Below, piece by piece: positions 1 to 64,000 of a stretch of 64,000 nucleotides of DNA. Both the position numbers and the translations under genes were made by a program. The stretch is from Alphaproteobacteria bacterium. Its GTDB lineage: Bacteria; Pseudomonadota; Alphaproteobacteria; JANQMY01. The stretch is taken from contig JANQPL010000004.1 of the NCBI GenBank assembly GCA_028289425.1, forward strand, positions 558,001-622,000. The letters are read 5' to 3'. How positions within the stretch are numbered: position 1 is the first letter of the stretch; each line of letters starts with the position of its first letter. The notes beneath the pieces are model-generated. The model ran no database searches. It worked only from the letters and a program-made list of their open reading frames with translations, and had not been told where the DNA came from.

Positions 1-736
1 TGTGAACGACGCCCAAGCGGATGTAACATTACGGGTTGAAGACACGGGCATCGGCATGTCGCCGGAACAATTGGACGCCCTGTTTGCACCGTTCACTCAA
101 GCGGATTCGACCATCAATAGGCGGTTCGGCGGCACCGGTCTTGGCTTATATATCTGCAAGTCGATCATGGCTGCAATGAACGGCACCATCAACGTCCGCT
201 CTACGCCCGGGGCAGGGTCTGTCTTTGAAGCAAGTTTCCCGCTGCAGCGGGACCGCTCCCTTGAAGCTTACGACGCTCAGCACAACGCCCGGAAAAGCGA
301 CGACAGCGTCTGTCCGGTCAGATCGGCCTCTCGTCGTCTGCGCATTTTGCTTGCGGAGGATCACGCAACCAATCGCAAAATCGTGGAGCTCATTCTGGGG
401 CCTCTGGGCGTCGACATAACAGCCGTGGAAAATGGTGAGGAAGCGATTCTTGCCTTCGAGACCGGACGGTTCGATCTCATTCTGATGGACATGCAGATGC
501 CGGTCATGGACGGGCTAAGCGCCACCGCCGCCATTCGGCGTCTTGAGGAAGAAGGGAACCGGACGCGAGTGCCGATCGCCATGCTGACCGCCAATGCCAT
601 GGGCAGCCATGTGGAAGAGGCATTGAGCGCCGGTGCCGACATACATATTTCCAAGCCCGTAACACCGGATAGTCTGATTACTGAAGTTGTGGATCTGATG
701 AAGAGCTACGGCCATGGGTCGATCATCGCGGCTTGA
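1..736 (+). CDS. Hybrid histidine kinase, C-terminal part (cut by window edge)
   Basis: This is the C-terminal part of a membrane sensor kinase that begins left of the window. The visible part opens inside the ATP-binding domain: the G1 box [11 protein letters not shown], the F-box FAPFTQAD and the G2 box [13 protein letters not shown] receiver domain follows, with the acidic pair AEDHATNRK, phosphoacceptor Asp in [11 protein letters not shown] and the conserved Lys in HISKPVTP. No DNA-binding output follows the receiver, so signalling probably passes on through a phosphotransfer protein. The HATPase and receiver are very close to those of the next gene, so the two are tandem paralogues. The GTG at position 2 is an internal codon, because the N-box and HisKA domain are missing from the visible part. 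Confidence 0.93.
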
Positions 737-774
737 GGCGGAGACCTTATGGCGGCACAGCGGAATGCGGCAAC

Positions 775-2640
775 ATGACTGAATTGGCCCAAACTTCCGT
801 CCCAAATTGGGGGCATCGTGCCATTCGCTTGATCGATCGTGCCTGCGGCGTCGACCCCGCCGTTGATCACGATTTGGCGATCAAATTTCGCATGCTCATC
901 ATCATGACCGTCATTTGTCTTACGGTGCTGGTCGCCGTGCTCGCTTCTGCGTTTTCCCTATCGATAGCTCTCACGCAGCCCAAGATTGTCGGCTTGGTGG
1001 TTCTGGTCGCCTATCTGATTATTCTGGCGATCGCTTTCCGGACCAAGAAACTAATGCTCCCGGCCACATTGTTTAGTGCACTGACATTGTTTGGAATAAT
1101 TCACGGATGCGTTTTGAACGGCGGATTGACGGCCCAGTTCATCGTCAGTTTGCCGCTGGTTGCCGTCCTGGCCGGGTGGTTGATTAATGCGCGCGCAGGG
1201 TATCTCGCCGGCGGCATCTCTATCGCAGCGATCATCATTATGGGGACAGATTTGAGTGCGGGGTTGGTTCGCACACCTGACTTCACCTCGGATCAGATGG
1301 TTTTTATGCGCATGGTTACCGCAATCGGCACGACCATCGCCGCTCTCGTCGTTGTGCAGTGTTTTCAGCTGGTGTCGCGTGAAGCCTTGGCGCGCGTCCG
1401 CGACTCGCGGGACGCGGAAGCGCGGGCGAACCGGGCGAAAAGCGAGTTCCTCGCCAATATGAGCCACGAGATTCGCACGCCCCTCAACGGAATTGTCGCC
1501 GTGGCGGGAACGTTGAACAAGACAGATCTCACGTCGTCTCAACAGGAAATGGTTGACTTGGTTACGTCGTCCGGCGAAACGCTGGAAAGACTTTTGTCAG
1601 ACATACTGGATGTGTCCAAGATTGATGCCGGGCGCCTGGCAATTGAAAATGTTGTATTCGATCTTGAGCGTACGATACACGCAGCTGCCGATTTATTCCG
1701 CGCTAGTGCCGCGGCAAAAGGCCTCGAGCTTCAAACCAACTTCAACGCCCAATCGCGCGGGCTGTTTCTGGGCGACCCAACCCGCATCAAACAAATCGTG
1801 TCCAACCTCTTGTCAAATGCAGTGAAGTTCACATCGGTCGGCACGGTCACTTTGACAGTCGATGTGATTGAGGAGCCGGCGACCGGCACCACGTTTCACA
1901 TTATTGTCGAAGATACAGGCGTGGGGTTTGACACCCAGAGCCTTTCGTTTTTGTTCGATCCGTTCACCCAAGCCGACAGTTCCATCAACCGCCGGTTTGG
2001 CGGCACGGGCCTTGGTCTGTTCATTTGCAAGTCGTTGATCGATTGTATGGGCGGTACCATATCGGCGACATCTTCGGCAGGTACCGGCGCGCGTTTTGAA
2101 GTGTGTTTGCCGACAGAACGCCGCAGTGCGCTTCCTGGTGACGGCGCCGACCTAGCGTCTGGCGTTGTTTCTCGGCTGGCCAATGGGGCGGGCGCAAATG
2201 AAAAGCCTCTGTCGGTCTTGCTAGCTGAAGACCATCCGACCAACCGCAAGATCGTCGAGCTTGTGTTGGGTCCCCTAAATATGGACATCACCTGCGTGGA
2301 GAACGGCTCGGAAGCGGTCGAAGCTGTGAAATCCGGATCCTTTGATTTCATCCTCATGGACATGCAAATGCCCATCATGGATGGGTTGGAGGCGACCCGC
2401 GAGATTCGGCGGCTAGAGGCGGAAGAGAACCGGCAACGGACGCCCCTTGCGATGCTGACCGCCAATGCCATGAGCAGCCATGTGGAAGAGGCGATTGCCG
2501 CTGGCGCCGACAAGCACATCGCCAAACCGGTGACCCCCGACCGGCTTATTACGGGCATATCTGATCTACTAGTGAATTGCGGCCATCCCCACGGTTTGGC
2601 GCCCGGACCGAATTCCGCGCCTGCCGCTATCGAAGCGTGA
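775..2640 (+). CDS. Membrane hybrid histidine kinase (tandem paralogue)
   Basis: This is a 621-residue hybrid sensor kinase. Five or six hydrophobic segments occupy roughly residues 35-200. They are followed by HisKA with His231 in [11 protein letters not shown], an HATPase domain ([20 protein letters not shown]), and a C-terminal receiver with Asp529 in [11 protein letters not shown] and Lys in HIAKPVTP. I chose the ATG at 775. An in-frame TTG at 733 overlaps the upstream stop codon and would add 14 residues that do not look conserved. No extracytoplasmic sensor domain is apparent, so the stimulus may be sensed in the membrane. It probably shares a transcript with the paralogue upstream. Its receiver has no output domain. 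Confidence 0.93.
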
Positions 2641-2670
2641 CCCTACGGCAACTAAAAACAAGTTGGCGGC

Positions 2671-2686
2671 GGCCGATTTATCGGCC
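2671..2686. repeat. Short perfect palindrome after the kinase pair
   Basis: GGCCGAT-TT-ATCGGCC lies between the kinase stop and the hydrolase start. It could end transcription of the kinase operon, but no T-run follows, so its role is uncertain. Confidence 0.35.
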
Positions 2687-2724
2687 AATAAGGTCGGCGA
2701 CTTTGGGTTTATCGCGCAGCCGTT

Positions 2725-3678
2725 ATGTCCACTCCTAACGATCTTCATAACTTATCCGTACACGGTCCCAAGTGGTTTGTTGACGCCCTGTCCCAGCCAA
2801 GACAGGAAGGCTCTGTTACTGTGGACGGGTGCGACGTGCACTACTTCCAATGGGGCGATCCCAGCAAACGTGGCGTTTTGCTGGCGCACGGCTTCCTCGC
2901 CCACGCGCGTTGCTTTGCTTTCATCGCGCCTCTGTTGATGAACGATTTTCATCTGGTCGCCTATGACCTCTCCGGCATGGGCGATTCGGGCGCGCGCGAG
3001 ACCTATGACGACCAGACGCGCAACGCAGAAATGTTGGCCGTGGCGGACCATGCCGGTCTGATGTCAGGGGCGCTGCCGCCGTTTGTGGCCACGCATTCCT
3101 ACGGAAGTTCCATCGCAATCGCCGCCGGAACCCAGGATCCGGACGCTTTTGGCGGGACCATCATCTGCGACTTCATGATGTTGCGGCCGCACATCTTGCG
3201 CGACTATATGGGACGACGGAACGAACGGCACATGCCGTCGGGTCGACGCGCGAACAAAGTGTATCCGGATCTGGAAACGGCGCTTGGGCGATACCGGCTT
3301 GCCCCGCCGCAAACATGCGCCAATGATTTTTTGATGAACTACATGGCCTATCATTCACTTAAGCAAGTGGATGGTGGGTGGAGTTGGAAGTTCGATCCAG
3401 GCATCCTGGGGGCAGACATGCGCGAAAATGACTGGTGGGAACAACAGCCTGTGCGGTTTGCGCAAATGCCCGGACGCAAAGCGATCATACACGGCGAAGA
3501 CAGTATACTGTTCACGAAAGATTCAGCGGACTATGTTCGTGAGCTGACGGATGAACCGATACCCATCGTCTCAATTCCGGAAGCGCAGCATCACCTCATG
3601 CTCGACCAGCCGATCGGTTTCGCTGCAGCGCTGAAATCGGTGTTGGCGGTTTGGGACGCAGAGGATCGCGGGCGATAG
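2725..3678 (+). CDS. Alpha/beta hydrolase
   Basis: This is a 317-residue soluble hydrolase of the alpha/beta fold. The oxyanion-hole segment LLAHGFLAHARCF and the strand DFHLVAYDLSGMGDSG are typical. The nucleophile elbow reads THSYGSS, so Ser is present although the first Gly of GxSxG is replaced. The catalytic His is probably in EAQHHLML near the C-terminus. There is no signal peptide, so it should act in the cytoplasm on an unknown ester or related substrate. It lies between kinases of opposite orientation, with only 5 bases between its stop and the convergent kinase, which gives no hint of a pathway. Confidence 0.85.
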   Translation: MSTPNDLHNLSVHGPKWFVDALSQPRQEGSVTVDGCDVHYFQWGDPSKRGVLLAHGFLAHARCFAFIAPLLMNDFHLVAYDLSGMGDSGARETYDDQTRNAEMLAVADHAGLMSGALPPFVATHSYGSSIAIAAGTQDPDAFGGTIICDFMMLRPHILRDYMGRRNERHMPSGRRANKVYPDLETALGRYRLAPPQTCANDFLMNYMAYHSLKQVDGGWSWKFDPGILGADMRENDWWEQQPVRFAQMPGRKAIIHGEDSILFTKDSADYVRELTDEPIPIVSIPEAQHHLMLDQPIGFAAALKSVLAVWDAEDRGR

Positions 3679-3683
3679 TTCGC

Positions 3684-5882
3684 TCAAGCGGATTTCGTGT
3701 CGATCTGTTCCTTTTGTGCCCATTGAGCCACTTTCTCGAAGAACAGGTCGAAATCGATGGGCTTGGCCAGATAGTCGTTCATACCGGCCTTGAGGTATTG
3801 TTCCCGGTCGCCGGACATCGTGTTCGCCGTGAGCGCAATGATCGGGATGGTGGACTGGGGCCCCCCTTCATTACGAATCTTGCGTGTCGCTTCGACGCCG
3901 CCCATTTCGGGCATCTGTCCATCCATTAAAACCAGATCGTAAGTCTGTTGGCGCACGGCTTTGATCGCTTCGAAACCGTTTTCGACAATATCCACCGTGT
4001 AACCTGCATTGACGAGCAAGGTCTTGAACAAAAGCTGATTGCTCACATTGTCTTCAGCCAACAGAATACGGCCGCTGGCAGATCCGTCGCTGATCGCGAG
4101 TGGTGAGGGGGCGTGTGTTTTGGGTGACGTGATGAAGGCTTGCGCCAGGGCGTCCGTGACGCATGTGTGGTGCAACGGTGCCGGAACAACAAGGTCGATG
4201 GGGTCATCGCCGGAGTCCGTAGCGAAACCCGTAGGGGAGTTCGCTATCTCTATGAATCTGGGGTGCGGGTTGTCCTCATCCCGCCGAAACGCCGCCAGTA
4301 GAGGCTTGGTATCGTCGGGCAGGTCCAAAAAGAAAACGGCCCCCACATCGTCGCTCGCAAGCAGGTCTTGGAAATTTGGACCGTAGTCCCCGAACCTGAA
4401 TGAAATGCCATAGGCTTGGAGCTGGCGTTCGATGATGGTGCGATGGATTCCAGGATCGCCCACCACCAATACCTGGCGGTCGTTCATTGAAGCGGGCACC
4501 GGATAGGTGGTCGCTGTTTCGCCATCCATGGTTTGAAGGATGACCGTAAACCAAAACGCACTGCCGCGGCCTTGCATGGACTGGACGCCGAGCTTGCCGT
4601 TCATCAATTCCACTAGATCTTTGCAGATCGCAAGGCCCAGTCCCGATCCGCCATAGCGCCGCGAGGGTGAGGCATCGGCCTGGGTAAAGCGGTCAAACAG
4701 GAATGGAATCTTGTCTTCCGGAATGCCGATGCCCGTGTCGACAACTTCGAAACGTAACTCGCACCGCCCTTCGTTGAGGGCCCGACTGGTTATGTTGAGA
4801 ATAACGCCGCCGCTGTCCGTAAACTTTACGGCGTTTGCGATAAGGTTGGTGAGCACCTGGCGCAAGCGGCCTGGATCTCCGCGAACAAGGGTAGGTAAGG
4901 CGGCGTCGGCAACAGCGCCCAAATGCAGGTTCTTTTCAGCCGCGGTTTGGCTGTTCAGCATGAGCACCTGGTCGAGAACGTCCGCGAGCTCGAAATCTAC
5001 ATTGTCGATGGTTAGGGCGCCAGCCTCAAGCTTCGAGACGTCCAATATATCGTTCACAATACACAGCAGCGTTTCGCCGGAACTGTGGATCGTCGATACC
5101 CAGGCACGCTCGTCCGCGTTCAGCTTGCTGTTGAGGGTGAGCCTCGAAAACCCGAGAATACCATTGATCGGTGTACGGAGCTCATGGCTCATATTCGCAA
5201 GAAAGGCGGTTTTGGCATCGGACGCCGCTTCAGCGCGAGCGACGGCTGCCTCTACATCCTGAAGACTGTTTTGGAATAGCCAAACGAAGCACAATGAGAT
5301 CACATAGGCGGACGTCGTCGCGGCAAAGCTGTAGAAGAAGAAGCGAATGTGCTCGACCGCAGGCAAGGCCGCCAACTCTTGCGGGGGCCAGTACAAAAGC
5401 CGGCCCAAAACAATCACCATCACTGCGGTCGTTGCCAAATAGGTCAGTGTGGAACCCTGACGGGATATGAGAAGCCCCGCAAGAACCGGCAACATGACGA
5501 TGATTGCGATCTCGGGCTCCCGAAAGCCTAGGTCAAACAGCGGTTCGGGAAAAATCGCCGCACAACAGGCAAGGATCGTTACCCAGCCCGCCAGGCGCAG
5601 CGATTTTGTGAAATAAAGGATCAATGGTGTGCTGAGCATGAGGAGCGAGGCTGTTCCTGCCACCACGACCATTGTTGCCGTCCCACCGGGACTATTGGCA
5701 TACAGCGACACGAGAATGCAGCCAAAAGTCCCAAAGATAGGCGGGCAAAAGGTAAGCAGGCGCGCGCGCACCAACGCCATGCGATCCGACGGATCGATGT
5801 TAAGACCAAGGACGCCATCGATGGACTGCATCAATCTTGCGCGCAAGGGAGTTCTCCGGCCAGCCTTTAGAAACCGAAGCAT
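3684..5882 (-). CDS. Hybrid histidine kinase with two receiver-like domains
   Basis: This is a 732-residue membrane sensor kinase. Six or so hydrophobic segments (about 45-205) precede HisKA with His233 (LANMSHELRTP) and an HATPase (DTGIGIPED, GGSGLGLAICKD). A receiver-like segment at 468-585 keeps an Asp in FFLDLPDD, but the acidic pair is reduced to VGDPG and the conserved Lys is replaced (VVPAPL). It is followed by an intact receiver with AEDNVSNQ, Asp654 in LMDGQMPEM and Lys in LAKPIDF. This double layout, with one degenerate and one functional receiver, is common in BarA/Evg-like kinases. It is divergent from the Tag-like gene's terminus and has no partner response regulator nearby. Confidence 0.92.
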   Translation of the reverse strand: MLRFLKAGRRTPLRARLMQSIDGVLGLNIDPSDRMALVRARLLTFCPPIFGTFGCILVSLYANSPGGTATMVVVAGTASLLMLSTPLILYFTKSLRLAGWVTILACCAAIFPEPLFDLGFREPEIAIIVMLPVLAGLLISRQGSTLTYLATTAVMVIVLGRLLYWPPQELAALPAVEHIRFFFYSFAATTSAYVISLCFVWLFQNSLQDVEAAVARAEAASDAKTAFLANMSHELRTPINGILGFSRLTLNSKLNADERAWVSTIHSSGETLLCIVNDILDVSKLEAGALTIDNVDFELADVLDQVLMLNSQTAAEKNLHLGAVADAALPTLVRGDPGRLRQVLTNLIANAVKFTDSGGVILNITSRALNEGRCELRFEVVDTGIGIPEDKIPFLFDRFTQADASPSRRYGGSGLGLAICKDLVELMNGKLGVQSMQGRGSAFWFTVILQTMDGETATTYPVPASMNDRQVLVVGDPGIHRTIIERQLQAYGISFRFGDYGPNFQDLLASDDVGAVFFLDLPDDTKPLLAAFRRDEDNPHPRFIEIANSPTGFATDSGDDPIDLVVPAPLHHTCVTDALAQAFITSPKTHAPSPLAISDGSASGRILLAEDNVSNQLLFKTLLVNAGYTVDIVENGFEAIKAVRQQTYDLVLMDGQMPEMGGVEATRKIRNEGGPQSTIPIIALTANTMSGDREQYLKAGMNDYLAKPIDFDLFFEKVAQWAQKEQIDTKSA

Positions 5883-6005
5883 GCACTGAATTGATTAAAA
5901 AAAATTCAGCTTTGGCGTGTGCGGCGATATCGGTTAACAGCCCGTTAACGCCCTCTCCCTACAGGCGAACGGGCATTCTTCGCTTCAAGCGCGAAGAGTT
6001 TCGCT

Positions 6006-6677
6006 TCAGGGCCCAACACTCATCGCAAGTGTCCGGCTGATATGAGCTAAGGGTCGGCCGCTTTCTTCAGCCCATTGGTTAAAGGCTTGTTGGACTTGAG
6101 CAAGTGCCGATTTCGACGTGGGCGCTCTGTCGACGACGCCTTGCTGGATGAGGGCTTTGACCACATCGTTCGAGAACACAAATGTGTCTTTGCCCATTTG
6201 GCGCATGAGGAACTGCGCAGAAGAACCGCTCAGGCGTTGTCCGTTTTTCTTAAGGTAAGCGTACAGACCAATTATGTCGGTCTCCGGCCATTGGGCGAAA
6301 AACTTCGCTGCGCTCCCGTGCTCCTCGGCCAGATCGCACAGCATTCGGGCGTTGTGCGGGGCCGTTTTTATTTTTGCGAAATTGCGGATGATGCCCTCAT
6401 TGCTCATCAAGGCTTCCAGTTCTTCGTCATGCATGGCGGCAACACGCGCAGGATGAAACCCATGAAACGCGTCTTCAAAAGCCGGCCATTTGTTTTCGAC
6501 CACTTTCCAGACAAATCCTGCTTGGAAGATCACTTTCGTCATACCGGCGAGCCAGCGGTCGTCTTTAATCTTCTTTAGGGCCGCGACGGATTTGGGCTTG
6601 GGGAGCTGCGCTTCCACAGCGTCGGTGCCGCCTTTTCGCTTGGCAGCACTGGCAAAAATCTTCTCGAACTTTTCCAC
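6006..6677 (-). CDS. DNA-3-methyladenine glycosylase I-like protein (Tag family)
   Basis: This 223-residue cytoplasmic protein matches the Tag family of alkylation-repair glycosylases, which remove 3-methyladenine from DNA. Recognisable segments are the helix IFQAGFVWKVVENKW, the GFHPARVAAM turn and the late segment FSNDVV. It differs from E. coli Tag in lacking the N-terminal Cys/His zinc ligands; the N-terminus is a Lys-rich extension instead, so it belongs to a divergent branch. The ATG at 6677 has a GGAGGATT-type ribosome site just upstream. It is divergent from the MFS gene, with about 130 bases of shared promoter region. Confidence 0.78.
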   Translation of the reverse strand: MEKFEKIFASAAKRKGGTDAVEAQLPKPKSVAALKKIKDDRWLAGMTKVIFQAGFVWKVVENKWPAFEDAFHGFHPARVAAMHDEELEALMSNEGIIRNFAKIKTAPHNARMLCDLAEEHGSAAKFFAQWPETDIIGLYAYLKKNGQRLSGSSAQFLMRQMGKDTFVFSNDVVKALIQQGVVDRAPTSKSALAQVQQAFNQWAEESGRPLAHISRTLAMSVGP

Positions 6678-6807
6678 GTCAATCCTCCGTGAACGGCACG
6701 CATCTTTGTGCGCGCCGAATGGTCGACTCTTGATGACAGCCTGATATAACGGGACGCAACAAGAAAGTGATCCGGCGTCCTGCCGGTCAGAGGGAGGCAG
6801 TCACAAC

Positions 6808-8127
6808 ATGAACCCCATCCCCGACTCATCGGGCATACCCGCACGCCATTATACATTTCTGGTTCTGCTTACCTGCCTCAACGTGATGAATTTTGTCGAC
6901 CGGCAACTTCTTGCCAGTTTCGCGAACTTTATCGTGCCTGAGCTTGGCCTGACGGACACGCAGTTTGGTCTTCTGACGGGTCTGGTGTTCATCATCTTTT
7001 ACGCCACCATGGGCCTGTTTATGGGTGCGCTTGCCGACATGCTTCACCGGCCGCGGTTGGTAGCGTTTGGGGTTGGGCTGTGGAGCGTGCTCACCGCCGT
7101 TTCCGGCCTTGCGTGGAATTTCGTCAGCATGGCGATCCCGCGCATGTTTATCGGCGTTGGCGAATCGATTCTGACGCCCACCGCCATGTCGATGCTGGCG
7201 GATCGATTCCCCAAATCGAAGCTGGGCTTTGCGGCCGGGTTTTACTATATGGGCGTGCCGATCGGCGTCGGCTTGAGCCTTTTGATAGCGGGATATCTGG
7301 GACCGTGGATCGGTTGGCGCAATTGTTTCTATCTGCTGGGGGCAATTGGTCTCTGTTTTGCCGTCGCCATGCTGTTCGTAAAGGAAACGCCGCGGCAGCA
7401 CCATACCGACAAGGAACAAGCACCGCTAAAACTCAACCGCGAAAGCCTGGAACATATATTCCGTACATTGACATTTGCCTTGCGCTTGTCGCCTGCCCTG
7501 GGATTGACCATGGCGGGCGGTGTGACGTTGCATTTTATCCTCGGCGCTGCCGCCTTTGAGCAGCTTTGGTATGTGCAAGAGCGCGGTTTCGACAAAGCGG
7601 AGATCGCACAGATATCGGGTTGGATCGCCATGGTCGCCGGCATTCTCGGCAATCTGTTTGGGGGCATTGGGGGCGACTACTGGCAGGAAAAAACGGGCAA
7701 GGGCCGGCCCATGTTCCTGTTTTGGGTGATGCTCGCGGCACTGCCGTTCAGCATTATGTATCGCTTAGTGGATCCAAACAGCTTCTTCTTCTATTTGGGC
7801 ATTTTCATTGGCTTCTTTCAGCTTGGGTCGTTTTATGGACCTACCTTCTCGACGGTTCAGGAACTTGTGCCGCCGCAGATACGGTCGACGGTGGTTGCCT
7901 TCTACATTTTGGTCCTGAACCTGATCGGGCTTGGATTTGGGATCACGGCCGGCGGCATCGTCATTGACATCTTGCGCGATGCTGGATTTGCCGAACCGTA
8001 TACCTGGACCCTTCTGTCCTTTACGCTGCTGTCTGCCTTGTCGATCCCCATGTTCTACATGGCGGGCCAGAGGTTTGACGAGGACCAGAAGCGCCTATAT
8101 GCCGCCGAAACCCAGGCGGCGGAATAG
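6808..8127 (+). CDS. MFS transporter (spinster-like)
   Basis: This is a 439-residue inner-membrane major facilitator with about 12 hydrophobic helices. The first helix carries NVMNFVDRQLLASF and the loop after helix 2 has the motif-A-like GALADMLHRPR, a combination usual in the Spns/hexuronate-like branch of alphaproteobacteria. The substrate cannot be read from the sequence. An AGGGAGG ribosome site lies 8-10 bases before the ATG. The following SDR gene starts 27 bases after its stop, so the two are likely cotranscribed and the substrate may be an alcohol or keto compound handled by that enzyme. Confidence 0.88.
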   Translation: MNPIPDSSGIPARHYTFLVLLTCLNVMNFVDRQLLASFANFIVPELGLTDTQFGLLTGLVFIIFYATMGLFMGALADMLHRPRLVAFGVGLWSVLTAVSGLAWNFVSMAIPRMFIGVGESILTPTAMSMLADRFPKSKLGFAAGFYYMGVPIGVGLSLLIAGYLGPWIGWRNCFYLLGAIGLCFAVAMLFVKETPRQHHTDKEQAPLKLNRESLEHIFRTLTFALRLSPALGLTMAGGVTLHFILGAAAFEQLWYVQERGFDKAEIAQISGWIAMVAGILGNLFGGIGGDYWQEKTGKGRPMFLFWVMLAALPFSIMYRLVDPNSFFFYLGIFIGFFQLGSFYGPTFSTVQELVPPQIRSTVVAFYILVLNLIGLGFGITAGGIVIDILRDAGFAEPYTWTLLSFTLLSALSIPMFYMAGQRFDEDQKRLYAAETQAAE

Positions 8128-8154
8128 GTCCCGTCAGTCGTAAAAGGAGAAGCC

Positions 8155-8895
8155 GTGAACCGTCGTGTTGCTCTCATCGCGAATGCGGATACCCATGTGG
8201 GGCCGGATCTTGCGCGCATCCTTGCCCGCCGCGGTCACGATTTGGTTTTAGGCGATCCCGTTGACGGACTTGCCGACGAACTCAGAACTTTGGGCGTGCG
8301 CGCCAAAACGGTGGCGGGCACCGACGACATTGCCCATCCGGCGGCGATGAAGCGGCTTGTGACGGCGACTATGAGCGAATTCGGCCGCCTCGATGCTGTG
8401 TGCATTCGCACCGGACAAATCGTAACGGGGGCATTTCTCGATGCGGGTCAGGATGATTTGGCGCTGGTGGTACGCGAAAATGTGGAAGCCGTCTTCCACT
8501 GTCTACAGATCGTTTTGCCGCGGTTGATCGAGCAAGGTGGGGGGCAGGTATTGGTCATTACCAGCGCCTCGGGTGCCAAGCCAACGCCCATCGCACCGCT
8601 CTATAGCGCGACCAGAGCTGCCGCCAACATGCTGGTCAAAAATGTGGCGCTCGAGGTGGCGGACAAAGGGGTTACGGTCAACGCCGCGGGCACGAACTTT
8701 CTTGACTATCCGGGGTTCATCGAAGCGTCGGGGGCGAGTGATGCGGCGGTACGAAAGCGCATCGAAAACGCCGTGCCCGTCAAACGGTTGGGCCGCCCGG
8801 AGGAGGCAGCGCATTTCTGCGCCAGTCTGCTGGACGGGCAGAACATGTTTCAGACCGGACAGTTCTTTTCGTTAAGTGGCGGCTGGTCGGACTGA
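8155..8895 (+). CDS. Divergent SDR-fold protein with degenerate active site
   Basis: This 246-residue protein has the length and secondary pattern of a short-chain dehydrogenase, but three signatures are altered. The glycine-rich TGxxxGIG loop reads ANADTHVG, the NNAG motif reads IRTGQ, and the catalytic YxxxK reads YSATR, with Arg in place of Lys. The catalytic Ser (ITSASGAK) and the C-terminal SGGWSD end are kept. It may bind a different nucleotide form or have lost dehydrogenase activity. The GTG start has AAGGAGA 5-11 bases upstream. It probably forms an operon with the MFS transporter. Confidence 0.8.
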   Translation: MNRRVALIANADTHVGPDLARILARRGHDLVLGDPVDGLADELRTLGVRAKTVAGTDDIAHPAAMKRLVTATMSEFGRLDAVCIRTGQIVTGAFLDAGQDDLALVVRENVEAVFHCLQIVLPRLIEQGGGQVLVITSASGAKPTPIAPLYSATRAAANMLVKNVALEVADKGVTVNAAGTNFLDYPGFIEASGASDAAVRKRIENAVPVKRLGRPEEAAHFCASLLDGQNMFQTGQFFSLSGGWSD

Positions 8896-8906
8896 CGTCA
8901 GCCTGC

Positions 8907-10358
8907 TCAGCTTGCAGCTTTTTCGATTTTTTCCGCGATCTGCTGCAGGGTTTGCGTGCTGGGCTGTGCTTTCGGCATGCGGTTCCAGGCATCCAGCGCC
9001 GCAATCTTGTAGGCCTCTGCCAGGGTCGGATAGTTGAATGTATTCTGCACAAAATAATCCAACGTCCCTTCGAGATTGAGCACGGCTTGACCGATATGGA
9101 TGAGTTCGGTGGCCCCTTCTCCCACAATATGCACGCCCAGCAGACGCCGGGTTTCAAGCGAAAAGATCATTTTCATGAAGCCCGAATGCAAGCCCATAAT
9201 GTGCCCCCGCGAGGTCTCGCGAAACCGGGCAACGCCGCACTCATACGGGATCTTCTTTTCTTCGGCTTCCTGCTCGGTAAGGCCGATGGTAGATATTTCG
9301 GGTACGGAGTAAATACCATAGGGAAAGAACGCCGGTGGCTCCTGCGCAACTTCGTCGAACGCATGGCACGCGGCAATGCGGCCCTGCTCCATAGAGGTTG
9401 ACGCCAGGCTCGGGAACCCGATCACGTCGCCAACTGCATATATGTGGGAAACGTCGGTCTGAAATGATTGCGGGTTCACGGTTAGCCGGCCGCGATGATC
9501 GCCTTCAAGGCCGCAAGCTTCTAGATTGAGTGAGCCGGTCGCCCCCATGCGCCCGGCGGCGAACAGGATCATTTCCGGGCATACCTGGCGGCCGTTTTCC
9601 AGTTTGATGGTGAGTTTGCCGGACGCGCTGCGGTCGATTTGCTGCACTTTGCTGCCAAAGCGCAGGGCCATGCCCCGGTCGCGCAGCTCGTGACGGAATT
9701 CATCCATCAGTTCTCGGTCGACAAAATCAAGCATGGTGTCGCGCGGTTCGATCAAGGTGACCTTCACGTCCAGGGCGCTCATGATGGTGGCATATTCAAC
9801 GCCGATGACGCCGGCGCCGATCACCGCCATGCTGCGAGGCAAATAGGCCAGATCCAAAATCTCGTCGCTGTCTACAACTGTCTTGCCGTCAAACGGCACA
9901 TAGTCCGGACGGAAGGGCGCCGTGCCAACAGCGAGAATGTATTTGTCCGCCGTGAGCTGCACCACTTGATCGTCTTCGCCAACCACTTCAATGATCTGCG
10001 ACGTCAGGAAGCGCGCTGTGCCTTTCAGGGTTTGAACGCCATTGCGCGCGAATTGATGCTCAAGAACCTCCACCTCGTGGTTGAGGGTCATGTGCAGGCG
10101 CTCCAACAAATCGTCGGCGGCGATATCTTGCTTGACCCGATAGGCGCGGCCGTAGAAGCCGCGCTCGCGCCAGCCTGACAGGTTGAGCACGGTCTCGCGC
10201 AGTGTCTTGCTGGGAATGGTGCCCGTGTGAACGGAAACGCCGCCAACCCGCCGGCCCTTTTCCACCACCAGCACCGACTTGCCGAATTTCGCCGCTTGGA
10301 TGGCCGCACGGCGCCCCGCGGGTCCGCTCCCGATAACAATCATGTCGTAATGCGGCAT
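8907..10358 (-). CDS. sthA: Soluble pyridine nucleotide transhydrogenase (Si-specific)
   Basis: This is a 483-residue FAD protein of the disulfide-reductase fold that interconverts NADPH and NADH in the cytoplasm. It shows the FAD motif IGSGPAGRRAA, the active-site loop GGVSVHTGTIPSK, the NAD motif IGAGVIGVEYA, the FAD-binding YAVGDVIGFPSLAS and the dimerisation domain starting near PEISTIGLTEQEA. The loop has neither redox Cys: E. coli SthA keeps one (GGxCTHWGTIPSK) and dihydrolipoamide dehydrogenase has two. That fits transhydrogenase rather than lipoamide chemistry. It is convergent with the preceding SDR gene and divergent from the next SDR. Confidence 0.9.
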   Translation of the reverse strand: MPHYDMIVIGSGPAGRRAAIQAAKFGKSVLVVEKGRRVGGVSVHTGTIPSKTLRETVLNLSGWRERGFYGRAYRVKQDIAADDLLERLHMTLNHEVEVLEHQFARNGVQTLKGTARFLTSQIIEVVGEDDQVVQLTADKYILAVGTAPFRPDYVPFDGKTVVDSDEILDLAYLPRSMAVIGAGVIGVEYATIMSALDVKVTLIEPRDTMLDFVDRELMDEFRHELRDRGMALRFGSKVQQIDRSASGKLTIKLENGRQVCPEMILFAAGRMGATGSLNLEACGLEGDHRGRLTVNPQSFQTDVSHIYAVGDVIGFPSLASTSMEQGRIAACHAFDEVAQEPPAFFPYGIYSVPEISTIGLTEQEAEEKKIPYECGVARFRETSRGHIMGLHSGFMKMIFSLETRRLLGVHIVGEGATELIHIGQAVLNLEGTLDYFVQNTFNYPTLAEAYKIAALDAWNRMPKAQPSTQTLQQIAEKIEKAAS

Positions 10359-10466
10359 GCCGTGTCCCCCTTAACGCGCTGGTAACGATTGGCCAAACCT
10401 GGGCAAGGGTACGAAATCGGGGTATCCATCCTGTTAAGCGTTCCATGTGGATGAGCGAGGGTGACC

Positions 10467-11258
10467 ATGCTAAGCGACGTGCCGCCGGTGGCGACTTTGT
10501 TGGATTTGTCGGGCCAAACGGCGCTGGTGACGGGCGCCAGCGGCGGGATCGGTGCCGGAATTGCGCAACGGTTGGTCGAAGCCGGCGCGAAGGTGGCCAT
10601 TCATTACCGGGGTAATGAATCAGGTGCACAGGCGGCAAGGGACGCAATTCGCGATGGCGGCGGTGCGGCAGAGATCTTTCATGCGGATCTGACCAGCGAA
10701 GGGGAGGTCGATGCGTTGCTCGACAGCATCGGCAACACAATGGGGTTGCCAGCGATAGCGGTCAACAATGCGGGTGCCCAGCCGGTGGTTCCCTTAGCCG
10801 AGATGACGCTGCAGGATTGGCAAGAGGTCACGCGAGCCAATCTGGACAGCGCGTATTTGGTTACCCAAGGATTGGCACAACGACTGAGGGCAGCGAACAA
10901 ATCGGGCGCTATCGTCAACATTGCATCGATAGAAGGCGCCGACCCGGCGGTCGGGCACGCCCATTACACAACATCCAAAGCGGGGCTTCTTATGTTCACG
11001 CGTGCCTCAGCGTTGGAGTATGGAGAATTCGGTATACGGATTAATGCCGTGTCGCCGGGGCTTATTGACCGCGACGGGCTGGCGGATGCATGGCCCGAAG
11101 GCGTCCAACGCTGGCAAGGCAGAGCGCCGCTGGGGCGGTTAGGGACGTCGTCGGATGTGGCGGATGCGGTTCTGTTTCTGGTTTCCCGGGCGGCGCGCTG
11201 GGTGACGGGCGCCAATCTTTTGGTCGATGGGGGCATGTCGGCCAACAGCCGATGGTGA
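10467..11258 (+). CDS. SDR family oxidoreductase
   Basis: This is a classical short-chain dehydrogenase of 263 residues. The cofactor loop TGASGGIGAGIA, the NNAG motif (VNNAGAQP), the catalytic Ser (NIASIEGADP) and the YTTSK active site are all intact, and the C-terminus ends in LVDGGMSANSRW. Substitutions after the second strand (IHYRGNES) suggest NADP preference, as in FabG-like enzymes, but this is inference. I chose the ATG at 10467, which has GAGG 6 bases upstream; a GTG at 10461 is also in frame. Its substrate is unknown and no partner gene is obvious. Confidence 0.87.
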   Translation: MLSDVPPVATLLDLSGQTALVTGASGGIGAGIAQRLVEAGAKVAIHYRGNESGAQAARDAIRDGGGAAEIFHADLTSEGEVDALLDSIGNTMGLPAIAVNNAGAQPVVPLAEMTLQDWQEVTRANLDSAYLVTQGLAQRLRAANKSGAIVNIASIEGADPAVGHAHYTTSKAGLLMFTRASALEYGEFGIRINAVSPGLIDRDGLADAWPEGVQRWQGRAPLGRLGTSSDVADAVLFLVSRAARWVTGANLLVDGGMSANSRW

Positions 11259-11341
11259 CCTTGACAGTGACGTCGTGCAATGCAGCGGCTGCCTGCCGAC
11301 ACAAATCTTCGTGCGATCTGGTTGCCGATGTGGCATTGAAC

Positions 11342-11367
11342 AGCGCTTAATGTTCGCAATAAGCGCT
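11342..11367. promoter_or_regulatory. Inverted repeat just upstream of uup
   Basis: AGCGCTTA and TAAGCGCT form perfect 8-base arms around a 10-base spacer. They end 7 bases before the uup ATG, where no good ribosome site is visible. It may act as an operator or as a leader hairpin controlling translation. Confidence 0.45.
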
Positions 11368-11374
11368 AAGTGAA

Positions 11375-13192
11375 ATGCCGCCACCCCTCTTAACCCTTCA
11401 GAATATTCACCTCACCTTCGGCGGCACGCCGCTGCTGGAGGGTGCAGAGTTCTCTGTGTTTGAGAACGATCGGGTGTGCTTGGTCGGACGCAACGGGTCC
11501 GGCAAATCCACCTTGCTCAAAATCGCTGCCGGTCTTGTGGAAGCGGATCAGGGGGAACGCTTCGTGAAGCCGGGTGTCACCTGGCGGTATTTGGAGCAGG
11601 AACCGGATCTAAGCCGCTTTGAAACCGCCGAGGACTACGCCGTGTCGGAGCTGGGCCCTCAGGGTGACCGACACCGGGCACATGCGCTGCTCAATGCACT
11701 GGGGCTGAGAGGTACGGAACAAACCACATCCTTGTCCGGCGGTGAGATCCGGCGCGCGGCCCTGGCCAAAGCCTTGGCGCCGGACCCTGAGATTTTGTTC
11801 CTGGACGAGCCTACAAACCATCTGGATTTGCCCGCCATTGAATGGCTTGAATCGACACTGGGTGCCTCGCGTGCCGCCCTGGTCGTCATCAGCCATGATC
11901 GGCGTTTTCTCGAAAATCTCTCTACACGGACGGTATGGCTCGACCGCGGCGAGACACGTAACGTCGATCGCGGGTTCAAGGACTTCGAAACTTGGCGCGA
12001 TGATTTCTTCGAGCAGGAAGAGCGCGACCGCCACAAGCTCGACCGCAAGATCGTACGCGAACAGCATTGGGTGGTGCATGGCGTATCGGGGCGCCGCAAG
12101 CGAAACATGAAACGCTTGAGCGATCTTGCGAAGCTGCGCAGCGAACGGCAGCGGCTCGCCGAACGTAGCGCCCGGGCGCAGGACAAAGTGGCCCTCAAGA
12201 CGACGGATGCTCAAGCCTCCGGTAAGGTCGTTATGGAGGTAGAGGAGCTTTCAAAGGCCTGGGGCGACAATGTGCTGGTGAACGATTTGTCGTTGACCAT
12301 CCACCGGGGCGACCGCATTGGCATTGTCGGACCCAATGGCACCGGCAAAACCACGCTACTGAAATTGCTCATCGGCGAGCTTGCGCCGGATGTGGGAACG
12401 GTCCGGCACGGCACGAAGCTTGAGCTCATTTCTCTCGATCAAAAGCGCGAGCATTTGGCGCCCGCTACCACGTTGAAAGAGGCGCTGACCGAAGGGCGCG
12501 GCGATATGGTGATGGTGGGCAGTAAGCAGCGCCATGTCATGAGCTATATGAAAGACTTTCTGTTCCAGACGGAGCAAGCGGGCACGCCCATTGAGCGGCT
12601 CTCTGGCGGGGAGCGGGGGCGGCTCATGCTCGCGCGGGCGTTCGCCAAGCCGTCAAATGTGATGGTTCTGGACGAACCGACAAACGATCTGGACTTGGAA
12701 ACACTCGATCTGCTGCAGGAGCTGATTGCCGATTATCAGGGGACGGTCTTGTTGGTCAGCCACGACCGGGATTTTCTTGATCGGGTGGTGACCAGCGTGG
12801 TGGCAAATAACGGCGAGGGTCATTGGCAGGAGTATGTGGGCGGATATGCTGAATTGCTGGCAAAGCTGAGGCCCGCTGCGCAATCAACGGCCAAACAACC
12901 GAAACCAGAGATGAAGGAACGGACGCCCAAGAAGACACCGTCGCCTGCCGCGCGCACTAAACTCACCTTCAAAGACAAGCATGCGCTGGAAACCCTTCCC
13001 GGCGACATAGCGGCGGCTGAAACCAAAATCGAACAGCTTAAAGTCAAGCTCGCGGAACCCGACTTCTTCCAAAAGGATGCGGCGGGCTTCAATAAAGCTG
13101 CTGAAGAGCTTTCCGCGCTTGAAACACAGCTCGGCCAGATGGAAGAGGAATGGCTGCGTTTAGAAATGTTACGTGAGGAGTTGGAGGGGTAA
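11375..13192 (+). CDS. uup: ABC-F ATPase of the Uup type
   Basis: This 605-residue cytoplasmic protein has two ABC ATPase domains and no membrane segments. Domain 1 has Walker A GRNGSGKST, signature LSGGE and Walker B ILFLDEPTNHLD. Domain 2 has GPNGTGKTT, LSGGERGR and VLDEPTNDLD. The linker between them is rich in Arg and Lys (near KIVREQHWVVHGVSGRRKR). The C-terminal region from about residue 515 is Lys/Pro-rich and then a predicted coiled coil (LSALETQLGQMEEEWLRL). That order matches Uup, which acts on ribosomes or branched DNA and affects precise transposon excision in E. coli. Confidence 0.9.
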   Translation: MPPPLLTLQNIHLTFGGTPLLEGAEFSVFENDRVCLVGRNGSGKSTLLKIAAGLVEADQGERFVKPGVTWRYLEQEPDLSRFETAEDYAVSELGPQGDRHRAHALLNALGLRGTEQTTSLSGGEIRRAALAKALAPDPEILFLDEPTNHLDLPAIEWLESTLGASRAALVVISHDRRFLENLSTRTVWLDRGETRNVDRGFKDFETWRDDFFEQEERDRHKLDRKIVREQHWVVHGVSGRRKRNMKRLSDLAKLRSERQRLAERSARAQDKVALKTTDAQASGKVVMEVEELSKAWGDNVLVNDLSLTIHRGDRIGIVGPNGTGKTTLLKLLIGELAPDVGTVRHGTKLELISLDQKREHLAPATTLKEALTEGRGDMVMVGSKQRHVMSYMKDFLFQTEQAGTPIERLSGGERGRLMLARAFAKPSNVMVLDEPTNDLDLETLDLLQELIADYQGTVLLVSHDRDFLDRVVTSVVANNGEGHWQEYVGGYAELLAKLRPAAQSTAKQPKPEMKERTPKKTPSPAARTKLTFKDKHALETLPGDIAAAETKIEQLKVKLAEPDFFQKDAAGFNKAAEELSALETQLGQMEEEWLRLEMLREELEG

Positions 13193-13198
13193 AGGAAT

Positions 13199-13419
13199 AA
13201 GGAATACCGTCATTGCGAAGGCGTGTCAGCAGACGTCGTGATCCGGGCCAAAAAGACTAACAAGTGGCACTGGATCACCCGGACTTCGCCGGGTGATGAC
13301 GCATTTGGTAGTGGTCAGTCCGACATCTTTCTCTGGCGTCATTACCCGGTAAGCGACCGTATCGGTCGCGCATCCGGGTAATCCATCTCCCTGAGGGTGG
13401 GTGTGACGAAAATCCCCAA
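13199..13419. repeat. Intergenic palindromic repeat mosaic
   Basis: This non-coding stretch between uup and the DUF547 gene holds at least two strong palindromes. One is TCACCCGG/CCGGGTGA at 13275-13296. The other is a longer two-part hairpin at 13341-13382, with outer arms ATTACCCGG/CCGGGTAAT and inner arms GCGACC/GGTCGC. The phrases TGGATCACCCGG and GGGTGATGACG match the style of dispersed intergenic repeats in alphaproteobacteria. It may also terminate the two convergent genes. Confidence 0.65.
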
Positions 13420-14298
13420 TTAGCTGGTGTTGTCTGCCACGTGGTCATTCAAACTCCAATCGTATTCATAGGCGTTGATGGACGTAAACTCGTCAAGCTG
13501 GGCCTCGAGCTCTGGTTCCGCATACTTTTTCAGGTGTTCAAGAACAGCAGCTTGCGAACCACCGAAATCGCCTTCGAACCAGGCGTAAATGCTGGACACT
13601 TGGAGTTTGCCGTTTTCGATCGAGACACCTCGAGGGTTGTTGATGTGTATCCGCGCTTGCTCGTCCAAGTCTTGGTCAAGGGTTGCGCCCCGAAAGGCCG
13701 TCATGCGCAGGTTTGGGCACCCGATGGAGGCACAATTGACCGCGTAGTGGACGCGTGGGTCGTTCCACAATGGGCGCATGATGCGGCTTTCGATGTCATC
13801 CAATGACAGGGCGCGGCCTTCAACCGTGGCGAGCTTCAAACCCCATGGGCCAACGGCCAGAGCCCCCGCCCCGTCGATCTTCCGGATGGAACTAATGGGA
13901 TAATTGTCCAAGATCGTCCGTATGGTGACGGCATTGTAGAGATTCGCCCAATAGGCATATTGTTCATCACGGTTATAGGTGCTGATGGCGACCGCTTCGA
14001 GCGCCTTGATGTAGTCCCGCAACGCTGTGTCGTCTTCCGGGCTGACGGCGCCATAGGCCACGCGGTTAAGGCCCGTTGCGTCCGGCTTGACATATTTGGC
14101 CAAGAACGCGTCCCACGCATCGTGATCGATCGTTGCCGTCGATGCGGCATCATGGGCCGACCAAACCGTCCATGCATCGGACTCGGGCACAAACAAAGCT
14201 TCGATCTTTGCCGTTGCGCAGCCCGCAACAAACAGCAGAGAAATCAATGCCGGCAATTTTGCGAACTTTCTGCGCCAAGACGGTACACGCGTCTCCAT
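13420..14298 (-). CDS. DUF547 domain lipoprotein
   Basis: This 292-residue protein has a basic N-terminus and a hydrophobic segment ending in a lipobox (LLFVAGC), so it should be a lipid-anchored envelope protein. The rest matches DUF547: AYWANLYNAVTIRTIL, the central VHYAVNCASIGCPNLR segment with two Cys, and SSIYAWFEGDFGG near the C-terminus. Members are distantly related to papain-like or glutathione-binding folds, but no biochemical role is established. It is divergent from the radical SAM gene and convergent with uup across the palindromic repeat region. Confidence 0.85.
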   Translation of the reverse strand: METRVPSWRRKFAKLPALISLLFVAGCATAKIEALFVPESDAWTVWSAHDAASTATIDHDAWDAFLAKYVKPDATGLNRVAYGAVSPEDDTALRDYIKALEAVAISTYNRDEQYAYWANLYNAVTIRTILDNYPISSIRKIDGAGALAVGPWGLKLATVEGRALSLDDIESRIMRPLWNDPRVHYAVNCASIGCPNLRMTAFRGATLDQDLDEQARIHINNPRGVSIENGKLQVSSIYAWFEGDFGGSQAAVLEHLKKYAEPELEAQLDEFTSINAYEYDWSLNDHVADNTS

Positions 14299-14482
14299 GG
14301 TGATGCCCTTTCTCGATCAAATGACTGTTAGATGCCTGCTTTTTGCTCGCAAGCCATCCATATGAATTCTAATGTCAACTGTGCTGGTCGTTTCGGAAGC
14401 GATCTTGCCCTAAGTGCGGCCGAATTCAATGCACAGGGGTGCCGGGCCACACAATTGTGATAGGACGTGAACGGATTTTCCC

Positions 14483-15481
14483 ATGAATTGGCGTAAAGCG
14501 TTGAAGCCTGCCTGGAATCTTGCCCGGGGGCGGCCGGTCGTGGCGGTCTATGAAATTTGTCTGCGCTGTAACTCCAATTGCGGCTATTGCGATCTGCCGC
14601 TGAACCAGGGCCGTTATGAGATGACGCGGGATGAAATTGGCCACGCATTTCAGAATCTCTATGAAACCGGTTTGCGCTATGTGTTCGTCCAAGGGGGCGA
14701 ACCACTCGTCCGAAAAGACACGGTCGATGTCTTGGAAGATTTGGCGGCGATGGGGTTTGGTCTCAGCCTGGTGACCAATGGTACGAAGCTGACGCCCCCT
14801 TTGGTAGACCGCCTCGCCGCCATCGATGTGTCTATTTCCGTTAGCCTTGATACGCTCGACCGGGAACGATATGCCGCTATCCGCGGATCCGACCAATTGC
14901 CGCGCGTGCTGCAGGGATTGGAAACTTTGCAAGACTATCCCCATCCCAAATTTATCGCGTGCATCGTCACCGGCAAAAACCAAGAGGATGTGGAAGCCGT
15001 CTGCACTTTCGCGCGTGACCATGGCTTTGCCACCGTGTTGGGCGCGTATCATTGGGATGTGGGGCGCTATGGTAAAGTCGATCCCGAGCTGCAGTTTGCA
15101 AAAGAACAAGCCATTCGGACATTTCAAAAGATCCTCGACAAGGACCTGCTCCCGGGCGGCTATTTCCGTGGGTTTGCCGAAGACAATATCGCCTGGTTGA
15201 AAGGCGAAGATCTCGGCCGGTGTGATGCCGGCCGCTACAGCATCGCGATCGATGCGTCTGGCAATGTGGCTCCCTGCCTGGCGCATTTGCATGCGGGCAA
15301 TCTGCGCACCCAGTCGCTTGACGAGATCTTGGCGGCAATGGACCGCGGCGCCGTCAAATCCTGTTCCGACGAGGGCCGATGCAACTTGCTGTGCGGCAGA
15401 CTGGTGGGGCGAAACCTACGAAATCCTGTTACGGCATTGCGGACACCGCTCGATGTATCCGATCGAAGCCGACTCGCTTAA
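14483..15481 (+). CDS. Radical SAM/SPASM-like protein
   Basis: This is a 332-residue iron-sulfur enzyme. The cluster motif CX3CX2C is C29, C33 and C36 (CNSNCGYC), followed by GGEPLVRKD, which fits the SAM-binding GGEP. The C-terminal part has further cysteines: GRCDAGRY, VAPCLAHL, KSCSDEGRCNLLCG. These are placed like a SPASM or twitch auxiliary cluster domain. The substrate is unknown. It opens a tight run: the nucleotidyltransferase starts 9 bases after its stop, then the isoaspartyl peptidase, then the sulfatase. A sulfatase-maturase role was considered but the sequence does not resemble anSME. Confidence 0.87.
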   Translation: MNWRKALKPAWNLARGRPVVAVYEICLRCNSNCGYCDLPLNQGRYEMTRDEIGHAFQNLYETGLRYVFVQGGEPLVRKDTVDVLEDLAAMGFGLSLVTNGTKLTPPLVDRLAAIDVSISVSLDTLDRERYAAIRGSDQLPRVLQGLETLQDYPHPKFIACIVTGKNQEDVEAVCTFARDHGFATVLGAYHWDVGRYGKVDPELQFAKEQAIRTFQKILDKDLLPGGYFRGFAEDNIAWLKGEDLGRCDAGRYSIAIDASGNVAPCLAHLHAGNLRTQSLDEILAAMDRGAVKSCSDEGRCNLLCGRLVGRNLRNPVTALRTPLDVSDRSRLA

Positions 15482-15490
15482 TATGACGCG

Positions 15491-16090
15491 ATGAATGAAC
15501 AGGTATTCATCGACCTCGCGCTGCGCAACCCAAATAACACCGAACTGATTGCTCGACTTGACCAACTCACTATCCCCGATTGCTGGTTGGTGTCGGGTGC
15601 GCTGTTTCAAACCGTGTGGAATGTGCTCACCGACCGCCCCGTCACCCACGGCATCAAGGACTACGACGTGTTCTATTTCGACGACCGGGACTTGTCCTGG
15701 GAGGCGGAGGATGCGGTCATCAAGCAAGTGGCGGCGGCAACGGCAGATCTGGGCATCGATGTGGAACTGCGCAATCAAGCGCGTGTGCACCTTTGGTATA
15801 CAGAAAAATTCGGCGGCGCGTACCCGGCGCTAACCCATGCGAGCCAAGCCATCGACCGGTTCTTGGTGAAAGCCTGCATGGTGGGCATGAAGTCACGTGG
15901 CGACGGAACTTTCGACCTTTACGCGCCCGCCGGACTTGCAGATGTGGCGAACATGATCGCCCGTCCCAACGTGACGGCCAATTACGCGCCCGAAAAATAC
16001 GACGCCAAAGTCAACCGTTGGAAACAGGCATGGCCGGAGCTCACTGTGCTGCCGGGGAACGTGCCTGTGGCCGCCGACGGGGAGGGGTAA
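15491..16090 (+). CDS. Nucleotidyltransferase family protein (NTP_transf_6-like)
   Basis: This 199-residue cytoplasmic protein resembles the small nucleotidyltransferase-fold family PF06042. The segment CWLVSGALFQTVWN and the metal-binding-like KDYDVFYFDDRDLSWE are characteristic, as is ELRNQARVHLWY further on. The biochemical role of this family is not established. The start ATG overlaps a GATGAATGA context with no strong ribosome site. Its position 9 bases after the radical SAM stop, and 3 bases before the next start, suggests translational coupling. Confidence 0.82.
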   Translation: MNEQVFIDLALRNPNNTELIARLDQLTIPDCWLVSGALFQTVWNVLTDRPVTHGIKDYDVFYFDDRDLSWEAEDAVIKQVAAATADLGIDVELRNQARVHLWYTEKFGGAYPALTHASQAIDRFLVKACMVGMKSRGDGTFDLYAPAGLADVANMIARPNVTANYAPEKYDAKVNRWKQAWPELTVLPGNVPVAADGEG

Positions 16091-16093
16091 GGC

Positions 16094-17047
16094 TTGCCTG
16101 CCACCGACATTCTCTTGGCAGTGCATGGCGGTGCCGGTAATTTCCCGAAGCGGGCACTTTCTTCCGCACGGCGTGAGGCTTACGAACAGGGGCTCGCGGA
16201 CGCGCTGCTTTACGGCTGGCGGGTGCTGAAGAAAGGCGGGTCGGCGCTCAATGCGGTGACCGACGCGGTGTGCTGTTTGGAGGACAATGAACTCTTCAAT
16301 GCGGGCCGCGGATCCGTGTTGAGCGCTAATGGCCGCGTCGAGCTGAGCGCGTCAGTGATGAATGGGGCGGATCTCTCCGCCGGTGCCATGGTGGGGCTGC
16401 GCAAAACCAAGAACCCGATACGCGCGGCCCGGCTATTGTTGGACCACCCTCACGGACTGTTGTTCGGGACCGAGGCGGAGAAGCTTGCCGCCGATCATGG
16501 TCTGGACATGAAGACCGCCAAATATTTCGTCACGGACCGCCGTGCGACTCAGTGGCGTAAGCGAAAAGGCACGGGCGCGATCGCACTCGATCACGAGTCG
16601 GAAGACGCTCGTGGCACGGTCGGCGCCGTGGCCCGGGACCGGCGCGGTAACCTGGCGGCCGCGACGTCCACCGGCGGCATGACAAATCAAATGCCCGGCC
16701 GTGTGGGGGATACGCCCATCGTTGGCGCCGGCACGTGGGCGGATAACAAAATCTGTGCACTGAGCGCCACTGGTAAAGGCGACGCCTTTGCGCGCATTGC
16801 CTTCGCGCGCCGTGTGGCAGATCTCATCGATATCGGCAAAGTAAAGCCCGCTGCGGCCGCGGTCAGAGCTTTAAAAGAGGTGAAGGCGATGGGCGGCGAT
16901 GGCGGCTGCATTCTGGTCACCAAATCCGGCACCTGCTCGATGCCCTTCAACAGCACCCATATGTTGCGCGGATGGATTGGCCGGGACGGGAAGGCCCATG
17001 TGGCAATCGCTCCCGATGAAGGCCGCGTGGTTGCCCACGGGCGCTAG
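16094..17047 (+). CDS. Isoaspartyl peptidase / type III L-asparaginase
   Basis: This 317-residue N-terminal-nucleophile hydrolase cleaves beta-aspartyl dipeptides and asparagine after autocleavage. The N-terminal AVHGGAGNF, the NAGRGSVLS loop and the self-cleavage site ARGTVGAVARD, with Thr175 as the new N-terminal nucleophile, are all present. The STGGMTNQMPGRVGDTP segment is the substrate-binding region. The start is a TTG with GGAGGGG about 6-12 bases upstream, only 3 bases after the previous stop. It should act in the cytoplasm; no signal peptide is seen. Confidence 0.92.
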   Translation: MPATDILLAVHGGAGNFPKRALSSARREAYEQGLADALLYGWRVLKKGGSALNAVTDAVCCLEDNELFNAGRGSVLSANGRVELSASVMNGADLSAGAMVGLRKTKNPIRAARLLLDHPHGLLFGTEAEKLAADHGLDMKTAKYFVTDRRATQWRKRKGTGAIALDHESEDARGTVGAVARDRRGNLAAATSTGGMTNQMPGRVGDTPIVGAGTWADNKICALSATGKGDAFARIAFARRVADLIDIGKVKPAAAAVRALKEVKAMGGDGGCILVTKSGTCSMPFNSTHMLRGWIGRDGKAHVAIAPDEGRVVAHGR

Positions 17048-17104
17048 ACCTGGTAGCTGCGCCGGCGCTATGCTTGGTTCACAAAGATATGGGCGGGGGA
17101 AAGT

Positions 17105-18610
17105 TTGACCAAGACAGCCGTGTTGCGCGGTCTCAAATGGGCTGCACTGATTGCCGGGACATTGGTTCTCGGTCTTTTGGCGATCGCGTTATTAGGTCTT
17201 GCGGGTCGGTACATCCAGGTCACCCTGTTCGATCTCGATATTGCACCGGAACATCTTCAGCAAAAGCAAGAATACCTCGACGCCTTGCCCAAAGCCGCCG
17301 CGGACGCGCCCAATTTTGTCGTTATCTTTTTTGACGATCTCGGCTGGGGCGATTTGTCGAGCTATGGCAATCAACTCATCCGTACACCCCATATGGATCG
17401 GGCGGCGGCCGAGGGTCTGCTGATGACGGACTTCTATTCGGCATCGCCCGTGTGCACGCCGTCGCGTGCCGCCCTATTGACCGGGCGCTATCCGCCGCGC
17501 ACGGGCACCGACCGCCATGTGTTTTTCCCGGAAGGATCGCTCATTGCACTCATTCGCAGAATGATGGGCTGGCCCAACCGTTTACCCAAGGATGAAATTA
17601 CAATTGCCGAAGCGTTGCGCCACGCCGGCTACAAAACCGGGATGGTCGGCAAATGGCATTTGGGCGGCCAAGAGGGACACAAGCCGAACGATTTTGGCTT
17701 TGATAGCTGGTATGGCGTGTTGTGGAGCAACGACATGTATCCGCTGCACCTGTATCGCGATGGCGACATCTTCCAAGAGGACAAGCGGCCGGGCGGTTGG
17801 ATGTCGGGCGAATGGGACGAGACCAAGCCGCTGGGCCCCGGCGGGATCGATCAGACCGAACTCACCCAATCTTACACGGACGAAGCCATCAAGTTCATTG
17901 AATCGTCCGCAGGGAAACCGTTCTTCCTGTATCTGGCACACACATTTCCTCACGTGCCTCACTACCCTTCATCCGAACATGCGGGCACATCAGAAGGCGG
18001 CACCTATGGGGACGTGGTGGAAGATCTGGATCGCAGCACCGGGGCGATCATGGATGCGCTCGACCGCTTGGGTTTGTCCGATAACACTGTCGTCTTTATC
18101 ACCAGCGACAATGGGGCGGACTACAATGGCAGTCCCGGAGGTCTCCGGGGGCGCAAACAAGAAATTTATGAGGGCGGCCAGCGGGTGCCCATGATCGTGC
18201 GATGGCCAGGTCAGATTGAAGCCGGAATGCGTTCCTCCATGCCAGCCATGAACATCGACCTGTTCCCTACCATGATGCGACTGTCTGGGTTGCCGCTGCC
18301 GGCGGATCGCATCATCGACGGTGTCGATATTTCAGAACCGCTGCGCCAAACCGATCGAGTGATCGAACGCGAGCTTTTCTACTTTCCGACCCTGCGCACC
18401 TTGCCCGGCGCCATCCGGCATAACGAATTCAAATATCTCTACAACACGGGTAACACGGGACGCGCGCGGGGACACTTGTCGCGCCTGGACAAAGATGGGG
18501 AAGCGCATGAATTAAGCGCACGCCATCCCGGTATTGCGGAACGGCTTTCCACATCGCTTGACGCCATGCGCACAGAGATCGAGGCCAATCCGAGAGGTTG
18601 GGTCGACTGA
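17105..18610 (+). CDS. Membrane-anchored or exported sulfatase
   Basis: This is a 501-residue type I sulfatase, hydrolysing sulfate esters with a formylglycine residue. The N-terminal hydrophobic segment (about 12-36) is a signal anchor or uncleaved signal. Metal ligands sit in FFDDLGWGD. The modification site is Cys117 in VCTPSRAALLTGR, and MVGKWHLGG and ITSDNGADYNG supply further active-site residues. The start is a TTG preceded by GGGGGAAAG. No formylglycine-generating enzyme is in the window, so maturation must depend on a gene elsewhere. The distance to the previous gene is 57 bases, so it may be the last gene of that run. Confidence 0.9.
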   Translation: MTKTAVLRGLKWAALIAGTLVLGLLAIALLGLAGRYIQVTLFDLDIAPEHLQQKQEYLDALPKAAADAPNFVVIFFDDLGWGDLSSYGNQLIRTPHMDRAAAEGLLMTDFYSASPVCTPSRAALLTGRYPPRTGTDRHVFFPEGSLIALIRRMMGWPNRLPKDEITIAEALRHAGYKTGMVGKWHLGGQEGHKPNDFGFDSWYGVLWSNDMYPLHLYRDGDIFQEDKRPGGWMSGEWDETKPLGPGGIDQTELTQSYTDEAIKFIESSAGKPFFLYLAHTFPHVPHYPSSEHAGTSEGGTYGDVVEDLDRSTGAIMDALDRLGLSDNTVVFITSDNGADYNGSPGGLRGRKQEIYEGGQRVPMIVRWPGQIEAGMRSSMPAMNIDLFPTMMRLSGLPLPADRIIDGVDISEPLRQTDRVIERELFYFPTLRTLPGAIRHNEFKYLYNTGNTGRARGHLSRLDKDGEAHELSARHPGIAERLSTSLDAMRTEIEANPRGWVD

Positions 18611-18830
18611 GCCAGTTACCTCATCACCAAGGCGTCATGCCAGGACTTGTTCCTGCCTGCCTTCGCCGAACGACCCGTCGCCCGAAGGGCTATGGCCCGC
18701 AGGGCGAAGCTCTGCTTCGCGCAGGCAGGGCATCCAGAGCCACCGGCTCCGAGCCCATCATTCTTGTAAGAGTATCTTCGCCCTGGATCCCAAGAACGCG
18801 CTGGCGCGCGCCTTGGGATGACGGTGTAAG
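18611..18830. repeat. Intergenic palindromic repeat mosaic
   Basis: This non-coding segment separates the sulfatase and redoxin genes, which converge. It has nested palindromes: CCTGCCTGC (18652) with GCAGGCAGG (18721), enclosing GCGAAGC-TCT-GCTTCGC (18704-18720). A second hairpin, ATCCCAAG/CTTGGGAT with a GC-rich centre, lies at 18787-18819. The phrases CTGGATCCC and GGGATGACG recall dispersed repeats in related genomes. It may also serve as a bidirectional terminator. Confidence 0.65.
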
Positions 18831-19928
18831 TTAAGGCTTCCAGGGCTCGCTGTAATTCTCCGCGCCCTCTTTACGCACATCCGTCAGCCAGTCCCCTTCA
18901 TAGGGCCAGACCTCTGGATTGTCGTCGGACGGTCCCTGCCAGAAGCGCTTCAGCGGCCCTTCGGCGCCGCCTTCCAATGACCAGGCCTGACGCCGGAACG
19001 TCCAGCTGTCGGGCACCAGGCGGTGGGCTTCACGGAAGTGGGTGATGGCCGCTTGGTGGTCGCCCTGCTTTTCAAGCTCGGTCGCGAGTTCGAAATGGGC
19101 GTGACCCAACGCTGAGTCCGCAGTGCGCGGGCGCGACCGTTCGATCACTTCCTCGGGCGTGTGGGCGAATGCGCTGGCAGCGCCCTTCTCAACCCAATCC
19201 TTGAGAGCGGCGTGATATTCAGCGGGGCTTGCCTGAATCTTCATGGCTTCCGCACCCATCTCCAACAAACGTTGGGGCAGATCGCCCGTCGGCGGTTGGA
19301 AACCGGGCGTATCGGTGGGCGGTGCGGGCGCTGCTTCTGCCGGACGCACGATCATGCCTTGTTCGTCAATCCAGAGGCTGCTCGGAATGTTGATGACGCC
19401 AAACAGATTGGCCATGGCGTGGTGCTCATCGATGAGCGACGGATGGTCCGGATTGGCCGCTTCGATGTATTCGCGGCAGCCGGCGGCGCCTAAAACGTCC
19501 AGGCCGACCGTGACCAGCTCAAATCCTTTGGGCTTCAGGTCGGTGCGGAGGGCCTGCCACACGGGCAGGTCACGAGAGCAGCCTCAATAGGGTGCCCAGG
19601 CATAGAGCAGGACTTTCTCCCCGCGCAGACTGTTCAGCTGGAACATATTGCCGTCGAGATCCGGCAGGGTGAGGTTCGGGGCTTCGGCGGTTGTCAGCGC
19701 ACGGGCGCCTTGTGATTCCGGGCCGATCGCCCAGAGATCTTTGCCGTCTGCTTTGACCAGGGGCAGGCCCATGGTGTCGGCCAGTTCTTGAATGTCTACC
19801 GTGTCGCCGTTGAGACTGTCCGGCAGAGGAATGCACACATCGCCTTTGCACGCGCCTTCCGGTTTGAATTGCCAACCGGTCGCTTCTTCAAAGTCGCTTC
19901 GTTTGATGTGTTTGGACGTGCTGAGCAT
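18831..19928 (-). CDS. Predicted selenocysteine-containing ResA-like redoxin (in-frame TGA)
   Basis: Two open frames, 19584-19928 and 18831-19562, lie in the same reading frame with one TGA (19584-19586) as the only stop. Read through, they give a 365-residue protein. The TGA is codon 115 in WAPY-TGA-GCSRDLP, aligned with the first Cys of the thioredoxin-type WAxWCGxC active site. A hairpin fitting a bacterial SECIS lies just downstream. The redoxin fold spans about 85-200 (NLTLPDLDGNMFQLNSLRGE, then IPSSLWIDEQG). A C-terminal TPR-like region (LGHAHFELATELEKQGD) follows. A second Cys sits at 117, and Cys27/Cys32 form an N-terminal CX4C. Without recoding this would be a truncated pseudogene, but the frame downstream is fully intact. 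It is probably a cytoplasmic thiol or peroxide reductant. Confidence 0.82.
19553..19586 (-). promoter_or_regulatory. SECIS-like hairpin after in-frame TGA
   Basis: In the mRNA, the UGA at 19586-19584 is followed by 14 bases and then CCUGCC-CGUGU-GGCAGG, a perfect 6-base-pair stem with a 5-base loop. The loop begins 20 bases after the UGA and has G as its second base. Published bacterial SECIS models ask for a loop 16-37 bases downstream with a G among the first two loop bases, so this hairpin qualifies. Confidence 0.7.
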
Positions 19929-20047
19929 GGCGCCTCACCCTTGCGGTACAATTTGTTATTGGAACATAGGCTAGCATCGCGCATAGGCAAGGACAAGCTG
20001 ATGAAATTGCAACAAACCAATGATCCGTATCAGGATTACTTGGTCGT

Positions 20048-20638
20048 TTAGCCAAGCTTTTCCTCGGCAAGCGTCCGCAGCAGGTCGAGAACCAGCTCCT
20101 CATGCCCCATCTCACCGCTGTCCGGTGTCACCGCCCGCCCCAGCGCCATGCCGATCATCGCCTCAACGATCAGGCGGTAGACGGCAGTGGCTTCTTTGCT
20201 GCGGCCGATGCGGCCGACGAGTTTCGGATTGGACGCCGGGTCGAAAACGTCTCTGAATTTCTCAATGACCGGGCCCAGCCGTCCGGCCAAGGTGGGATCG
20301 TTGCGCGCCGCGAGCCAAATCTCGATCACGGCCTTGAAGTCCCGGCGGGAAACATTCCGCCAGGCGCGGCTTACCAGATCTTCTTGGCTGTCGGCGGCGA
20401 GGCCGCTCTCGACCATGTCGGTGAAAAGTGCAGTCAGCGCTGCGCCAAGCAGGTCGGCCAGGTCCTCGAAGTGATGGAACAGCGCGCCGCGTGTCACATT
20501 TGCCCGCTTGCACACCTCAACCGCCGTTGTCGCCGCGTACCCTCGATCCACAAGCGAGCTGATGGCGGCTTCGATCAAGCGCGCCCGCATGGCGGCGGAG
20601 CGGGCTTCTTGGGTGCGGGGGGAGGCTTCAATCGTCAC
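20048..20638 (-). CDS. TetR family regulator
   Basis: This is a 196-residue repressor-type protein. Its N-terminal helix-turn-helix runs through LIEAAISSLVDRGYAATT and VCKRANVTRGALFHHF, the usual TetR pattern. The C-terminal ligand domain is divergent. An upstream ATG at 20680 would put the start inside the operator palindrome, so I chose the GTG at 20638, which leaves a normal short N-terminus; an internal ATG at 20590 is less likely. It is divergent from the molybdopterin oxidoreductase gene and the shared region has a perfect palindrome, so it probably represses that operon and itself. Confidence 0.85.
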   Translation of the reverse strand: MTIEASPRTQEARSAAMRARLIEAAISSLVDRGYAATTAVEVCKRANVTRGALFHHFEDLADLLGAALTALFTDMVESGLAADSQEDLVSRAWRNVSRRDFKAVIEIWLAARNDPTLAGRLGPVIEKFRDVFDPASNPKLVGRIGRSKEATAVYRLIVEAMIGMALGRAVTPDSGEMGHEELVLDLLRTLAEEKLG

Positions 20639-20665
20639 AAAATGTCCATCAACGGGATTTCTCAC

Positions 20666-20694
20666 TTTACATACATACATAAATGTATGTAAAA
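20666..20694. promoter_or_regulatory. TetR operator between regulator and molybdoenzyme
   Basis: TACATACAT-AA-ATGTATGTA is a perfect palindrome with 9-base arms (20672-20691) embedded in a repeated ACAT/ATGT tract. An overlapping register gives 11-base arms, TTTACATACAT and ATGTATGTAAA. It resembles AcrR-type operators and lies 28 bases upstream of the TetR start and 43 bases upstream of the molybdoenzyme ATG. Confidence 0.8.
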
Positions 20695-20736
20695 GGTCAA
20701 GAAATAAATGCCGGTAACGACCGAAAAGGAAGACCC

Positions 20737-22929
20737 ATGGCGCGTGTAGAAGAAAAAACAGTTTTGTGTGCCAGTTGCGATATTGCCTGTCAGTTGAGGG
20801 CAGAGGTGACCGATGGACGGGTGACCAAGATCAAGTCCCACTACAACCCGCTGCTCAAAGATAATATTTGCATGAAGGGCATTTATGCGCCCAAAGGGTT
20901 CGCCCATCCGGACCGGGTGCTCTATCCGCTGAAACGCAAAGGCGAACGCGGGTCCGGCGAATGGCAGCGTGTGTCTTGGGATGACGCCATGGGCGAAATC
21001 ACCGACCGGCTGAAGAAAGTGGTCGACACTCACGGACCGGAAGCCCTCGCCGTTTCCACAAGTCAATGGAACACGTCGACTGAAAGCGGGGCCGGCCGCC
21101 GCTTTATGAACCTGCTTGGGTCACCCAATTGGATCAGCGGGGTGGCCCTGTGCGCGGGCAATACGGCAGCCGTCAATCGCATGGTGTACGGATGGTTTCC
21201 GTTCCCAGATTTCGCGAGCTCCAAATGCATTGTTCTGTTTGGCCACAATCCAAAGCGTCACAGCTGGACGCCGATTTACAATTCGATCCGCAAAGCTCAG
21301 CAGGACGGCGCAAAGCTGATCGTTCTCGACCCGCGTCGCAGCGAAAGCGCGGAACGGGCCGACATTTGGTTGCCGCTCAAAGCGGGCACCGATGCGGCCA
21401 TGTGCCTGGGCTGGCTCAACGTTATCATCAAGGATGAGCTTTACGACAAAGAGTTCGTGGCCAAATGGACCCATGGCTTTGACGAGTTCGCTGCGCGCGT
21501 GGCGGACTTTCCACTGGAGCGGGTCGCGGAAATCACCGGTTGCGAGCCGGAGATGATCGCGGAAGCGGCGCGCCTGTACGCAACCCATGGACCTTCGGTT
21601 ATTCCGTGGACCCCCATAACCGACCAACAGCGCAACAGCACATCGGCCATTCGACTTCATGCGTCGCTGCGGGCCATCTGCGGATATCTGGATGTGCCGG
21701 GGGGTGAGGGCCTGTCGGGCTTCCCGAAAGACATCATCCCAGAGACAGTGATCGAAGGGCATGACCTTTTGTCCGACGAGCAGAAGGCCAAGCAGCTGGG
21801 GTCGGATACGCATCCGGTCTTCACCTATCGCGGCACCGCGGCTTTGGCGGCGCCCACCAGAAGAGCGTGGGGCCATGAATATGCGAACATCGTCATGGGC
21901 AGCTATATGGCGAACCCATCGGCTACATTCCGGGCCATGGCCGACGGTGTGCCCTATCCGGTGAAAGCGTTCATCGTGCTCGGCAACAACGCGATGATGA
22001 GTTACGCGAATATGGAACTCATTTATCGCGGCCTGATGAATCAGGATCTGATCGTCGCGCACGAACATATGAAAACACCCACGGCGCAACTGGCGGATTT
22101 CATTCTGCCGGGCGACAGCTGGCTCGAGCGGAATCACATGCTGGACGGCTATGGCTGGTCGAATGTGGTGCGCACGTCCGAAAAATCGATGGAGCCACCC
22201 GGCGAATGCCGTGGCGTTTATGAGTTCTGGCGGGATCTCGCCCATCGCTTCGGCTTTGGCAATCAGTTTCCATGGAAGACGGTGGAAGAGCTCTACACCT
22301 ATCGTTTGCAAGCCACAGGCATGACGTGGGAACAGTTTGTGGACACTTATGAAATGTATTTGCCGGAACCGAAATTCAGAAAATACGAGGAGAACGGGTT
22401 TGCCACGCCCACCGGCAAAGTGGAGCTGAAATCAACCATTCTCGAAGATCTGGGCTTCGATCCGCTGCCCTATTGGCGGGAAGAGCCTGAAGCAGATCCG
22501 GACTATCCACTGCAACTGTTCACGGGCGTGCGCGAAGATGAGTTTTTCCAGACCGGTCAGCGGTTCATTCCGGAACTGCGCAAGCGCAAGCCCGACCCGC
22601 AAATGTTCATCAGCGCGGCCGATGCGGAAGAATGGCAGGTGGTGGACGGCGATTGGGTCGATGTGCATTCCAAGAGTGGCAAAGTGCGCTTGCAGACGTC
22701 GATTCGGGACGACATGCCCAAAGGATTAATCCGTGTGCCCCATGGCTGGTGGAAACCGGAAATGGAACAGGGCATCAAGGGCGGCCTGTCGGGTGTGTGG
22801 CTTCATTCGGACGCGCAAGTCTGTCCCGACGATGACGATTTCCTCGACCGCGAGCAGGGCATTCCGCACTTCAAAGGCATCCCCGCCCGTATTGTGAAAG
22901 TGGCCGATCAGAGGGCGGCGGCAGAATGA
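20737..22929 (+). CDS. Molybdopterin-dependent oxidoreductase (DMSO reductase superfamily)
   Basis: This 730-residue enzyme binds bis-molybdopterin guanine dinucleotide and one iron-sulfur cluster. The N-terminal cluster ligands are C11, C14, C18 and C45 (CASCDIACQL, DNICMKG). The likely metal ligand is Cys139 in GVALCAGNTA, where formate dehydrogenases may have selenocysteine. The C-terminal cofactor-binding domain begins near TPTGKVELKS. There is no Tat signal, so it should be cytoplasmic. I chose the ATG at 20737 because AAGGA lies 7-11 bases upstream; an in-frame ATG at 20683 sits inside the operator. The substrate is unknown. It overlaps the next gene by four bases (ATGA). Confidence 0.9.
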   Translation: MARVEEKTVLCASCDIACQLRAEVTDGRVTKIKSHYNPLLKDNICMKGIYAPKGFAHPDRVLYPLKRKGERGSGEWQRVSWDDAMGEITDRLKKVVDTHGPEALAVSTSQWNTSTESGAGRRFMNLLGSPNWISGVALCAGNTAAVNRMVYGWFPFPDFASSKCIVLFGHNPKRHSWTPIYNSIRKAQQDGAKLIVLDPRRSESAERADIWLPLKAGTDAAMCLGWLNVIIKDELYDKEFVAKWTHGFDEFAARVADFPLERVAEITGCEPEMIAEAARLYATHGPSVIPWTPITDQQRNSTSAIRLHASLRAICGYLDVPGGEGLSGFPKDIIPETVIEGHDLLSDEQKAKQLGSDTHPVFTYRGTAALAAPTRRAWGHEYANIVMGSYMANPSATFRAMADGVPYPVKAFIVLGNNAMMSYANMELIYRGLMNQDLIVAHEHMKTPTAQLADFILPGDSWLERNHMLDGYGWSNVVRTSEKSMEPPGECRGVYEFWRDLAHRFGFGNQFPWKTVEELYTYRLQATGMTWEQFVDTYEMYLPEPKFRKYEENGFATPTGKVELKSTILEDLGFDPLPYWREEPEADPDYPLQLFTGVREDEFFQTGQRFIPELRKRKPDPQMFISAADAEEWQVVDGDWVDVHSKSGKVRLQTSIRDDMPKGLIRVPHGWWKPEMEQGIKGGLSGVWLHSDAQVCPDDDDFLDREQGIPHFKGIPARIVKVADQRAAAE

Positions 22930-23183
22930 GCGAGAAATACACACCCCTAACGGCGGAAGAGCTGCAGAAACAAACCAAAAAGTTGGCCTTTGCGACGGGC
23001 ATGGCGCAGCGCGCTTTTCGCAAGAAGAAGAACGTGCTCGACCATGCGGCCACTTTCATGCTGAAGCGCGCCATGACACCGAAACCGCAAGACGATTTTA
23101 TGCGCGACGAAATCTGCGATGCGGATATCGGCTTCAGCGTCGAAGAGCTAGAGGCCTATCAGAAGAGTGGCCCGAATAGATGA
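22926..23183 (+). CDS. Small protein coupled to the molybdoenzyme
   Basis: This 85-residue protein of unknown function begins in an ATGA overlap with the molybdoenzyme stop codon, so its synthesis is probably coupled. It is charged and has no Cys-rich cluster site or membrane segment except one weak Cys (DEICDAD). The N-terminal part is helical and Lys-rich (FRKKKNVLDHA); the C-terminal part is acidic. It may be a chaperone-like or structural partner of the oxidoreductase, but nothing in the sequence proves this. I do not recognise a family. Confidence 0.8.
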   Translation: MSEKYTPLTAEELQKQTKKLAFATGMAQRAFRKKKNVLDHAATFMLKRAMTPKPQDDFMRDEICDADIGFSVEELEAYQKSGPNR

Positions 23184-23234
23184 TCTTTCAGTCGCGGCGG
23201 CTTTCGGGCATCAGTGTGTGGGGGAGGGGCCGTG

Positions 23235-24053
23235 TCACGCGTCATAGAAGAAGGGTTTGTGCAAGCCGATGAGCTGGCGCTGCCGTTCCGTTGCCGCTCG
23301 GGCTTCCGCGCTATCGGTTACGTGGTTTGTTTCCGCCGTGGTTAGAACCCTCTGCGCAAGATCCCTGCGGCCATAGTGGGCTTGCAGGAAGAAACGCCGC
23401 TCTCCTTCTTGTGCCGGCATGCCCCGATGCCAAACGTCGGACACGAAGAACGCCACGTCGCCCGCCTGCGCGGTCAACAATTGCGGTCCGCGCTCCTCAT
23501 AGGTGAGCTCTTCATCGAACGCCCTGTCTGATGGGGGTTTTTGTCCGGAACGATGACTTCCCGGAATGACGGCGGTCGGCCCCGCGGATTCAGGGCAGTT
23601 CAACAAAAAGATATGCGCGCCTATCGCGAAAATCGGATAGGGGATGCGGTCATCCCAGGGAATGCCGGCCGCACGCGGAATATGGGGGCCGGCATCAATG
23701 TGCCAGGGGCCGCCCTGATAGCCTGCTACATTGCGCCAGGCGGTGTTGGCGATCACATGACAATCTTCCGCCAGCAGCGGTTCGATGGTCTCGAGTATGG
23801 CTGGATGCCCGATCGCTTCTTGAGCGGCCGCTGAATGATTGAACATGCCGTGCCGAAACTGATCTTGGTCATCCCAGTCCCGGTCCGGGACGATTGCATC
23901 GAAAACCGCATTGATCTCATCGCTCAAACGCGTAATCGCATCGGCATCAAAAACGCCTTTCAGGAGAGCCCAGCCTTCCCGCTCGAGCTGTTGGGCTGCT
24001 TCCGGTCCGCCCCGTTGCAGCAATTTCAGGTTTCCATGCCGGCGCGTGATCAT
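23235..24053 (-). CDS. Phytanoyl-CoA dioxygenase family protein
   Basis: This 272-residue protein has the Fe(II)/2-oxoglutarate dioxygenase fold of the PhyH family. The iron ligands are His118 and Asp120 in WHIDAG and the distal His209 in VSDVWHRG. An Arg for 2-oxoglutarate is likely in the C-terminal strand, and AVIPGSHRSGQ is a typical family segment. I chose the second ATG (24053) because GGGGAG lies 7-12 bases before it, whereas it abuts the ATG at 24059. It is cytoplasmic and the substrate is unknown. The gene lies between convergent neighbours, 51 bases from the small molybdoenzyme partner and 63 from the DUF1330-like gene. Confidence 0.9.
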   Translation of the reverse strand: MITRRHGNLKLLQRGGPEAAQQLEREGWALLKGVFDADAITRLSDEINAVFDAIVPDRDWDDQDQFRHGMFNHSAAAQEAIGHPAILETIEPLLAEDCHVIANTAWRNVAGYQGGPWHIDAGPHIPRAAGIPWDDRIPYPIFAIGAHIFLLNCPESAGPTAVIPGSHRSGQKPPSDRAFDEELTYEERGPQLLTAQAGDVAFFVSDVWHRGMPAQEGERRFFLQAHYGRRDLAQRVLTTAETNHVTDSAEARAATERQRQLIGLHKPFFYDA

Positions 24054-24116
24054 ACGCATCTCCCCTGAGGTTCAGGGCAATGTCAGCAGACCCACTTTGG
24101 CTCGTCAATCGGGGGC

Positions 24117-24566
24117 TCAGCAAAAGAACACTTTCTGCCGGGCGCAGGCAGCGGTTCGATGGACGTAGACGCCGCGGTAGTCGGCGTCTTCGAACAGGGC
24201 GAGCACATTCTCCACCGCAGGGTAGGCGCCAATGGCGACCAAGTCCCAGTCTTCTTTGTCGCCAATCAACGATCCCTTGAATGGCGCAACCAACGTGAAG
24301 TGCCCGCCTACTTTCTCCAACACACCGCCGCTTACCGCCGCATAGCGTTGGAAGGCTTCGTCACCGGTGCCCGGTTCCGCAGGAGCGTCGGCGCCGGGCG
24401 GATATTGGGCATGCGCCCGCATTTTGAAAAAGTTGATCAAAGTGACGCCGCCGTCGGGTGTGTCGTTGATCAGGGCCTGCCATTGGGCACGCGTCGGGCA
24501 CGCCCCATCTGAGCCATCGCCATAAATCGCTGCAAGGTTTTTGATGCGCTCTTCAAGATCTTTCAT
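24117..24566 (-). CDS. DUF1330-like small protein under TetR control
   Basis: This 149-residue protein resembles DUF1330-type ferredoxin-fold proteins. The core has TLINFFKMRAHAQYP, then a segment with FQRYAAVSGGVLEKVGG, and finally WDLVAIGAYPAVENVLAL and an ADYRGVYVHRTAA end. Function in this group is unknown. I chose the ATG at 24566; a TTG five codons earlier (24581) is possible. It is divergent from the TetR gene at 24627. A 15-base inverted repeat between them almost certainly controls both. Confidence 0.78.
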   Translation of the reverse strand: MKDLEERIKNLAAIYGDGSDGACPTRAQWQALINDTPDGGVTLINFFKMRAHAQYPPGADAPAEPGTGDEAFQRYAAVSGGVLEKVGGHFTLVAPFKGSLIGDKEDWDLVAIGAYPAVENVLALFEDADYRGVYVHRTAACARQKVFFC

Positions 24567-24592
24567 TGTACCTGGGTTCAACTCCCATTAAA

Positions 24593-24634
24593 TTTGACAC
24601 ATGTAAAATAATACAAAAGTTTACACGTGTCAAA
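24593..24634. promoter_or_regulatory. Long TetR operator overlapping the regulator start codon
   Basis: TTTGACACATGTAAA (24593-24607) and TTTACACGTGTCAAA (24620-24634) are inverted 15-base arms with one mismatch and a 12-base AT-rich spacer. The right arm covers the GTG start of the TetR gene. Binding there would block both divergent transcripts. Confidence 0.85.
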
Positions 24635-25214
24635 AAACAAGAAATCAGAGCGGACCAAAGACGAAATCCTGGACGTGGCGTGGGATCTCATCGCCGAACA
24701 AGGGGCGGATATTTCCCTTGCCGACATCGCGTCAGCGGCGGGGCTCACCCGTCAATCGATCTATGTGCATTTCGGATCGCGCGGCGGCTTATTGATGGCG
24801 CTGGTGCGCCGGGCTGACGAACGCTTTGAGATTTGGGAGAGTGTGACCGAGGCGATGGAGGTGAAAACTGCCCGCGAAAGGCTTGACGCCTTTCTGTGCG
24901 CTTGGCTTGACTTCGTTCCGAAGATTCAGCCCGTGGCGCGCGATCTCATTCGGTTACGCGCCACCGATGAGGCGGCGGACGCGGCATGGGAAGACCGCAT
25001 GGCGGAATTGCGCGAGGTGTTTCGCTTTCTGGTGAAGGGGCTGCAACGCGATGGCGCCCTGGCCGATCGGTGGACCGTTCCGAAAGCCGCGGAGTATTTG
25101 TGGGCCGCCTGTTCCGTCCAATCCTGGTCTCTCTTGGTCCATGATGTGGGGTGGAGCGAAAAGCAAGCGTCCGAGGCCATCCGCTATGCGGCGGCGCGTG
25201 CCTTGCTCAATTAG
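24627..25214 (+). CDS. TetR family regulator
   Basis: This is a 195-residue regulator. The helix-turn-helix spans about residues 15-55, with EILDVAWDLIAEQGAD and LADIASAAGLTRQSIYVHFG. The C-terminal helices look like the TetR ligand domain with WDRM-type positions. The start is a GTG inside the right arm of the operator, so this repressor should regulate itself tightly. It is divergent from the DUF1330-like gene and its stop overlaps the convergent WYL regulator's stop by 8 bases. Confidence 0.87.
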   Translation: MSKNKKSERTKDEILDVAWDLIAEQGADISLADIASAAGLTRQSIYVHFGSRGGLLMALVRRADERFEIWESVTEAMEVKTARERLDAFLCAWLDFVPKIQPVARDLIRLRATDEAADAAWEDRMAELREVFRFLVKGLQRDGALADRWTVPKAAEYLWAACSVQSWSLLVHDVGWSEKQASEAIRYAAARALLN

Positions 25215-25923
25215 GGTAAGGGACGCCGTCGCAATCATCCGCTGGCGGATGTTGCTGGACGAAGTAATCTGCAAGCGTCTTACCCGCTTCGTCTTTGAAT
25301 TTAGTTTTGAGCACCTGCATGCCTTCAATCCGATCGACGCGAAAACTGCGGAAATCTTCGCGCAGCTCACACCAATTGATCGAAAGCCATATCGCCCCAA
25401 AATTGGTCAGCCCCAAGGGGCGCACCGTGCGGGTCGTGATCTGTTCGCCCAAGCTGCGGTACGTCATGCGAAGCTTCCGTTTCGCCGCTATGGCTTCGCG
25501 AATGTAAGACAGGTGCGATGGAACTTGACCGGAGCCCGCCGGCCGCACGGCAAACAGGGGGACGGCGCGCAAGCGTTCCGCATGTTCGGGCGGAAGAACG
25601 CTTTCGATTTTGTCCAGCGCCGATTGGGCGGCCGTCGCAAGATGATCGTCGGCCAGCATGGCGGCCGCTTTCGCGCCAAAGGCCAAAGCTTCCAATTGTT
25701 CGAAGGTGAAAGTCAGCGGCGGCAAGTCGTGATGGTCGCGCAGCAAATATCCGACTCCGGCCTCACCGTCGATCGGCACGCCGGAGCCGATCAAATGGGC
25801 AATGTCGCGATAGATCGTGCGCACTGATACTTCCAGCGTCTGCGCGATTTCCTGCGCAGTCACCGACCGGTTGTTTTTCCGCATATGCTGTAGAATGCGG
25901 AACAGGCGTTCGGCGCGTCTCAT
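25207..25923 (-). CDS. HTH/WYL-domain regulator (YafY type)
   Basis: This 238-residue regulator has an N-terminal winged helix-turn-helix (RILQHMRKNNRSVTAQEIAQ, SVRTIYRDIAHLIGSG) and a C-terminal WYL-type domain (REAIAAKRKLRMTYRSLGEQ, ending with IWLSINWCELREDFRSFRV). The WYL domain binds small ligands or nucleic acid in other members. I chose the ATG at 25923 because RRAERLF is the usual N-terminus; the ORF extends 10 codons further. It is divergent from a small 96-residue protein gene, and a palindrome lies between them. Its stop overlaps the convergent TetR gene by 8 bases. Confidence 0.88.
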   Translation of the reverse strand: MRRAERLFRILQHMRKNNRSVTAQEIAQTLEVSVRTIYRDIAHLIGSGVPIDGEAGVGYLLRDHHDLPPLTFTFEQLEALAFGAKAAAMLADDHLATAAQSALDKIESVLPPEHAERLRAVPLFAVRPAGSGQVPSHLSYIREAIAAKRKLRMTYRSLGEQITTRTVRPLGLTNFGAIWLSINWCELREDFRSFRVDRIEGMQVLKTKFKDEAGKTLADYFVQQHPPADDCDGVPYPN

Positions 25924-25974
25924 AAAATTCCTTTGGGTGGGCTGGAACCGCAAATCCTATACTGACAAAAGCAT

Positions 25975-26007
25975 AACACTCCTGACAGCATGTTGTCAGG
26001 AGGGTGT
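25975..26007. promoter_or_regulatory. Palindrome in WYL / small-protein promoter
   Basis: AACACTCCTGACA and TGTCAGGAGGGTGTT form inverted arms around GCATGT, perfect over TCCTGACA/TGTCAGGA. They lie 52 bases from the WYL start and 44 from the small-protein ATG, the position expected of an operator for the WYL regulator. Confidence 0.65.
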
Positions 26008-26050
26008 TGCTAATCTGTTCTCCGTTATCAACGCGTTTGGAGAAATGGAA

Positions 26051-26341
26051 ATGTCAAAAACGGTGAGCCTCTATGTTTACAAGGTTAAAGATCCGGCGGT
26101 GGCGGAAGCTGCCCGCAAGCAAGCAATGGCCGCTTTGGGTGAAGGCGGTGGATTTCTGGGTTGGACAGGCCTTCGCCGTCCGAATGGTACGGATGAAAGC
26201 ACGTTTGCTGATGTGATCGAGTGGGACAGCCCGGAAGCGCAAGCCCGTGCCGATCAACAGTTTATCGAAGATGACCGGATCGCGCCCTTCCGCGAGCAGA
26301 TTGCCGAAATGATCACGGGCAATCCCTATCAAACTGTCTGA
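26051..26341 (+). CDS. Small ferredoxin-fold protein, WYL-regulated
   Basis: This 96-residue protein begins MSKTVSLYVYKVK. Its alternating hydrophobic strands and the GFLGWTGLRRPNG segment recall antibiotic-biosynthesis-monooxygenase or dimeric alpha-beta barrel proteins. The ORF extends upstream, but the ATG at 26051 is best: GGAG lies about 9 bases before it. Such genes beside YafY regulators are common in proteobacteria and usually encode small stress or ligand-handling proteins. It is followed by a strong terminator. Confidence 0.75.
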   Translation: MSKTVSLYVYKVKDPAVAEAARKQAMAALGEGGGFLGWTGLRRPNGTDESTFADVIEWDSPEAQARADQQFIEDDRIAPFREQIAEMITGNPYQTV

Positions 26342-26396
26342 GCACTCACGCGTTTCCGGCCCACAGACCCGAACCTACCCACGGAAACGTGACAAA

Positions 26397-26442
26397 GGCC
26401 CTGCGGGAAAACCCGACCCCGCAGGGCTCCTTCCTCTTTTTT
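26397..26442 (+). terminator. Rho-independent terminator
   Basis: CCCTGCGGG (26399) pairs with CCCGCAGGG (26418), followed by TTCCTCTTTTTT. It ends the transcript of the 96-residue protein. A weaker CGTTTCCG/CGGAAACG hairpin lies about 15 bases before it. Confidence 0.85.
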
Positions 26443-27343
26443 AGGTGATCGACGCCGCCGTCTCTTTCAACCAGCGTGCTGTATGTTTGGCCATGGCGCT
26501 CAGTTCCGAGCCCGCTGCGTGACAAAGATAGTATTTGGTCGCCGATTCAGCCGACAGGCCAAATGGTGCGATCAAGGATCCGTTCGCAATCCGCCCGTCC
26601 ACCATGGGCTTCCGGCCGAGGGAAATGCCCAACCCTTGAACCGTCGCTTCCGTGGCCTGCTCATAAGTGTCAAATCGCAATCTGTTGCTTTCCGGCAATT
26701 TCAGACGCCGGGCGCGCGCCCATTCTTCCCATTCGTCCGTGTAGTAACTGCTGGTGATAAGGCGTGCGTTCAAGATGGCGGATTGCGGGTCGGTCACAGA
26801 GCCATCGCCGAAGTAAGTGGGGCTGCACACCGGCATGGCCAATTCCGACATCAGCAACTCCGCTTCCACGCCGGGCCATCGGCCGCCGCCATAGCGGATC
26901 GCCAGGTCGATACGATCGCGCCTCAAATCAACCAGCTGCGACGTTGTCACCAGGTTGAGGCGCACATCCGGATGGGCTTGTTCGAATTCGGCCAGCCGCG
27001 GGATGAGCCAAAGCACCGCAAGCGACGGTGAGACAGTGATCGACACGCCCACGTCCTGCGCCTTGCCCATGACTTCACGGGTTGCTTCCGCCAATTGGAC
27101 AAAGGCGGGATCGAGCCCCGCAAAAAATCGCTCGCCCACCGGTGTGAGCTCTCGCCCATTGCCGCGCCGGTCGAACAACCGTTGCTGCACAAAATCCTCA
27201 AGCTTGCGGATTTGATGGCTGACCGCGGACTCGGTGATGCCTAGCTCGGCCGCTGCATCGGCCAGGCGCTCGTGGCGGGCGGCCGCATGAAACGCGCGCA
27301 GCGCGGGAAAGGGGGGAAGCCGGTAGGGGGCGTTATCTGCCAT
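26441..27343 (-). CDS. LysR family regulator (GcvA-like)
   Basis: This is a 300-residue LysR-type activator. The N-terminal winged helix has ALRAFHAAARHERLADAAAE and ESAVSHQIRKLED; the rest is the periplasmic-binding-like effector domain. The residues before the helix (LPPFPALRAF) are the GcvA signature. I chose the ATG at 27343 because the longer frame extends 48 codons with no conservation. An inverted repeat of the LysR type lies immediately before the start codon, and a divergent CmcJ-like gene lies beyond, which is the usual arrangement of a LysR and its target. Confidence 0.9.
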   Translation of the reverse strand: MADNAPYRLPPFPALRAFHAAARHERLADAAAELGITESAVSHQIRKLEDFVQQRLFDRRGNGRELTPVGERFFAGLDPAFVQLAEATREVMGKAQDVGVSITVSPSLAVLWLIPRLAEFEQAHPDVRLNLVTTSQLVDLRRDRIDLAIRYGGGRWPGVEAELLMSELAMPVCSPTYFGDGSVTDPQSAILNARLITSSYYTDEWEEWARARRLKLPESNRLRFDTYEQATEATVQGLGISLGRKPMVDGRIANGSLIAPFGLSAESATKYYLCHAAGSELSAMAKHTARWLKETAASIT

Positions 27344-27344
27344 A

Positions 27345-27363
27345 ACTTGAATCTTGTTCAAGT
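27345..27363. promoter_or_regulatory. LysR box at the regulator start
   Basis: ACTTGAA-TCTTG-TTCAAGT is a perfect inverted repeat with 7-base arms that contains the T-N11-A pattern. It begins 2 bases before the LysR start codon, as expected for autoregulation and activation of the divergent gene. Confidence 0.8.
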
Positions 27364-27421
27364 AAGCCACAAAAAAATTCCATTGATTGCGCTGAAAATA
27401 GCACGATCTTGGATGCCAAGA

Positions 27422-27444
27422 CAGAAGAAACACCTTTTCTTCTG
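27422..27444. promoter_or_regulatory. Second inverted repeat in the CmcJ leader
   Basis: CAGAAGAAA-CACCT-TTTCTTCTG has perfect 9-base arms and ends 37 bases before the ATG of the CmcJ-like gene. It may be a second regulator site or a leader hairpin. Confidence 0.5.
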
Positions 27445-27480
27445 AATGGAATTCATGTTTACAGGTTAAGGAGATCTGCC

Positions 27481-28374
27481 ATGTCAAGCGCCGCTTCCAA
27501 GCAGGAACAGTCCACTTTCACCCGCCTTTCTTCGGAAAGTCTCAACATCGCCGGCAACCGGCCAAGTCCGGTTTCGCCCGTCAGCACCTCGGCGAAGCTC
27601 AACTTTTTGGGTGCATCGGAAACGGCGCCGCGGGTGAGCTATGCTTCCGGCCAGGGCGAGGCTACACAGACCGGCACCCATGTGGCGCGCTGGGTCGACG
27701 TACAAAACGCGCGCGTGTCGGCCAAAGATGCTTCCCTTGATCGCGAAGGCTTTGAACTTCGGAACCAAGAAAGCGCCGTCGCTGATTTTGAAGACGACCG
27801 GGAAGTGGAACGCGTCTATTACCCGGAGATCATCGAATTGGTAAAGCAGGCAACCGGGGCCAGCCGCGTGGAGATCTTCGATCACACGGTTCGTAAGAAC
27901 GACAATGCGCAGGGCCGCTCTCCGGCGAGCCACCTTCATGTGGACTACACGGAGAAATCTGCCCCCACGCGGATCAAAGACATTGTCGGTGACGACGCAG
28001 ACGCGTTGCTCGGAAAACGGCATATCCAAGTGAATGTGTGGCGCTCGATCGCCGGCGTCGTAAAGCGATCGCCGCTGGCCTTTCTCGACTCGCAGACTCT
28101 GAAGCAGAATAATTTAGTTCCTACACCGATCGAATATCAGGCGACTGGCCGCGTCGGTGAAGTGTACCGTGTGACACACGATGAGGACCAGCAATGGTAC
28201 TACTATCCGCAAATGACTGAAGATGAGGTGGTGCTTATTAAGGGCTACGACTCATTGAAGGATGGGCGCGCGCGCTTTACGCCCCATGGGGCTTTCGATG
28301 ACCCCACCTCGCCTGCGAACGCACCACGCCGGGAAAGCATCGAAGTACGTACATTCGCATTCTTTGACGATTGA
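27481..28374 (+). CDS. CmcJ/NvfI family oxidoreductase-like protein
   Basis: This 297-residue protein matches the CmcJ/NvfI family, which includes fungal gibberellin GA4 desaturase and bacterial cephamycin-pathway CmcJ. Recognisable parts are SHLHVDYTEKSAP with a possible iron-ligand HxD, QVNVWRSIAG, and the C-terminal RRESIEVRTFAFF. Members are Fe(II)/2-oxoglutarate-like oxygenases in several cases. An AAGGAGA ribosome site precedes the ATG; the ORF has 24 upstream codons that I rejected. It is likely activated by the divergent LysR protein in response to an unknown substrate. Confidence 0.85.
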   Translation: MSSAASKQEQSTFTRLSSESLNIAGNRPSPVSPVSTSAKLNFLGASETAPRVSYASGQGEATQTGTHVARWVDVQNARVSAKDASLDREGFELRNQESAVADFEDDREVERVYYPEIIELVKQATGASRVEIFDHTVRKNDNAQGRSPASHLHVDYTEKSAPTRIKDIVGDDADALLGKRHIQVNVWRSIAGVVKRSPLAFLDSQTLKQNNLVPTPIEYQATGRVGEVYRVTHDEDQQWYYYPQMTEDEVVLIKGYDSLKDGRARFTPHGAFDDPTSPANAPRRESIEVRTFAFFDD

Positions 28375-28414
28375 TCGAAGCGCTTAGCCTCTCGGATGTC
28401 CCCCGTCCGGGAGG

Positions 28415-29062
28415 CTACTCCCACCACCAGCCCTTGCGGACGGGGCGGTAAAGCGTCAGCAGATGCCAGCCACCGCTCCAACTATGTTCCAGCTTCTGGT
28501 CGCCACGGCCCGGCGCTTCCAGGTCGGTGAGAACCACGGTGGCATCTTCGATAATTCGGCCGTCTTCCAAACCGGGTCCGCGCAAGGTCACGCTTTCGGT
28601 TCTTTGGACCACAAATTGTCGGGCGAGAATCTGCAGCAGTTTTTCGATTTCTGCCTTCGCCTCATGGGGTGTATTTGCGGTGCCGGGTGTGGCCAAGCTG
28701 CATTCGAGCTCCCGATTGCCTTCGTCGTCGGACGGTCCGAATGCAAGAATGTATACCGGCGCTTTTGTGGGCATGCCCCAAGACCGCCGCTGCCGGTTGA
28801 CGAAATTGGTGCCGTCGTCGTCCAGCTCCGCCGCAGCTGACCAGATTGAGCCTGCATCGGACAGGGGCTCAATTTCTGCGGGGTCCGCATCGGTGGCGAT
28901 ACACGACGCGGCAAACAAGGTGGCGAAATCGTCGATCCGCTGAGAAAAGGGCGCGGGATCATAGGAATCGTAGACGGGCTCTGCGGAAAAGGCGGCGGGC
29001 GCCCAAATCCAGCTTGTGCTCAATATCCCGAGGCAAATCCATACGCGATTGAAAGGTCCCAT
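28415..29062 (-). CDS. Unknown exported protein with C-terminal DUF4136-like pattern
   Basis: This 215-residue protein starts with a short hydrophobic signal ([21 protein letters not shown]) ending in an AxA-type cleavage site, so it should be exported. The rest is acidic in its first third ([14 protein letters not shown]-like) and basic at the very end ([10 protein letters not shown]). I do not recognise a family with confidence. The start at 29062 keeps the signal peptide; an upstream ATG adds 11 residues that do not look like a signal. It is convergent with the CmcJ-like gene, 40 bases apart, and divergent from the peroxiredoxin. Confidence 0.7.
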
Positions 29063-29254
29063 GATCCATCCAGCCTGTCCGCCGTCACCACACAAACATT
29101 ATGCGCGGGGGTGGTTAACGGACTGTTCAGATTTGGACGATTGGGGCCATCAATCGACGCGATAGGAACAATCGATTTCAAATTTTGGCCGGCGGCGGCC
29201 ATATCAGGGTCATTCAAAGAGGCAATTCTTTTTTCACCAGAGGATCTAAGAAAC

Positions 29255-29806
29255 ATGCATCAAGACACTGTTCCCCAAGTTACGTTCAAAACCCGTGTCC
29301 GCGATGAAAGCGTTGGCGGCCCAAACCCCTTCCGTTGGCAAGACGTGACCAGTGACGAACTGTTCAAAGGCAAAAAGGTGGTTCTGTTTTCCATCCCCGG
29401 CGCGTTTACGCCCACCTGTTCGTCAACCCATCTGCCGCGCTTCGAAGAGCTTTATGAGGAGCTGAAGGCCCAAGGGGTCGACGACGTAATCTGCGTCAGC
29501 GTGAACGATGCCTTCGTTATGTATCAATGGGGCAAGCATCAGGGCGTGAAAAATGTCCATTTGTTGCCGGACGGGTCCGGCGAGTTCACCCGCAAGATGG
29601 GCATGCTGGTCGCCAAAGACAATCTAGGCTTCGGCATGCGGTCCTGGCGCTATTCCGCCTTCATCGACGACGGCCGTATCGCAAAAACCTTCGTGGAACC
29701 GGGCTACGAAGACAATTGTGAGACAGATCCTTTTGAAGTTTCCGATGCCGATACCATGCTGGATTATTTGAAAGATCGTCAGGGGGCTGACCAACAAGCA
29801 GCTTAA
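29255..29806 (+). CDS. Peroxiredoxin (Prx5-type)
   Basis: This 183-residue cytoplasmic peroxidase uses Cys55 in [14 protein letters not shown] to reduce hydroperoxides; the motif and length identify the Prx5/AhpE-like subgroup. A second Cys (about residue 149 in YEDNCETDP) could act in resolution. The start ATG has GAGGATC nearby. It stands alone, with a strong terminator 22 bases downstream. A 1-Cys peroxiredoxin lies at 39.6 kb, so the organism has at least two peroxidases in this window. Confidence 0.93.
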
Positions 29807-29827
29807 TAAGAACGATTCGGATTACCT

Positions 29828-29884
29828 GCCCGCGCGCCGGCCTCTCCTCTGGTCTCTCTCCCCCCAAATGGCGCGCGGGCTATT
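29828..29884 (+). terminator. Rho-independent terminator after peroxiredoxin
   Basis: GCCCGCGCGCC (29828) and GGCGCGCGGGC (29870) form an 11-base-pair stem, followed by a T-rich tail (TATTTCTTT). It ends the peroxiredoxin transcript. Confidence 0.8.
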
Positions 29885-29928
29885 TCTTTGCTTAGACTCT
29901 ATTCCAAGCAACCAAGCCGCACATTCAT

Positions 29929-30060
29929 CTGCTCAGATAAAAGAGAACGCGCCATCGAATACTGGGTTCTCGCTGTCGCGAGAATGACACAGAAGGGACG
30001 ATCCACGCTTGTTGTCATCTTCGCGCAAGCGAAGATCCAGTAAAGGACGTATACAAGACC
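29929..30060. repeat. Intergenic palindromic repeats
   Basis: This lies in the 310-base gap between the peroxiredoxin and monooxygenase genes. Two palindromes, TTCTCGC-TGTC-GCGAGAA (29966-29983) and ATCTTCGC-GCAA-GCGAAGAT (30017-30036), are embedded in sequence with the phrases GAATGACAC and GATCCAG. These recall the dispersed repeats at 13.3 and 18.7 kb. No gene is seen in the gap. Confidence 0.6.
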
Positions 30061-30118
30061 GCGTTCTGGCGTCTTTGTCCCGTGGACAACCCGATCCCGA
30101 TCAAACAACAACAACGCC

Positions 30119-31450
30119 TTACCGCCGTCTGCCGCGGGCGATTTCTTCACGAAGCGCCAGACCGTAGAGCGCCGGGTTGAAGGCGGTTCGATTGAGAATG
30201 GGCCCGGTATCGCGCAGTATTTTCGAGATCTTGGGCAGTTTGCTCGACCCGCTGATGATGGCGGCCGCGAATTTGGCTTGGGCTTCGGCGATAGGCCAAA
30301 ATGCGCCCGTGGGGCGGCTCACGCCCACCACGAATAATGACGGCCGGTCGGGATGCATGGTGCCCATATACAGGTTCACATCATCGGAACGGGGATCCAG
30401 CACTTCACGCGGGAGATAGGGAAACACCAAGCGGTAGCCGGTCGCGCAAATAATGAGGTCCGCCTCGACACGTGTGCCGTCCGCGAATTCGACCGATCGC
30501 CCGTCGAGGCGTTTGATGGCCGGCCGTGGTGTGATGGCCCCACTTTCCAAACCGGGCATCAGATCCTGGGCAACCGTGGGGCGTTTGGACAGTGGGCTGG
30601 GTGGCGCAGGTGGTAAGCCCAAAGCGTTGAAACGCTCCATGCGCTCCGCAAAACGTTTTTTGAACATGCGTTCCATGAAGGCCATGAACAGCGGTTCGCG
30701 TATCCGCCGCGGTAGTGCCACAAAAAGCGGCGGGACCGGATCGGTCGGATGGGTCATGGGGGCTGACCCCGCCGCAGGCGCGCCATCGATCAGCTTCGGC
30801 AAGATCCAGTATCCGCTGCGCGCCGAAAGAGAGACGGATGCTGCTTTCGAGTTGGCAAGTTCGCAGGCGAGTTCGCACCCGGTATTCCCAATGCCCACAA
30901 TAACGACGTGCTTGCCCTCCGTATCAATGGGGCTTTGGGGCTCGCGATAGGTCTGAGCGTGGATTATTTGGCCTGCGAATTCGCCCTCGAATTCCGGCAT
31001 TTTTTGTGCCCAGTAATTGCCGGACGCCGCAATCAGCGCGTCGAATTCTTCTTCCGAGATCGTGCCGCCTGCCTCTCGGATTGTCGTTGCCCAACCACCG
31101 GAATCGAGCGGCTGCACAGTGACCACCTCACAGTTGGATCGAATGTGGCCTCGAAGCCCGAAATGATCCGCATAGGAATTAAACCAATCGCGCACCTGAG
31201 CATGATTTGGAAACTCCGGCCAATCGTCCGGCATGGTGAAATCGCTCAGCCGGCTCATCTTTTTGGTGGTGTTGGTCTCAAGTGACTTGTAAGCGGCGGA
31301 TCGGCCGTTGGGGTTGTCGTAGACCCAGTGACCGCCGATTTCCGAAGACATCTCGAAACAGGCGGCATCCAAGCCCGCTTCGATCAGCGTCTTTGTCGCA
31401 ACCAAGCCGGAAGGTCCGGCGCCGACGACACAAACACGCTTTGCGGTCAT
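30119..31450 (-). CDS. Flavin-containing monooxygenase
   Basis: This 443-residue FAD/NADPH monooxygenase oxidises soft nucleophiles or ketones. It has the FAD motif VGAGPSGLVATK, the family signature FAGQIIHAQTY (FxGxxxHxxxY), the NADPH motif IVGIGNTGCE and the late ATGYRLVFPYLP. It has no signal peptide and should be cytoplasmic. Its start is 3 bases after the stop of the PQQ alcohol dehydrogenase gene upstream on the same strand, so the two are probably cotranscribed. A cytoplasmic FMO together with a periplasmic dehydrogenase may act on successive steps of alcohol or ketone catabolism. Confidence 0.92.
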   Translation of the reverse strand: MTAKRVCVVGAGPSGLVATKTLIEAGLDAACFEMSSEIGGHWVYDNPNGRSAAYKSLETNTTKKMSRLSDFTMPDDWPEFPNHAQVRDWFNSYADHFGLRGHIRSNCEVVTVQPLDSGGWATTIREAGGTISEEEFDALIAASGNYWAQKMPEFEGEFAGQIIHAQTYREPQSPIDTEGKHVVIVGIGNTGCELACELANSKAASVSLSARSGYWILPKLIDGAPAAGSAPMTHPTDPVPPLFVALPRRIREPLFMAFMERMFKKRFAERMERFNALGLPPAPPSPLSKRPTVAQDLMPGLESGAITPRPAIKRLDGRSVEFADGTRVEADLIICATGYRLVFPYLPREVLDPRSDDVNLYMGTMHPDRPSLFVVGVSRPTGAFWPIAEAQAKFAAAIISGSSKLPKISKILRDTGPILNRTAFNPALYGLALREEIARGRRR

Positions 31451-31453
31451 GCC

Positions 31454-33718
31454 TTATTCGGCCTTCTTTGCATCTTCCTGTTTGTCGTAATAGGTCCACG
31501 CCTCGCTGATGATGTACGCTTTGACATTCGCCACATCCTCGGCGTCGAGCGCGTCGGCAAAACTCGCCATGCCCGTGTCCTTCAAGATGCCCTCAAGCAC
31601 AATATCTTCATAGGCGTCGTACATGCTGGGATCCGAGTACCGAAGATCCGGGATTTCATAGGGACCGACCGCCAGCAAGCCGTGGCACACCGCGCAATGA
31701 CGGTGATAGTGCTTCTTGCCGTCCGCAATGGCTTCCGCGCTTGCTTCTTGTGCGGGCGGTTCCGGTATTTCGGGACGGTAATTGTCCGGCTGCGGCACGT
31801 CCGGGTCGCCACCCAGCTTGAAGACCAGCATCCGCCCGTCATTGCCGTATTCGTGATGCGCGAGCTTGGGATCGAATGTGGTCGCCGCGCCACCGCCGCC
31901 CCAGCCGGCCATAACGGCAATGTATTGTTCGCCGTCTACAGCATAGGTGACAGGCGGTGCGATGATGCCGGTTTTGGTATTGACGGACCAAAGCGTTTCA
32001 CCTGATTGCGCATTGAAAGCGAAGAACTGTCCGTCACCGCTGCCCTGGAACACCAGATTTCCGGCCGTGGTCAGCAGACCGCCATTCACCACGGTTACGT
32101 GATCCTTGGTCCACACTTCTTGTTTGACCACAGGGTCCCAGGCTTTCAGGCGGCCCGTGCCTTGCTGGGCGGTGATGTCCAGTCCCAGCCCTTCATATAC
32201 TTCCACAAAAGTCGAGAAACTGTTGCCCGTGTTCCACTCACCCTCAGTAAACTGATAATCTGGGTCATTGTTGTAGATGAAATCCTGGTCGTGCATGGGA
32301 ATATAGACCAGCCCCGTGTTCGGATTAAACGCCATGGGGTACCAATTGTGTGCGCCGCCCGGGCCCGGGAACACGGCTTGGGCTTCGTCTTTGTAGCTTA
32401 GGTCTTCGTTTTCGATGGGGCGTCCGGTTTCCATGTCAATGCCTTTGGCCCAGGTCACTTTCGCGTAGGCGTCGGCAGAAATCAGCTCGCCGGTTTCACG
32501 GTCCAGCACATAGAAGAATCCGTTCTTGGGCGCCTGCATGATCACTTTGCGGGCAGCGCCGTCGATTTCCAATTCGGCCAGGATCATGTGCTGGGTTGCC
32601 GTGTAGTCCCAATTGTCGCCGGGCGTGGTCTGGTAGGACCAGGCCATGCGGCCCGTATCCGGATTGAGCGCCAATATGGACGACAAATATAAATTGTCGC
32701 CGCCGCCAGGGCTGCGCACCCAACGGTTCCAAGGCGCGCCGTTACCGGTGCCCACATAAATCAGGTTGAGCTCTGGATCGTAAGCCATCGAATCCCAAGC
32801 AGTGCCGCCGCCGCCCACTTCCCACCATTTATGCTCCGTGCCGCCGGTGGACCAGGTCTTCATGGCGGCTTCCAATTCAGGGTGTTCGACCGGCTTCTCC
32901 GGGTCGCCAGGCACTGTAAAGAAGCGCCAATTCTGATTGCCGGTTTCCGCGTCATAGGCGGTGATGTATCCGCGTACGCCATATTCGGCGCCGCCATTGC
33001 CGATGATCACATTGCCATTGATGATGCGCGGTGCCCCAGTGATGGTGTAAGGCGTTTTTCTGTCGATGGTGTCCACTTGCCACACCACGTTTCCCGTGGC
33101 GGCATCGAGCGCAAACAGACGGCCATCAAGACTGGCCACGTAGACGCGCCCCTTCCACACCGCGACACCCCGATTGACCACATCGCAGCACGCGTAACGC
33201 GCCCATTCACCGGGTACCTTGGGATCGAAGGTCCAAAGCTCTTCGCCGGTCTTGGCGTTGAGCGCATAGACTTTGCTCCACGTGCCGGTCGCGAACATGA
33301 TGCCGTCCACAACGATCGGCGACGCTTCGAGCCCGCGGATCGTGCCGGTGTCGTAGGACCAGGCGAGGCCCAATCCGCCCACATTGGTGTCGTTGATTTC
33401 GTCCAATGGCGAATAGCGCTGTTCGCTATATGTGCGGCCGTGGGCGAGCCAATTGTGCGGCTCGTCATCCGCGGCTTGTACGCGATTGCCGTCAATCTGG
33501 GTGGCCGCCGTGATGTAGGAGCTATCGATGATGAGGCCGGGATCTTGGGCTTTAACAACATCGGCCGGCCCGGCATCTTCTGCGGGCGCACCGATTTCCG
33601 GTGCTTCGGCCGGTGCCGAGGCTTGCTCATCCGTTCCCTGGTCACAGGCCGCCAATCCCAAAACCAGCGCCAGGCCGCCCGCCCAGATCCAACCAAAATG
33701 ACGTGATTTCCCTGGCAT
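31454..33718 (-). CDS. Quinohemoprotein alcohol dehydrogenase (PQQ, cytochrome c)
   Basis: This 754-residue periplasmic dehydrogenase uses PQQ and passes electrons to a fused C-terminal cytochrome c. The N-terminus is a lipoprotein signal ending LGLAAC, so the protein should be lipid-anchored. PQQ-domain features are the vicinal Cys pair RYACCDVVNRG, the catalytic GDNWDYTATQ region and the repeated tryptophan-docking strands. The cytochrome carries CAVCH around residue 675. I chose the ATG at 33718, which has GGGGAGAG before it; the frame extends 56 codons further. Genes for PQQ synthesis are not in the window. It heads a two-gene unit with the flavin monooxygenase. Confidence 0.93.
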   Translation of the reverse strand: MPGKSRHFGWIWAGGLALVLGLAACDQGTDEQASAPAEAPEIGAPAEDAGPADVVKAQDPGLIIDSSYITAATQIDGNRVQAADDEPHNWLAHGRTYSEQRYSPLDEINDTNVGGLGLAWSYDTGTIRGLEASPIVVDGIMFATGTWSKVYALNAKTGEELWTFDPKVPGEWARYACCDVVNRGVAVWKGRVYVASLDGRLFALDAATGNVVWQVDTIDRKTPYTITGAPRIINGNVIIGNGGAEYGVRGYITAYDAETGNQNWRFFTVPGDPEKPVEHPELEAAMKTWSTGGTEHKWWEVGGGGTAWDSMAYDPELNLIYVGTGNGAPWNRWVRSPGGGDNLYLSSILALNPDTGRMAWSYQTTPGDNWDYTATQHMILAELEIDGAARKVIMQAPKNGFFYVLDRETGELISADAYAKVTWAKGIDMETGRPIENEDLSYKDEAQAVFPGPGGAHNWYPMAFNPNTGLVYIPMHDQDFIYNNDPDYQFTEGEWNTGNSFSTFVEVYEGLGLDITAQQGTGRLKAWDPVVKQEVWTKDHVTVVNGGLLTTAGNLVFQGSGDGQFFAFNAQSGETLWSVNTKTGIIAPPVTYAVDGEQYIAVMAGWGGGGAATTFDPKLAHHEYGNDGRMLVFKLGGDPDVPQPDNYRPEIPEPPAQEASAEAIADGKKHYHRHCAVCHGLLAVGPYEIPDLRYSDPSMYDAYEDIVLEGILKDTGMASFADALDAEDVANVKAYIISEAWTYYDKQEDAKKAE

Positions 33719-33866
33719 GGCGCTCTCCCCTCTGGCGGCCGGCGGACGGCCCGTTTTGATTCTGTCGCAGAAAAGATAGTTTATGTCATCGGTTCTGTCA
33801 GATGAAATGGCGGATTTGGGTGCAGATGGCGCTGCACCGTGGAAACAAAAAGGGCGAGGAAACAGC

Positions 33867-34298
33867 ATGTCGACGGGGAAGGACATGGAGATCAGCGGAA
33901 ACGCGCCGGACCGGTGGACCTTGATCCGGGATTTGGTCGTGTTTCAGGGGAAGCTGTTTTTGGACGGGTTGATGGACATCATTCTAAGCCCGGTCTCACT
34001 GGTGTTAGGGACGATCGATCTTATCACCGGGGGGCCAACGGGCGGCGACAGATTCTATCGTCTCTTGCATTTCGGCCGGCGCGCGGATTCGTGGATCAAT
34101 TTGTTCGGCGACGCGGATCGACTGTACAAGCCCATATCCCCCACGCATCGATACGACAGTGGTCTGGATGACATCGTCGATCACCTGGAGGATCTGGTCC
34201 GTCGTCAACACGAAAAGGGTGGCGTGACGGCTGCCGCCAAAGATACCATCGACGAGGCGATCGACCGCCTTCAAGCCGGCCTCAAGACACGGCGATAA
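33867..34298 (+). CDS. Conserved small membrane-associated protein, unknown
   Basis: This 143-residue protein has one long hydrophobic stretch (FLDGLMDIILSPVSLVLGTI), followed by FYRLLHFGRRADSWINLFG and a charged, helical C-terminus. I recall similar small proteins in other alphaproteobacteria, but no function is known. The ATG at 33867 has GCGAGGAAAC just upstream; a longer frame from 33783 is also open. It is divergent from the PQQ dehydrogenase and probably transcribed with the next gene, which begins 20 bases after its stop. Confidence 0.75.
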   Translation: MSTGKDMEISGNAPDRWTLIRDLVVFQGKLFLDGLMDIILSPVSLVLGTIDLITGGPTGGDRFYRLLHFGRRADSWINLFGDADRLYKPISPTHRYDSGLDDIVDHLEDLVRRQHEKGGVTAAAKDTIDEAIDRLQAGLKTRR

Positions 34299-34318
34299 TC
34301 ACCACAAAGTTGGAAGTC

Positions 34319-35437
34319 ATGATTATGCGAACCACCCTCTTTTCGACTCTCTTTCTTTTTGTCGGTGCGGTAGTTGCACAGGCCGGCGTCGTGCAAGAAA
34401 CATTGAAATCGTCGCCTGCTTCCGTTGCCTCGTGGTCGACCGTCACGTTCAAAACCTCCTACACAGGGTGGCAGAGCAGCGGCCTCATGGTGGCCAAAGG
34501 TCAGCAGGTGACGATCTTCGGAGAAGGGCAGATCAATGGCGGACTGCCATTGCCGCTCGATCCCCGCCATTATGTCTGGGTACGGATTGGCGCCGATGGA
34601 CCGGTCTTCAATCTTGCAACGGATCAGCACACGTTTCAGGCAGAACAATCCGGCCTGCTTTACATAACTGCAAAGGGGGCCGATTTTTTCTGGGAAGATC
34701 GGCGCGGCACCTATCCGCCGACATCGCAGCGGGCACCGGAAGTTCCGTTCGAAGCGCATGCCACGGCCGTGGTCTGGAAAGCTGACCCATTGGAAGCGCT
34801 GCAGGCCTTGTCACAAGATCCGCTTGATCCGTTCGGGCAGGCCTATGCCGTCGCCGCGGAAGCCCCGCCATTGCCGGCGGGGTTCGATTATCTTTGGTAT
34901 TTGAGCGACGCCCAAGTGTTCGGCGCCTGGCAGGAAGGGGGGCGCAAGGGCATCCGCGGCACCACCCATTATGATTTCGGGATTGTGAAAAAGCCTGTGG
35001 ACATTCCGCTGACGGATGAAACAGAGATCTCGTTTGAATGGCGCTACGATGCGCTGCCTGCCCAGGGCCCGGAAACGGAAGTTCAATTCCACGACTATCT
35101 GAGCATCGCAGTCGAGTTCGACAACGGACAGGACATCACTTGGATGTGGAGCCCACACCTTCAAGAAGGGCTCAGCTTCCGGTGTCCGCTGCCGTGGTGG
35201 GATCAGCGCGAAACCCACCTGGTGCTCCAAAGCGGCACAGAAGGGTTGGGGGAATGGCACAGCCACACCCGGCCGGTGGCGCAAGACTATCGCCGCTCCG
35301 TCAATGTAGAGGTGCCCAAGCGCATTACCGGCGTTTGGTTCATCAACAGCGGCATTTTTGCCAAGGCCATGGGGGATGCGCGGTTCGCCAATGTGGTGAT
35401 CTCAAGCGCCGGCGTGGAAACGTCCATATTTGAGTAA
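34319..35437 (+). CDS. Exported DUF3047-like protein
   Basis: This 372-residue protein has a signal peptide (TLFSTLFLFVGAVVAQAG) and should be periplasmic or secreted. The second half fits DUF3047: ETEISFEWRYDALPAQ, the Trp-rich ITWMWSPHLQEG, then HLVLQSGTEGLGEWH and RITGVWFINSGIFAKAM. The first half resembles a small beta-sandwich domain of unknown type (KGQQVTIFGEGQING). Two ATGs lie close together (34319, 34325); either is possible. It is probably cotranscribed with the small protein upstream and is followed by a formyltransferase-like gene after 95 bases. Confidence 0.75.
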   Translation: MIMRTTLFSTLFLFVGAVVAQAGVVQETLKSSPASVASWSTVTFKTSYTGWQSSGLMVAKGQQVTIFGEGQINGGLPLPLDPRHYVWVRIGADGPVFNLATDQHTFQAEQSGLLYITAKGADFFWEDRRGTYPPTSQRAPEVPFEAHATAVVWKADPLEALQALSQDPLDPFGQAYAVAAEAPPLPAGFDYLWYLSDAQVFGAWQEGGRKGIRGTTHYDFGIVKKPVDIPLTDETEISFEWRYDALPAQGPETEVQFHDYLSIAVEFDNGQDITWMWSPHLQEGLSFRCPLPWWDQRETHLVLQSGTEGLGEWHSHTRPVAQDYRRSVNVEVPKRITGVWFINSGIFAKAMGDARFANVVISSAGVETSIFE

Positions 35438-35532
35438 ACGGCCGGTTTACCTTACTGCGCTCCTCTCGCCGCAACCGAACCTTAAGAGCAATGTGTTTAA
35501 TCTAGGACAAAACCAAGTTTCACAGGTGAGTT

Positions 35533-36171
35533 TTGTCCTTTCGCGTCATTGTCATTGCGGACCATGCGGATTCCGCGCAATTGGTGATCTATCTGCGGCG
35601 CCAGAACGCTGATTTGGACGCCACCGTTGTCACCACGCTGGACGATCTCGAGCGCGCGCTTGGGGATGATCCTTCGGATGTGCGCCTGATTTCATTTTGC
35701 TCAAGCGTCATCATTCCTGGCAGGATCCTCGATGTCTTGGGGCCGGCTCCTTACAACATCCACCCGGCATCGCCCGCCTTTCCCGGATCGCATCCGGACG
35801 CCTTTGCGGTGATGGCGGATGTCACCGAATACGGCGCGACAGCTCATGAGATGGTCCGCAAAGTAGACGAAGGCGCCATCGTGGATGTGGAACTGTTTCC
35901 CGTCATGCCCAATTCATCCGCCGAACTGTTGCGCGACATGGCATTTGTGGCGGCCGTCAGCCTGTACGCGCGGATCGCCGCCCATTGTGCCTTATCGGTG
36001 GCGCCGCTTCCGGCCATGGCGGACCAGCAATGGGGCCCACGCAAAACCACGCGCAAAGACTATCGTGCCCTTTGCGAAACGCCGCCTCCCGCCGACCTGG
36101 ATGCGCGTGATCGGTTGGAGCGGGCTTGCGGCTCCGATCTGGTTCGGCGTCCCCGCGCCCTGGCTGGCTAA
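35533..36171 (+). CDS. Formyltransferase-fold protein
   Basis: This 212-residue protein resembles the N-terminal half of formyltransferases such as Fmt and ArnA. Its catalytic-like segment YNIHPASPAFPG carries the Asn and His, and VDEGAIVD has the expected Asp. The C-terminal domain of Fmt is absent, so it is a short, single-domain member with unknown acceptor. The start is a TTG with AGGTGAG 4-10 bases upstream; no ATG is suitably placed. Its stop overlaps the convergent YeiH-type gene by 4 bases. Confidence 0.78.
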   Translation: MSFRVIVIADHADSAQLVIYLRRQNADLDATVVTTLDDLERALGDDPSDVRLISFCSSVIIPGRILDVLGPAPYNIHPASPAFPGSHPDAFAVMADVTEYGATAHEMVRKVDEGAIVDVELFPVMPNSSAELLRDMAFVAAVSLYARIAAHCALSVAPLPAMADQQWGPRKTTRKDYRALCETPPPADLDARDRLERACGSDLVRRPRALAG

Positions 36172-37271
36172 ACTAGCCCGGACATTAACGCAGCCAAGAC
36201 CAGCGCAGCAATGAAGACCGTTTCGGCGATCATGAGGGCGACGGGCTTCCAGCCGACGACGGCGAGCTTCTGAAAAGACGTCTTGATGCCCAGCGCTGCA
36301 ATGGCGGTGATCAAGCACAAGCGGCTCACCGCGCTCAACGTGTCGGTGACGATTTGCGGCACCTGACCAGTAGACGTAATGCCCACCAGCAAAAGGAACC
36401 CAATCAAAAACCAAGGCAAGATTGGCTGGCGCGGGGCATCCGGATTGCGCGGTGCTTTCAGAAGGTAACCGAACGCCACCACCACCGGCACCAACATAGC
36501 CACGCGTAAAAGCTTCACGATGGTGGACGTATCGCCTGCCTCCATCGAAATCGTGTATCCTGCGCCGACCACTTGGGCCACGTCGTGAATGGTGGCACCT
36601 AGAAAAATGCCCGCCGTATGCGGATCAAACCCTAAGCCGCTGATCATGGCGGGATAAGCCACCATGGCAATGGTGCTCAGCGTGGTGACGCCGATCACCG
36701 TAATCATGGTGTCCCGCTCTAAATTGGGATGGCGCGGCATAACAGAGGACAAGGCAAGAGCGGCCGACGCGCCGCAAATGGCCACGGCACCGCCCGACAG
36801 CAATCCGTTTTCCCGGCTTAGTCCCAGCACCCGCGCGAACAAGGCGCCGAACACGATGGTTGCACCAACGGCCACGATCACCAGCGCCACCGACTGCCAC
36901 CCAAGCGCCGTGATGTCGCCAAGGGTGATCCGGGCGCCCAACAGCGCGACCCCCAAACGCAGAATGTCGCGGGAGGCAAACTGAATGCCTGCAACCGTCG
37001 GGCCTTCCTCGGACAGGAAATGGAACCCTAGACCCAACAGCAGCGCGAACAACATGACCGGGGCGCCGTAATTGTCGGACAAGAACATGGCGGCAAATCC
37101 GATGACCAAACAGATGGCAACGCCGGGGGCGAGTTGTCGGGCGTGTTTGAGAAGGCCCGTCACACCACTTTCTGCGGGTACGGGGGATGACGGAAGACCT
37201 TCGAATGAATCGAGATAGGCGTATTTTTCCAGGAGCGACGTGTCCTCGCTCTTCTTCTTGTCGTTTGCCAC
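36168..37271 (-). CDS. YeiH-family putative sulfate exporter
   Basis: This 367-residue inner-membrane protein of the YeiH/YadS family (PF03601) has about ten hydrophobic helices. Typical segments are DILRLGVALLGARITLGDI, SGGAVAICGASAALALS and FLGATIHDVAQVVGAGY. Members are thought to export sulfate or related anions, and some act in taurine or thiosulfate metabolism. The N-terminus is charged and cytoplasmic. I chose the GTG at 37271, which has AGGA about 9 bases upstream; a longer frame to 37364 runs through the terminator region. It is convergent with the formyltransferase-like gene and downstream of a bidirectional terminator. Confidence 0.85.
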   Translation of the reverse strand: MANDKKKSEDTSLLEKYAYLDSFEGLPSSPVPAESGVTGLLKHARQLAPGVAICLVIGFAAMFLSDNYGAPVMLFALLLGLGFHFLSEEGPTVAGIQFASRDILRLGVALLGARITLGDITALGWQSVALVIVAVGATIVFGALFARVLGLSRENGLLSGGAVAICGASAALALSSVMPRHPNLERDTMITVIGVTTLSTIAMVAYPAMISGLGFDPHTAGIFLGATIHDVAQVVGAGYTISMEAGDTSTIVKLLRVAMLVPVVVAFGYLLKAPRNPDAPRQPILPWFLIGFLLLVGITSTGQVPQIVTDTLSAVSRLCLITAIAALGIKTSFQKLAVVGWKPVALMIAETVFIAALVLAALMSGLV

Positions 37272-37342
37272 AATCCGTGTCCTGCGAGTCAGGGAGGGTC
37301 GGTTGCCCCATATTTTGCAAAATCGTGGCAATAATACAAACG

Positions 37343-37392
37343 GCCCGCTCTGAGCGGGCATCAAAAAAGGGAGCCAATGGCTCCCTTGTTTT
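37343..37392. terminator. Double hairpin, bidirectional terminator
   Basis: GCCCGCT-CTG-AGCGGGC (37343-37359) and GGGAGCC-AAT-GGCTCCC (37369-37385) stand side by side, and the second is flanked by A6 and T6 tracts. It can end transcripts from either side. On the minus strand it lies directly after the tandem microproteins. Confidence 0.8.
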
Positions 37393-37441
37393 TTAAGCAG
37401 TGCGCCTTTCTGGCGGACCGCCGCGATGATCGCTTATTGCC

Positions 37442-37525
37442 TTATCCAAGAAGGAGGAAGGGCTGGGCCAATACCAATGTGACCGGGGCGAAAAAAGCGG
37501 CATTCAGGAAGTTTTGCGTGTTCAT
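37442..37525 (-). CDS. Microprotein B (27 residues), FAPVT...QPF type
   Basis: This short open frame reads from an ATG at 37525 to a TAA at 37442. GAGGA lies 7-11 bases upstream, a normal ribosome site. The product is hydrophobic, with a core FAPVTLVLAQPF, and matches microprotein A beside it at 9 of 12 core positions. Codons for the shared core differ mostly at third positions, which shows selection on the protein. It may insert in or sit on the membrane. Function is unknown. The double-hairpin terminator follows about 50 bases downstream. Confidence 0.72.
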   Translation of the reverse strand: MNTQNFLNAAFFAPVTLVLAQPFLLLG

Positions 37526-37556
37526 TGTCGTGTCCTCGAAAATAGCGGGTTGTTCG

Positions 37557-37649
37557 TTAGATCATGGCCATGAAAGGTTGAACCAAAGCCACCGTTACGG
37601 GGGCAAATACGGCCAGGTGGATCATGGCTTGGCGCTTAATGGTTTTCAT
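37557..37649 (-). CDS. Microprotein A (30 residues), FAPVT...QPF type
   Basis: This short open frame reads from an ATG at 37649 to a TAA at 37557, with GGAGAG 5-10 bases upstream. The product starts MKTIKRQAM with three basic residues, followed by a hydrophobic stretch carrying FAPVTVALVQPF. Microprotein B, 31 bases downstream, shares the core, so the pair arose by duplication. A leader hairpin with a GCGA tetraloop lies upstream. The basic N-terminus and single hydrophobic segment suggest a small inner-membrane peptide. No known family was recognised. Confidence 0.72.
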   Translation of the reverse strand: MKTIKRQAMIHLAVFAPVTVALVQPFMAMI

Positions 37650-37670
37650 CGTCTCTCTCCGTTTGGTTTG

Positions 37671-37684
37671 GTGTCTCGCGACAC
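37671..37684 (-). promoter_or_regulatory. Leader hairpin of the microprotein operon
   Basis: In the minus-strand transcript GTGTC-GCGA-GACAC is a perfect 5-base-pair stem with a GNRA tetraloop, ending 21 bases before the ATG of microprotein A. It may stabilise the leader or affect ribosome loading. Confidence 0.4.
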
Positions 37685-37813
37685 TGCACATGTGGGGGAC
37701 GAGAGGCCGATTTCATGTGACCTACGCTACACCCACGATGCGGCATAGCGGTTCAAGGGCTGATTAGCGGCAGAATGTGTCAGGGGTCACATTTTTTGTG
37801 AGAATGGGCGCTT

Positions 37814-39496
37814 TTAGGGCCGCAAGGCGTCCGCCAGTGGTGCCAAATGCTTCTCGAAGTGACGCCAGCGTCCAACGGAACTTTTATAGACCGGGCGCCT
37901 GACTTGGGCGGCGCTTGCCGTTTTGACAGATCGTTTTGTCTTATGAAAATCGAGGCAGTGGTCTTCCCACGGCAGACCGCAATGGTCGATGAGCTGCCGT
38001 GCGCTCTGCTCAAGATCGGAAACCACGTCTTCATACGCCACATCAAGCATAACGCCCGACGGCAATACCTGCTTCCAGTGGGCCATGAGCCGCTCATATC
38101 GCCTATATTCTCGTGCGAGGTCGTTCAAATTGTACGAAAAAAGCTGACCGTCCCGGAACAACTGAGCGTAATTTGAAAAGCACACGTCCATTGGGTCGCG
38201 GGTGCAGTGAATGATTTTGGCGTTTGGCACTATGATTGGTATGAGGCCGAGGAGATAATGGTTGGACGGCATTTTGTCCGTGACGTGCCGACTTTCAGCG
38301 GATAATTGGCGCTGTCTTCGAATGTACTCTTCCCCCATTTCTTTCTTTTGAGCGTCTGTGAGACGTGCGGCCAGTTCCGGCAGGGCCTCCCGCCGCTGTG
38401 GAATAAGGCTTTCGTTGTAGACGTCATTAAGGTGGGTTTGCTCGCCGCCACCGTATACAGACGAATGGGAGGCCAAGATCTGTTCGATGAGCGTGGTGCC
38501 GGACCTTGGCATTCCCACAATAAAGATGGTTGTGTTGTCTAAACATCCCAAATCGGGATAGCCCTTGATGGCGTCGGGACCAAAGTTGCGGATCGTTCTT
38601 TCGACAAAATCCTCATTCCGTTTTTCGTCAAACGGATGGGCGGCACGATAGATGTCGTTTCCTTTGCGATAGGCTTCAAACGCTTCATCAAAACGGCCGA
38701 CATCTTCGTAAGCCTTGCCAATTGTGAACCAAAGGGACTGAGCGTTGGCAGGCGCCATCTGTTCGGCTTTTTGTGCTAACGCTTCAATGTTTTTGACGAC
38801 GTCATCATCCTGTGTGAACGTCTTCAAATTCGACAGGCTGAACAGCGGTTCCGTATATTCAGGATCAAGCTTGATGGCCTGTTCAAGATGTTTCTGTGCG
38901 GTTTCCAAATCACCCTGCATAAATAAAGCATTGCCGAGTTCGGAATGGAGCACTGCCTTGTCCGGGTGCCGTTTCAACAGATCCTCTAGAATGCTTACAG
39001 CTTCATCTACCTTACCCAATTGCCGTTTTAGAACGGCCAGCGCTGTGAGGGATTGATCATGATGCGGATCGAATGTGAGTGCCTTTTCAATGTGCCCCAC
39101 CGCTTCTTTCCGGGCGCCCAGATCCATTAACACCAGACCGAGATTGCAGTGGCTTTGGAGGTCTTGTGGAGCCAATTCGACGGCGCGTGATGCCACCGAG
39201 GCTGCCTCTCTCAGTTGGCCGCTCTCATGCAGGATACGGGTAAACTGGTGAAGATGGTTCACGGTTGTCGGAGATAGGCTGCAGGCCTGTCCGGCAAAGT
39301 GCACGGCCAGATCTTGCCGTCCGCTTTGACGCGCAATAAGCCCCAGCAGCATGAGCGCCTGGTGGTTCCGCGGATTGTTGTCGATCAGGTGCCGGCAGAT
39401 CTGTTGAGCGGTTGCAAGATCGCCGGCTTGAAAAGCGTCGGATGCCTGTTGAAGTTGGCTTTCGGGCGTGCCGCTGTTTCCACTGTTTGAACTCAT
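37814..39496 (-). CDS. TPR-sulfotransferase fusion protein
   Basis: This 560-residue protein has about eight tetratricopeptide repeats in its first 300 residues (for example HCNLGLVLMDLGARKEAVGH), then a sulfotransferase domain. The PAPS-binding loop FIVGMPRSGTTLIEQIL lies near residues 325-335 and the 3'-phosphate-binding segment is IIHCTRDPMDVCFS. It has no signal peptide. Such fusions transfer sulfate to peptides or glycans in other bacteria; the TPR part probably holds the acceptor. The neighbouring exopolysaccharide locus 8 kb away and the sulfatase at 17 kb make a sulfated-glycan link possible, but this is inference. Confidence 0.87.
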   Translation of the reverse strand: MSSNSGNSGTPESQLQQASDAFQAGDLATAQQICRHLIDNNPRNHQALMLLGLIARQSGRQDLAVHFAGQACSLSPTTVNHLHQFTRILHESGQLREAASVASRAVELAPQDLQSHCNLGLVLMDLGARKEAVGHIEKALTFDPHHDQSLTALAVLKRQLGKVDEAVSILEDLLKRHPDKAVLHSELGNALFMQGDLETAQKHLEQAIKLDPEYTEPLFSLSNLKTFTQDDDVVKNIEALAQKAEQMAPANAQSLWFTIGKAYEDVGRFDEAFEAYRKGNDIYRAAHPFDEKRNEDFVERTIRNFGPDAIKGYPDLGCLDNTTIFIVGMPRSGTTLIEQILASHSSVYGGGEQTHLNDVYNESLIPQRREALPELAARLTDAQKKEMGEEYIRRQRQLSAESRHVTDKMPSNHYLLGLIPIIVPNAKIIHCTRDPMDVCFSNYAQLFRDGQLFSYNLNDLAREYRRYERLMAHWKQVLPSGVMLDVAYEDVVSDLEQSARQLIDHCGLPWEDHCLDFHKTKRSVKTASAAQVRRPVYKSSVGRWRHFEKHLAPLADALRP

Positions 39497-39565
39497 AAAT
39501 GTCAGTATAGGTCAATGCGGCTGCTCAACAAATGACCTGTTTGATCGTTCGCTGAAGGAAGGACG

Positions 39566-39590
39566 GGGAAGGGGGACCCTTCCCTGTTTG
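39566..39590 (-). terminator. Hairpin after the 1-Cys peroxiredoxin
   Basis: GGGAAGGG-GGA-CCCTTCCC lies directly downstream of the peroxiredoxin stop on the minus strand. It is a probable terminator, though the T-tract is imperfect. Confidence 0.55.
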
Positions 39591-39595
39591 CCTTG

Positions 39596-40258
39596 TTAAG
39601 CGCTTGGGTCCGGCACCTTGCGCAGATAGGGCTTCACCGTTTCCCAGCCATTGGGGAAGAGTTTTTCGGCCTCTTCATTATTGACGGCAGGCACGATGAT
39701 CACGTCTTCGCCGTGCTGCCAATTGGCCGGAGTCGCCACCTTGTATTGGGCGGTCAACTGACAAGAATCAAGCACCCGGAGCAACTCGTCGAAGTTCCGG
39801 CCGGTGCTCATGGGATAGGTCAGGCTCATTTTGATTTTTTTGTCGGGCCCCACCAGGAAAACCGAACGAACGGTTTGATTGTCGGCGGCGGTTCGTTCGC
39901 CCGCCGCCCCACCTTCGCTGGCGGGCAGCATGTCGTAGAGTTTGGCGATCTCAAGCTTCTCGTCCGCGACGATCGGATAGCCCAGCTTCGCGCCGGACGT
40001 CTCTTCAATGTCCTTCGTCCATGCTTTGTGATCGCTCACGCTATCGACCGACAGCCCCATGATTTTGCAGTTGCGTTTCTCGAACTCTTTTTGCATTTGG
40101 GCGAGATAGCCAAGCTCGGTCGTGCACACGGGCGTGAAGTCCTTGGGGTGGGAAAACAAAACGCCCCATCCATCGCCGATCCAGTTATGGAAATCGATTT
40201 GTCCTTCCGTCGTGTCGGCTGTGAAATTCGGGGCCGTGTCGTTGATGCGCAGGCTCAT
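39596..40258 (-). CDS. 1-Cys peroxiredoxin (Prx6-type)
   Basis: This 220-residue cytoplasmic peroxidase has its catalytic Cys45 in SHPKDFTPVCTTELGYL, followed by the long C-terminal extension typical of Prx6 (YKVATPANWQHGEDVIIVP). No second conserved resolving Cys is placed as in AhpC. It reduces hydrogen peroxide and alkyl peroxides, normally with a small-molecule thiol. GGAGG lies 4-8 bases before the ATG. It is followed on its strand by a hairpin and then by the sulfotransferase gene. Confidence 0.93.
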   Translation of the reverse strand: MSLRINDTAPNFTADTTEGQIDFHNWIGDGWGVLFSHPKDFTPVCTTELGYLAQMQKEFEKRNCKIMGLSVDSVSDHKAWTKDIEETSGAKLGYPIVADEKLEIAKLYDMLPASEGGAAGERTAADNQTVRSVFLVGPDKKIKMSLTYPMSTGRNFDELLRVLDSCQLTAQYKVATPANWQHGEDVIIVPAVNNEEAEKLFPNGWETVKPYLRKVPDPSA

Positions 40259-40431
40259 GGAAACCTCCTGTCCTTATGTGATGGGTGTGCCGCGGAGCGC
40301 GCCGCAAGGGTGGGCGCATTCACGCTTAATGAGTGACCAAATATTGTGCCTCGGGCGGTGAATTACCACACTCTAAGGGCTCAAACCAGAAATCGGCAGT
40401 GCCGACAAGACGTGCGCGACCGCGATAACAT

Positions 40432-41028
40432 TTATTTGAGGGAGTCCAGAAAGCGCCGGATCATCTTTCGCACTTCGCTCTTGGTCTTCTTTGGCGTTTT
40501 GCTTTCGCCGATGAGAAGTCCCCCCTCGATCAGCAGGCTCAACAGCATGCGGACAGAGACTTCAATGGGCTGTTTGGCAATCACCTTCTGATCCATGAGC
40601 GCCTGGAAGAGCCCGCGCAACAGCCCTAATGCCGTGCGCTCACCGATCTGTGCCAACCGTGTGGCGCCGATCACATTTGGGGCGTCAATCATGACAATCC
40701 GCCGGTAGGCGGGGTCCAAACAATGCTCCAAGAACATGTCGATGCCGTCCACCGTCGTGGCCCACAAGTCGCTCGTGTCGTCCATGGCATCGGCGATGCG
40801 CTGAACGATGTCCGCCTCCAGCATCTCCACCAGATCCGCAAACAGGTCCTCTTTGTTTTCGTAGTGGTGATAGAGCGCGCCCTTGGTTACCCGGGCATTT
40901 TTGCAAATCTCGTCGACAGAAGTGCGATGATAGCCCTGATCGGCAAACAGGTTCTGTGCGCTTTCCAGCAGCGCCAGCCGGGTCGCGTCTGCGTATTCTT
41001 CTTTTCGGCTCTTGCTCATAGGGTCCAT
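40432..41028 (-). CDS. TetR family regulator
   Basis: This is a 198-residue repressor with its helix-turn-helix in LLESAQNLFADQGYHRTS and ICKNARVTKGALYHHYENK. The C-terminal domain ends KMIRRFLDSLK. Two start candidates lie close together: the ATG at 41028 and another at 41019. An upstream extension is unlikely because it would run through the operator. It is divergent from a glutathione S-transferase gene, and half-sites for a TetR protein lie between them. It probably represses both in the absence of an electrophilic or hydrophobic ligand. Confidence 0.87.
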   Translation of the reverse strand: MDPMSKSRKEEYADATRLALLESAQNLFADQGYHRTSVDEICKNARVTKGALYHHYENKEDLFADLVEMLEADIVQRIADAMDDTSDLWATTVDGIDMFLEHCLDPAYRRIVMIDAPNVIGATRLAQIGERTALGLLRGLFQALMDQKVIAKQPIEVSVRMLLSLLIEGGLLIGESKTPKKTKSEVRKMIRRFLDSLK

Positions 41029-41040
41029 GATTGCTATACA

Positions 41041-41076
41041 ACATACTAACGGTATGTAACAAAATGAAGGTATGTA
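41041..41076. promoter_or_regulatory. TetR operator before the GST gene
   Basis: ACATAC-TAACG-GTATGT is a perfect inverted repeat (41041-41057), and a third half-site GTATGTAC follows at 41069-41076, directly before the GST start. It resembles the ACAT/ATGT operator at 20.67 kb. Confidence 0.75.
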
Positions 41077-41078
41077 CA

Positions 41079-41741
41079 ATGCTCACATTGTTCCACGCGC
41101 CGCTCACAAGATCCACCCGGGTTCGTTGGTTGCTCGAAGAACTCGACGTGCCGCATGACTTGCGCACCATCGATTTCTTCTCCGATGAACGATCGACGCC
41201 GGAGTTTCGTGCCCTCAGCCCGCTGGGCCGGTTGCCGGTCATTCAAGACGGTGACTTTGTGCTGTTCGAGTCGGGCGCCATCGTCGAATACCTGTTGGAG
41301 GAACATGGTAGTGGCCGGTTCCAGCCAGGATCGAGCCCGAAGGAACGGGCACCCATGCTGCAATGGATCCATTGGGGAGAGAGCACCATCTTGCCGGCCA
41401 TGGACAAGATCTTGGAACACGCCATTGTGCGCCCGCCGGACCAACGGGTGGCGTCGGTGGCCGAAGAAGGCCGCGTGCAAACGGGCGAATGCCTCGATGT
41501 GCTAGAGACCCAGCTTGCCAAAACAAAGGAAAAGGGGGGCTATTTGTTGGGCGAACTGACCGGAGCGGACTTCGTGATGTTCTACGGCGTGTGGTTTTCG
41601 GAACTTTTGGGCGAAACCGATAATCGGCCCAACCTCAAAGCCTATTACGATACGTTTATGGCGCGGCCGAAATTTCAGAAGGCCATGGCGGATTCGTTCG
41701 AAGCGGTCCAGGCCTTTGCCGACATGATCCCGACAAAGTAA
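41079..41741 (+). CDS. Glutathione S-transferase
   Basis: This 220-residue protein has the thioredoxin-like N-terminal domain of GSTs (LFHAPLTRSTRVRWLLEEL, SPLGRLPVIQDGDFVLFESGAI) and an all-helical C-terminal domain. The Ser in TRSTRV is the likely catalytic residue that contacts glutathione. It should detoxify electrophiles in the cytoplasm. I chose the ATG at 41079, preceded by AAGG; longer frames run through the operator. The gene is under the divergent TetR protein. Confidence 0.9.
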   Translation: MLTLFHAPLTRSTRVRWLLEELDVPHDLRTIDFFSDERSTPEFRALSPLGRLPVIQDGDFVLFESGAIVEYLLEEHGSGRFQPGSSPKERAPMLQWIHWGESTILPAMDKILEHAIVRPPDQRVASVAEEGRVQTGECLDVLETQLAKTKEKGGYLLGELTGADFVMFYGVWFSELLGETDNRPNLKAYYDTFMARPKFQKAMADSFEAVQAFADMIPTK

Positions 41742-41781
41742 TCGCAATTCGCGGCGGGCGTCCCCTGTATTAGGCGGGCGC

Positions 41782-42594
41782 CTATTGCGTAAAGAACAGC
41801 CGGGTCGTGTCGTCCGCCGGGAAAAAACTTTCCAGCCGGATTTCTTGAACCGTGATGTCGAATGGTGTGCCCAAGGTGGTCAGTGTGGTGAGGAACGATA
41901 ATTCGACGCCGTCCTTTTCAATGTCCACCGTTAGGATCGGCTTTTGCCAATCCTGCGGTACCATCTGGCGCCAATTCTCCGGTACGCCCGGATAATTCAC
42001 GCACTCTTCTAATATGTCCAAGGCTTCTTGCGGATTGCCGGCCGCATGCGCTTCCGCCTGCAGGCGCCGCAGCATGACCGTCGATACCACCTCCCAGTTT
42101 TTGATCGAACCCCGATATCCGTCCGGGTGCAGAAGGCCTTTGATCAAATTGGTTGAGACGTCCGGCAAATCGTCCAGACTGTCCACGCCATAAAGGAACA
42201 TCTGCAATTTGAGCGCCCCCATATTCGCTTGCAGTACATTGTGGAACCGGTCGAACACCATGGCGGGATAGGGCTCGTTTCCCTTGAGCAATTGCTCGAG
42301 CGCGCTGTTCACGGCGGACAACATTTCATCGCTTGGTGCACTTTCCCGGTAGCCCGGCGCAAATCCTGCCGCCAGCAGCAGTTCATTTCGGTCGCGCAAG
42401 GGGACTTCCAACGCCTCGCTCACGACGAACACCATGGCGCGGCTGGGGCGCGACCGCCCGGACTCCAAAAAACTAATGTGTTTTTGGGAGGAGTCGCAGC
42501 GCAGCGCCAGCTCCAATTGGCTGATTCCGCGCGTCTGGCGCCACGATTTCAGCAGCTCCGGAAAACTATTGTCGATCGTCAGGCTTATGGTCAT
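41782..42594 (-). CDS. XRE-type regulator with MmyB-like sensor domain
   Basis: This is a 270-residue regulator with an N-terminal helix-turn-helix of the Cro/CI type (LLKSWRQTRGISQLELALR, QKHISFLESGRSRPSRAMV). The C-terminal domain matches MmyB-like ligand-binding regions (AMVFDRFHNVLQANMGALKL). Similar proteins regulate short-chain dehydrogenases or sense fatty acids in actinobacteria and proteobacteria. I chose the ATG at 42594; the frame runs 12 codons further upstream. It is divergent from hsp20 with about 170 bases between them. Whether it controls hsp20 is unknown. Confidence 0.85.
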   Translation of the reverse strand: MTISLTIDNSFPELLKSWRQTRGISQLELALRCDSSQKHISFLESGRSRPSRAMVFVVSEALEVPLRDRNELLLAAGFAPGYRESAPSDEMLSAVNSALEQLLKGNEPYPAMVFDRFHNVLQANMGALKLQMFLYGVDSLDDLPDVSTNLIKGLLHPDGYRGSIKNWEVVSTVMLRRLQAEAHAAGNPQEALDILEECVNYPGVPENWRQMVPQDWQKPILTVDIEKDGVELSFLTTLTTLGTPFDITVQEIRLESFFPADDTTRLFFTQ

Positions 42595-42723
42595 GGGGTC
42601 AAATGTGACAGGGGCTGGTGCGCTTCGCAATTACCTTTCAAGTAATGGCCTCTATTCAGCCCGTTTTTGACGCAGATCAATGTTTGGCACCGCCAATGGG
42701 CCCAAATTACGCCCACATGCTGG

Positions 42724-42740
42724 CCGGCAAGACTTGCCGG
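42724..42740 (+). promoter_or_regulatory. Leader hairpin of hsp20
   Basis: CCGGCAA-GAC-TTGCCGG is a perfect 7-base-pair stem, 23 bases before the ATG of hsp20 and directly before an A/G-rich stretch that carries the ribosome site (AAAGGAGAGAGGAG). Heat-shock genes in alphaproteobacteria often have thermosensing leaders. This hairpin does not itself mask the ribosome site. Confidence 0.4.
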
Positions 42741-42763
42741 AAGAAAGGAGAGAGGAGCCCAAC

Positions 42764-43258
42764 ATGTCACGTTTCCCCCTGTTGCACCGTCGTCGCGCCC
42801 AGCCAGGCAAGGCACTTTCGTCGCCCTTCGACCTGTTTAACCGCGACCTTGAAGAGCTGTTTTCGGACTATTTCTCAGGCGATCATCTGCCAAGCCGTTT
42901 CGTTGATGCCAAGCAGTCCTATCCGGGACTTGCGCGCCTTAACATCAGCGAGACCGATGAGGCGATCGAAATCTCGGTCGATCTTCCGGGAATGGATGAA
43001 GAGAACATCGACGTGTCGCTGGCGGATGGCGTTCTGACCATCGAAGGCGAGCGGCATGACGAAACCAAAGACGACAACAAGAATTTTCATCGCGTCGAAA
43101 GAAGCTATGGCGCGTTCTGTCGTCAAATCGCCATGCCCACCTCGATCGACGAAGACAATGTAAATGCCAAGTTCGAAAAAGGCGTCTTATCGATCACCTG
43201 CAAGAAAGCACCGGAAGAGAAGCAGCAAAAACGAAAGATTTCCGTGACAGCCGCTTAA
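42764..43258 (+). CDS. Small heat shock protein (Hsp20)
   Basis: This 164-residue chaperone has a clear alpha-crystallin domain (about 55-150), with LNISETDEAIEISVDLPGM at its start, GVLTIEGERHDE in the middle and the FEKGVLSITCKK strand at its end. It prevents aggregation of unfolding proteins as an ATP-independent oligomer. GAGGAG lies 8-13 bases before the ATG. It is followed by a long hairpin terminator. The C-terminal IxV-type anchor is KISVTAA. Confidence 0.92.
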   Translation: MSRFPLLHRRRAQPGKALSSPFDLFNRDLEELFSDYFSGDHLPSRFVDAKQSYPGLARLNISETDEAIEISVDLPGMDEENIDVSLADGVLTIEGERHDETKDDNKNFHRVERSYGAFCRQIAMPTSIDEDNVNAKFEKGVLSITCKKAPEEKQQKRKISVTAA

Positions 43259-43283
43259 GCGTTCCCTACTTCGGCAAGCGGCT

Positions 43284-43350
43284 GGCCCTGCGATACGCAT
43301 GTTTCCCCAAACATTGGCTCCCCAATGCCTGGCGTATCGCGGGGCCTTTT
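43284..43350 (+). terminator. Long hairpin terminator after hsp20
   Basis: GGCCCTGCGATACGC (43284) pairs with GCGTATCGCGGGGCC (43332) over about 13 base pairs, with a T4 tail. It ends the hsp20 transcript and faces the convergent MarR gene. Confidence 0.75.
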
Positions 43351-43379
43351 CGTGTGCCGTAAAGACTCCGACGTGTACG

Positions 43380-43802
43380 TCATACATGCTCGTCAAGCGA
43401 TGCCCTTTGCAGCACCCGCACCACAGCCTTCACATCCGCCGCATTCAGATTTCGAAACAATTCCTTCGCCAACGATTCTTTCACCTTTGAGATTTGACCG
43501 ACCGCCTCAGTGCCCTTTTTCGTGATGTGCACGATGAAGGTGCGTTTGTCTGACGCGTCTTTTCGCCGCGAGATGTATCCACCCGCTTCCAGTTTTTTGA
43601 GAGAACGGCCGGCATTGCTTCGGTCGACCGTCAAAGAGGCCGAGAGTTCGTCTTGCGCGACGGCATCTTTTTGACTGAGCAGCGTCAGCAGTCGGGCTTC
43701 CGTGTGGTTGAAACCGAGCACCGAGAGCTTACGTTCAGCAGTGACGTATCTCTTATGGGCGATGATGCCGATGAGATCGAAAAGTTCCAATTGGCTGTTC
43801 AA
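43380..43802 (-). CDS. MarR family regulator
   Basis: This 140-residue winged-helix protein has the MarR core: EARLLTLLSQKDAVAQDELS, then VDRSNAGRSLKKLEAGGYIS and the wing DASDKRTFIVHITKKG. It is divergent from a SAM methyltransferase gene. A perfect 14-base palindrome and a good promoter lie in the 83-base region between them, so it probably represses the methyltransferase gene and itself. The inducing compound is unknown. Confidence 0.88.
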   Translation of the reverse strand: MNSQLELFDLIGIIAHKRYVTAERKLSVLGFNHTEARLLTLLSQKDAVAQDELSASLTVDRSNAGRSLKKLEAGGYISRRKDASDKRTFIVHITKKGTEAVGQISKVKESLAKELFRNLNAADVKAVVRVLQRASLDEHV

Positions 43803-43814
43803 GAAAAGACCCTC

Positions 43815-43856
43815 TTGACGAACGGTGCTTCAAATAATTAAATGCGTGCGCACGCA
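43815..43856 (+). promoter_or_regulatory. Promoter and MarR operator of the methyltransferase
   Basis: TTGACG (43815-43820) and TTAAAT (43838-43843) are separated by 17 bases. The perfect palindrome TGCGTGCGCACGCA (43843-43856) overlaps the expected transcription start, where a bound MarR dimer would block it. Confidence 0.65.
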
Positions 43857-43885
43857 ACTAAAAGAAACTCTTGGGATGAAGGAAC

Positions 43886-44464
43886 ATGGATGCAGATAAG
43901 TTAAACGAGCTTCTCGGACCCACATTTACTGCGATTTCCCCGGATGTCTCAACCGCGTTGAACGCTCTCGACCTTAAGCCGGACGCCGCCATACTGGATG
44001 TGGGAACCGGTGTGGGCAGTTTCGCCATTCACATGGCGTTGCGCGGTTTTGATGTGCTCACAGGCGAACCCGCAACGGACACATCTCATTACGCGGGGCA
44101 AGCATGGGCGGAAAATGCGGAAAAGGCCGGTGTTCGCGACAAAATCCGTTTTGAGCCCTTCGATGCCGGTACGATGCCCTTTGCCTCCGGATCGTTCGAT
44201 GCCGTTTTCTTTTTCGGCGTGTTGCATCATGTGAACGATGAGTTGCGTGCCGCCGTCTTCAAAGAAGCGGTTCGCGTTTCTAAAAAGAGCGGCGCCGTGG
44301 TCTTCTTCGAGCCGAAAGAGGAGACGATCCGGATGGTGCGAGAGCAGGACCCCGCCCACCCAGACCCGGCCGACCCGTCAATCTATGCACAACATCAGCC
44401 TGTCACGGAATCTAAAGTTTCCGGGTCAATAATGGATATCTACACATATCGTGTAGCGGTATAA
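43886..44464 (+). CDS. Class I SAM-dependent methyltransferase
   Basis: This 192-residue protein has motif I ILDVGTGVGSFAIHMA, motif II near FRFEPFDAGTMPF-like text and FDAVFFFGVLHHVND for motif III, so it should bind SAM in the usual Rossmann fold. The acceptor is unknown. The first Gly-rich loop is intact. GAAGGAAC precedes the ATG. It is divergent from, and probably controlled by, the MarR regulator, which suggests a role in handling a toxic compound, possibly an aromatic or metalloid. Confidence 0.87.
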   Translation: MDADKLNELLGPTFTAISPDVSTALNALDLKPDAAILDVGTGVGSFAIHMALRGFDVLTGEPATDTSHYAGQAWAENAEKAGVRDKIRFEPFDAGTMPFASGSFDAVFFFGVLHHVNDELRAAVFKEAVRVSKKSGAVVFFEPKEETIRMVREQDPAHPDPADPSIYAQHQPVTESKVSGSIMDIYTYRVAV

Positions 44465-44512
44465 CGGCCGAACTGCGGTCCGCCCTGCGAACCGGTTCCA
44501 ATGGGGCATGTG

Positions 44513-44983
44513 CTAGGAACGCTCGACGACCCGCCAATAGCGGGTATTTGTGGGCGTGCCGCCGCTGGTTTGCGGAAGGTCGTATTTGTCTGCATAGACC
44601 GCCCGCAGTGCGGTCAGTATCTCTTCGTCATCCAACGGCTCAAGCGCAACGTCGTAAAGCTGCTCGCCAATTTTGAGTCGCACATTCGGGTCGGTGTCCA
44701 CCCAGCCCGGCCAATTCTTTTCATCGGGGTTGCGGGCGCCGATGTAAAGCGTGCCGTCAAGGGCCGCGCACCAAATGGTAACGGAATGGGAGACGAAGTA
44801 AGGCGTGGTCACTTCGACAAAAATCTCTTTGTGCTCTTGGGTGAAAGTCCAATCGTCGGGAAACTCCGTGAACTCGCCGCTGAGCCACAAACCAGGCGTG
44901 CGATCGCTCGGTTCGCAGGCCGCCACGCCCACGGCGAAGACGAGACCGGCCCAGACCATAATCAGTGGACGGATTTTATTCAT
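44513..44983 (-). CDS. Lipoprotein with DUF2255-like split-barrel pattern
   Basis: This 156-residue protein has a lipoprotein signal with the lipobox AVGVAAC, so it should be anchored in the envelope. The mature part has TLYIGARNPDEKNWPGWV and VRLKIGEQLYDVALEPLDD, which resemble the flavin/deazaflavin split-barrel proteins such as DUF2255. If so, an envelope location is unusual. The function is unknown. It is convergent with the methyltransferase gene, with 48 bases between stops. Confidence 0.72.
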   Translation of the reverse strand: MNKIRPLIMVWAGLVFAVGVAACEPSDRTPGLWLSGEFTEFPDDWTFTQEHKEIFVEVTTPYFVSHSVTIWCAALDGTLYIGARNPDEKNWPGWVDTDPNVRLKIGEQLYDVALEPLDDEEILTALRAVYADKYDLPQTSGGTPTNTRYWRVVERS

Positions 44984-45255
44984 CTGCAGCTTCCCCCTAG
45001 AGCAAGTCCGACGACCCGACTTTCACTTTACTCTCGAATGCGAGCAAGGATCAATTTTGCCACAAACGCCGCCCCCGTTTTCAAGATTTCCGAATAAGTT
45101 CAATCGTTTGGCACTGATTTGGATGGCTGATAAACTTGGTTTTCGGAAAAAGCAATTACGGAAAAAGGGACGGGCCAATGTCACGGTCTCATGGGCAAAT
45201 CCGGATTCATCAAAATACGATTGACCACTTTCTATCCAGCGGAAGGGCGTGAGTT

Positions 45256-45786
45256 ATGTCAGACGGGCGGGACGCCGAACTACATGCGGTGATCGACAAG
45301 CAGGCCATCTCAGATGTGATCCATCGTCTGGCCCGCGCGATCGACCGTTGCGACAAAGCGCTTATTGCATCTTGCTTCCATGAAGATGCCACCGACGATC
45401 ATGGGTCGTTTAAAGGAACAGCCGCCGAGTTTTGTGATTGGGTGATCCCGGTTCTCCAATCCATGGAGGCCACACAACACAACATCCATAATGTGCTGAT
45501 CGAGCTTTCCGGCAGCAACGCGCTTAGCGAATCCTATTTTGTTGCCCATCATCGGATCGCAACACCGGATGGCCCCAACGACATGATCGCCGCCGGGCGC
45601 TACTTGGACCGGTTCGAGAAGCGGGACGGGAAATGGCGCATTGCCCATCGCCACGCCATCTATGACTGGAGTCGAAACGACCCGTCAACCTGCCAATGGG
45701 ACAAGCCGCCGGCGGCCGATATTCTTGAACGTGGCAAACGCGGCGAGACCGATCCCAGCTATGCCCACTTTCTGGGCCGCTCATAA
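45256..45786 (+). CDS. NTF2-like / SnoaL-like protein
   Basis: This 176-residue protein has the cone-like NTF2 fold of the SnoaL group. Helix LHAVIDKQAISDVIHRLARA precedes ALIASCFHEDATDDHGSF, and the strand YLDRFEKRDGKWRIAHRHAIYDW contains the usual catalytic-pocket His. Members are isomerases, dehydratases or cyclases of small ring compounds, but the substrate here is unknown. GGAAGGG lies 8-14 bases before the ATG. The gene stands alone between two transcripts of opposite direction. Confidence 0.87.
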   Translation: MSDGRDAELHAVIDKQAISDVIHRLARAIDRCDKALIASCFHEDATDDHGSFKGTAAEFCDWVIPVLQSMEATQHNIHNVLIELSGSNALSESYFVAHHRIATPDGPNDMIAAGRYLDRFEKRDGKWRIAHRHAIYDWSRNDPSTCQWDKPPAADILERGKRGETDPSYAHFLGRS

Positions 45787-45793
45787 AAATTGG

Positions 45794-45828
45794 CAACAAA
45801 AAAAGGGCCCTGCTGGTGCGCAGGGCCC
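45794..45828 (-). terminator. Strong terminator on the minus strand
   Basis: GGGCCCTGC-GCACCA-GCAGGGCCC (45805-45828) is followed on the minus strand by TTTTTTTGTTG. It ends the transcript of the exported protein at 45857 and also separates it from the NTF2-like gene. Confidence 0.85.
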
Positions 45829-45856
45829 AGTATTCACAATGGTCGTTGTCTTTCGA

Positions 45857-46324
45857 TCAAGGAGTATTGTTGATGTGAGATGGAAGAGAGTGGCCGAAGC
45901 CTGCCAAGTGTTCTTCCATCTTCGACGGTAAACTGAGGCCGCTGCCCCAATCCGTTGATCCGTGGCTGCTCGGCAGCGACGAACTGCTGTGGGGCGAAGT
46001 CTTGCCCTTCAACCAGTTCAAGCCGCTTTCAAAACCGTGCGACGGCGCAAAAGCAATCCAACCTGCTTTGTTCTGCGTGTGCTGTGTTTTCAGAAACGCT
46101 TCGTCCACCAGGCTTCCCGCGCCAAAATCGAGCGAAGAGTCAAATCCAACTTTGTTCTGAAGACGCTGGCTTTCCCAGAGCGTGCCCTTGACCAGGTACT
46201 CGCCGCCGATCTGAACCGGTTCCCAGGTGAGGCTTTCGCCGTTGAGGTCGCCAGCCCAAGCGCTGGACCCCCCCACCATGCTCGCAAGCAGTAATGTGCC
46301 CGCAAATACTGCTTTGATATTCAT
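45857..46324 (-). CDS. Exported unknown protein
   Basis: This 155-residue protein starts with a signal peptide (MNIKAVFAGTLLLASMVGG, cleavage after AWA) and should be secreted or periplasmic. The mature part is Gly/Ser-rich, with a low-complexity stretch near the end (SPHSSSSLPSSHGSTDWGSG). I recognise no family. GGGGAC lies about 7 bases before the ATG. The gene ends before a strong terminator and is divergent from the exopolysaccharide locus. It may be connected with the cell surface, but nothing proves that. Confidence 0.72.
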   Translation of the reverse strand: MNIKAVFAGTLLLASMVGGSSAWAGDLNGESLTWEPVQIGGEYLVKGTLWESQRLQNKVGFDSSLDFGAGSLVDEAFLKTQHTQNKAGWIAFAPSHGFESGLNWLKGKTSPHSSSSLPSSHGSTDWGSGLSLPSKMEEHLAGFGHSLPSHINNTP

Positions 46325-46336
46325 ATTAGTCCCCAT

Positions 46337-46844
46337 GTCATCCCAGTATGGCCACCAATTACTGTAACAATACTTTGGATTTATGGTTAACGGAACCGAA
46401 AGAATTGGTTAAACGCATCTTTGTCATAGGTTTTTTGAAAGAACTTAAGCCTAGCTTCAGAAAAAATACTACGAATTCAAGTGTATCTTGGCCGGAGGAG
46501 CAGTAATTGCCGGATGATCCTCTTTCCTGTGCCGCAACCGGGGCGAATCACTCCAAATCCCGACCGTGGTCATTGGGCACGACAGTTCAATTATAGGTTG
46601 CCGTGCCTTCGTGCAAAGGGAACTCGGGTTCGGCGCTGCAACAAAAAGTTCTTCAAAACGTCTGGGATCTGACGCGCACGTTCAGTAACTGTTCATCTTG
46701 AACGAATTTCTGTCGATAAACACGTGTGTGCGTATTTTGTTGTTGAGAAATACTTAGAAGGATAATATTTCTCGAAGGCAATTACTCGCCTCATCAGAAA
46801 TTCGACCGAAGTACCAGCGTGTTACTTCCAGGTGTATTGATTAA
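46337..46844. other. AT-rich non-coding region before the EPS locus
   Basis: About 500 bases with no supported gene precede the initiating transferase. It contains an inverted repeat with perfect 8-base arms, GAGAAATA and TATTTCTC, 13 bases apart (46746-46774), ending 70 bases before the GTG start, where an operator could be placed. The region is clearly richer in A and T than the genes on either side. Confidence 0.6.
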
Positions 46845-48347
46845 GTGACGACGAAAGCAGCCTCGGCTGAATCGAAAGCTTCACTAACCGAAAGTGATGC
46901 CCCCCTAGCGTCGCGTCTGTGGTCCTTTGTCAAACCGACTTACCGGCCCCAGACGTGGTTGAGCTTTTTGTTTGTATTGTCGGACTTTTTCGCCATCGGG
47001 TTGAGTCTCGTTGCCTCGGGCTTCGTGGTCGCGTTAGCGACGTGGTTCTTTTTCGGCTTTTACTACTTACAAGAGGGCGTGCCGGGGGGCACCACGCGCC
47101 TCCTTTATGTCACCATCATCTCCATCGGTATTGTCACGGTCCTGTCCCTGAGAGGACATTATCGTTGTGGCGTGCCGCTGCATCGTGAGCTGCAGCAGGT
47201 GGTGTCGATCTTGGCCTTTGCCATGCTTTTCGAAGGCTTTCTTCATTACGCTCAGAAAGACGATTTTTCACGGCTTTGGTTGGTGGCCACTTGGCTCACC
47301 GCGGTGCCGCTGATGCTTTTGGGGCGGGCCTTGGTGAAAAGCCTTGTCACCCGCAAGGACGACTGGAAGATCCCGGTGATTGTCGTGGGCACCGACCGTG
47401 CGATCGATGACGCGCTCACCTTATTCCGGGCCGAGTACCAAATGGGCTTCCGCACCGTGTCGAAGCTGGTGACGGCGGATGGCGTGCCGTTTGGCAATGA
47501 TGACTTCGTTCGGCTGCGGGCCGCGGTGGAACCGTGGAACGGGGCTCACGTGATTTTCGCGCGGGCGTTCCCGTTGGACAAAGGCTTGCGCGCCGCCATT
47601 CGGTACCTGAACACAGAACGAATTCCCTATTCGGTTCTGGCACCGTTTCATGAAATGTCCGTGTTGAACATGGAAGTGCTGCCGCTCTATCGAAATGAAA
47701 TGGTGTTGCTGTCGCCGCGTCACAGCGCGACCCGATTCACCTCCGCGGCGGTCAAACGACTCACGGATTTAGTCTTTGCCGGCAGCGCGATTGTGCTCAC
47801 CCTTCCACTTATGTTGTTTGTGGCGGCGGCCGTTGCTTCTGACCGGGGACCCGTATTCTTCGGACACACCCGCGTCGGGCGCCATGGCCGCAAGTTCAAG
47901 TGCTACAAGTTTCGCACCATGGAGCAGAATGCGGACGAGATGTTGGCGCATCACCTGCGTAACAATCCAGACGCTAAAAAGGAATGGGCGCGGTCGCAAA
48001 AACTTGTCAATGACCCGCGAGTGACACGCATCGGTAAGTTCCTGCGCCGGACGAGTTTGGACGAGTTGCCTCAGCTCTACAATATTCTCAAAGGGGATAT
48101 GAGCGTTGTCGGCCCGCGTCCCGTGACGGAAGGCGAACTAAAAAAGTTCGGCGATACGCGCGACTATTATCTCAAAATGCGTCCCGGTGTGACTGGCCTT
48201 TGGCAAATCAGCGGCCGGAGCGAGACGACTTATGAACGACGTGTCTATCTCGATGGATGGTATGCACGTAACTGGTCGTTCTGGCACGACATGGCGATTA
48301 TTATGCGCACGGTTCCGGCGGTTCTCTCGTCGCGTGGGGCGGTCTAG
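46845..48347 (+). CDS. Initiating glycosylphosphotransferase for exopolysaccharide
   Basis: This 500-residue membrane protein starts exopolysaccharide repeat-unit synthesis by moving a sugar-phosphate onto undecaprenyl phosphate. Four or five hydrophobic segments and a CoA-binding-like domain precede the conserved bacterial sugar transferase domain (about 300-495), with TRVGRHGRKFKCYKFRTM, TSLDELPQLYNILKGDMSVV and RPGVTGLWQISGRSE. The start is a GTG with no strong ribosome site. It stands first at the left end of the locus and is transcribed away from the AT-rich leader. Confidence 0.93.
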   Translation: MTTKAASAESKASLTESDAPLASRLWSFVKPTYRPQTWLSFLFVLSDFFAIGLSLVASGFVVALATWFFFGFYYLQEGVPGGTTRLLYVTIISIGIVTVLSLRGHYRCGVPLHRELQQVVSILAFAMLFEGFLHYAQKDDFSRLWLVATWLTAVPLMLLGRALVKSLVTRKDDWKIPVIVVGTDRAIDDALTLFRAEYQMGFRTVSKLVTADGVPFGNDDFVRLRAAVEPWNGAHVIFARAFPLDKGLRAAIRYLNTERIPYSVLAPFHEMSVLNMEVLPLYRNEMVLLSPRHSATRFTSAAVKRLTDLVFAGSAIVLTLPLMLFVAAAVASDRGPVFFGHTRVGRHGRKFKCYKFRTMEQNADEMLAHHLRNNPDAKKEWARSQKLVNDPRVTRIGKFLRRTSLDELPQLYNILKGDMSVVGPRPVTEGELKKFGDTRDYYLKMRPGVTGLWQISGRSETTYERRVYLDGWYARNWSFWHDMAIIMRTVPAVLSSRGAV

Positions 48348-48380
48348 GCCCGGCCTACGATTTTTCCAGATTCTTTTGCT

Positions 48381-49262
48381 CTAGCTGAGCGTTCGCCTCA
48401 AAAATCCTTCAGTCCGACCGAGCGCGACATTTCCAAAATAGGCCGCCCGCGGCCAGTCCAAAACCAGCAAACTGCGCGCCAGATTGGCAAGCGGGCGCAC
48501 GGTCCAATACAGCGCGGCGATTGGACCGTAGCCATGTTTGCGCAGCACATAGCCCATGCCGCGCGCATACATGCGCCCCTTTTTGCGCATGGCGCGGTCC
48601 GGGCGCTGCGTGTCCAATTCCGCATGGTGGCCAATCAAGGACGGGTCAAAGTAGGCACTAAATCCGGCATCAAGGGCGCGTGCCATAATGTCCTGGCCTT
48701 CGCAGGCTTGCCACGGCGTGTCGGCGCCAACACCGATCGTCTCGTCATACCCGTCAATCTGCTCAAGCACTCCTCTTCTAAAAAAAACCATCCACTCGAT
48801 CTGTGTGGTCCACAGATTATTGCGGCCAATATGCTGGGCTTGATCTTCGAACCGCCCGTTAATGGAGCGGCCCGTTTCGTCCGCGGCGCGACCCGTTACA
48901 ATGTCGGCCTGCGATGTCTCAAAGATGACCAGCGCCTGACTCAACAATTTGTCCGGATACCAACAATCGTCATCGGGAAACAAAACGATTTCCCCGCGAG
49001 CACGGCGCCATCCTTGATTACGGCCCCGGCTTAACCCGCGATCTTTAGGCGTTTGCACGTGCTGGACCGGGAAGGAATAGCCGTTACTGCCAATCGACTC
49101 TTGGATCCGGTTGTCAGCGTTTTGATCGACAATAATCACCTCAAAGCGGCGCTCCGATTGCCGTTCGAGCGATTCGAGCATGTGTTCGAGCTCGCCGGAC
49201 CGACCGAGAGTCGAGACGACAAGGGAAAAGAGGGGGGGATTGTCTGCGGCCGACGTCACCAT
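48381..49262 (-). CDS. Glycosyltransferase family 2
   Basis: This 293-residue GT-A transferase adds a sugar to the lipid-linked repeat unit. It has the N-terminal SLVVSTLGRSGELEHMLESL, the nucleotide-binding FEVIIVDQNADN and the metal-binding FPDDDCWYPD. It is the last gene of a three-gene minus-strand run with the pyruvyl transferase and another family 2 enzyme. The donor sugar is unknown. It is convergent with the initiating transferase gene. Confidence 0.9.
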   Translation of the reverse strand: MVTSAADNPPLFSLVVSTLGRSGELEHMLESLERQSERRFEVIIVDQNADNRIQESIGSNGYSFPVQHVQTPKDRGLSRGRNQGWRRARGEIVLFPDDDCWYPDKLLSQALVIFETSQADIVTGRAADETGRSINGRFEDQAQHIGRNNLWTTQIEWMVFFRRGVLEQIDGYDETIGVGADTPWQACEGQDIMARALDAGFSAYFDPSLIGHHAELDTQRPDRAMRKKGRMYARGMGYVLRKHGYGPIAALYWTVRPLANLARSLLVLDWPRAAYFGNVALGRTEGFLRRTLS

Positions 49263-49271
49263 GATCCCCTT

Positions 49272-50156
49272 TTAGCCAAGCGCGTCTTCAACAATGTGAC
49301 GCAGCCGCTCATCATTCTCTACCAGATCTACGCGATCGAAATACCCTTTGAGGGAGCTGTCATAGATGGCCTTGATCTTGAAATAATTTCCCGGGGCAAG
49401 GGAAACCCGTTTGCCCAGCAGCGCAGCACCAATGGCGGCATGCAGCCGATCGGTGATCACATGGTCGAACTGGTCCAGATAGCGAAGAAACTCTGCGGCG
49501 TCCGACCGGTGATCGCCGTTGGCGGACAGGTCGAAGTTCTCGGGGTGATTTGCGAGACCGTGGGCACGGGCTTCATTGTCCGTGCGGAAAACAAGACCTA
49601 CCGGTTTTGTGGCGGGCGTGCGGTCGCGGAGCACCCGGTCCGGATGGATCGTGGCCAAGTAGAATGCCATGTCATGGCAGAACGTGCCTTTGGGCGCAGC
49701 TTCCATGCTGTCGGCGATGTCGCGCACAAAGATTGGTGCGTCGAGCGTAGGCGCAATTTCGAACGTGGTGGGCAGCACGAACAATCTTCGCGTCAGCCAC
49801 ATCTGTCTACGCACGTTTCGATACCCCACTTCGCAAGCCCGCGACCACGCACCGCTGCCGCTGTAAACAAAAAGCGCAGGGGTAAGCCCCAGTGCTATCG
49901 CCTGAAGCTTGTCAACTCTTGACCCCATATCCAATTCGCGGATGGTCAGTCCAATGTCTTCAAAAAACCGAAGTGTTCCGAGGCGAATAAGCGCGTCGCC
50001 GTAGTTACCGTGGTTTTGCATAAAAATCACGGGACGGCCGGCGCTTGCCTTTTTTAGATCCTGTGCCAGCGTGCGAAAGGGTGCCTCGAATGCGGCGAGT
50101 TTGTCGCCGTTCATAACGCAGGTTGGTATGTGAGCTTCGGTTTTGTTGGACGTCAT
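49272..50156 (-). CDS. Polysaccharide pyruvyl transferase
   Basis: This 294-residue enzyme adds a pyruvate ketal to a sugar, giving the polysaccharide an acidic group. The family pattern shows in VIFMQNHGNYGDALIRLGTL, FVYSGSGAWSRACEVGYRN and HVITDRLHAAIGAALLGK. I chose the ATG at 50156; the frame has 14 upstream codons. Its gene is 1 base from the family 2 gene before it and 9 bases from the next one, so the three form one operon. A pyruvylated exopolysaccharide is therefore likely. Confidence 0.9.
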   Translation of the reverse strand: MTSNKTEAHIPTCVMNGDKLAAFEAPFRTLAQDLKKASAGRPVIFMQNHGNYGDALIRLGTLRFFEDIGLTIRELDMGSRVDKLQAIALGLTPALFVYSGSGAWSRACEVGYRNVRRQMWLTRRLFVLPTTFEIAPTLDAPIFVRDIADSMEAAPKGTFCHDMAFYLATIHPDRVLRDRTPATKPVGLVFRTDNEARAHGLANHPENFDLSANGDHRSDAAEFLRYLDQFDHVITDRLHAAIGAALLGKRVSLAPGNYFKIKAIYDSSLKGYFDRVDLVENDERLRHIVEDALG

Positions 50157-50157
50157 A

Positions 50158-51078
50158 CTAGAGATCGAGAATGCGCTCCGGCGTGCAGCGTCCGGCAAGA
50201 AAATCCAAGACTGCGCGCAGATTGCCTTTCAACCTGCCGCGAAAATCGACGGTCGGGTGTGTTCGAATGCTCCTTGCTAGATTTACCGCCAATGCGCGCC
50301 AAAGAAACCGCCGCATGTGTTTACGCTGCATGGTGCCCTTGCCGGCAAGGTAGATGGGGTTTGCAATCTGCGAGTAACCAAACCGCACACCGCTTTGACG
50401 GGCTGACTTGATGCCCAAATGCACACCACGGCAAGCCGGCGTGTAGATGGTGCGGCCGAATTTCTGTGCCTGCCCCGTGTAGTCGCGATCCTCTTGCCAA
50501 GCGTAAAGCGGCAGCCTTTCGTCGAAACGGCAGCTTCGCACCACAACGTCGCGAAAAGCCATGTTGCAACCATACATGGAGCTGACATTGCGTTCCTCTG
50601 GTCCACTTGCCCAATGGGGCATCGGCGTAATGTCTCCTGTCAAATAGTCGCTGGCGTTGGCCTCGGATAATCCAGACCCTTTGATGCCGTCGGCCAAAAC
50701 GTGACCCGTCAGCGCTACCACATCGGCATGCTCCACAAACATTTGAGCAGCGGACTCCATCCAATCCATTGCAGGGCGGAAATCGTCGTCGAAGAATGCC
50801 ACAAAAGAGGGCGACTCCTGTGTGCCGAAAGCGCCTAAGCGCTCCAAATGAGCCAGTCCGAAATTGCGTTGAATAGGCAGGCCCGCCTTGTCGGAAAGCA
50901 AAACCTGCGCCCGGCCCTCGGTGGTTAGTTTGTGATCAGATAGACCGGCAATATCGGCGGTTTCGACGCCGACAATGACAATCAATTCGCTGGGTTGTGA
51001 CTGCAGCGCTAGTTGGTCCAGGAGCGTGGCCACTGTTTCCGCTCGACCCTTCGTGGCGATGACAATATATGAACGCAT
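50158..51078 (-). CDS. Glycosyltransferase family 2
   Basis: This 306-residue GT-A enzyme begins MRSYIVIATKGRAETVATLL and has VAFFDDDFRPAMDW as its metal- and donor-binding loop. The segment YAWQEDRDYTGQAQKFG carries the catalytic ED-type motif, typical of family 2 rhamnosyl- or similar transferases. I chose the ATG at 51078; the frame extends 24 codons upstream. It heads the minus-strand three-gene run and is divergent from the GT4 gene, with 240 bases between for two promoters. Confidence 0.88.
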   Translation of the reverse strand: MRSYIVIATKGRAETVATLLDQLALQSQPSELIVIVGVETADIAGLSDHKLTTEGRAQVLLSDKAGLPIQRNFGLAHLERLGAFGTQESPSFVAFFDDDFRPAMDWMESAAQMFVEHADVVALTGHVLADGIKGSGLSEANASDYLTGDITPMPHWASGPEERNVSSMYGCNMAFRDVVVRSCRFDERLPLYAWQEDRDYTGQAQKFGRTIYTPACRGVHLGIKSARQSGVRFGYSQIANPIYLAGKGTMQRKHMRRFLWRALAVNLARSIRTHPTVDFRGRLKGNLRAVLDFLAGRCTPERILDL

Positions 51079-51318
51079 GACCGGGTGACCTGGGATTTGG
51101 AGGATGGCAGCCCGCCCGCATTTGCCGCGCAAACCGGGTGCAAACGGCATAATATCCCTTTTTTGCTACGTGTTGAACCGCCGGAAAAGCAGCGCTCCGT
51201 CAGGGCGCGCCTATGCCACGGGATCATTTGACCGATTGGCGGCCGTCGGCCAGATGGGGTATTTTCCAAGCAATCCTTGGAGATTGTTGTAACCGTCGTT
51301 AGATCGGCCACGTTGTAA

Positions 51319-52464
51319 ATGACCGCTTCTTCTCCTGTCTTGCGCCTTGCCTTTAACGGTAAGTTCCTCAGTGCGGTGCCCACGGGTGTCCATCGTGTCG
51401 CCGAACAGATGATTGTGGGTCTGGACCGGATGATGGAACAAGAACCGGAGCTTCGCGCGCGCGTCGATGCTGTGGTGCTCGCGCCACGCGACGTTCGGCG
51501 CCAGTTGGTCACAAAACACATCCCGACACATTACATGGGGCCGCTCAATTGGCAGTTTTGGGAACAGATCGAACTCCCCCTGCGGCTTGACGGGCGTTTC
51601 TTGGTCAATTTGTGCAATTTGGGGCCCGTGATGACCCGATCGGCCGTCACCATGGTGCATGATGCTCAGGTCTATTTGACACCGGGCTCGTACTCCTTTG
51701 CCTTTCGATTTTTTTACAAGATTGCGCAGCCCCTTATCGGCCGGCGTCATCGGCGAGTGCTTACGGTCTCGAATTTCTCCAAGGAACAGTTGGTTCATTT
51801 TGGCGTGGCCTCCCCCGACAGAATCCACGTGATCCATAACGGGGTCGATCATACCTCCGCCACGTCGGGCGGCTCGGGGACGGTGCCGGAGCTGGAGATT
51901 TCTGATCGGCGTTATGTTTTGGCGCTTGCCAATCTTCAGCGTCATAAGAATATTCGCGTGCTGCTGCGTGCTTTCACGGATCCGCGGCTGGCTGATAAGA
52001 AGTTGGTGTTGTTTGGCCGCGCGGATAAGAAGGCGTTCGAGGCGCAGGGCATTGATGTCCCGGCCAATGTCATGTTCGCCGGATCTGTTTCCGACGCTCA
52101 GTTGCGCGCGCTCATGAAGGATGCATTGTGTTTTGCGTTTCCTTCGACAACGGAGGGGTTTGGCCTTCCCCCGCTGGAAGCGATGCTTCTGGGGTGCCCC
52201 GCCGTGGTTGCTCCTTGCGGTGCCTTGCCGGAAGTGTGCGGTGATGCGGCCTTGATCGCAGATCCGAACGATGCGGCGGCTTGGGCGGCGGCATTTCACT
52301 CTCTGTCTACTGATGAAACCTTGTGGAAAAAATATTCGACCGCCGGGCAAGTCCGGGCGCGCAGCTTTACGTGGGAACGGTCGGTGAAAGAGCTTCTTCG
52401 TGTCTTGGAAGAGCAATGCAAAGTCAGTTTCCCGGCCCTGGTGCCGGTAAAGAATGATGCGTGA
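51319..52464 (+). CDS. Glycosyltransferase family 4
   Basis: This 381-residue GT-B transferase uses a nucleotide sugar donor. The C-terminal half has HVIHNGVDHT, YVLALANLQRHKNIRVLLRA and the EX7E pattern in FPSTTEGFGLPPLEAMLLG. It likely adds a hexose in the repeat unit. Its TGA overlaps the next start (TGATG) so translation is coupled to the polymerase gene. It opens a three-gene plus-strand run. Confidence 0.92.
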   Translation: MTASSPVLRLAFNGKFLSAVPTGVHRVAEQMIVGLDRMMEQEPELRARVDAVVLAPRDVRRQLVTKHIPTHYMGPLNWQFWEQIELPLRLDGRFLVNLCNLGPVMTRSAVTMVHDAQVYLTPGSYSFAFRFFYKIAQPLIGRRHRRVLTVSNFSKEQLVHFGVASPDRIHVIHNGVDHTSATSGGSGTVPELEISDRRYVLALANLQRHKNIRVLLRAFTDPRLADKKLVLFGRADKKAFEAQGIDVPANVMFAGSVSDAQLRALMKDALCFAFPSTTEGFGLPPLEAMLLGCPAVVAPCGALPEVCGDAALIADPNDAAAWAAAFHSLSTDETLWKKYSTAGQVRARSFTWERSVKELLRVLEEQCKVSFPALVPVKNDA

Positions 52465-53867
52465 TGGAATTTGTTGCGACCACAGTTTTCGGATTGGCTT
52501 TCGCGGCGGCGCTGTTCTTCTTCCGGCCGGAGAAGCGCCTGGCGATCTATAGCGCGTCGATCCCTTTTTCGGCGGCGGCGACGGTCAACTTGCCCGCTTT
52601 TGGCGGAACGTCGATCGTCATTCCGGCCTTTGTGGGCATGTTCTTCATCGCGGCGTTCATTTTGCACAAAAATGCCCTGCCCGCGGCGCTCAAAACCATG
52701 CGCCCCTACGAACCGGGCTTCTTTCTCGCGATCTTCGCGTTGACCGCACTTGGGGTGACCTTCCTTTCTCCGCGGCTTTTTCAAGGCATGATCGAGGTCT
52801 ATTCCCTGGCACGCATTGACGGCGCCAGTGGCAAGCTCGCGCCGCTTGGACCCTCCACCAGCAACGTCACGCAAACCTTCTTTCTTATTCAGGCCTTGCT
52901 TGTATACATGGTGGTCAGCGCATCCATTCCCTGGTTTCGGAGACGCGGGGCTGTGATGACGGCGCTGACCGTATTGACCGGCGTGCACCTTATCTTCATG
53001 GGCCTGGATGCCATCGACAATATGATCGGCGGCAATGCGCTGTTGTCTTGGATGCGCACGGCCAATTACCGTATTATCGACGATAGCTCCGTAGGCGGAA
53101 TACCTCGGCTTATCGGAGGGTTTGCCGAAGCCTCGGGGTTTGCCTATTTTACGCTGGGTCTGTTCGGCTTTTGGTTCGTTTATTGGGCCGCGGGCGGTGC
53201 CCAGCGGGCCGCGCCCTATATCTTCACGGCACTTGGCGCCGGCCTGATCATGGCCACGTCCTCGAGCGGCTATGCCGCCCTTGGCATCTTTATGCTCGGA
53301 TTTTCGGCCATTCAGCTGGTGAAGCTTCTTCGGCGCCGAAGCAATCGGCGCGGCTCTGCCGCTTTGATTTTGGGGTTTGTGATTGCGCCGTTTTTGGCGG
53401 GCATTTTCGCGTTATTGCTTAGTACAAGCCCTGCGTTTTTCAATTTTGTCGATTTGGTTGCGCTATCGAAGCTTGAATCCAGCTCGGGCGTCGAACGGTC
53501 CACTTGGAATGAAGCAGCCCTGGGCGCGGTGTGGCAGACGGGGATGTTGGGATTAGGCGTGGGCAGCGTGCGAACGTCCAGTATCATGGTCGGCATTGTC
53601 GCCTCCACGGGACTCATCGGAACGGTTATGTACGCTGCATTTTTGGGGACGTTGTTCACACGCTACAATCCGGTAAGCGACCGGGAATCAAACGCCGTGA
53701 TCGCAGGATGTAAGGCCGGCTGCATTGCCTTGTTTTTGCTCGCCGCGATGACGCACAGCAGTGTCAATATGGGCGCGCCGTTTTATATTTTCGCGGGCGT
53801 CATTGCGGCTCTGACCGCCCGCAGTCGGGTGGCCGCCCATGTTCCGGGCTTGGTGCCGGCAAGGTAG
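52464..53867 (+). CDS. Wzy-like polysaccharide polymerase
   Basis: This 467-residue inner-membrane protein has about ten to twelve hydrophobic segments and a large extracytoplasmic loop (about 80-145). The segment TLGLFGFWFVYW and the later SGVERSTWNEAALGAVW region fit the O-antigen ligase/Wzy polymerase family, which joins repeat units on the outer face. Sequence identity among Wzy proteins is low, so the call rests on topology and context. The start overlaps the previous stop. It is followed by a family 2-like transferase whose start is 34 bases after its stop. Confidence 0.8.
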   Translation: MEFVATTVFGLAFAAALFFFRPEKRLAIYSASIPFSAAATVNLPAFGGTSIVIPAFVGMFFIAAFILHKNALPAALKTMRPYEPGFFLAIFALTALGVTFLSPRLFQGMIEVYSLARIDGASGKLAPLGPSTSNVTQTFFLIQALLVYMVVSASIPWFRRRGAVMTALTVLTGVHLIFMGLDAIDNMIGGNALLSWMRTANYRIIDDSSVGGIPRLIGGFAEASGFAYFTLGLFGFWFVYWAAGGAQRAAPYIFTALGAGLIMATSSSGYAALGIFMLGFSAIQLVKLLRRRSNRRGSAALILGFVIAPFLAGIFALLLSTSPAFFNFVDLVALSKLESSSGVERSTWNEAALGAVWQTGMLGLGVGSVRTSSIMVGIVASTGLIGTVMYAAFLGTLFTRYNPVSDRESNAVIAGCKAGCIALFLLAAMTHSSVNMGAPFYIFAGVIAALTARSRVAAHVPGLVPAR

Positions 53868-53901
53868 AGGCGGCGGTGCGGGCGAAGTCGAAAGCACTGG
53901 C

Positions 53902-54999
53902 ATGAATCTGAAGCGTGTCAATGAGCGGCCGGTGGCGGCGCCGCCGGGAGAGGTGCCGGTTTTGTGCCTCGTGCGAAACGAACGTCCTTTGATCGCCCAC
54001 TTCATGCGCCACCATCGGTCTTGCGGGGTCAAAAACTTCGTCTTCGTGGACAACGGATCGACCGATGGCACGCGCGAGTATCTTCTGGAACAAGGCGACT
54101 GCAGTGTGTTTTCGACCGATGATGGTTTTCGCGAGGCCAATTACGGTATCGATTGGATCAACGCGCTGATCGACGAATACTTCCAAGATAGATGGGTGCT
54201 GCATCTCGATTGCGATGAACATCTCATCTATCCGGATTTTGAAAGCCGCTCCTTAGACGCGTTCTGCCAAGACTTGGACAATGAAGAGGCCGACACAGTG
54301 TTTGGCATCCAAGTAGACATGTACCGCGACGGTGACATGGCGCAGATGACCTACGGCGACGACGATACTCTGTCGGAGGTGATGCCATTCTTCGACTCAG
54401 AATATGTCTTTCGCCGTTGGCCCGTTCCCCCCTGGAAGCAGCCCAAGGGATTTCCTCTTGAAATCATTGGCGGTCCGCGATGCCGATTGCTCAGCGACTT
54501 GCACGACGAGAAACGGAAAGGGTGGTTCAGCTATTTTTGTATGAACCAAATCGACCGGATCGTCGACAGGGTGCCCGAGTGGCTTTTACCCACCCTGTTT
54601 CACTATTGGCCACGCCCTATGCCGGCGCATCAGAAACGGCCCCTCAACAAGACCGGGTCCGGCTTCGCATTCGTGAATTCTCACGGCACCACCAATCAGC
54701 GCGTATCGCGCAATGTGGTGACCTTGCTGCATTTCAAGCTGTCGCAGGATTTCGAAGCGCGCGGCGATTTCAAGCACGCGATCCGCCACTACCGCCGAGG
54801 CATGCACTACATTCAATTGAAGGATGCGGTCGAGGCATGGGGTGGCGCAAGCTTGGTGTATGACGGAAGCTGCCGCTTTTCCGGGTCGGGGCAGCTTGAA
54901 GAAATCGGCCTTATCGGAACTGAAGTTTCGCGGGTTTGGGAACAGGGGGAGGCGGCTGTGTCGGCGATCACCGGAAAGGCCGGTCCTAAGTTTTTCTGA
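53902..54999 (+). CDS. Glycosyltransferase family 2-like (Glyco_tranf_2_4)
   Basis: This 365-residue protein matches the glycosyltransferase group with PVLCLVRNERPLIAHFMRHH, FVFVDNGSTDGTREYL and the DCDEH metal motif in VLHLDCDEHLIYPD. No membrane helix is seen. I chose the ATG at 53902 because the longer frame runs over the previous gene's end. It closes the plus-strand run and is convergent with the Wzx flippase, 13 bases apart. The donor is unknown. Confidence 0.86.
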   Translation: MNLKRVNERPVAAPPGEVPVLCLVRNERPLIAHFMRHHRSCGVKNFVFVDNGSTDGTREYLLEQGDCSVFSTDDGFREANYGIDWINALIDEYFQDRWVLHLDCDEHLIYPDFESRSLDAFCQDLDNEEADTVFGIQVDMYRDGDMAQMTYGDDDTLSEVMPFFDSEYVFRRWPVPPWKQPKGFPLEIIGGPRCRLLSDLHDEKRKGWFSYFCMNQIDRIVDRVPEWLLPTLFHYWPRPMPAHQKRPLNKTGSGFAFVNSHGTTNQRVSRNVVTLLHFKLSQDFEARGDFKHAIRHYRRGMHYIQLKDAVEAWGGASLVYDGSCRFSGSGQLEEIGLIGTEVSRVWEQGEAAVSAITGKAGPKFF

Positions 55000-55012
55000 T
55001 TCGCGTGCCGCT

Positions 55013-56476
55013 CTAATTGGAACCGATTTTTTGCCCGGGCAGCAGGGCCGAAAGCTCCGTATACAGCCGCCGGGCCAATGCCGGCACCAGCAATGCGGCC
55101 AACCCGCAATAGACGACAACACCCGTCACCACCAACAGCAACAAATTCAGCGGGGAGATAAGCGCTTGGGCAGGCTCGGAAATCAGTGCGACGACAGACC
55201 ACATCAGCACACCCATCACCGTTGCGGTTCCCATCATTCGCAGCCAATTCCCCAGGCGAAAATCCGCATGCGTGTTAAGGAGCCACAGGGCAAAGGGAAC
55301 GGACACCAGAAGCGCGCACATTTGCGATAAGGCCGCAGCCGCAATGCCATAGCGCGACAGCAGTAAGACGCCGGCGATCGATGTCGCCGCCACCGAAAGC
55401 CTGACGATCGGCAACCACTTTTCCTGGCCCACCGTGCCAAGCGCGGGGCTCAACACGATGTAGAGCGGCACGCGGATCGCTGCCGTGATCGCCAGAATCT
55501 GAACCACGATCGCCGCTTCCGCCCATTCAGGCGCGGCGAATTCCGAGATCAGCGGTTCGGCAATCGCCGCAAGGCCCAGAAAAATTGCCATCGAAATGAA
55601 GATCATACCGCTGGAGAATTGATTGACATGTCGTGCGAAGCTGGCGGCATCGTTCTTAACGCGGGCAAATTGGGTCCAGGCCAATGTGGAAAGCGGCGCC
55701 GTCATCAAAGCGTCGAACACGAGAACAATCCGTGCGCCAAACCGATAGATGCCACTGGCGGCGGGACCCGCAACCACGCCCAAGACCAGATCGGCGCCAT
55801 AAGTGGATGCAAAGCCGATCACGTGACTTGCCGAGAGGCTCCGAACGAAATGGGCGATCTTTCTCCATTTTTCGAAGTCAACCGCGGGGACCAGGCCGGG
55901 ACGACGGACCAGCAAGACGACAATGGGCGGCAGGAAGCTGAGCAGCAGCCTGTGGTAGATCAATGTTTGCAGGCCAAGACCCGCCATCAGGCCGACAGTA
56001 ACGAACACCAGACCGAACAGTTCACAGCCGACGCCGATCATTGAAGCGGTCGCGTAGCGCCCTTCGTTGTACATGATTGCAGAGAGTGAGGCGGCAACGG
56101 CAGCTGGTAGTGGTATGACCGCCCACCAGATAATGATCTCCCCGATGCGCCCATCGCCCCATAGCAGGGAAAGGGGGTGAGCCAACAGCAACAGCAGGAC
56201 CGCCAAAGCGACTGCCACGGCGAGCGCCAAGCCCAGCACGGATCCGATGGTCTTCGGTGCCAGTTTTTCTTTCAACGCATATTCGTGAAACCCGACCCAG
56301 GCAAGCTGCCCAAACAGGGCCGAAACAGCGGATGCAAGGGCGTAAACACCGAATTCTTCGACACTTAAGAAACGCACGCAGAGGAAGAAAATCGCAAGCG
56401 CCACCAACTGCGCCACAAAGCGGCTTGTGGACATGTAAAGGGTGGGCTTAACGATATGTTGTGCAGTGTTTTCCAA
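55013..56476 (-). CDS. Wzx-like polysaccharide flippase
   Basis: This 487-residue inner-membrane protein of the MOP superfamily has about 12-14 hydrophobic helices. The N-terminal FVAQLVALAIFFLCVRFLSV and EEFGVYALASAVSALFG are the usual start of Wzx/RfbX proteins. It moves the undecaprenyl-linked repeat unit to the periplasmic face for the Wzy polymerase. It is the last gene of the right-hand minus-strand run, 32 bases from the GH16 gene. Confidence 0.9.
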   Translation of the reverse strand: MENTAQHIVKPTLYMSTSRFVAQLVALAIFFLCVRFLSVEEFGVYALASAVSALFGQLAWVGFHEYALKEKLAPKTIGSVLGLALAVAVALAVLLLLLAHPLSLLWGDGRIGEIIIWWAVIPLPAAVAASLSAIMYNEGRYATASMIGVGCELFGLVFVTVGLMAGLGLQTLIYHRLLLSFLPPIVVLLVRRPGLVPAVDFEKWRKIAHFVRSLSASHVIGFASTYGADLVLGVVAGPAASGIYRFGARIVLVFDALMTAPLSTLAWTQFARVKNDAASFARHVNQFSSGMIFISMAIFLGLAAIAEPLISEFAAPEWAEAAIVVQILAITAAIRVPLYIVLSPALGTVGQEKWLPIVRLSVAATSIAGVLLLSRYGIAAAALSQMCALLVSVPFALWLLNTHADFRLGNWLRMMGTATVMGVLMWSVVALISEPAQALISPLNLLLLVVTGVVVYCGLAALLVPALARRLYTELSALLPGQKIGSN

Positions 56477-56508
56477 ACGGATTGACCGCCTTCATCTCTT
56501 ATCGCGTG

Positions 56509-57357
56509 TCACGGCAGGATGCTCGGGTCCCATTCGTAAACTCTGACATAATCCACATACATGTGTTGGGGCGACGGGAGCTGATCCAGATCTGTGCTGG
56601 GTTCCAACGCCAAGTTCAGCAGCAAGTACATCGGTTGATGGTGTTCCTTGAAAGTGGCAAATCGCCCGATTTCTTCGCGGTTGAAGAAGAACACCGTTTC
56701 CTCCGGCCCCACGAGTACGCCGTAAGTATTGAACTTTTCCGCCATCTGTTCCGGCGTGACTGCATGGCGTTTCGTCCGATGTTGATGCTGATCTGGCTTT
56801 TCCCAGTCCCATACATGGCTCACGGCTTCGAAGAAGGTGGGGCGTCCGCCGTAATACTCGACCACATCGATTTCGGCCGTGAAGGGGTCCAGTCCTTGGC
56901 CTGTGCCCAACATCCAAAAGGCGGGCCAGGTGCCCTTACCGATCGGCATTTTTAGGCGCGCTTCGAAATAACCGAATTGCTGGGCAAAGCCGTTATATGA
57001 TCTGTCTACAGATGAAAGTAGGCCGGACTCCCAAGAGCCGTCCCATTTGCGCCGGGCTTCGATCACCAAGACGCCGTTGTCCACCCGGAAGGGAAAATCC
57101 TTGCGTGGCGTTGAAACGAACTTGGCTTTGCCGAAATCCCCGGGATAGGGCAGGCCTGAGGTCCATTTGCGCCCCGGCTTATTGCGCCGAGCAATCTCGA
57201 GCGTATCGAACTCTTCAGAGAAGCTGAGGGTGAGTTGTTCGGGATCAATGCGCCAGGCCGGTGTTTCTTCGGCTTTCAAGGCGGATGCGCCGGCTGCGGC
57301 CATCGCAGCGAGGCAAATGACTGCAGCGGTTTTAAATCTGTAGAGCAAAGTAATCAT
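56509..57357 (-). CDS. Exported glycoside hydrolase family 16
   Basis: This 282-residue enzyme has a signal peptide (about 1-30, cleaved near ALKAEE) and a GH16 beta-jelly-roll. The catalytic motif EIDVVEY gives E162 as nucleophile, D164, and E167 as acid/base. Family members in EPS loci (ExoK, ExsH) cut beta-glucans or trim the polymer to control its length. I chose the ATG at 57357; the frame has 28 codons before it. It follows the autokinase gene by 34 bases in the same direction. Confidence 0.92.
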   Translation of the reverse strand: MITLLYRFKTAAVICLAAMAAAGASALKAEETPAWRIDPEQLTLSFSEEFDTLEIARRNKPGRKWTSGLPYPGDFGKAKFVSTPRKDFPFRVDNGVLVIEARRKWDGSWESGLLSSVDRSYNGFAQQFGYFEARLKMPIGKGTWPAFWMLGTGQGLDPFTAEIDVVEYYGGRPTFFEAVSHVWDWEKPDQHQHRTKRHAVTPEQMAEKFNTYGVLVGPEETVFFFNREEIGRFATFKEHHQPMYLLLNLALEPSTDLDQLPSPQHMYVDYVRVYEWDPSILP

Positions 57358-57391
57358 GATCGAGGCGCGCTGAGAGGGGCGGGGCAAGGGG

Positions 57392-59644
57392 TTATTCCGA
57401 TGGGCGGACAAGGGTTCTTGTTCGCTGGTTGGCGTCTTCAAAATAGGCTTGCAGCTGTTTTGACATTTTGGCGTCGTAATAGGGCGTGTAGACCCCGGCG
57501 CGATTGGCGGCCACGCGCGTCAGAATCGTCCCGCCGATGTCGGCGCCGGCCCGCTTCGCAAGCGTAAGGCTTTCGCCAAGCGCTTGACGCGGTGTCTTTT
57601 GCCAGCGCACGGCCAAATAGGAAATGTCGGCCTGTGCCGCAATCCATCTTGCGTCTACAAGCGCCAACAGCGGTGGGGTGTCGAAGATGATCAAGTCGTA
57701 TTTCTTTCGGGCGTCGTCCAAAATCTGCTCGCACCGTTCTGAATTCAATTCGCCGCGCCCAGCGAACAGATCTTCCGCAAGCAGGACGCTCAGATTCTGT
57801 TGATCGCTTTGCCGCGCATAGATGGCCGTGCCGCCATGCACGGACAGGATTTGGTCAGACAACTGGTCCGTGGATTTGAGAAACTTGGCCGATAAACGCC
57901 GCCGACGGCCATCGCCGTCGATGCACAAAGTGCGAACACCTCTCTCGGCGGCAGACTGCGCCAAACTGATAACGGTGGAGGTTTTGGCTTCTCCGGGCAT
58001 CGAGGACACGATCGCAACCACCAGACTGGATGTCTCATGCGTGGTCATGCGGCTCATCACATCGGAGTAAATCGCTTTCACGTTCTCCATGTATTGTGAC
58101 TGACGATAGGCTTTGGTTTGCGGTACGCCCAAGCGCGTTCGGCCGATATGGGGCAGAGTGGCAATGCACGGATATCCCGTTGCCCGCTCCAAATCGCGCG
58201 GTGTGCGGAACCCTGACGAGAGCAAACTTGCCACCAGAATGGACAGCATGCCGGCGCCCATGCCCAACGTACCGGCCGTTAACAAAGTCATCGATCTGCG
58301 CGGCCAGGACGGGCTTGTCGGAATGCCCGCCGGCGAAATTACCCGTGCGTCCCCCTGCTGCAAATCCTGCTGGGCGGCTGTTTCCTTGAAGCGGGCCAGG
58401 AAGCTTTCATACAGTTCGCGGTCGGTTTCCGCTTGGCGTTCCAATTCCCGCAACCGGACTTCGGCGCGGCGCGTGTCGGACAGGGCCTCACGAAGTTCCG
58501 CAGAGCGGCTTTCGATGAAAGCAACGCGCTGCCGGCTGGTTTCAGCATCCAGGCGTATGCTGGTGGATTGCCGGCCGACTTCTGCAGCAATTTCTGCCCG
58601 AATGCTCTCCAACCGCTTTTGAGCGGCAACGCGTGTCGGGTGACGTGGCCCGTAACGGGCGGTGGCATCGGCGAACTCCCGCTCCACTGCGGCTTCTTGT
58701 GTTCGCAATTCAGACATGACTGGCGAAGAAACCATGTCGCTCATGGTCTCTGCGGACTGCCCACCGTCTTCAAGCGCCTTGAGTGTCTTTAGCTTGGCCA
58801 GGTGCCCCGCCATTTCGTTTTCCAGTGTGGCCAACTCTTGAGCAAGCGCGGCGGTCTGTTGCTCGATCAATGTTGAACCATCCGTATCCAGAAGCCCTGC
58901 TTCGCTGCGGTAGGCTTCGACGGCAGCTTCGGATTCTTCAACGGCGACGGCAAGTGTCTCCAATTGCACGCGCAGCAAATCGTTGGCCCGCAAGGTGGCC
59001 ATGCGTTTGTCGTCCGCTTGGCTTTTCACATAGGTATCGGCGAAGGCGTTGGCGATTTGTGCTGCGCGTTCTGGGTATGGGCTGGAGAATTCTATGTTGA
59101 GGGCGTAAGCGTCGCCGTCTCTGTAGACGGCCAAGTCGTCCTGGACACGACGGATCACGGCTTCTTGTCGCTTGCGCGCCTCCAAATTGCGCCGCGCTTT
59201 CTCGTCATCCGACAATGACTCGCCAGCTGCTTCCGACGCAGACACGTATCGATCGTCACTTGCGAACTCATCGCCCACACCGAGCCCTAACGTGCTGACC
59301 ACTTGGGACGTGATGTTGGCGGATCGGATGATTTTGACTTCAGTCTCGACCACATCCGCGCTTTCCTGGAGGCCGGACAACACGTTATCCACGTCGACGA
59401 TCTCTTGATCGCGCGTTTCCAAGACCACAACGGCCCGCGCGGTGTATGTGGGCGTCATCTGAAGAAAAAACATCAGCACAAGGAGGAAAATGCCGCCGCC
59501 CACAGCGGCGCCCAAAATCCAGTTGTCCTTGATCACGCTGATGATTTCGGCAACGTCCACCATGTCATCCGGGCGTGCACCCGAAAAAAGCTCGGCCGGG
59601 ATGTCTTGTGGCGGCGCCGGCTCATATTTGATCAGATCAGACAC
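57392..59644 (-). CDS. Wzc/ExoP-like polysaccharide co-polymerase and tyrosine autokinase
   Basis: This 750-residue protein has a Wzz domain with a first membrane helix (about 45-65), a long periplasmic coiled coil (residues about 200-410), a second helix near 455-475 and a cytoplasmic kinase. The Walker A motif reads SSMPGEAKTS near 545-552, Walker A' is CIDGDGRRRR and Walker B is LIIFDTPP. The Ala for the usual Gly in Walker A and the short Tyr-poor tail (VYTPYY, QAYF) suggest altered autophosphorylation. The start is a GTG that overlaps the GT4 stop by 8 bases, so coupling is likely. Confidence 0.9.
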   Translation of the reverse strand: MSDLIKYEPAPPQDIPAELFSGARPDDMVDVAEIISVIKDNWILGAAVGGGIFLLVLMFFLQMTPTYTARAVVVLETRDQEIVDVDNVLSGLQESADVVETEVKIIRSANITSQVVSTLGLGVGDEFASDDRYVSASEAAGESLSDDEKARRNLEARKRQEAVIRRVQDDLAVYRDGDAYALNIEFSSPYPERAAQIANAFADTYVKSQADDKRMATLRANDLLRVQLETLAVAVEESEAAVEAYRSEAGLLDTDGSTLIEQQTAALAQELATLENEMAGHLAKLKTLKALEDGGQSAETMSDMVSSPVMSELRTQEAAVEREFADATARYGPRHPTRVAAQKRLESIRAEIAAEVGRQSTSIRLDAETSRQRVAFIESRSAELREALSDTRRAEVRLRELERQAETDRELYESFLARFKETAAQQDLQQGDARVISPAGIPTSPSWPRRSMTLLTAGTLGMGAGMLSILVASLLSSGFRTPRDLERATGYPCIATLPHIGRTRLGVPQTKAYRQSQYMENVKAIYSDVMSRMTTHETSSLVVAIVSSMPGEAKTSTVISLAQSAAERGVRTLCIDGDGRRRRLSAKFLKSTDQLSDQILSVHGGTAIYARQSDQQNLSVLLAEDLFAGRGELNSERCEQILDDARKKYDLIIFDTPPLLALVDARWIAAQADISYLAVRWQKTPRQALGESLTLAKRAGADIGGTILTRVAANRAGVYTPYYDAKMSKQLQAYFEDANQRTRTLVRPSE

Positions 59645-60806
59645 GTCGTTCTATCCGCTCTTCCGCCGGTGCCGCCGCCGTCGCGGCCCAAGCCGCCGGC
59701 TCGGGGTGCGCGTCCTCGCCGTGAGCGAGAATCCGGTCGATGGCGGCCTTCAGGTTGGCGCGAAACTCGGCCTGCGAGAACTTCGCTGCCTGCGCGACCA
59801 TTTGATCCGTATTGAATTGCTTCTCTGCAACGCGGAAACGCGTGATGGCACCGATCAGCGAAGCGGGCGTTTGTTCGTCGAAAAACAGTCCCGTGACATT
59901 TGGGATCACCGTATCAAGGGCGCCGCCTTTGCCATAAGCTATAACGGGACGGCCGGCGGCCATCGCTTCCAAGGGCACGATGCCGAAATCTTCCTGTCCC
60001 GGAAAGACGAGCGCGCGGCATTGCGCATACAGTTCGGCGAGTTTCTCGTCCGAAACGCGGCCAAGAAACTTCACGTTTGGCGGCGCCGTTTTCTCAAGTG
60101 CGGCGCGTTCGCTGCCGTCGCCGACAATGACAAGCGGCGCGTCGATCTGCCGAAACGCTTCGATGGCAAGATCGGCTTTTTTGTACGGCACCAACTGGCT
60201 TGCAAACAAAAAGAAATCGCCGACGGTTGCGGACGGAGCGAAGCGCGACGTGTCTACCGGCGGAAACACCACGTCTGAGTCTCGACCATAGAATCGCTTC
60301 ACCCGCGCGGCGGCGAACGATGAATTCGAGATGAAAGCATCCACGCGCGACGCGGTTGTCACGTCCCACATCCGCATCTTGTGCGCCACAAGCGAAAAGA
60401 TGAAACGAGAAATCGGGTCAAGACTATCCGAATAGGTGTGGTACTCGTCCCAAATGTAGCGCATGGGTGAGTTGCAATAGCAGATGTGACGGGCGCCCGG
60501 ATCCGGGATGATGCCTTTGGATGGACCGGATTCGATAGAAATAATTAGTTCGTATCCGGATAAATCTAGTTGTTCCAGCGCGCGCGGCATGAAGCCCAGA
60601 TATTTTTGATAGTGGCGTGCCGCCATCGGCAGTTTGTTGATAAAGCTGGTGGTGATCTTGTGCTGTTTGATGAGCGGCGAAATCCGTTCCGGGTCGTAAA
60701 CGTGAGTAAAAATATCGGCGTCCGGATAGAGCTTGCACATCTCCTCCAAGACGCGTTCCCCGCCGCGCATGCCGATCAACCAGTGATGTACAATTGCGGT
60801 TTTCAC
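59637..60806 (-). CDS. Glycosyltransferase family 4
   Basis: This 389-residue GT-B transferase begins VKTAIVHHWLIGMRGGERVLE and has the donor-site segment PGQEDFGIVPLEAMAAGRPV. The middle has FLFASQLVPYKKADLAIEA. I chose the GTG at 60806, preceded by AGGAG 7 bases upstream; the open frame runs on to 61463 but overlaps the next gene and has no homologous look. It is directly upstream of the autokinase gene and overlaps it by 8 bases. The acidic, Ala-rich C-terminal tail after about residue 365 looks disordered. Confidence 0.9.
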   Translation of the reverse strand: MKTAIVHHWLIGMRGGERVLEEMCKLYPDADIFTHVYDPERISPLIKQHKITTSFINKLPMAARHYQKYLGFMPRALEQLDLSGYELIISIESGPSKGIIPDPGARHICYCNSPMRYIWDEYHTYSDSLDPISRFIFSLVAHKMRMWDVTTASRVDAFISNSSFAAARVKRFYGRDSDVVFPPVDTSRFAPSATVGDFFLFASQLVPYKKADLAIEAFRQIDAPLVIVGDGSERAALEKTAPPNVKFLGRVSDEKLAELYAQCRALVFPGQEDFGIVPLEAMAAGRPVIAYGKGGALDTVIPNVTGLFFDEQTPASLIGAITRFRVAEKQFNTDQMVAQAAKFSQAEFRANLKAAIDRILAHGEDAHPEPAAWAATAAAPAEERIERRV

Positions 60807-61060
60807 GCGCTTACTCCTACCGATACTGTGCCCTGTCCACCGGCGCAGGCCATTCATTCGAGTGATAGTACTCTGACCCGGCCCTGCGAATTGCCGTAAC
60901 AGGGCAGTCGTATTGTCCGATGGTTTCGTGACGCCGCGGCGGCCGAGACGGGACTTTTGCCGCCATCTCATCGCCATGCTGCACCTGCGAAGAACATAGT
61001 CGGAAAGGGCCGCTGAAGCAAGGCTCGCCGCTGGATTGGACATCGCTTTTTGTCCCCAAC

Positions 61061-62995
61061 TCAGGACAGGCTGCGCCCGATACCCGCCTTCGCGAACCGG
61101 GCGATTTGCGCCATTTCCAACGCCAAATTGGTGGCCGGTCGCAACACCGGGAATGCGGACGCGGCGGCGCCTTCTTTCCAAGAGGAATATCGAATCTGTG
61201 CCAAAGTGTCTCGCAGCCGGGCGCTGCCATCCACCATGTTTGCGCGGAACGTTCCCTGGAGGCCGTAGTCGAGCGACCGATCCGGCAGGGACAGTAATTC
61301 CACATCCTGTCTGTTGGGAAAGCGAATCGCTTTGCACAAGCGTTGCCAGGCGGTTTGTGCGAGATCTTCGCATTGGATCAAGTCCTGCGGCGTCAGGTCG
61401 GCGAGATAGGCCATCGCGCCTTCGAAGAGAGGAATGGCGCTGTCCACAACTTTGTCTTCCCAACCGGGCACTTCAAGGTTTGAAACCACTCGATTCCCTG
61501 CGTCGTAGAACGAGTGCACACTCTCTAGCTGCGGTTCAAACAATGCTTCCACCAATTGGTAGTAACGGAAGATGGCGGATCGGGGGCGCAATGGGGTGTA
61601 ACCGTTCTCTTCGATCCACAGGCCCACAGTTGCCGCGATCAGCGCGGGATCTCGGGATTTGCAGTAGCTGCGCGATAGCAGGATGCAGCTCCAATCATAT
61701 TCGGGAAACGGATCCACCATCAGCCGCAGCGTGCTGCCGTGAAGTCCTGTGTCGATGAGGATGAGATGGGAGGCATCCCCCACCGTTTGGGCAATATAGC
61801 GACGATACAAATCGCGATGGTGACTCAGATAGTCCCTAAACGGCTTGGAGTGCGGATGGCGGAGAAAGTCTAGAATCGTCTCGCGTGTGGTCGGTTGGTC
61901 AAGGTCTATGCCATCGGGACTATGGCCGTCGCCAAATCCATTGATGAAGGAATGAAGCTTTCGATTGTGGTAGTACCGAAGGATTTCTTCGAGGACTTCG
62001 TCCGATTCGTTCAGCAATGCCGCTTTAGCCGCCGCCAATCGCGACGTCATAAAATCGATGCGTTCCATTTCAAGCGGCAGACGGCAGTTTTCGACGACGC
62101 GCTCAAATGCGCGCCGAATGCGCAATCCTCCGCGCGCGCAGAACAAGGCCTTCGTTTCGCTGGGCGGCGCGGCGGAGAGGTGCAACCAGAGTTTGACGCA
62201 CGCTTCGAAAATGATCGGGCCGAGCACCCGGCGGCCGAATTCGTGTGCGCAAGCAATGGGAGCATTCGTTTGCATGCCCGCGATTGCGGAAACGGGACGG
62301 CCCGCCGCCCGCTTGCGTAGTTCGAAGCCCACGCCGTTCAGGCTGCGGGCGACAGCGTGCCCATTCGATCGCGGCGTGATATGCGACGACAATCCCGCCT
62401 TGCGCGCCATGATTTGATCCGCATGCGTATCATCACCCACATGCAACACCATGCGCGGGTTCAGGCGTTCTATCTGCAGGACTTGGTCGAACAGGTCGCC
62501 CCTGTGTTTTGTCGCTTGGGCATCGCAGCTGGTGTAGACCCGGTCAACCAGATTCGGCCCCACCACATCCACAATGATCTCCTCGACGTTTTCGGACGAA
62601 AACGGCGTATCGCTTATGGCGATCACCCGTCCGCCGGCGGACCGGTGCAGACGTAGCGTTTCGACCCATTTTTTGTTCGGCGTAAGGCAAGATTTCTCGA
62701 CCTGAAGCTCGCATTGAAGGAAAAGAGACGCGAGCGATTGGGGCAGGTTCAATAGCTGCAGCTGCATTTTTGTGACATGCGCATGGCTGACTTCGCCGGT
62801 GCCGCCCCGCGCCTTCAAGGCACGAAAAGCGGTACGGTGCGCAAGCTGTTTGGCTTGATAGATGTGCCGCCATGTGCGTCTGTGGTGTGGGGCAAGGTGC
62901 CCGACGATCATTTTCGCGGTTCGTGCCATGCGTTGGCGTTCGGATACCGCCTTGCGCAGTACAAGTGTGTCAAATACGTCCGTCGAGATGACCAT
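61061..62995 (-). CDS. Large HAD-like protein of the EPS locus
   Basis: This 644-residue protein starts with an HAD phosphatase core: MVISTDVFDTLVLR has the catalytic DxFDT motif, ISDTPFS is motif II and MVLHVGDDTHADQIMA is motif IV with GDD. The remaining 400 residues (from about 240) belong to no family I recognise, though similar HAD-plus-unknown proteins sit in surface-polysaccharide loci. An in-frame open stretch runs about 45 codons upstream but contains no ATG, GTG or TTG, so 62995 is the only usual start. It heads the minus-strand run that continues to the flippase. It has no signal peptide. Confidence 0.78.
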   Translation of the reverse strand: MVISTDVFDTLVLRKAVSERQRMARTAKMIVGHLAPHHRRTWRHIYQAKQLAHRTAFRALKARGGTGEVSHAHVTKMQLQLLNLPQSLASLFLQCELQVEKSCLTPNKKWVETLRLHRSAGGRVIAISDTPFSSENVEEIIVDVVGPNLVDRVYTSCDAQATKHRGDLFDQVLQIERLNPRMVLHVGDDTHADQIMARKAGLSSHITPRSNGHAVARSLNGVGFELRKRAAGRPVSAIAGMQTNAPIACAHEFGRRVLGPIIFEACVKLWLHLSAAPPSETKALFCARGGLRIRRAFERVVENCRLPLEMERIDFMTSRLAAAKAALLNESDEVLEEILRYYHNRKLHSFINGFGDGHSPDGIDLDQPTTRETILDFLRHPHSKPFRDYLSHHRDLYRRYIAQTVGDASHLILIDTGLHGSTLRLMVDPFPEYDWSCILLSRSYCKSRDPALIAATVGLWIEENGYTPLRPRSAIFRYYQLVEALFEPQLESVHSFYDAGNRVVSNLEVPGWEDKVVDSAIPLFEGAMAYLADLTPQDLIQCEDLAQTAWQRLCKAIRFPNRQDVELLSLPDRSLDYGLQGTFRANMVDGSARLRDTLAQIRYSSWKEGAAASAFPVLRPATNLALEMAQIARFAKAGIGRSLS

Positions 62996-63533
62996 ATGGC
63001 CGCCGGTGCCGCGTACCGACCAAGGAAGGTCGACCTCGCGGTCGGCCCACCAAGACTCTACGCCGATTGACGGGGCGTCCCGAGCAACCGGCGCGTGCTG
63101 GTGTGATGTCGAAATGTGTCTACCCTTGTCCTTCTACGATCCACCGCTTGTGCCGGGTCTTCGGGTAGATACTGACGGCAAAAGCCGGTCGATCTTTGGT
63201 GCCAGTTTGAACAAGTAATCTCCAAAGCAACGCGTGCGCTTTACGCGCAGTCCACTTCGGAAATTAACCAAAAAAGTCCACTGCTATTCGAAATAATGTG
63301 TATTCTGACGAGTTATACTTATCTTTTTTCCCCCGACCAAGTATGTCTTGGGGCGGAATAGTATCCGATTCGGCGTTTTTTGTATTCGGCACGCCGGAAA
63401 TAACGCAAAAAGTACTTTGTGACGGTCGGTTATTCTGTTTTTCCGATCCAATAGTTCAGATTTTTTGGTCGAAATCAGGTGGGGAAGTGACCTAAATTGG
63501 CGCTCTTTGTGATTGGACGGACAGGAACGCCTC
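62996..63533. other. AT-rich non-coding region right of the EPS locus
   Basis: About 540 bases without a supported gene separate the HAD-like gene and the enoyl-CoA hydratase. The right half (63240-63490) is very rich in A and T, with runs such as AACCAAAAAAG and TATCTTTTTTCC. It must contain the promoters of both divergent genes, but I could not fix their boxes. Confidence 0.6.
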
Positions 63534-64000
63534 ATGCCTGATTTTCAAAACCTCATTTATGAAACGCCCGAGCAAGGCATTGCGCGCATCTGGCTCAACC
63601 GGCCCGAAACGCTCAACGCGCAAGACACGACGCTGCTCTACGAGCTCAACGATGCCTATGATGTGGCGCTGAAGGATGACGGCGTGAAGGTCATTATCCT
63701 GGCGGCCAAGGGCAAACACTTTTCGTCAGGACACGACCTAAAAGAACGCGGCGTCGTTAAGGCGATGAATGCGCGGAAGACCGTGGGAACATGGACCAAC
63801 AATGATTGGGCCGGTGCTGAGGCGTATTATTGCCGCGAAAAAGAAGTGTATGAAGGTTTTTGTCGCCGGTGGCGCGATTTGGCGAAGCCCACCATCGCTG
63901 CCGTCCAAGGCAAAGCGATTGCCGGCGGTTTGATGCTGATTTGGCCGTGCGATTTCGTGATAGCCAGCGACGATGCCAGCTTTCAAGACAACACTATGTA
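63534..64000 (+). CDS. Enoyl-CoA hydratase/isomerase family, cut by window edge
   Basis: The visible 155 residues belong to the crotonase fold, which acts on acyl-CoA thioesters in fatty-acid or related catabolism. The segment IARIWLNRPETLNAQ, the oxyanion-hole part HFSSGHDLKE and AVQGKAIAGGLMLIWPCDFV are all typical. AGGA lies 8-11 bases before the ATG. The frame is open to the last base, so the C-terminal half with the other catalytic residues is outside the window. A long insertion-like segment (ARKTVGTWTNNDWAGAEA) before helix 3 is not usual in short-chain EchA. Confidence 0.9.
   Translation, partial: MPDFQNLIYETPEQGIARIWLNRPETLNAQDTTLLYELNDAYDVALKDDGVKVIILAAKGKHFSSGHDLKERGVVKAMNARKTVGTWTNNDWAGAEAYYCREKEVYEGFCRRWRDLAKPTIAAVQGKAIAGGLMLIWPCDFVIASDDASFQDNTM

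Follow-up and report, generated by a model that had tools for sequence, protein, structure and literature searches.

The candidate selenoprotein gene lies on the reverse strand of the window (the whole stretch of 64,000 nucleotides that was analysed), and its features are compiled in Table 1. With TGA read as selenocysteine (Sec), the frame from 19928 to 18831 contains a single TGA, at codon 115, and then runs to its TAA stop; the active-site string at the TGA is WAPY-U-GCSRDLP, with WAPYUGC at residues 111-117. Upstream of the ATG, two codons are followed by an in-frame stop (116 codons before the TGA), and the ATG is therefore regarded as the natural start. Downstream of the TGA, 250 codons follow; an earlier, sequence-only reading of this DNA had rightly described the C-terminal frame as open, but its figure of 243 codons counts from an internal GTG (19560-19562), eight codons past the TGA, which opens a 243-aa ORF.

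A TetR-type regulator (20048-20680, reverse strand) is located directly upstream of the gene on the same strand; a molybdopterin oxidoreductase of the formate dehydrogenase/thiosulfate reductase superfamily (20683-22929, forward strand) scored under every curated cut-off shown. The intergenic region between a sulfatase gene and the selenoprotein gene (18655-18830) contains pieces that are repeated elsewhere in the genome, as stretches of ca. 75-97 nt with 89-96% identity at seven further sites, while different portions of it recur at more. Across the homologous loci no conserved gene neighbours were found; the clusters common to most loci were antisense ORFs overlapping the gene itself, and the widest other neighbour cluster (ca. 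400 aa) occurred in 8 loci, at varying positions and mostly on the opposite strand. Since no neighbour is conserved, no operon partner is claimed, and nothing outside the protein indicates its substrate or reductant.

Table 1. Coordinates of the candidate selenoprotein gene and its predicted features within the window.
Feature	Position	Strand	Details
Predicted selenoprotein gene	18831..19928	-	365 codons including Sec115; ATG start 19926-19928; TAA stop 18831-18833
In-frame TGA, predicted Sec115	19584..19586	-	First active-site residue of the thioredoxin fold, WAPY-U-G-C
Cys117, partner residue at U+2	19578..19580	-	Invariant in the alignment
Predicted SECIS hairpin	19553..19569	-	6-bp stem CCUGCC/GGCAGG; apical loop CGUGU (19559-19563)
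Thioredoxin/AhpC-TSA domain	19347..19688	-	Residues 81-194; PF00578; best fold matches: ResA crystal structures
C-terminal helical tail	18831..19274	-	Residues ca. 219-365; TPR-like repeat 277-307; helices in the AlphaFold model
N-terminal Cys pair C27-x4-C32	19833..19850	-	Invariant, 44/44

The domain structure of the read-through protein is continuous across the TGA. Pfam AhpC-TSA and Redoxin were its top domain matches, and AhpC-TSA, aligned over residues 81-194, reached 45.1 bits for the joined sequence, compared to 19.3 and 14.3 bits for the separate halves; the coordinates and motif given in the sequence-only reading, which had proposed one gene running across a TGA at a thioredoxin active site, were correct. 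The redoxin with a TPR-like tail that it had described was also recovered, with TPR_2 at residues 277-307 scoring 24.7 bits, just under the cut-off of 27; the N-terminal region with C27-x4-C32 had no Pfam match of its own. An AlphaFold model of the read-through protein, computed from 38 family sequences with Sec written as Cys, reached a mean pLDDT of 94.8 and a pTM of 0.92, and in this model the thioredoxin fold has its first long helix (116-134) directly after residue 115. Among solved structures the domain matched ResA best (E = 7.3e-11), and by sequence 3kcm and 4nmu. Residues C27, C32, 115, G116 and C117 are invariant across the family alignment, and the C-terminal part is conserved downstream of the TGA, with W245, G249, F279 and R313 invariant. 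No hydrophobic export signal was evident at the N-terminus when judged by eye without a predictor, and the protein is for this reason most likely located in the cytoplasm.

The domain matches leave two kinds of chemistry to be weighed. A selenoprotein that acts chiefly as a peroxiredoxin-like peroxidase, and not as a disulfide oxidoreductase, would agree with the leading position of AhpC-TSA and Redoxin among the domain matches, and with the name Prx-like that the 2008 survey gives to this class (PMC2398784). This possibility is rated as the less likely one, as the active site aligns with the WAxxC of ResA/TlpA instead of the peroxiredoxin TxxC, ResA and further thiol-disulfide oxidoreductases gave the best structure matches, and the peroxiredoxin motif PxxxTxxC/U is absent around residue 115. 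A cytoplasmic Sec/Cys thiol-disulfide oxidoreductase is the best reading of the protein, and disulfide-oxidoreductase chemistry appears reasonably probable.

The read-through protein belongs to a family that is defined by its Sec motif. It matched the NCBIfam equivalog model NF041054, "ResA-like WAxxUGC motif-containing protein" (WAxxUGC_long), with 492.7 bits at a cut-off of 300, from residues 1-363 of 365 to model positions 1-352 of 354. Homologues were collected from a genome-contig scan that yielded 35 loci, and from a search of 142 related genomes that yielded further copies; after the window's own copy was left out and repeat views of one locus were removed, the active-site codon could be read in 44 homologues. 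It was TGA in 43 and TGC in one; homologues ending at this position, which would have pointed to a genuine stop, were sought and none was found. The open frame after the TGA extended for 209-287 codons in the homologues, and for 57 codons in one (L009) where the contig ends. The sole Cys form, in a Verrucomicrobiaceae assembly (L057:3001-4086), carries the string WASWCGC and scored 514.6 bits against NF041054, above the Sec form of the window. The U-G-C spacing, with Cys at +2, had been taken for a peculiarity of the window's copy; all homologues examined have either U-G-C or C-G-C, and this spacing is thus the family norm.

The assemblies that contain these homologues are labelled Gammaproteobacteria, Acidimicrobiia, Chloroflexi, Acidobacteria, Verrucomicrobia and Binataceae; some of these labels look doubtful. 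Family members were also present in assemblies titled Klebsiella pneumoniae, Bifidobacterium breve and Rhizobium (L038, L051 and L065, respectively); these members are close to those of uncultured bacteria, and the metagenome-bin labels look doubtful. Phylum-wide, at E <= 1e-40, the family was found in 2 of 398 genomes, the window's genome and one other; the family is rare across the phylum, and this search added no further Cys forms. A second member occurs in the same genome as the window (L068:5727-6707, reverse strand, contig C14); it is 37% identical, has its TGA in YASWUGC, and is a divergent copy with a shorter tail that reached 276 bits against NF041054, under the cut-off of 300.

A bacterial SECIS element is a hairpin a short distance downstream of the TGA, whose apical loop carries a G close to its start. 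The hairpin downstream of this TGA has both properties; its stem starts at the 15th nucleotide after the TGA, and its loop CGUGU follows 20 nucleotides after the TGA. The SECIS-like hairpin noted in the sequence-only reading is thus present, although its support comes from comparison and not from energy. The single-sequence folding energy is ordinary compared to shuffled sequences (z = -0.09), and the energies of Sec and Cys versions alike were not distinguishable from shuffles; the energy is therefore excluded from the evidence. Across 41 distinct Sec sequences, 96.7% of the cells of the hairpin were paired, and shifting the partner by 1-3 columns lowered the pairing to 67% or less; the covariation score was reached by none of 500 shuffles, in a comparison that ignores sequence kinship. 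The pair 19/33 has changed on both sides (C-G to U-A) in 9 sequences. It joins position one of a Leu codon to position three of a Gln codon, where both changes are silent; of the sequences with Leu and Gln, 34 of 35 are consistent with pairing (29 with CTG and CAG, 5 with TTG and CAA, and one with TTG and CAG; Fisher P = 1.8e-5, relatedness ignored), and the remaining doubly changed rows are Arg CGA forms that belong to one close group. Codon choice follows the hairpin as well: V123 is GTG in 37 of 37 sequences and P122 is CCC in 27 of 30. Of 146 conserved columns, these loop and stem codons are surpassed in uniformity only by the TGA itself; the top-codon share of residues with at least four codons has a median of 0.52. 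The Cys form has lost the hairpin codons and reads GGC GCG ATC TGG GCT. In three divergent homologues (L067, L069, L070) the outer pairs of the stem do not form, and an Rfam scan of the region returned only chance matches. By comparison across the homologues, the hairpin is predicted to be the SECIS element, and the analysis supplies a clear comparative SECIS for the NF041054 family.

These comparisons bear on two readings that do without selenocysteine. The TGA could be a true stop that ends a 114-residue protein, with the downstream frame started separately at the internal GTG, which yields the 243-aa ORF. Such a break would interrupt the thioredoxin fold at the catalytic position itself; both the Pfam domain and the NCBIfam model extend across the TGA, the identical TGA layout recurs in 43 of 44 homologues, the GTG serves as the conserved codon for V123 within the loop of the predicted SECIS, and the Cys version reads straight through. 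On these grounds the reading as two genes is rejected as very improbable. A pseudogene or sequencing error, in which a stop mutation has replaced a Cys or Trp codon and the C-terminal part is in decay, is more improbable still. A nonsense mutation or an erroneous base would by itself produce an in-frame TGA, but 43 of the 44 other homologues, drawn from many separate assemblies and different phyla, have TGA at this codon, which refutes both possibilities, and the C-terminal part with its invariant residues is open, conserved and folds in the read-through model, in agreement with the view of the sequence-only reading that a decayed pseudogene was unlikely.

The genome that contains the window also encodes the machinery for selenocysteine insertion. 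The selA gene (580.7 bits) was found on contig C19, together with tRNA-Sec (anticodon TCA), selD (341 bits, cut-off 125) and selB (300 bits, cut-off 242), so that selC, selD, selA and selB form one cluster. Among the 142 related genomes, selA occurs in 19, including all seven genomes that carry the family (G000, G001, G028, G067, G081, G092 and G094); the co-occurrence has P = 2.5e-7 by counting alone, with kinship ignored. The full set of selA, selB, selD and tRNA-Sec, which the sequence-only reading had named as a check, together with the NF041054 match and the recurrent TGA, bears out its proposal of a probable selenocysteine redoxin. Judged from sequence evidence, the gene at 18831-19928 is predicted to encode a selenoprotein in which TGA specifies Sec in a thioredoxin-like active site, with a probability of about 0.95. 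If TGA is treated only as a stop, annotation would cut this gene short, or divide it in two, at the codon for the catalytic residue.

For the predicted Sec/Cys oxidoreductase, the following sequence of events is proposed. The hairpin just past the UGA would recruit SelB and Sec-tRNA, so that Sec is inserted at position 115 and translation continues through all 365 residues. Sec115, located where the first long helix of the ResA/TlpA-like fold begins, would attack a disulfide or a peroxide; Cys117 would then close a selenenylsulfide with Sec115, to be reduced either by the C27-x4-C32 pair or by an external thiol system. Binding of a partner or substrate is the probable role of the helical, TPR-like tail. 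Recycling of Sec115 by a C27/C32 relay is a tentative proposal, and so is its extension, that C27-x4-C32 may be a built-in relay for the Sec115-Cys117 bond and the protein a self-contained two-site selenoenzyme, with the tail for a specific partner. To our knowledge, no U-x-C redoxin has been described with a relay of this kind through a built-in Cys pair; a concrete hypothesis for how such a redoxin could be recycled follows from the invariant N-terminal Cys pair.

The known thiol-disulfide oxidoreductases ResA and TlpA are membrane-anchored and extracytoplasmic. The predicted selenoprotein shares their fold and the position of the catalytic residue, and scored 59.8 bits against the ResA model; in contrast to the CxxC of ResA/TlpA, it has UxC, with Ser replacing the usual second Cys, and it also differs from them in its extra N-terminal Cys-pair region, its helical tail and the lack of an evident export signal. 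The literal name of the NF041054 family found no match in open papers. In 2008 the Global Ocean Sampling study listed 46 sequences of UGC-containing Prx-like selenoproteins (PMC2398784); the class appears again in passages of the review PMC9312934, and an excerpt of the review PMC13188914 lists a "UGC-containing TlpA disulfide reductase family". The passages of the literature found on the UGC-containing class state no function for the family and describe no domain layout. As far as these partial sources describe it, the Prx-like (UGC-containing) class shares with the gene at 18831-19928 an AhpC-TSA/TlpA-type domain, the UGC motif and Sec at the first active-site position; by motif and domain, NF041054 is likely the same group. 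To NF041054 itself, the gene corresponds over its full length and with the same Sec motif, and shows no notable difference; it is a further example of a family already catalogued in other bacteria, and not a novel kind.

Follow-up and report, generated by a model that had tools for sequence, protein, structure and literature searches.

The gene and its family

The window analysed in this study, meaning the whole stretch of DNA at its full length of 64,000 nucleotides, holds on its minus strand a single reading frame that runs from 19928 to 18831 and has as its sole interruption the TGA at 19586-19584. Standard gene calling would split the gene in two at this in-frame UGA, which here is best read as a codon for selenocysteine (Sec) followed by a conserved SECIS hairpin. 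The features of the locus are as follows:

18831-19928, minus strand: selenoprotein gene of 365 amino acids with UGA115 read as Sec; match to NF041054 at 492.7 bits against a curated cut-off of 300
18833-18831, minus strand: terminal stop codon of the selenoprotein gene
19584-19586, minus strand: in-frame UGA, Sec codon 115, in the motif WAPYUGC; TGA in 54 of 55 homologues and TGC in one
19347-19688, minus strand: thioredoxin-like AhpC-TSA/ResA domain (Pfam), residues 81-194, bearing the U-G-C redox motif
19833-19850, minus strand: second invariant cysteine pair, C27/C32, in the N-terminal part; 53 of 53 homologues
19008-19100, minus strand: TPR-like repeat, residues 277-307 (Pfam, 24.7 bits, below the cut-off of 27)
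19564-19569, minus strand: 5' arm of the proposed SECIS stem, CCUGCC, within the codons for Asp-Leu-Pro
19559-19563, minus strand: apical loop, C-GU-G-U; closing pair C-G in 46, A-U in 2 and A.G in 1 of 49 distinct rows
19553-19558, minus strand: 3' arm of the proposed SECIS stem, GGCAGG, within the codons for Trp-Gln-Ala

The match to NF041054, the NCBIfam model for 'ResA-like WAxxUGC motif-containing protein', is at equivalog level and spans residues 1-363, and judged by this match the gene is a member of a known, curated selenoprotein family. The closest solved structures to the thioredoxin-like part are those of thioredoxin-family and ResA proteins, and Cys27, Cys32, the Sec position and Cys117 are all invariant among the 53 aligned homologues. 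The product would be a thioredoxin-fold redox protein with a Sec-Gly-Cys active site, the second cysteine pair and the TPR-like repeat, and its ResA/AhpC-TSA fold and UGC motif point to an enzyme that probably uses Sec to handle thiol-disulfides or peroxides, the redox reaction itself being read from sequence. The C27/C32 pair may be an additional redox or metal site.

A search of 289 genomes of the class gave 20 family matches of at least 230 bits, all carrying TGA at the Sec codon; the weaker matches, below 230 bits, were ResA-like proteins and were left out. The genome_contigs collection gave 35 relatives, 34 with TGA and one with TGC. The nearest named relatives are mostly metagenome bins labelled Gammaproteobacteria or Pseudomonadales, with others labelled Acidimicrobiales, Chloroflexi, Acidobacteria, Actinomycetes and Binataceae. 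The exception, a homologue labelled Verrucomicrobiaceae (L068), has TGC (Cys) at 3352-3354 in the motif WAxxCGC and the loop GAUCU, and represents a natural Sec/Cys exchange. Despite its differing loop it forms four of the five core pairs of the hairpin by position, and is therefore a poor negative control. A phylum-wide search for Cys forms returned only known members (two of 398 genomes, E <= 1e-25), and no relative was found in a scan of viral contigs.

Neighbouring genes were sought near the 35 homologues, namely an asparaginase, a sulfatase, a TetR gene, a molybdopterin oxidoreductase and a gene which we take to be PhyH-like. The selenoprotein itself was recovered at all 35 loci (35 rows), with a single weak TetR match (L051) among the neighbours, so that no conserved operon supports the reading. 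In the window, the molybdopterin oxidoreductase (20683-22929, plus strand) is related to formate dehydrogenase and thiosulfate reductase, though below the cut-offs among the NCBIfam matches listed, and is adjoined by the TetR gene (20680-20048).

The hairpin downstream of the UGA

The original prediction described a perfect stem, CCTGCC-CGTGT-GGCAGG, after the TGA, with the apical loop 20 bases away and G as the second loop base. The sequence is exactly as described and lies on the minus strand. The bSECIS model, as set out in section 5 of PMC13188914, allows a loop of 3-9 nt, a stem of 4-16 bp, a G in loop positions 1-2, a UGA-to-loop spacing of 16-37 nt and a minimum free energy (MFE) of -7.5 or lower. 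With an upper stem of 6 bp, a spacing of 20 nt and energies of -9.3 kcal/mol for the bare hairpin and -13.3 kcal/mol for the 42 nt after the UGA, the window hairpin falls within every one of these limits, in agreement with the distance and loop-G constraints that had been proposed for it.

Taken alone, the hairpin of this single sequence is modest evidence. The suggested comparison of folding energy with shuffled sequence lends it no support, as 104 of 200 shuffles of the 46 nt from the UGA fold equally well (z 0.04). Rule-obeying hairpins are not rare in this DNA either: a perfect 6-bp example follows 2.3% of the 15,416 in-frame codon positions and 3.5% of the 1,924 TGA triplets in the window, and an ungapped hairpin of at least 4 bp and <= -7.5 follows 4.7% of 2,000 sampled positions. 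A stable alternative fold, which would have spoken against the prediction, is not preferred; the pair probability of the hairpin is at least 0.89 in four of six sequence contexts and 0.54-0.66 in the two longest.

These energies would suit the view that the hairpin simply follows from the peptide Asp-Leu-Pro-Val-Trp-Gln-Ala, the genome being GC-rich, and that Sec insertion, though real, is served by another structure. The peptide alone yields around 4.2 of the five core pairs in the window gene, codon-shuffled versions hold all five in 37% of draws (mean over genes), and most of the remaining stem pairing is imposed by the amino acids. The choice among synonymous codons contradicts this view. 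Over 303 scorable codons, synonymous conservation peaks at codon +8 downstream of the UGA (z 7.1), followed by codon +7 (z 5.9), while codon +6 scores z 2.3; these three codons build the upper stem and loop, +7 and +8 lying at the hairpin top. Codon +6 (Leu/Val) ends in G in all 53 genes (CTG 31, TTG 19, GTG 3), where CTC alone would be expected 13.5 times. Codon +7 is CCC in 33, TCC in 17 and CCA in three, giving CCC or TCC in 50 of 53, while CCG was not seen in these 53 genes against 16.1 expected. At codon +8, GTG is used in 47 of 47 Val cases against 17.4 expected. The pattern stayed intact in sets thinned at 80, 70 and 60% identity (41, 29 and 15 representatives), in which codon +6 kept its bias in 41/41, 29/29 and 15/15 cases against 22.5, 16.0 and 7.6 expected.

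For the comparison of stems, the 48-nt alignment of the 54 TGA sequences is free of gaps. A homologue at a contig end (L030) was kept in this alignment and left out of the codon tests, the Cys form was used in the scan for synonymous conservation and left out of the stem alignment and codon counts, and the duplicates L012, L093 and the window gene were dropped in favour of L010 and L009. All five core pairs are kept in 51 of the 54 TGA genes and one is broken in the other three. Over 49 distinct rows, 95.9% of stem cells are paired, a level that none of 500 shuffles reached and that compares with at most 67% for slid partners. The outermost pair is absent in nine of the 49 rows and the next in three rows of one kind. 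Loss of the stem in sister genes, which would have weakened the prediction, was not seen: the same-genus gene L030 and the close L015 both retain it.

The stem exchanges C-G, U-G and U-A without passing through C.A, as in column pair 19-33, where 30 of the 49 rows are C-G, 10 U-A, six U-G and three other. Since AT-rich genes favour both TTG and CAA, expectations were corrected for each gene's own codon use. On that basis the combination of CTG with CAA, which would place a C.A mismatch in the stem, occurs in 0 of 44 genes against 8.2 expected, no draw of 20,000 being as low, and after thinning at 70% identity in 0 of 27 (P 0.002). The matching excess of TTG with CAA is weak (7 against 3.8 expected, P 0.07). 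Two of the five whole-structure measures, those counting two-sided changes and further pair types, are not clearly above shuffles for the six-pair stem, where 196 of 500 shuffles reach them, a number that drops to 25 of 500 once the loop pair is included. The argument from codon choice is independent of these limits on covariation. The proof thus rests on synonymous-codon conservation and covariation, not on folding energy, and the comparative check that had been proposed, of stem conservation with compensatory changes, is strongly positive, as stem and loop are kept among TGA homologues beyond what the protein needs. With the codon bias surviving thinning, the C.A mismatch avoided and the loop pair exchanging between C-G and A-U, a mere by-product of the peptide is very unlikely.

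Within the loop, the second base is G in 54 of 54 TGA genes. Loop bases 1 and 4, the conserved third positions of codons +7 and +8, can form a Watson-Crick pair in 52 of 53 genes, whereas 400 codon-shuffled sets averaged 17.1 and never exceeded 28; the alternative pair of bases 1 and 5 is found in three of 53. In the window gene, G19562 and U19561 would thus form a two-base loop closed by the covarying pair C19563/G19560, leaving U19559 unpaired; across the family a base pair would close the G[U/G] tip, and the U on the 3' side would stay unpaired. The usual energy models disallow hairpin loops under three bases, and for this reason folding tools cannot show such a tip.

Sec decoding and the tip of the loop

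In bacterial Sec decoding, SelB binds a hairpin downstream of the UGA and brings Sec-tRNA-Sec to that codon. The genome of the window (G000) has the complete trait on one contig (C19): tRNA-Sec (selC, 83.2 bits), selB (299.3 bits against a cut-off of 242.25), selA (580.7 against 267.9) and selD (341.3 against 125). Together with membership of NF041054 and the conservation of hairpin and loop, this supports the interpretation first given to the hairpin. Given where the hairpin lies, the family to which the gene belongs, the conserved UGA, the codon-level conservation and covariation of the hairpin and the presence of Sec machinery genes, it can be regarded with high confidence as a bacterial SECIS element within a selenoprotein gene. 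SelB, carrying GTP and Sec-tRNA-Sec, would bind the hairpin top while the ribosome stands at the UGA, and selenocysteine would be delivered there such that the UGA does not end translation. SelB most likely reads the G and U (or G) of the tip, a dinucleotide that a C-G (or A-U) pair would hold in place, with a single unpaired base 3' of that pair. For the window gene, SelB binding and Sec insertion in the cell are suggested by the hairpin's anatomy and the genome's gene set. The SECIS part of this decoding is summarised in section 5 of PMC13188914.

Conservation at the RNA level alone names no reading factor, and the hairpin could in principle work independently of SelB, for example by pausing the ribosome or as a generic signal for reading through the stop codon with a near-cognate amino acid. 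This is highly improbable given that one homologue carries TGC (Cys) there, the replacement to be expected if the codon means Sec, that the family is curated as a selenoprotein, that the full machinery is encoded, and that the loop matches the SECIS loops of UGSC, SelD and other selenoprotein genes of the genome. A further reading, in which the TGA truly ends the gene or is a sequencing error and what follows is a pseudogene remnant, has a negligible probability, for although the standard code gives two open frames meeting at the TGA, the frame runs on over 250 codons with family-wide conservation and the TGA recurs in nearly all homologues across many genomes, which already contradicts it.

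The same genome provides further SECIS elements for comparison. Its selD (L092:2596) holds an in-frame TGA in the motif SAGUAGKLG, and SelD is probably itself a selenoprotein here; its likely SECIS, picked from two hairpins in its fold, lies 33 nt downstream of the TGA with the loop AGUUU (GUU). Three more TGA genes lie near selDAB, coding for a UGSC family protein (NF041046), a UPPC redoxin and a UPYC Prx-like protein that no NCBIfam model matched at E 1e-10. Their positions are:

L091:14884-15399, minus strand: TGA gene
L091:8656-9876, plus strand: TGA gene
L092:1416-2201, minus strand: TGA gene

A paralogue of the window gene is found on contig C14. The loops of the UGSC, UPPC and UPYC genes and of this paralogue are AGUUU, GGUCG, AGUUG and AGGUU. 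Counting SelD and the window gene, six SECIS elements were examined in the genome, and every one is compatible with pairing between loop bases 1 and 4, G as base 2 and U or G as base 3. A scan of the genome for the exact tip together with a TGA returned 26 matches in forward and 27 in reverse orientation, a reversed control giving 10 and 11, but was set aside because the other SECIS elements use other letters.

Across the class, 34 places with UGSC genes were found and 30 became loci, 29 of which were read (L126 was missed), as were five of six UPPC loci (L146 was missed) and all four UPYC loci; the UPPC loci L148 and L149 are Cys forms and were excluded from the loop counts. The UPYC loops are uninformative on the pair because the encoded amino acids leave no alternative to it, the null giving 4.0 of 4. 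In the UGSC genes, G at base 2 and U or G at base 3 are kept in 29 of 29, against 4.8 expected, and the two-base form is found in 23 of 29. In the other six (AGUCU) the only fit is a three-base loop with bases 1 and 5 paired, and so the two-base rule is not universal. Over the loop, UGSC proteins have Ser (AGT) only with Leu (TTG or CTG), in 19 of 29 genes, and Cys (TGT) only with Met (ATG) or Thr (ACG), in the remaining 10 of 29. These residue pairs, at loci L115-L144, look as if chosen by RNA pairing.

It is a tentative possibility, consistent with the loop sequences, that the SelB of this lineage reads one common tip on all its SECIS elements, made up of a G[U/G] loop, an exchangeable Watson-Crick pair (C-G, G-C, A-U or U-A) and one unpaired 3' base of any kind. 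If so, the need of the RNA would even select pairs of amino acids in the UGSC family, and bacterial selenoprotein genes could be sought by a sharper rule than the requirement for a G at loop position 1 or 2, which chance hairpins often satisfy. The common tip is the part that is possibly worth a specialist's time.

Comparison with known systems

In the SECIS of E. coli fdhF, the GU at the tip is read by SelB within a short loop closed by a G-C pair; a bulged U lies lower on the 5' side and there is no extra 3' loop base. The GU tip of the window hairpin is alike, but here the base left unpaired lies 3' of the tip. At the protein level, the window product matches NF041054 as a full-length equivalog with the motif WAPYUGC and no notable difference.

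Selenoproteins of Prx-like and TlpA-family type containing UGC appear in published lists (PMC2398784, PMC9312934 and PMC13188914) and have an AhpC-TSA/TlpA-type fold and the Sec motif UGC in common with the window protein. They are likely identical with NF041054, although the two are set together here by description and not by sequence. The term 'WAxxUGC' was not found in the literature searched, nor was a description of a two-base loop with an unpaired 3' base, in a literature that left most subscription papers on SelB outside its scope.

The covariance model of epsilonproteobacterial SECIS elements, in the available text of PMC4607533, has a common apical hairpin of 5-6 bp with an invariant loop G and covariation across selenoprotein genes. 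It is like the window hairpin in its apical stem and loop G, but concerns another lineage and other genes, and that text contains no mention of a closing pair inside the loop. A further comparison is with the bSECIS model, which in PMC13188914 has the loop pattern N1-G[G|U]-N-N2, with the pair closing three bases. The window loop does not follow this pattern, which the model itself gives as holding 'mostly' and not as obligatory; in the WAxxUGC family the pair closes two bases (C-GU-G, C-GG-G or A-GG-U) and leaves one 3' base free. This two-base G[U/G] loop, with its covarying closing pair and one unpaired 3' base, is the new detail, the rest of the hairpin being of an already known kind.

What the first reader, a model, noticed from the sequence alone, without database searches (positions are those of the whole stretch)
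37442..37649. Two tandem unannotated microproteins sharing an FAPVT...QPF core
Two minus-strand frames of 30 and 27 codons each have their own ribosome site, lie 31 bases apart and share FAPVT-x2-L-x-QPF. The nucleotides behind the shared residues differ mostly in third positions, the mark of protein selection. They end before a bidirectional terminator and follow a leader hairpin. I know of no family with this signature.
Basis: partly seen in the sequence, partly recalled or inferred. Interest (0 to 1): 0.8.

Follow-up and report, generated by a model that had tools for sequence, protein, structure and literature searches.

The report
Twin membrane microproteins, CRP-type promoter
Two tiny neighbouring genes encode a matched pair of 27- and 30-residue, probably membrane-spanning peptides that natural selection has preserved in two related alphaproteobacteria behind a promoter with two CRP-like switches; what the peptides do is not yet known.

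Summary
ORF1 (37557-37649, 30 aa) and ORF2 (37442-37525, 27 aa) each have a Shine-Dalgarno site, lie 31 bases apart, share FAPVT-x2-L-x-QPF, follow a hairpin and precede a two-way terminator. The only other held genome of the genus (G001, a MAG) has the orthologous pair at the same place plus a second, paralogous pair whose ORF2 is split by a repeat element. Between orthologues, 27 of 33 base differences are third positions; pooled dN/dS is 0.045, like the flanking YeiH-type gene (0.049) and peroxiredoxin (0.067). New here: all three modules carry two CRP-type palindromes exactly 60 bp apart upstream (0 of 20,000 joint shuffles), and the same box precedes a CRP-family regulator gene in both genomes. 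No Pfam, NCBIfam, PHROG, PADLOC or PDB match; full-length profile matches occur in these two genomes only. Best reading: a lineage-specific, CRP-regulated pair of single-span inner-membrane microproteins, probably acting together as accessory or regulatory helices. Coding and promoter are well supported; membrane location is predicted; partner and function are inference. Type I toxin-like or secreted peptides remain possible; a leader-peptide attenuator is unlikely.

The parts
37557..37649 (-). ORF1, 30 aa microprotein (ATG 37649, TAA), basic N-terminus then one hydrophobic span with FAPVT..L.QPF
   Evidence: orthologue L032:5561-5653 and paralogue L032:2776-2859; dN/dS 0.079; single helix predicted, pLDDT 84.7
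37442..37525 (-). ORF2, 27 aa microprotein (ATG 37525, TAA), no charged side chain in the window copy, one hydrophobic span with FAPVT..L.QPF
   Evidence: orthologue L032:5684-5767; 14 synonymous and 3 nonsynonymous differences; interrupted paralogue from L032:2891
37657..37660 (-). Shine-Dalgarno of ORF1 (GGAG within GGAGAGAGA, conserved in 3 of 3 modules)
37534..37537 (-). Shine-Dalgarno of ORF2 (GAGG; AGGA and AAGGAG in the two G001 modules)
37671..37684 (-). 5'-leader hairpin GTGTC-GCGA-GACAC; GNRA-type loop kept in 3 of 3 modules (GCGA window, GGAA module b, GCAA module a)
   Evidence: not more stable than shuffles
37690..37696 (-). CCCACAT, conserved in 3 of 3 modules, candidate -10 region about 20 nt after the proximal CRP-type site
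   Evidence: role inferred
37716..37731 (-). Proximal CRP-type palindrome TGTAGCGTAGGTCACA (8 of 10 consensus bases; 10 of 10 in module b)
37776..37791 (-). Distal CRP-type palindrome TGTGACCCCTGACACA (9 of 10), exactly 60 bp from the proximal one, as in both G001 modules
37367..37387 (.). Two-way intrinsic terminator (9-pair stem), closes the transcription unit
   Evidence: z -3.09 for the stretch ending in this stem

Best explanation
A self-contained transcription unit (two CRP-type sites, short leader with a hairpin, ORF1, ORF2, terminator) makes two related single-span membrane microproteins from one mRNA. Shown by sequence: both frames are under protein-level purifying selection; the module is conserved, and the congener has a second one; two CRP-type palindromes lie 60 bp apart upstream in all three modules, the proximal one about 20 nt before a conserved -10-like CCCACAT, the layout of a CRP promoter with one site near -41.5 and one near -101.5. 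Inferred: the CRP-family protein whose own gene carries the same box (L097 in G000, L089 in G001) activates the unit when its effector, probably a cyclic nucleotide, is bound; the peptides insert into the inner membrane as two helices with a central Pro, meet each other through the shared face (APV...QPF), and act as accessory or regulatory helices on a larger membrane protein (a transporter or respiratory complex), as other microproteins of this size do. The partner is unknown; the neighbouring YeiH-type exporter is only a candidate.
For: Orthologous pair in G001 between the same peroxiredoxin and YeiH-type genes. Pooled dN/dS 0.045 against 0.049 (YeiH-type) and 0.067 (peroxiredoxin) from the same contig pair. 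Second module in G001. Two sites with at least 8 of 10 bases of TGTGA-N6-TCACA at spacing 60 in 3 of 3 modules; 0 of 20,000 joint shuffles had two or more sites in all three; in the window 20 of 63,985 positions reach that score and only this pair lies 55-65 bp apart. The same box precedes the CRP-family gene in both genomes, TGTAGCGAAAGTCACA and TGTAACGGCGGTCACA; that protein has cNMP_binding and HTH_Crp_2 domains and shares the RETV segment with solved CRP-family proteins. Hydropathy of the best 19-residue window 1.85-2.11; one helix, residues 3-29 of ORF1.
Against: No partner, localisation or expression data. Only two genomes, and the three modules are homologous, so not independent samples. 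One G001 copy of ORF2 is split by an element, so that copy at least looks dispensable. The CRP consensus and the class III layout are recalled; sites were first seen by eye and then scored. Other CRP/FNR proteins exist in G000 (L098, L099). The window's ORF2 has no charged residue, so its topology is open. An RpoH-like reading of CATGAAA-N13-CCCCACAT was considered and not settled.
Confidence: 0.5

Rival explanations
1. Type I toxin-like pair: short hydrophobic peptides that depolarise the membrane when induced, held down by an antisense or structured RNA.
For: Length, hydrophobicity, tandem paralogues, narrow distribution, own terminator, variable copy number between two genomes.
Against: No + strand promoter-like site over the unit and no + strand terminator-like stem between 37388 and 37950 in a simple scan; leader fold not unusual; purifying selection as strong as in the flanking genes; two CRP-type sites suggest activation on demand.
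Confidence: 0.17
2. Secreted signal or bacteriocin precursor pair released after cleavage near the conserved QPF.
For: ORF1 has a basic N-terminus followed by a hydrophobic stretch like a signal peptide; two-peptide layout.
Against: Almost nothing would remain after a signal-length stretch (7 residues from Q in both frames); no exporter, protease or immunity gene recognised among the 8 neighbouring window proteins scanned.
Confidence: 0.08
3. Leader peptides of an attenuator controlling the downstream YeiH-type gene on the same strand.
For: The terminator sits between ORF2 and the YeiH-type gene on the same strand in the window and in module b of G001.
Against: In module a of G001 the unit is followed by a convergent GST gene, so there is nothing to attenuate; selection is on the whole peptide sequence, not on a run of one amino acid.
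Confidence: 0.04
4. Chance open frames in a conserved small RNA or intergenic region.
For: Very short frames.
Against: 27 of 33 base differences to the orthologue are third positions; no frameshift; starts, stops and SDs kept.
Confidence: 0.01

Closest known systems
Small single-span membrane accessory proteins of bacteria such as AcrZ, CydX, KdpF, MgtS (recalled)
   Same: About 30-50 residues, one predicted transmembrane helix, own SD, easily missed by size limits
   Different: No sequence family match; two paralogous peptides in tandem; no neighbouring partner complex recognised
Type I toxins such as Ibs, Ldr and TisB (recalled)
   Same: Short hydrophobic peptides, tandem copies, narrow range
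   Different: No antisense gene seen; CRP-type promoter; two different conserved peptides on one presumed mRNA
Tandem light-harvesting alpha/beta peptides (pufBA; recalled)
   Same: Two small membrane helices encoded side by side
   Different: About half the length, no histidine kept across copies, no photosynthesis gene among the 8 window neighbours scanned
Class III CRP-dependent promoters of E. coli (recalled)
   Same: Two TGTGA-N6-TCACA-type sites, one near -41.5 and one about 60 bp further up
   Different: Start site unknown; regulator would be an alphaproteobacterial CRP-family protein of unknown effector

Membership tests
Protein-coding gene under purifying selection | Excess of synonymous change between orthologues | tested here: met
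   pooled dN/dS 0.045
Any Pfam, NCBIfam, PHROG or PADLOC family | Profile match | tested here: not met
   0 families at E up to 10
Solved small membrane subunits | Sequence match to a PDB chain | tested here: not met
   0 at E up to 10
Single-span membrane microproteins | Hydrophobic helix of about 20 residues | tested here: met
   hydropathy of ORF1, ORF2 and the module-a ORF1, helix 3-29 of ORF1; actual insertion not testable here
Single-span membrane accessory proteins | Binding to a defined membrane complex | not testable with these tools
   needs pull-down
Type I toxin-antitoxin | Overlapping or adjacent antisense RNA gene | tested here: inconclusive
   simple promoter/terminator scan finds none over the unit; no RNA-seq
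Type I toxin-antitoxin | Toxicity on induction | not testable with these tools
   needs an expression assay
CRP-dependent promoter | TGTGA-N6-TCACA-type sites in activating position | tested here: met
   two sites at 60 bp in 3 of 3 modules; position relative to a start site and binding not shown
Light-harvesting alpha/beta peptides | Conserved bacteriochlorophyll-binding histidine | tested here: not met
   no invariant His in 5 aligned peptides
Attenuator leader peptide | Regulated gene directly downstream of the terminator | tested here: not met
   same-strand gene downstream in 2 of 3 modules, absent in module a of G001

The most novel reading that the evidence does not exclude
A new kind of two-component membrane microprotein: an obligate hetero-oligomer of two paralogous 27-30 residue helices, co-produced from a CRP-controlled mini-operon that duplicates as a unit, forming its own pore or a two-helix regulator of a bioenergetic complex in an isolated alphaproteobacterial lineage.
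Probability: 0.25. Interest if true: 0.6.

Novelty: new variant of a known kind. Interest (0 to 1): 0.42.

Why it matters
It adds a clearly selected, unnamed microprotein family near the lower size limit for a gene, found as a paralogous pair with a defined promoter architecture. The strict 60-bp arrangement of two CRP-type sites gives an immediate handle on when the peptides are made, and so a way to find what they do. It also shows how such genes can be supported from only two genomes.

Tried and rejected
Chance frames: rejected by orthologue comparison. Upstream in-frame start at 37691 (44 aa): rejected, because the two extra bases in module a of G001 before the SD break that frame. Wider homologues: the genome contigs pattern scan gave 21 stretches; one (L063, JANQMY010000457.1, the same contig as G001:C489, with 3 matches) is real; in the other 20 the surrounding residues do not resemble the family (the nearest in kind, L068, is a 22-residue frame with an unlike middle). 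One viral contig match lies inside a frame of about 200 residues. Profile search of 385 class genomes at E up to 0.1: 21 hit, of which 19 are weak (E 0.0015 to 0.1), nearly all partial and mostly inside longer frames, and were judged chance without reading each; the repeat at E up to 0.01 drew what looks like the same set and hit 4 of 385, two of them such weak ones. Phylum sample: 2 of 398, one the window's own and one weak in a 1000-residue frame. Plasmids: no match for ORF1; phages: one weak match (E 4) for ORF2; the other two combinations were not run. DNA search of 59 genomes: 40 had some match at E up to 1, but only G000 and G001 have long matches. Rfam: only a snoRNA model far below its cut-off on the other strand. 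RpoH-type promoter: upstream regions of the Hsp20 genes of both genomes were read and gave no clear shared promoter, so this is not settled. A first box pattern with one N too many gave no match and was corrected.

Literature: full-text searches for FAPVT or 'small protein' (the five papers listed showed no FAPVT), small membrane proteins with Crp and tandem, type I toxin with tandem and alphaproteobacteria and CRP with small protein gave nothing on this family in the listings; no paper on it was seen. These listings and one set of passages are all that was read.

Full report
What is there. On the minus strand ORF1 (37649-37557) encodes MKTIKRQAMIHLAVFAPVTVALVQPFMAMI and ORF2 (37525-37442) encodes MNTQNFLNAAFFAPVTLVLAQPFLLLG. 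Each has an SD, the gap is 31 bases, a hairpin lies in the leader at 37684-37671 and a two-way terminator-like stem at 37367-37387. The two peptides are related beyond chance (score 60; shuffles mean 17.1, sd 3.6, 0 of 5,000 as high).

Orthologues. The window lies on contig C3 of a 5.4 Mb genome (G000). A DNA search of 59 genomes gave long matches only in the genome itself and in the one other member of the genus, G001 (E 6e-41 and 3e-12). G001 contig C489 is JANQMY010000457.1, 'Alphaproteobacteria bacterium isolate PL25b_bin.64' (same length and match positions as the contig fetched). PL25b occurs as a sample name in a paper on Porites lutea coral skeletons, PMC9868349 (passages only); that the MAG comes from that study is inference. 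G001 is 97% complete with 10% contamination, but synteny with the window ties this contig to the genus. G001 holds module b (L032:5561-5653 and 5684-5767), between a peroxiredoxin and a YeiH-type gene, as in the window apart from a TPR-sulfotransferase gene that only the window has between peroxiredoxin and pair, and module a (ORF1 L032:2776-2859, ORF2 from 2891), between an XRE-type regulator and a GST gene. In the window the same XRE and GST genes (83% and 82% identical) end about 40 bases apart with no module between them. So the unit was gained or lost as a whole.

Selection. Window against module b: differences by codon position 2/1/13 and 1/2/14, stop codons included. NG86 dN/dS: ORF1 0.079, ORF2 0.016 (synonymous change near saturation), pooled 0.045; yardsticks on the same contigs: YeiH-type 0.049, peroxiredoxin 0.067. 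Module a is more diverged (ORF1 dN/dS 0.49 against the window and 0.32 against module b), and its ORF2 is split after FAPVT by an insert of about 150 bp flanked by CTAG, whose relatives give 63 matches in G000 and 75 in G001, so it is a common repeat element. The 3' part beyond the insert reads LVLAQPFLLLG, as in the window's ORF2. At least that copy is probably dispensable.

Promoter. All three modules have two palindromes of the type TGTGA-N6-TCACA upstream of ORF1: TGTGACCCCTGACACA and TGTAGCGTAGGTCACA (window), TGTGACCAAGCGCACA and TGTGACACCGGTCACA (b), TGTGACAACGGCTACA and TGTAGCGGCGGTCACA (a), scores 9/8, 9/10 and 8/8 of 10, always exactly 60 bp apart. In dinucleotide shuffles of the three 180-nt stretches, 58, 41 and 11 of 20,000 had two or more sites, and none had them in all three at once. 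In the window 20 of 63,985 positions score 8 or more and only this pair lies 55-65 bp apart. The modules are homologous, and the threshold was set after seeing the sites, so the shuffle result shows non-random sequence, not three independent events. The proximal site is followed after about 20 nt by CCCACAT, conserved in 3 of 3, which would put the sites near -41.5 and -101.5 (start site inferred, layout recalled). A pattern TGTRRCNNNNGTCACA hits 6 places in G000 and 8 in G001 (8 and 11 strand matches; reversed controls 1 and 3). Three of these 14 places are the proximal sites of the modules and one is the distal site of module a. One in each genome lies, from the box centre, 42 or 60 nt before the gene of the same CRP-family protein (81% identical), which has cNMP_binding and HTH_Crp_2 domains (G001 copy) and the RETV segment of solved CRP-family regulators. 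That regulator is the best candidate, but two further CRP/FNR relatives exist in G000 at 24-25% identity. The other 8 places were looked at only by listing nearby frames.

Leader. The hairpin keeps a GNRA-type loop in 3 of 3 modules (GCGA window, GGAA b, GCAA a), but its folding energy is no better than shuffles (z -0.62, 0.33, -1.35). A role in mRNA stability is inference.

Product. Best 19-residue hydropathy is 2.01 for ORF1 and 1.85 for ORF2. AlphaFold2 on ORF1 with its 4 relatives gives one helix, residues 3-29, mean pLDDT 84.7, pTM 0.34. Seven columns are invariant in the 5 complete peptides: A, APV, QPF. ORF1 has a basic N-terminus (positive-inside rule, recalled, would place it in the cytoplasm); the window's ORF2 has no charged side chain.

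Distribution. No match in Pfam, NCBIfam, PHROGs, PADLOC or PDB sequences. Profile search: of 385 class genomes only G000 and G001 have full-length matches of significant score (one search repeats what looks like the same set), and of 398 phylum genomes only G000. An exact-pattern scan of the 84,980-species collection found only the G001 contig among 21 stretches; this would miss more diverged relatives, and the tool says that the window's own genome may be left out.

Mechanism and rivals. I favour a CRP-activated pair of inner-membrane helices acting together as accessory or regulatory subunits. Type I toxin-like action is the main rival, with no antisense gene seen in a simple scan. A leader-peptide attenuator for the YeiH-type gene is unlikely, because module a has no such gene downstream. 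A secreted signal is possible but little peptide would remain after cleavage. None of the functional readings is shown.

Verdict. The finding is real and the family appears undescribed in what was searched. It is a new family of a known kind of thing, small single-span membrane proteins, with an unusual paired layout and a strict two-site CRP-type promoter.

Noticed in passing
window 42667-42680: TTGACGCAGATCAA, an FNR/FixK-type box (motif recalled), lies upstream of the Hsp20 gene and is kept upstream of the Hsp20 gene in G001.
   Followed up: partly
L032:2940-3090 (G001) and many places in G000: A short repeat element, about 150 bp with CTAG at both ends in this copy, gives 63 matches in G000 and 75 in G001; one copy splits the paralogous ORF2.
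   Followed up: partly
L090 (G000:C14:201740): The same CRP-type box precedes a 52-60 aa frame with a basic C-terminus, with a second box-like TGTGCGCGGCGTCACA upstream; possibly another small protein of the regulon.
   Followed up: no
L111 (G001:C556:672): A TGTAACCGGCGTCACA box with a further box-like palindrome upstream, followed by GGGAGAGAGACC-ATG like the leader of the pair; the frame behind it is unclear.
   Followed up: no
window 37814-39496: A TPR-sulfotransferase gene lies between peroxiredoxin and the pair in the window but not in G001.
   Followed up: no
L032 near 1630-1660 (G001 Hsp20): The G001 Hsp20 frame has a stop codon soon after the start that corresponds to the window's gene start (read by eye).
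   Followed up: no
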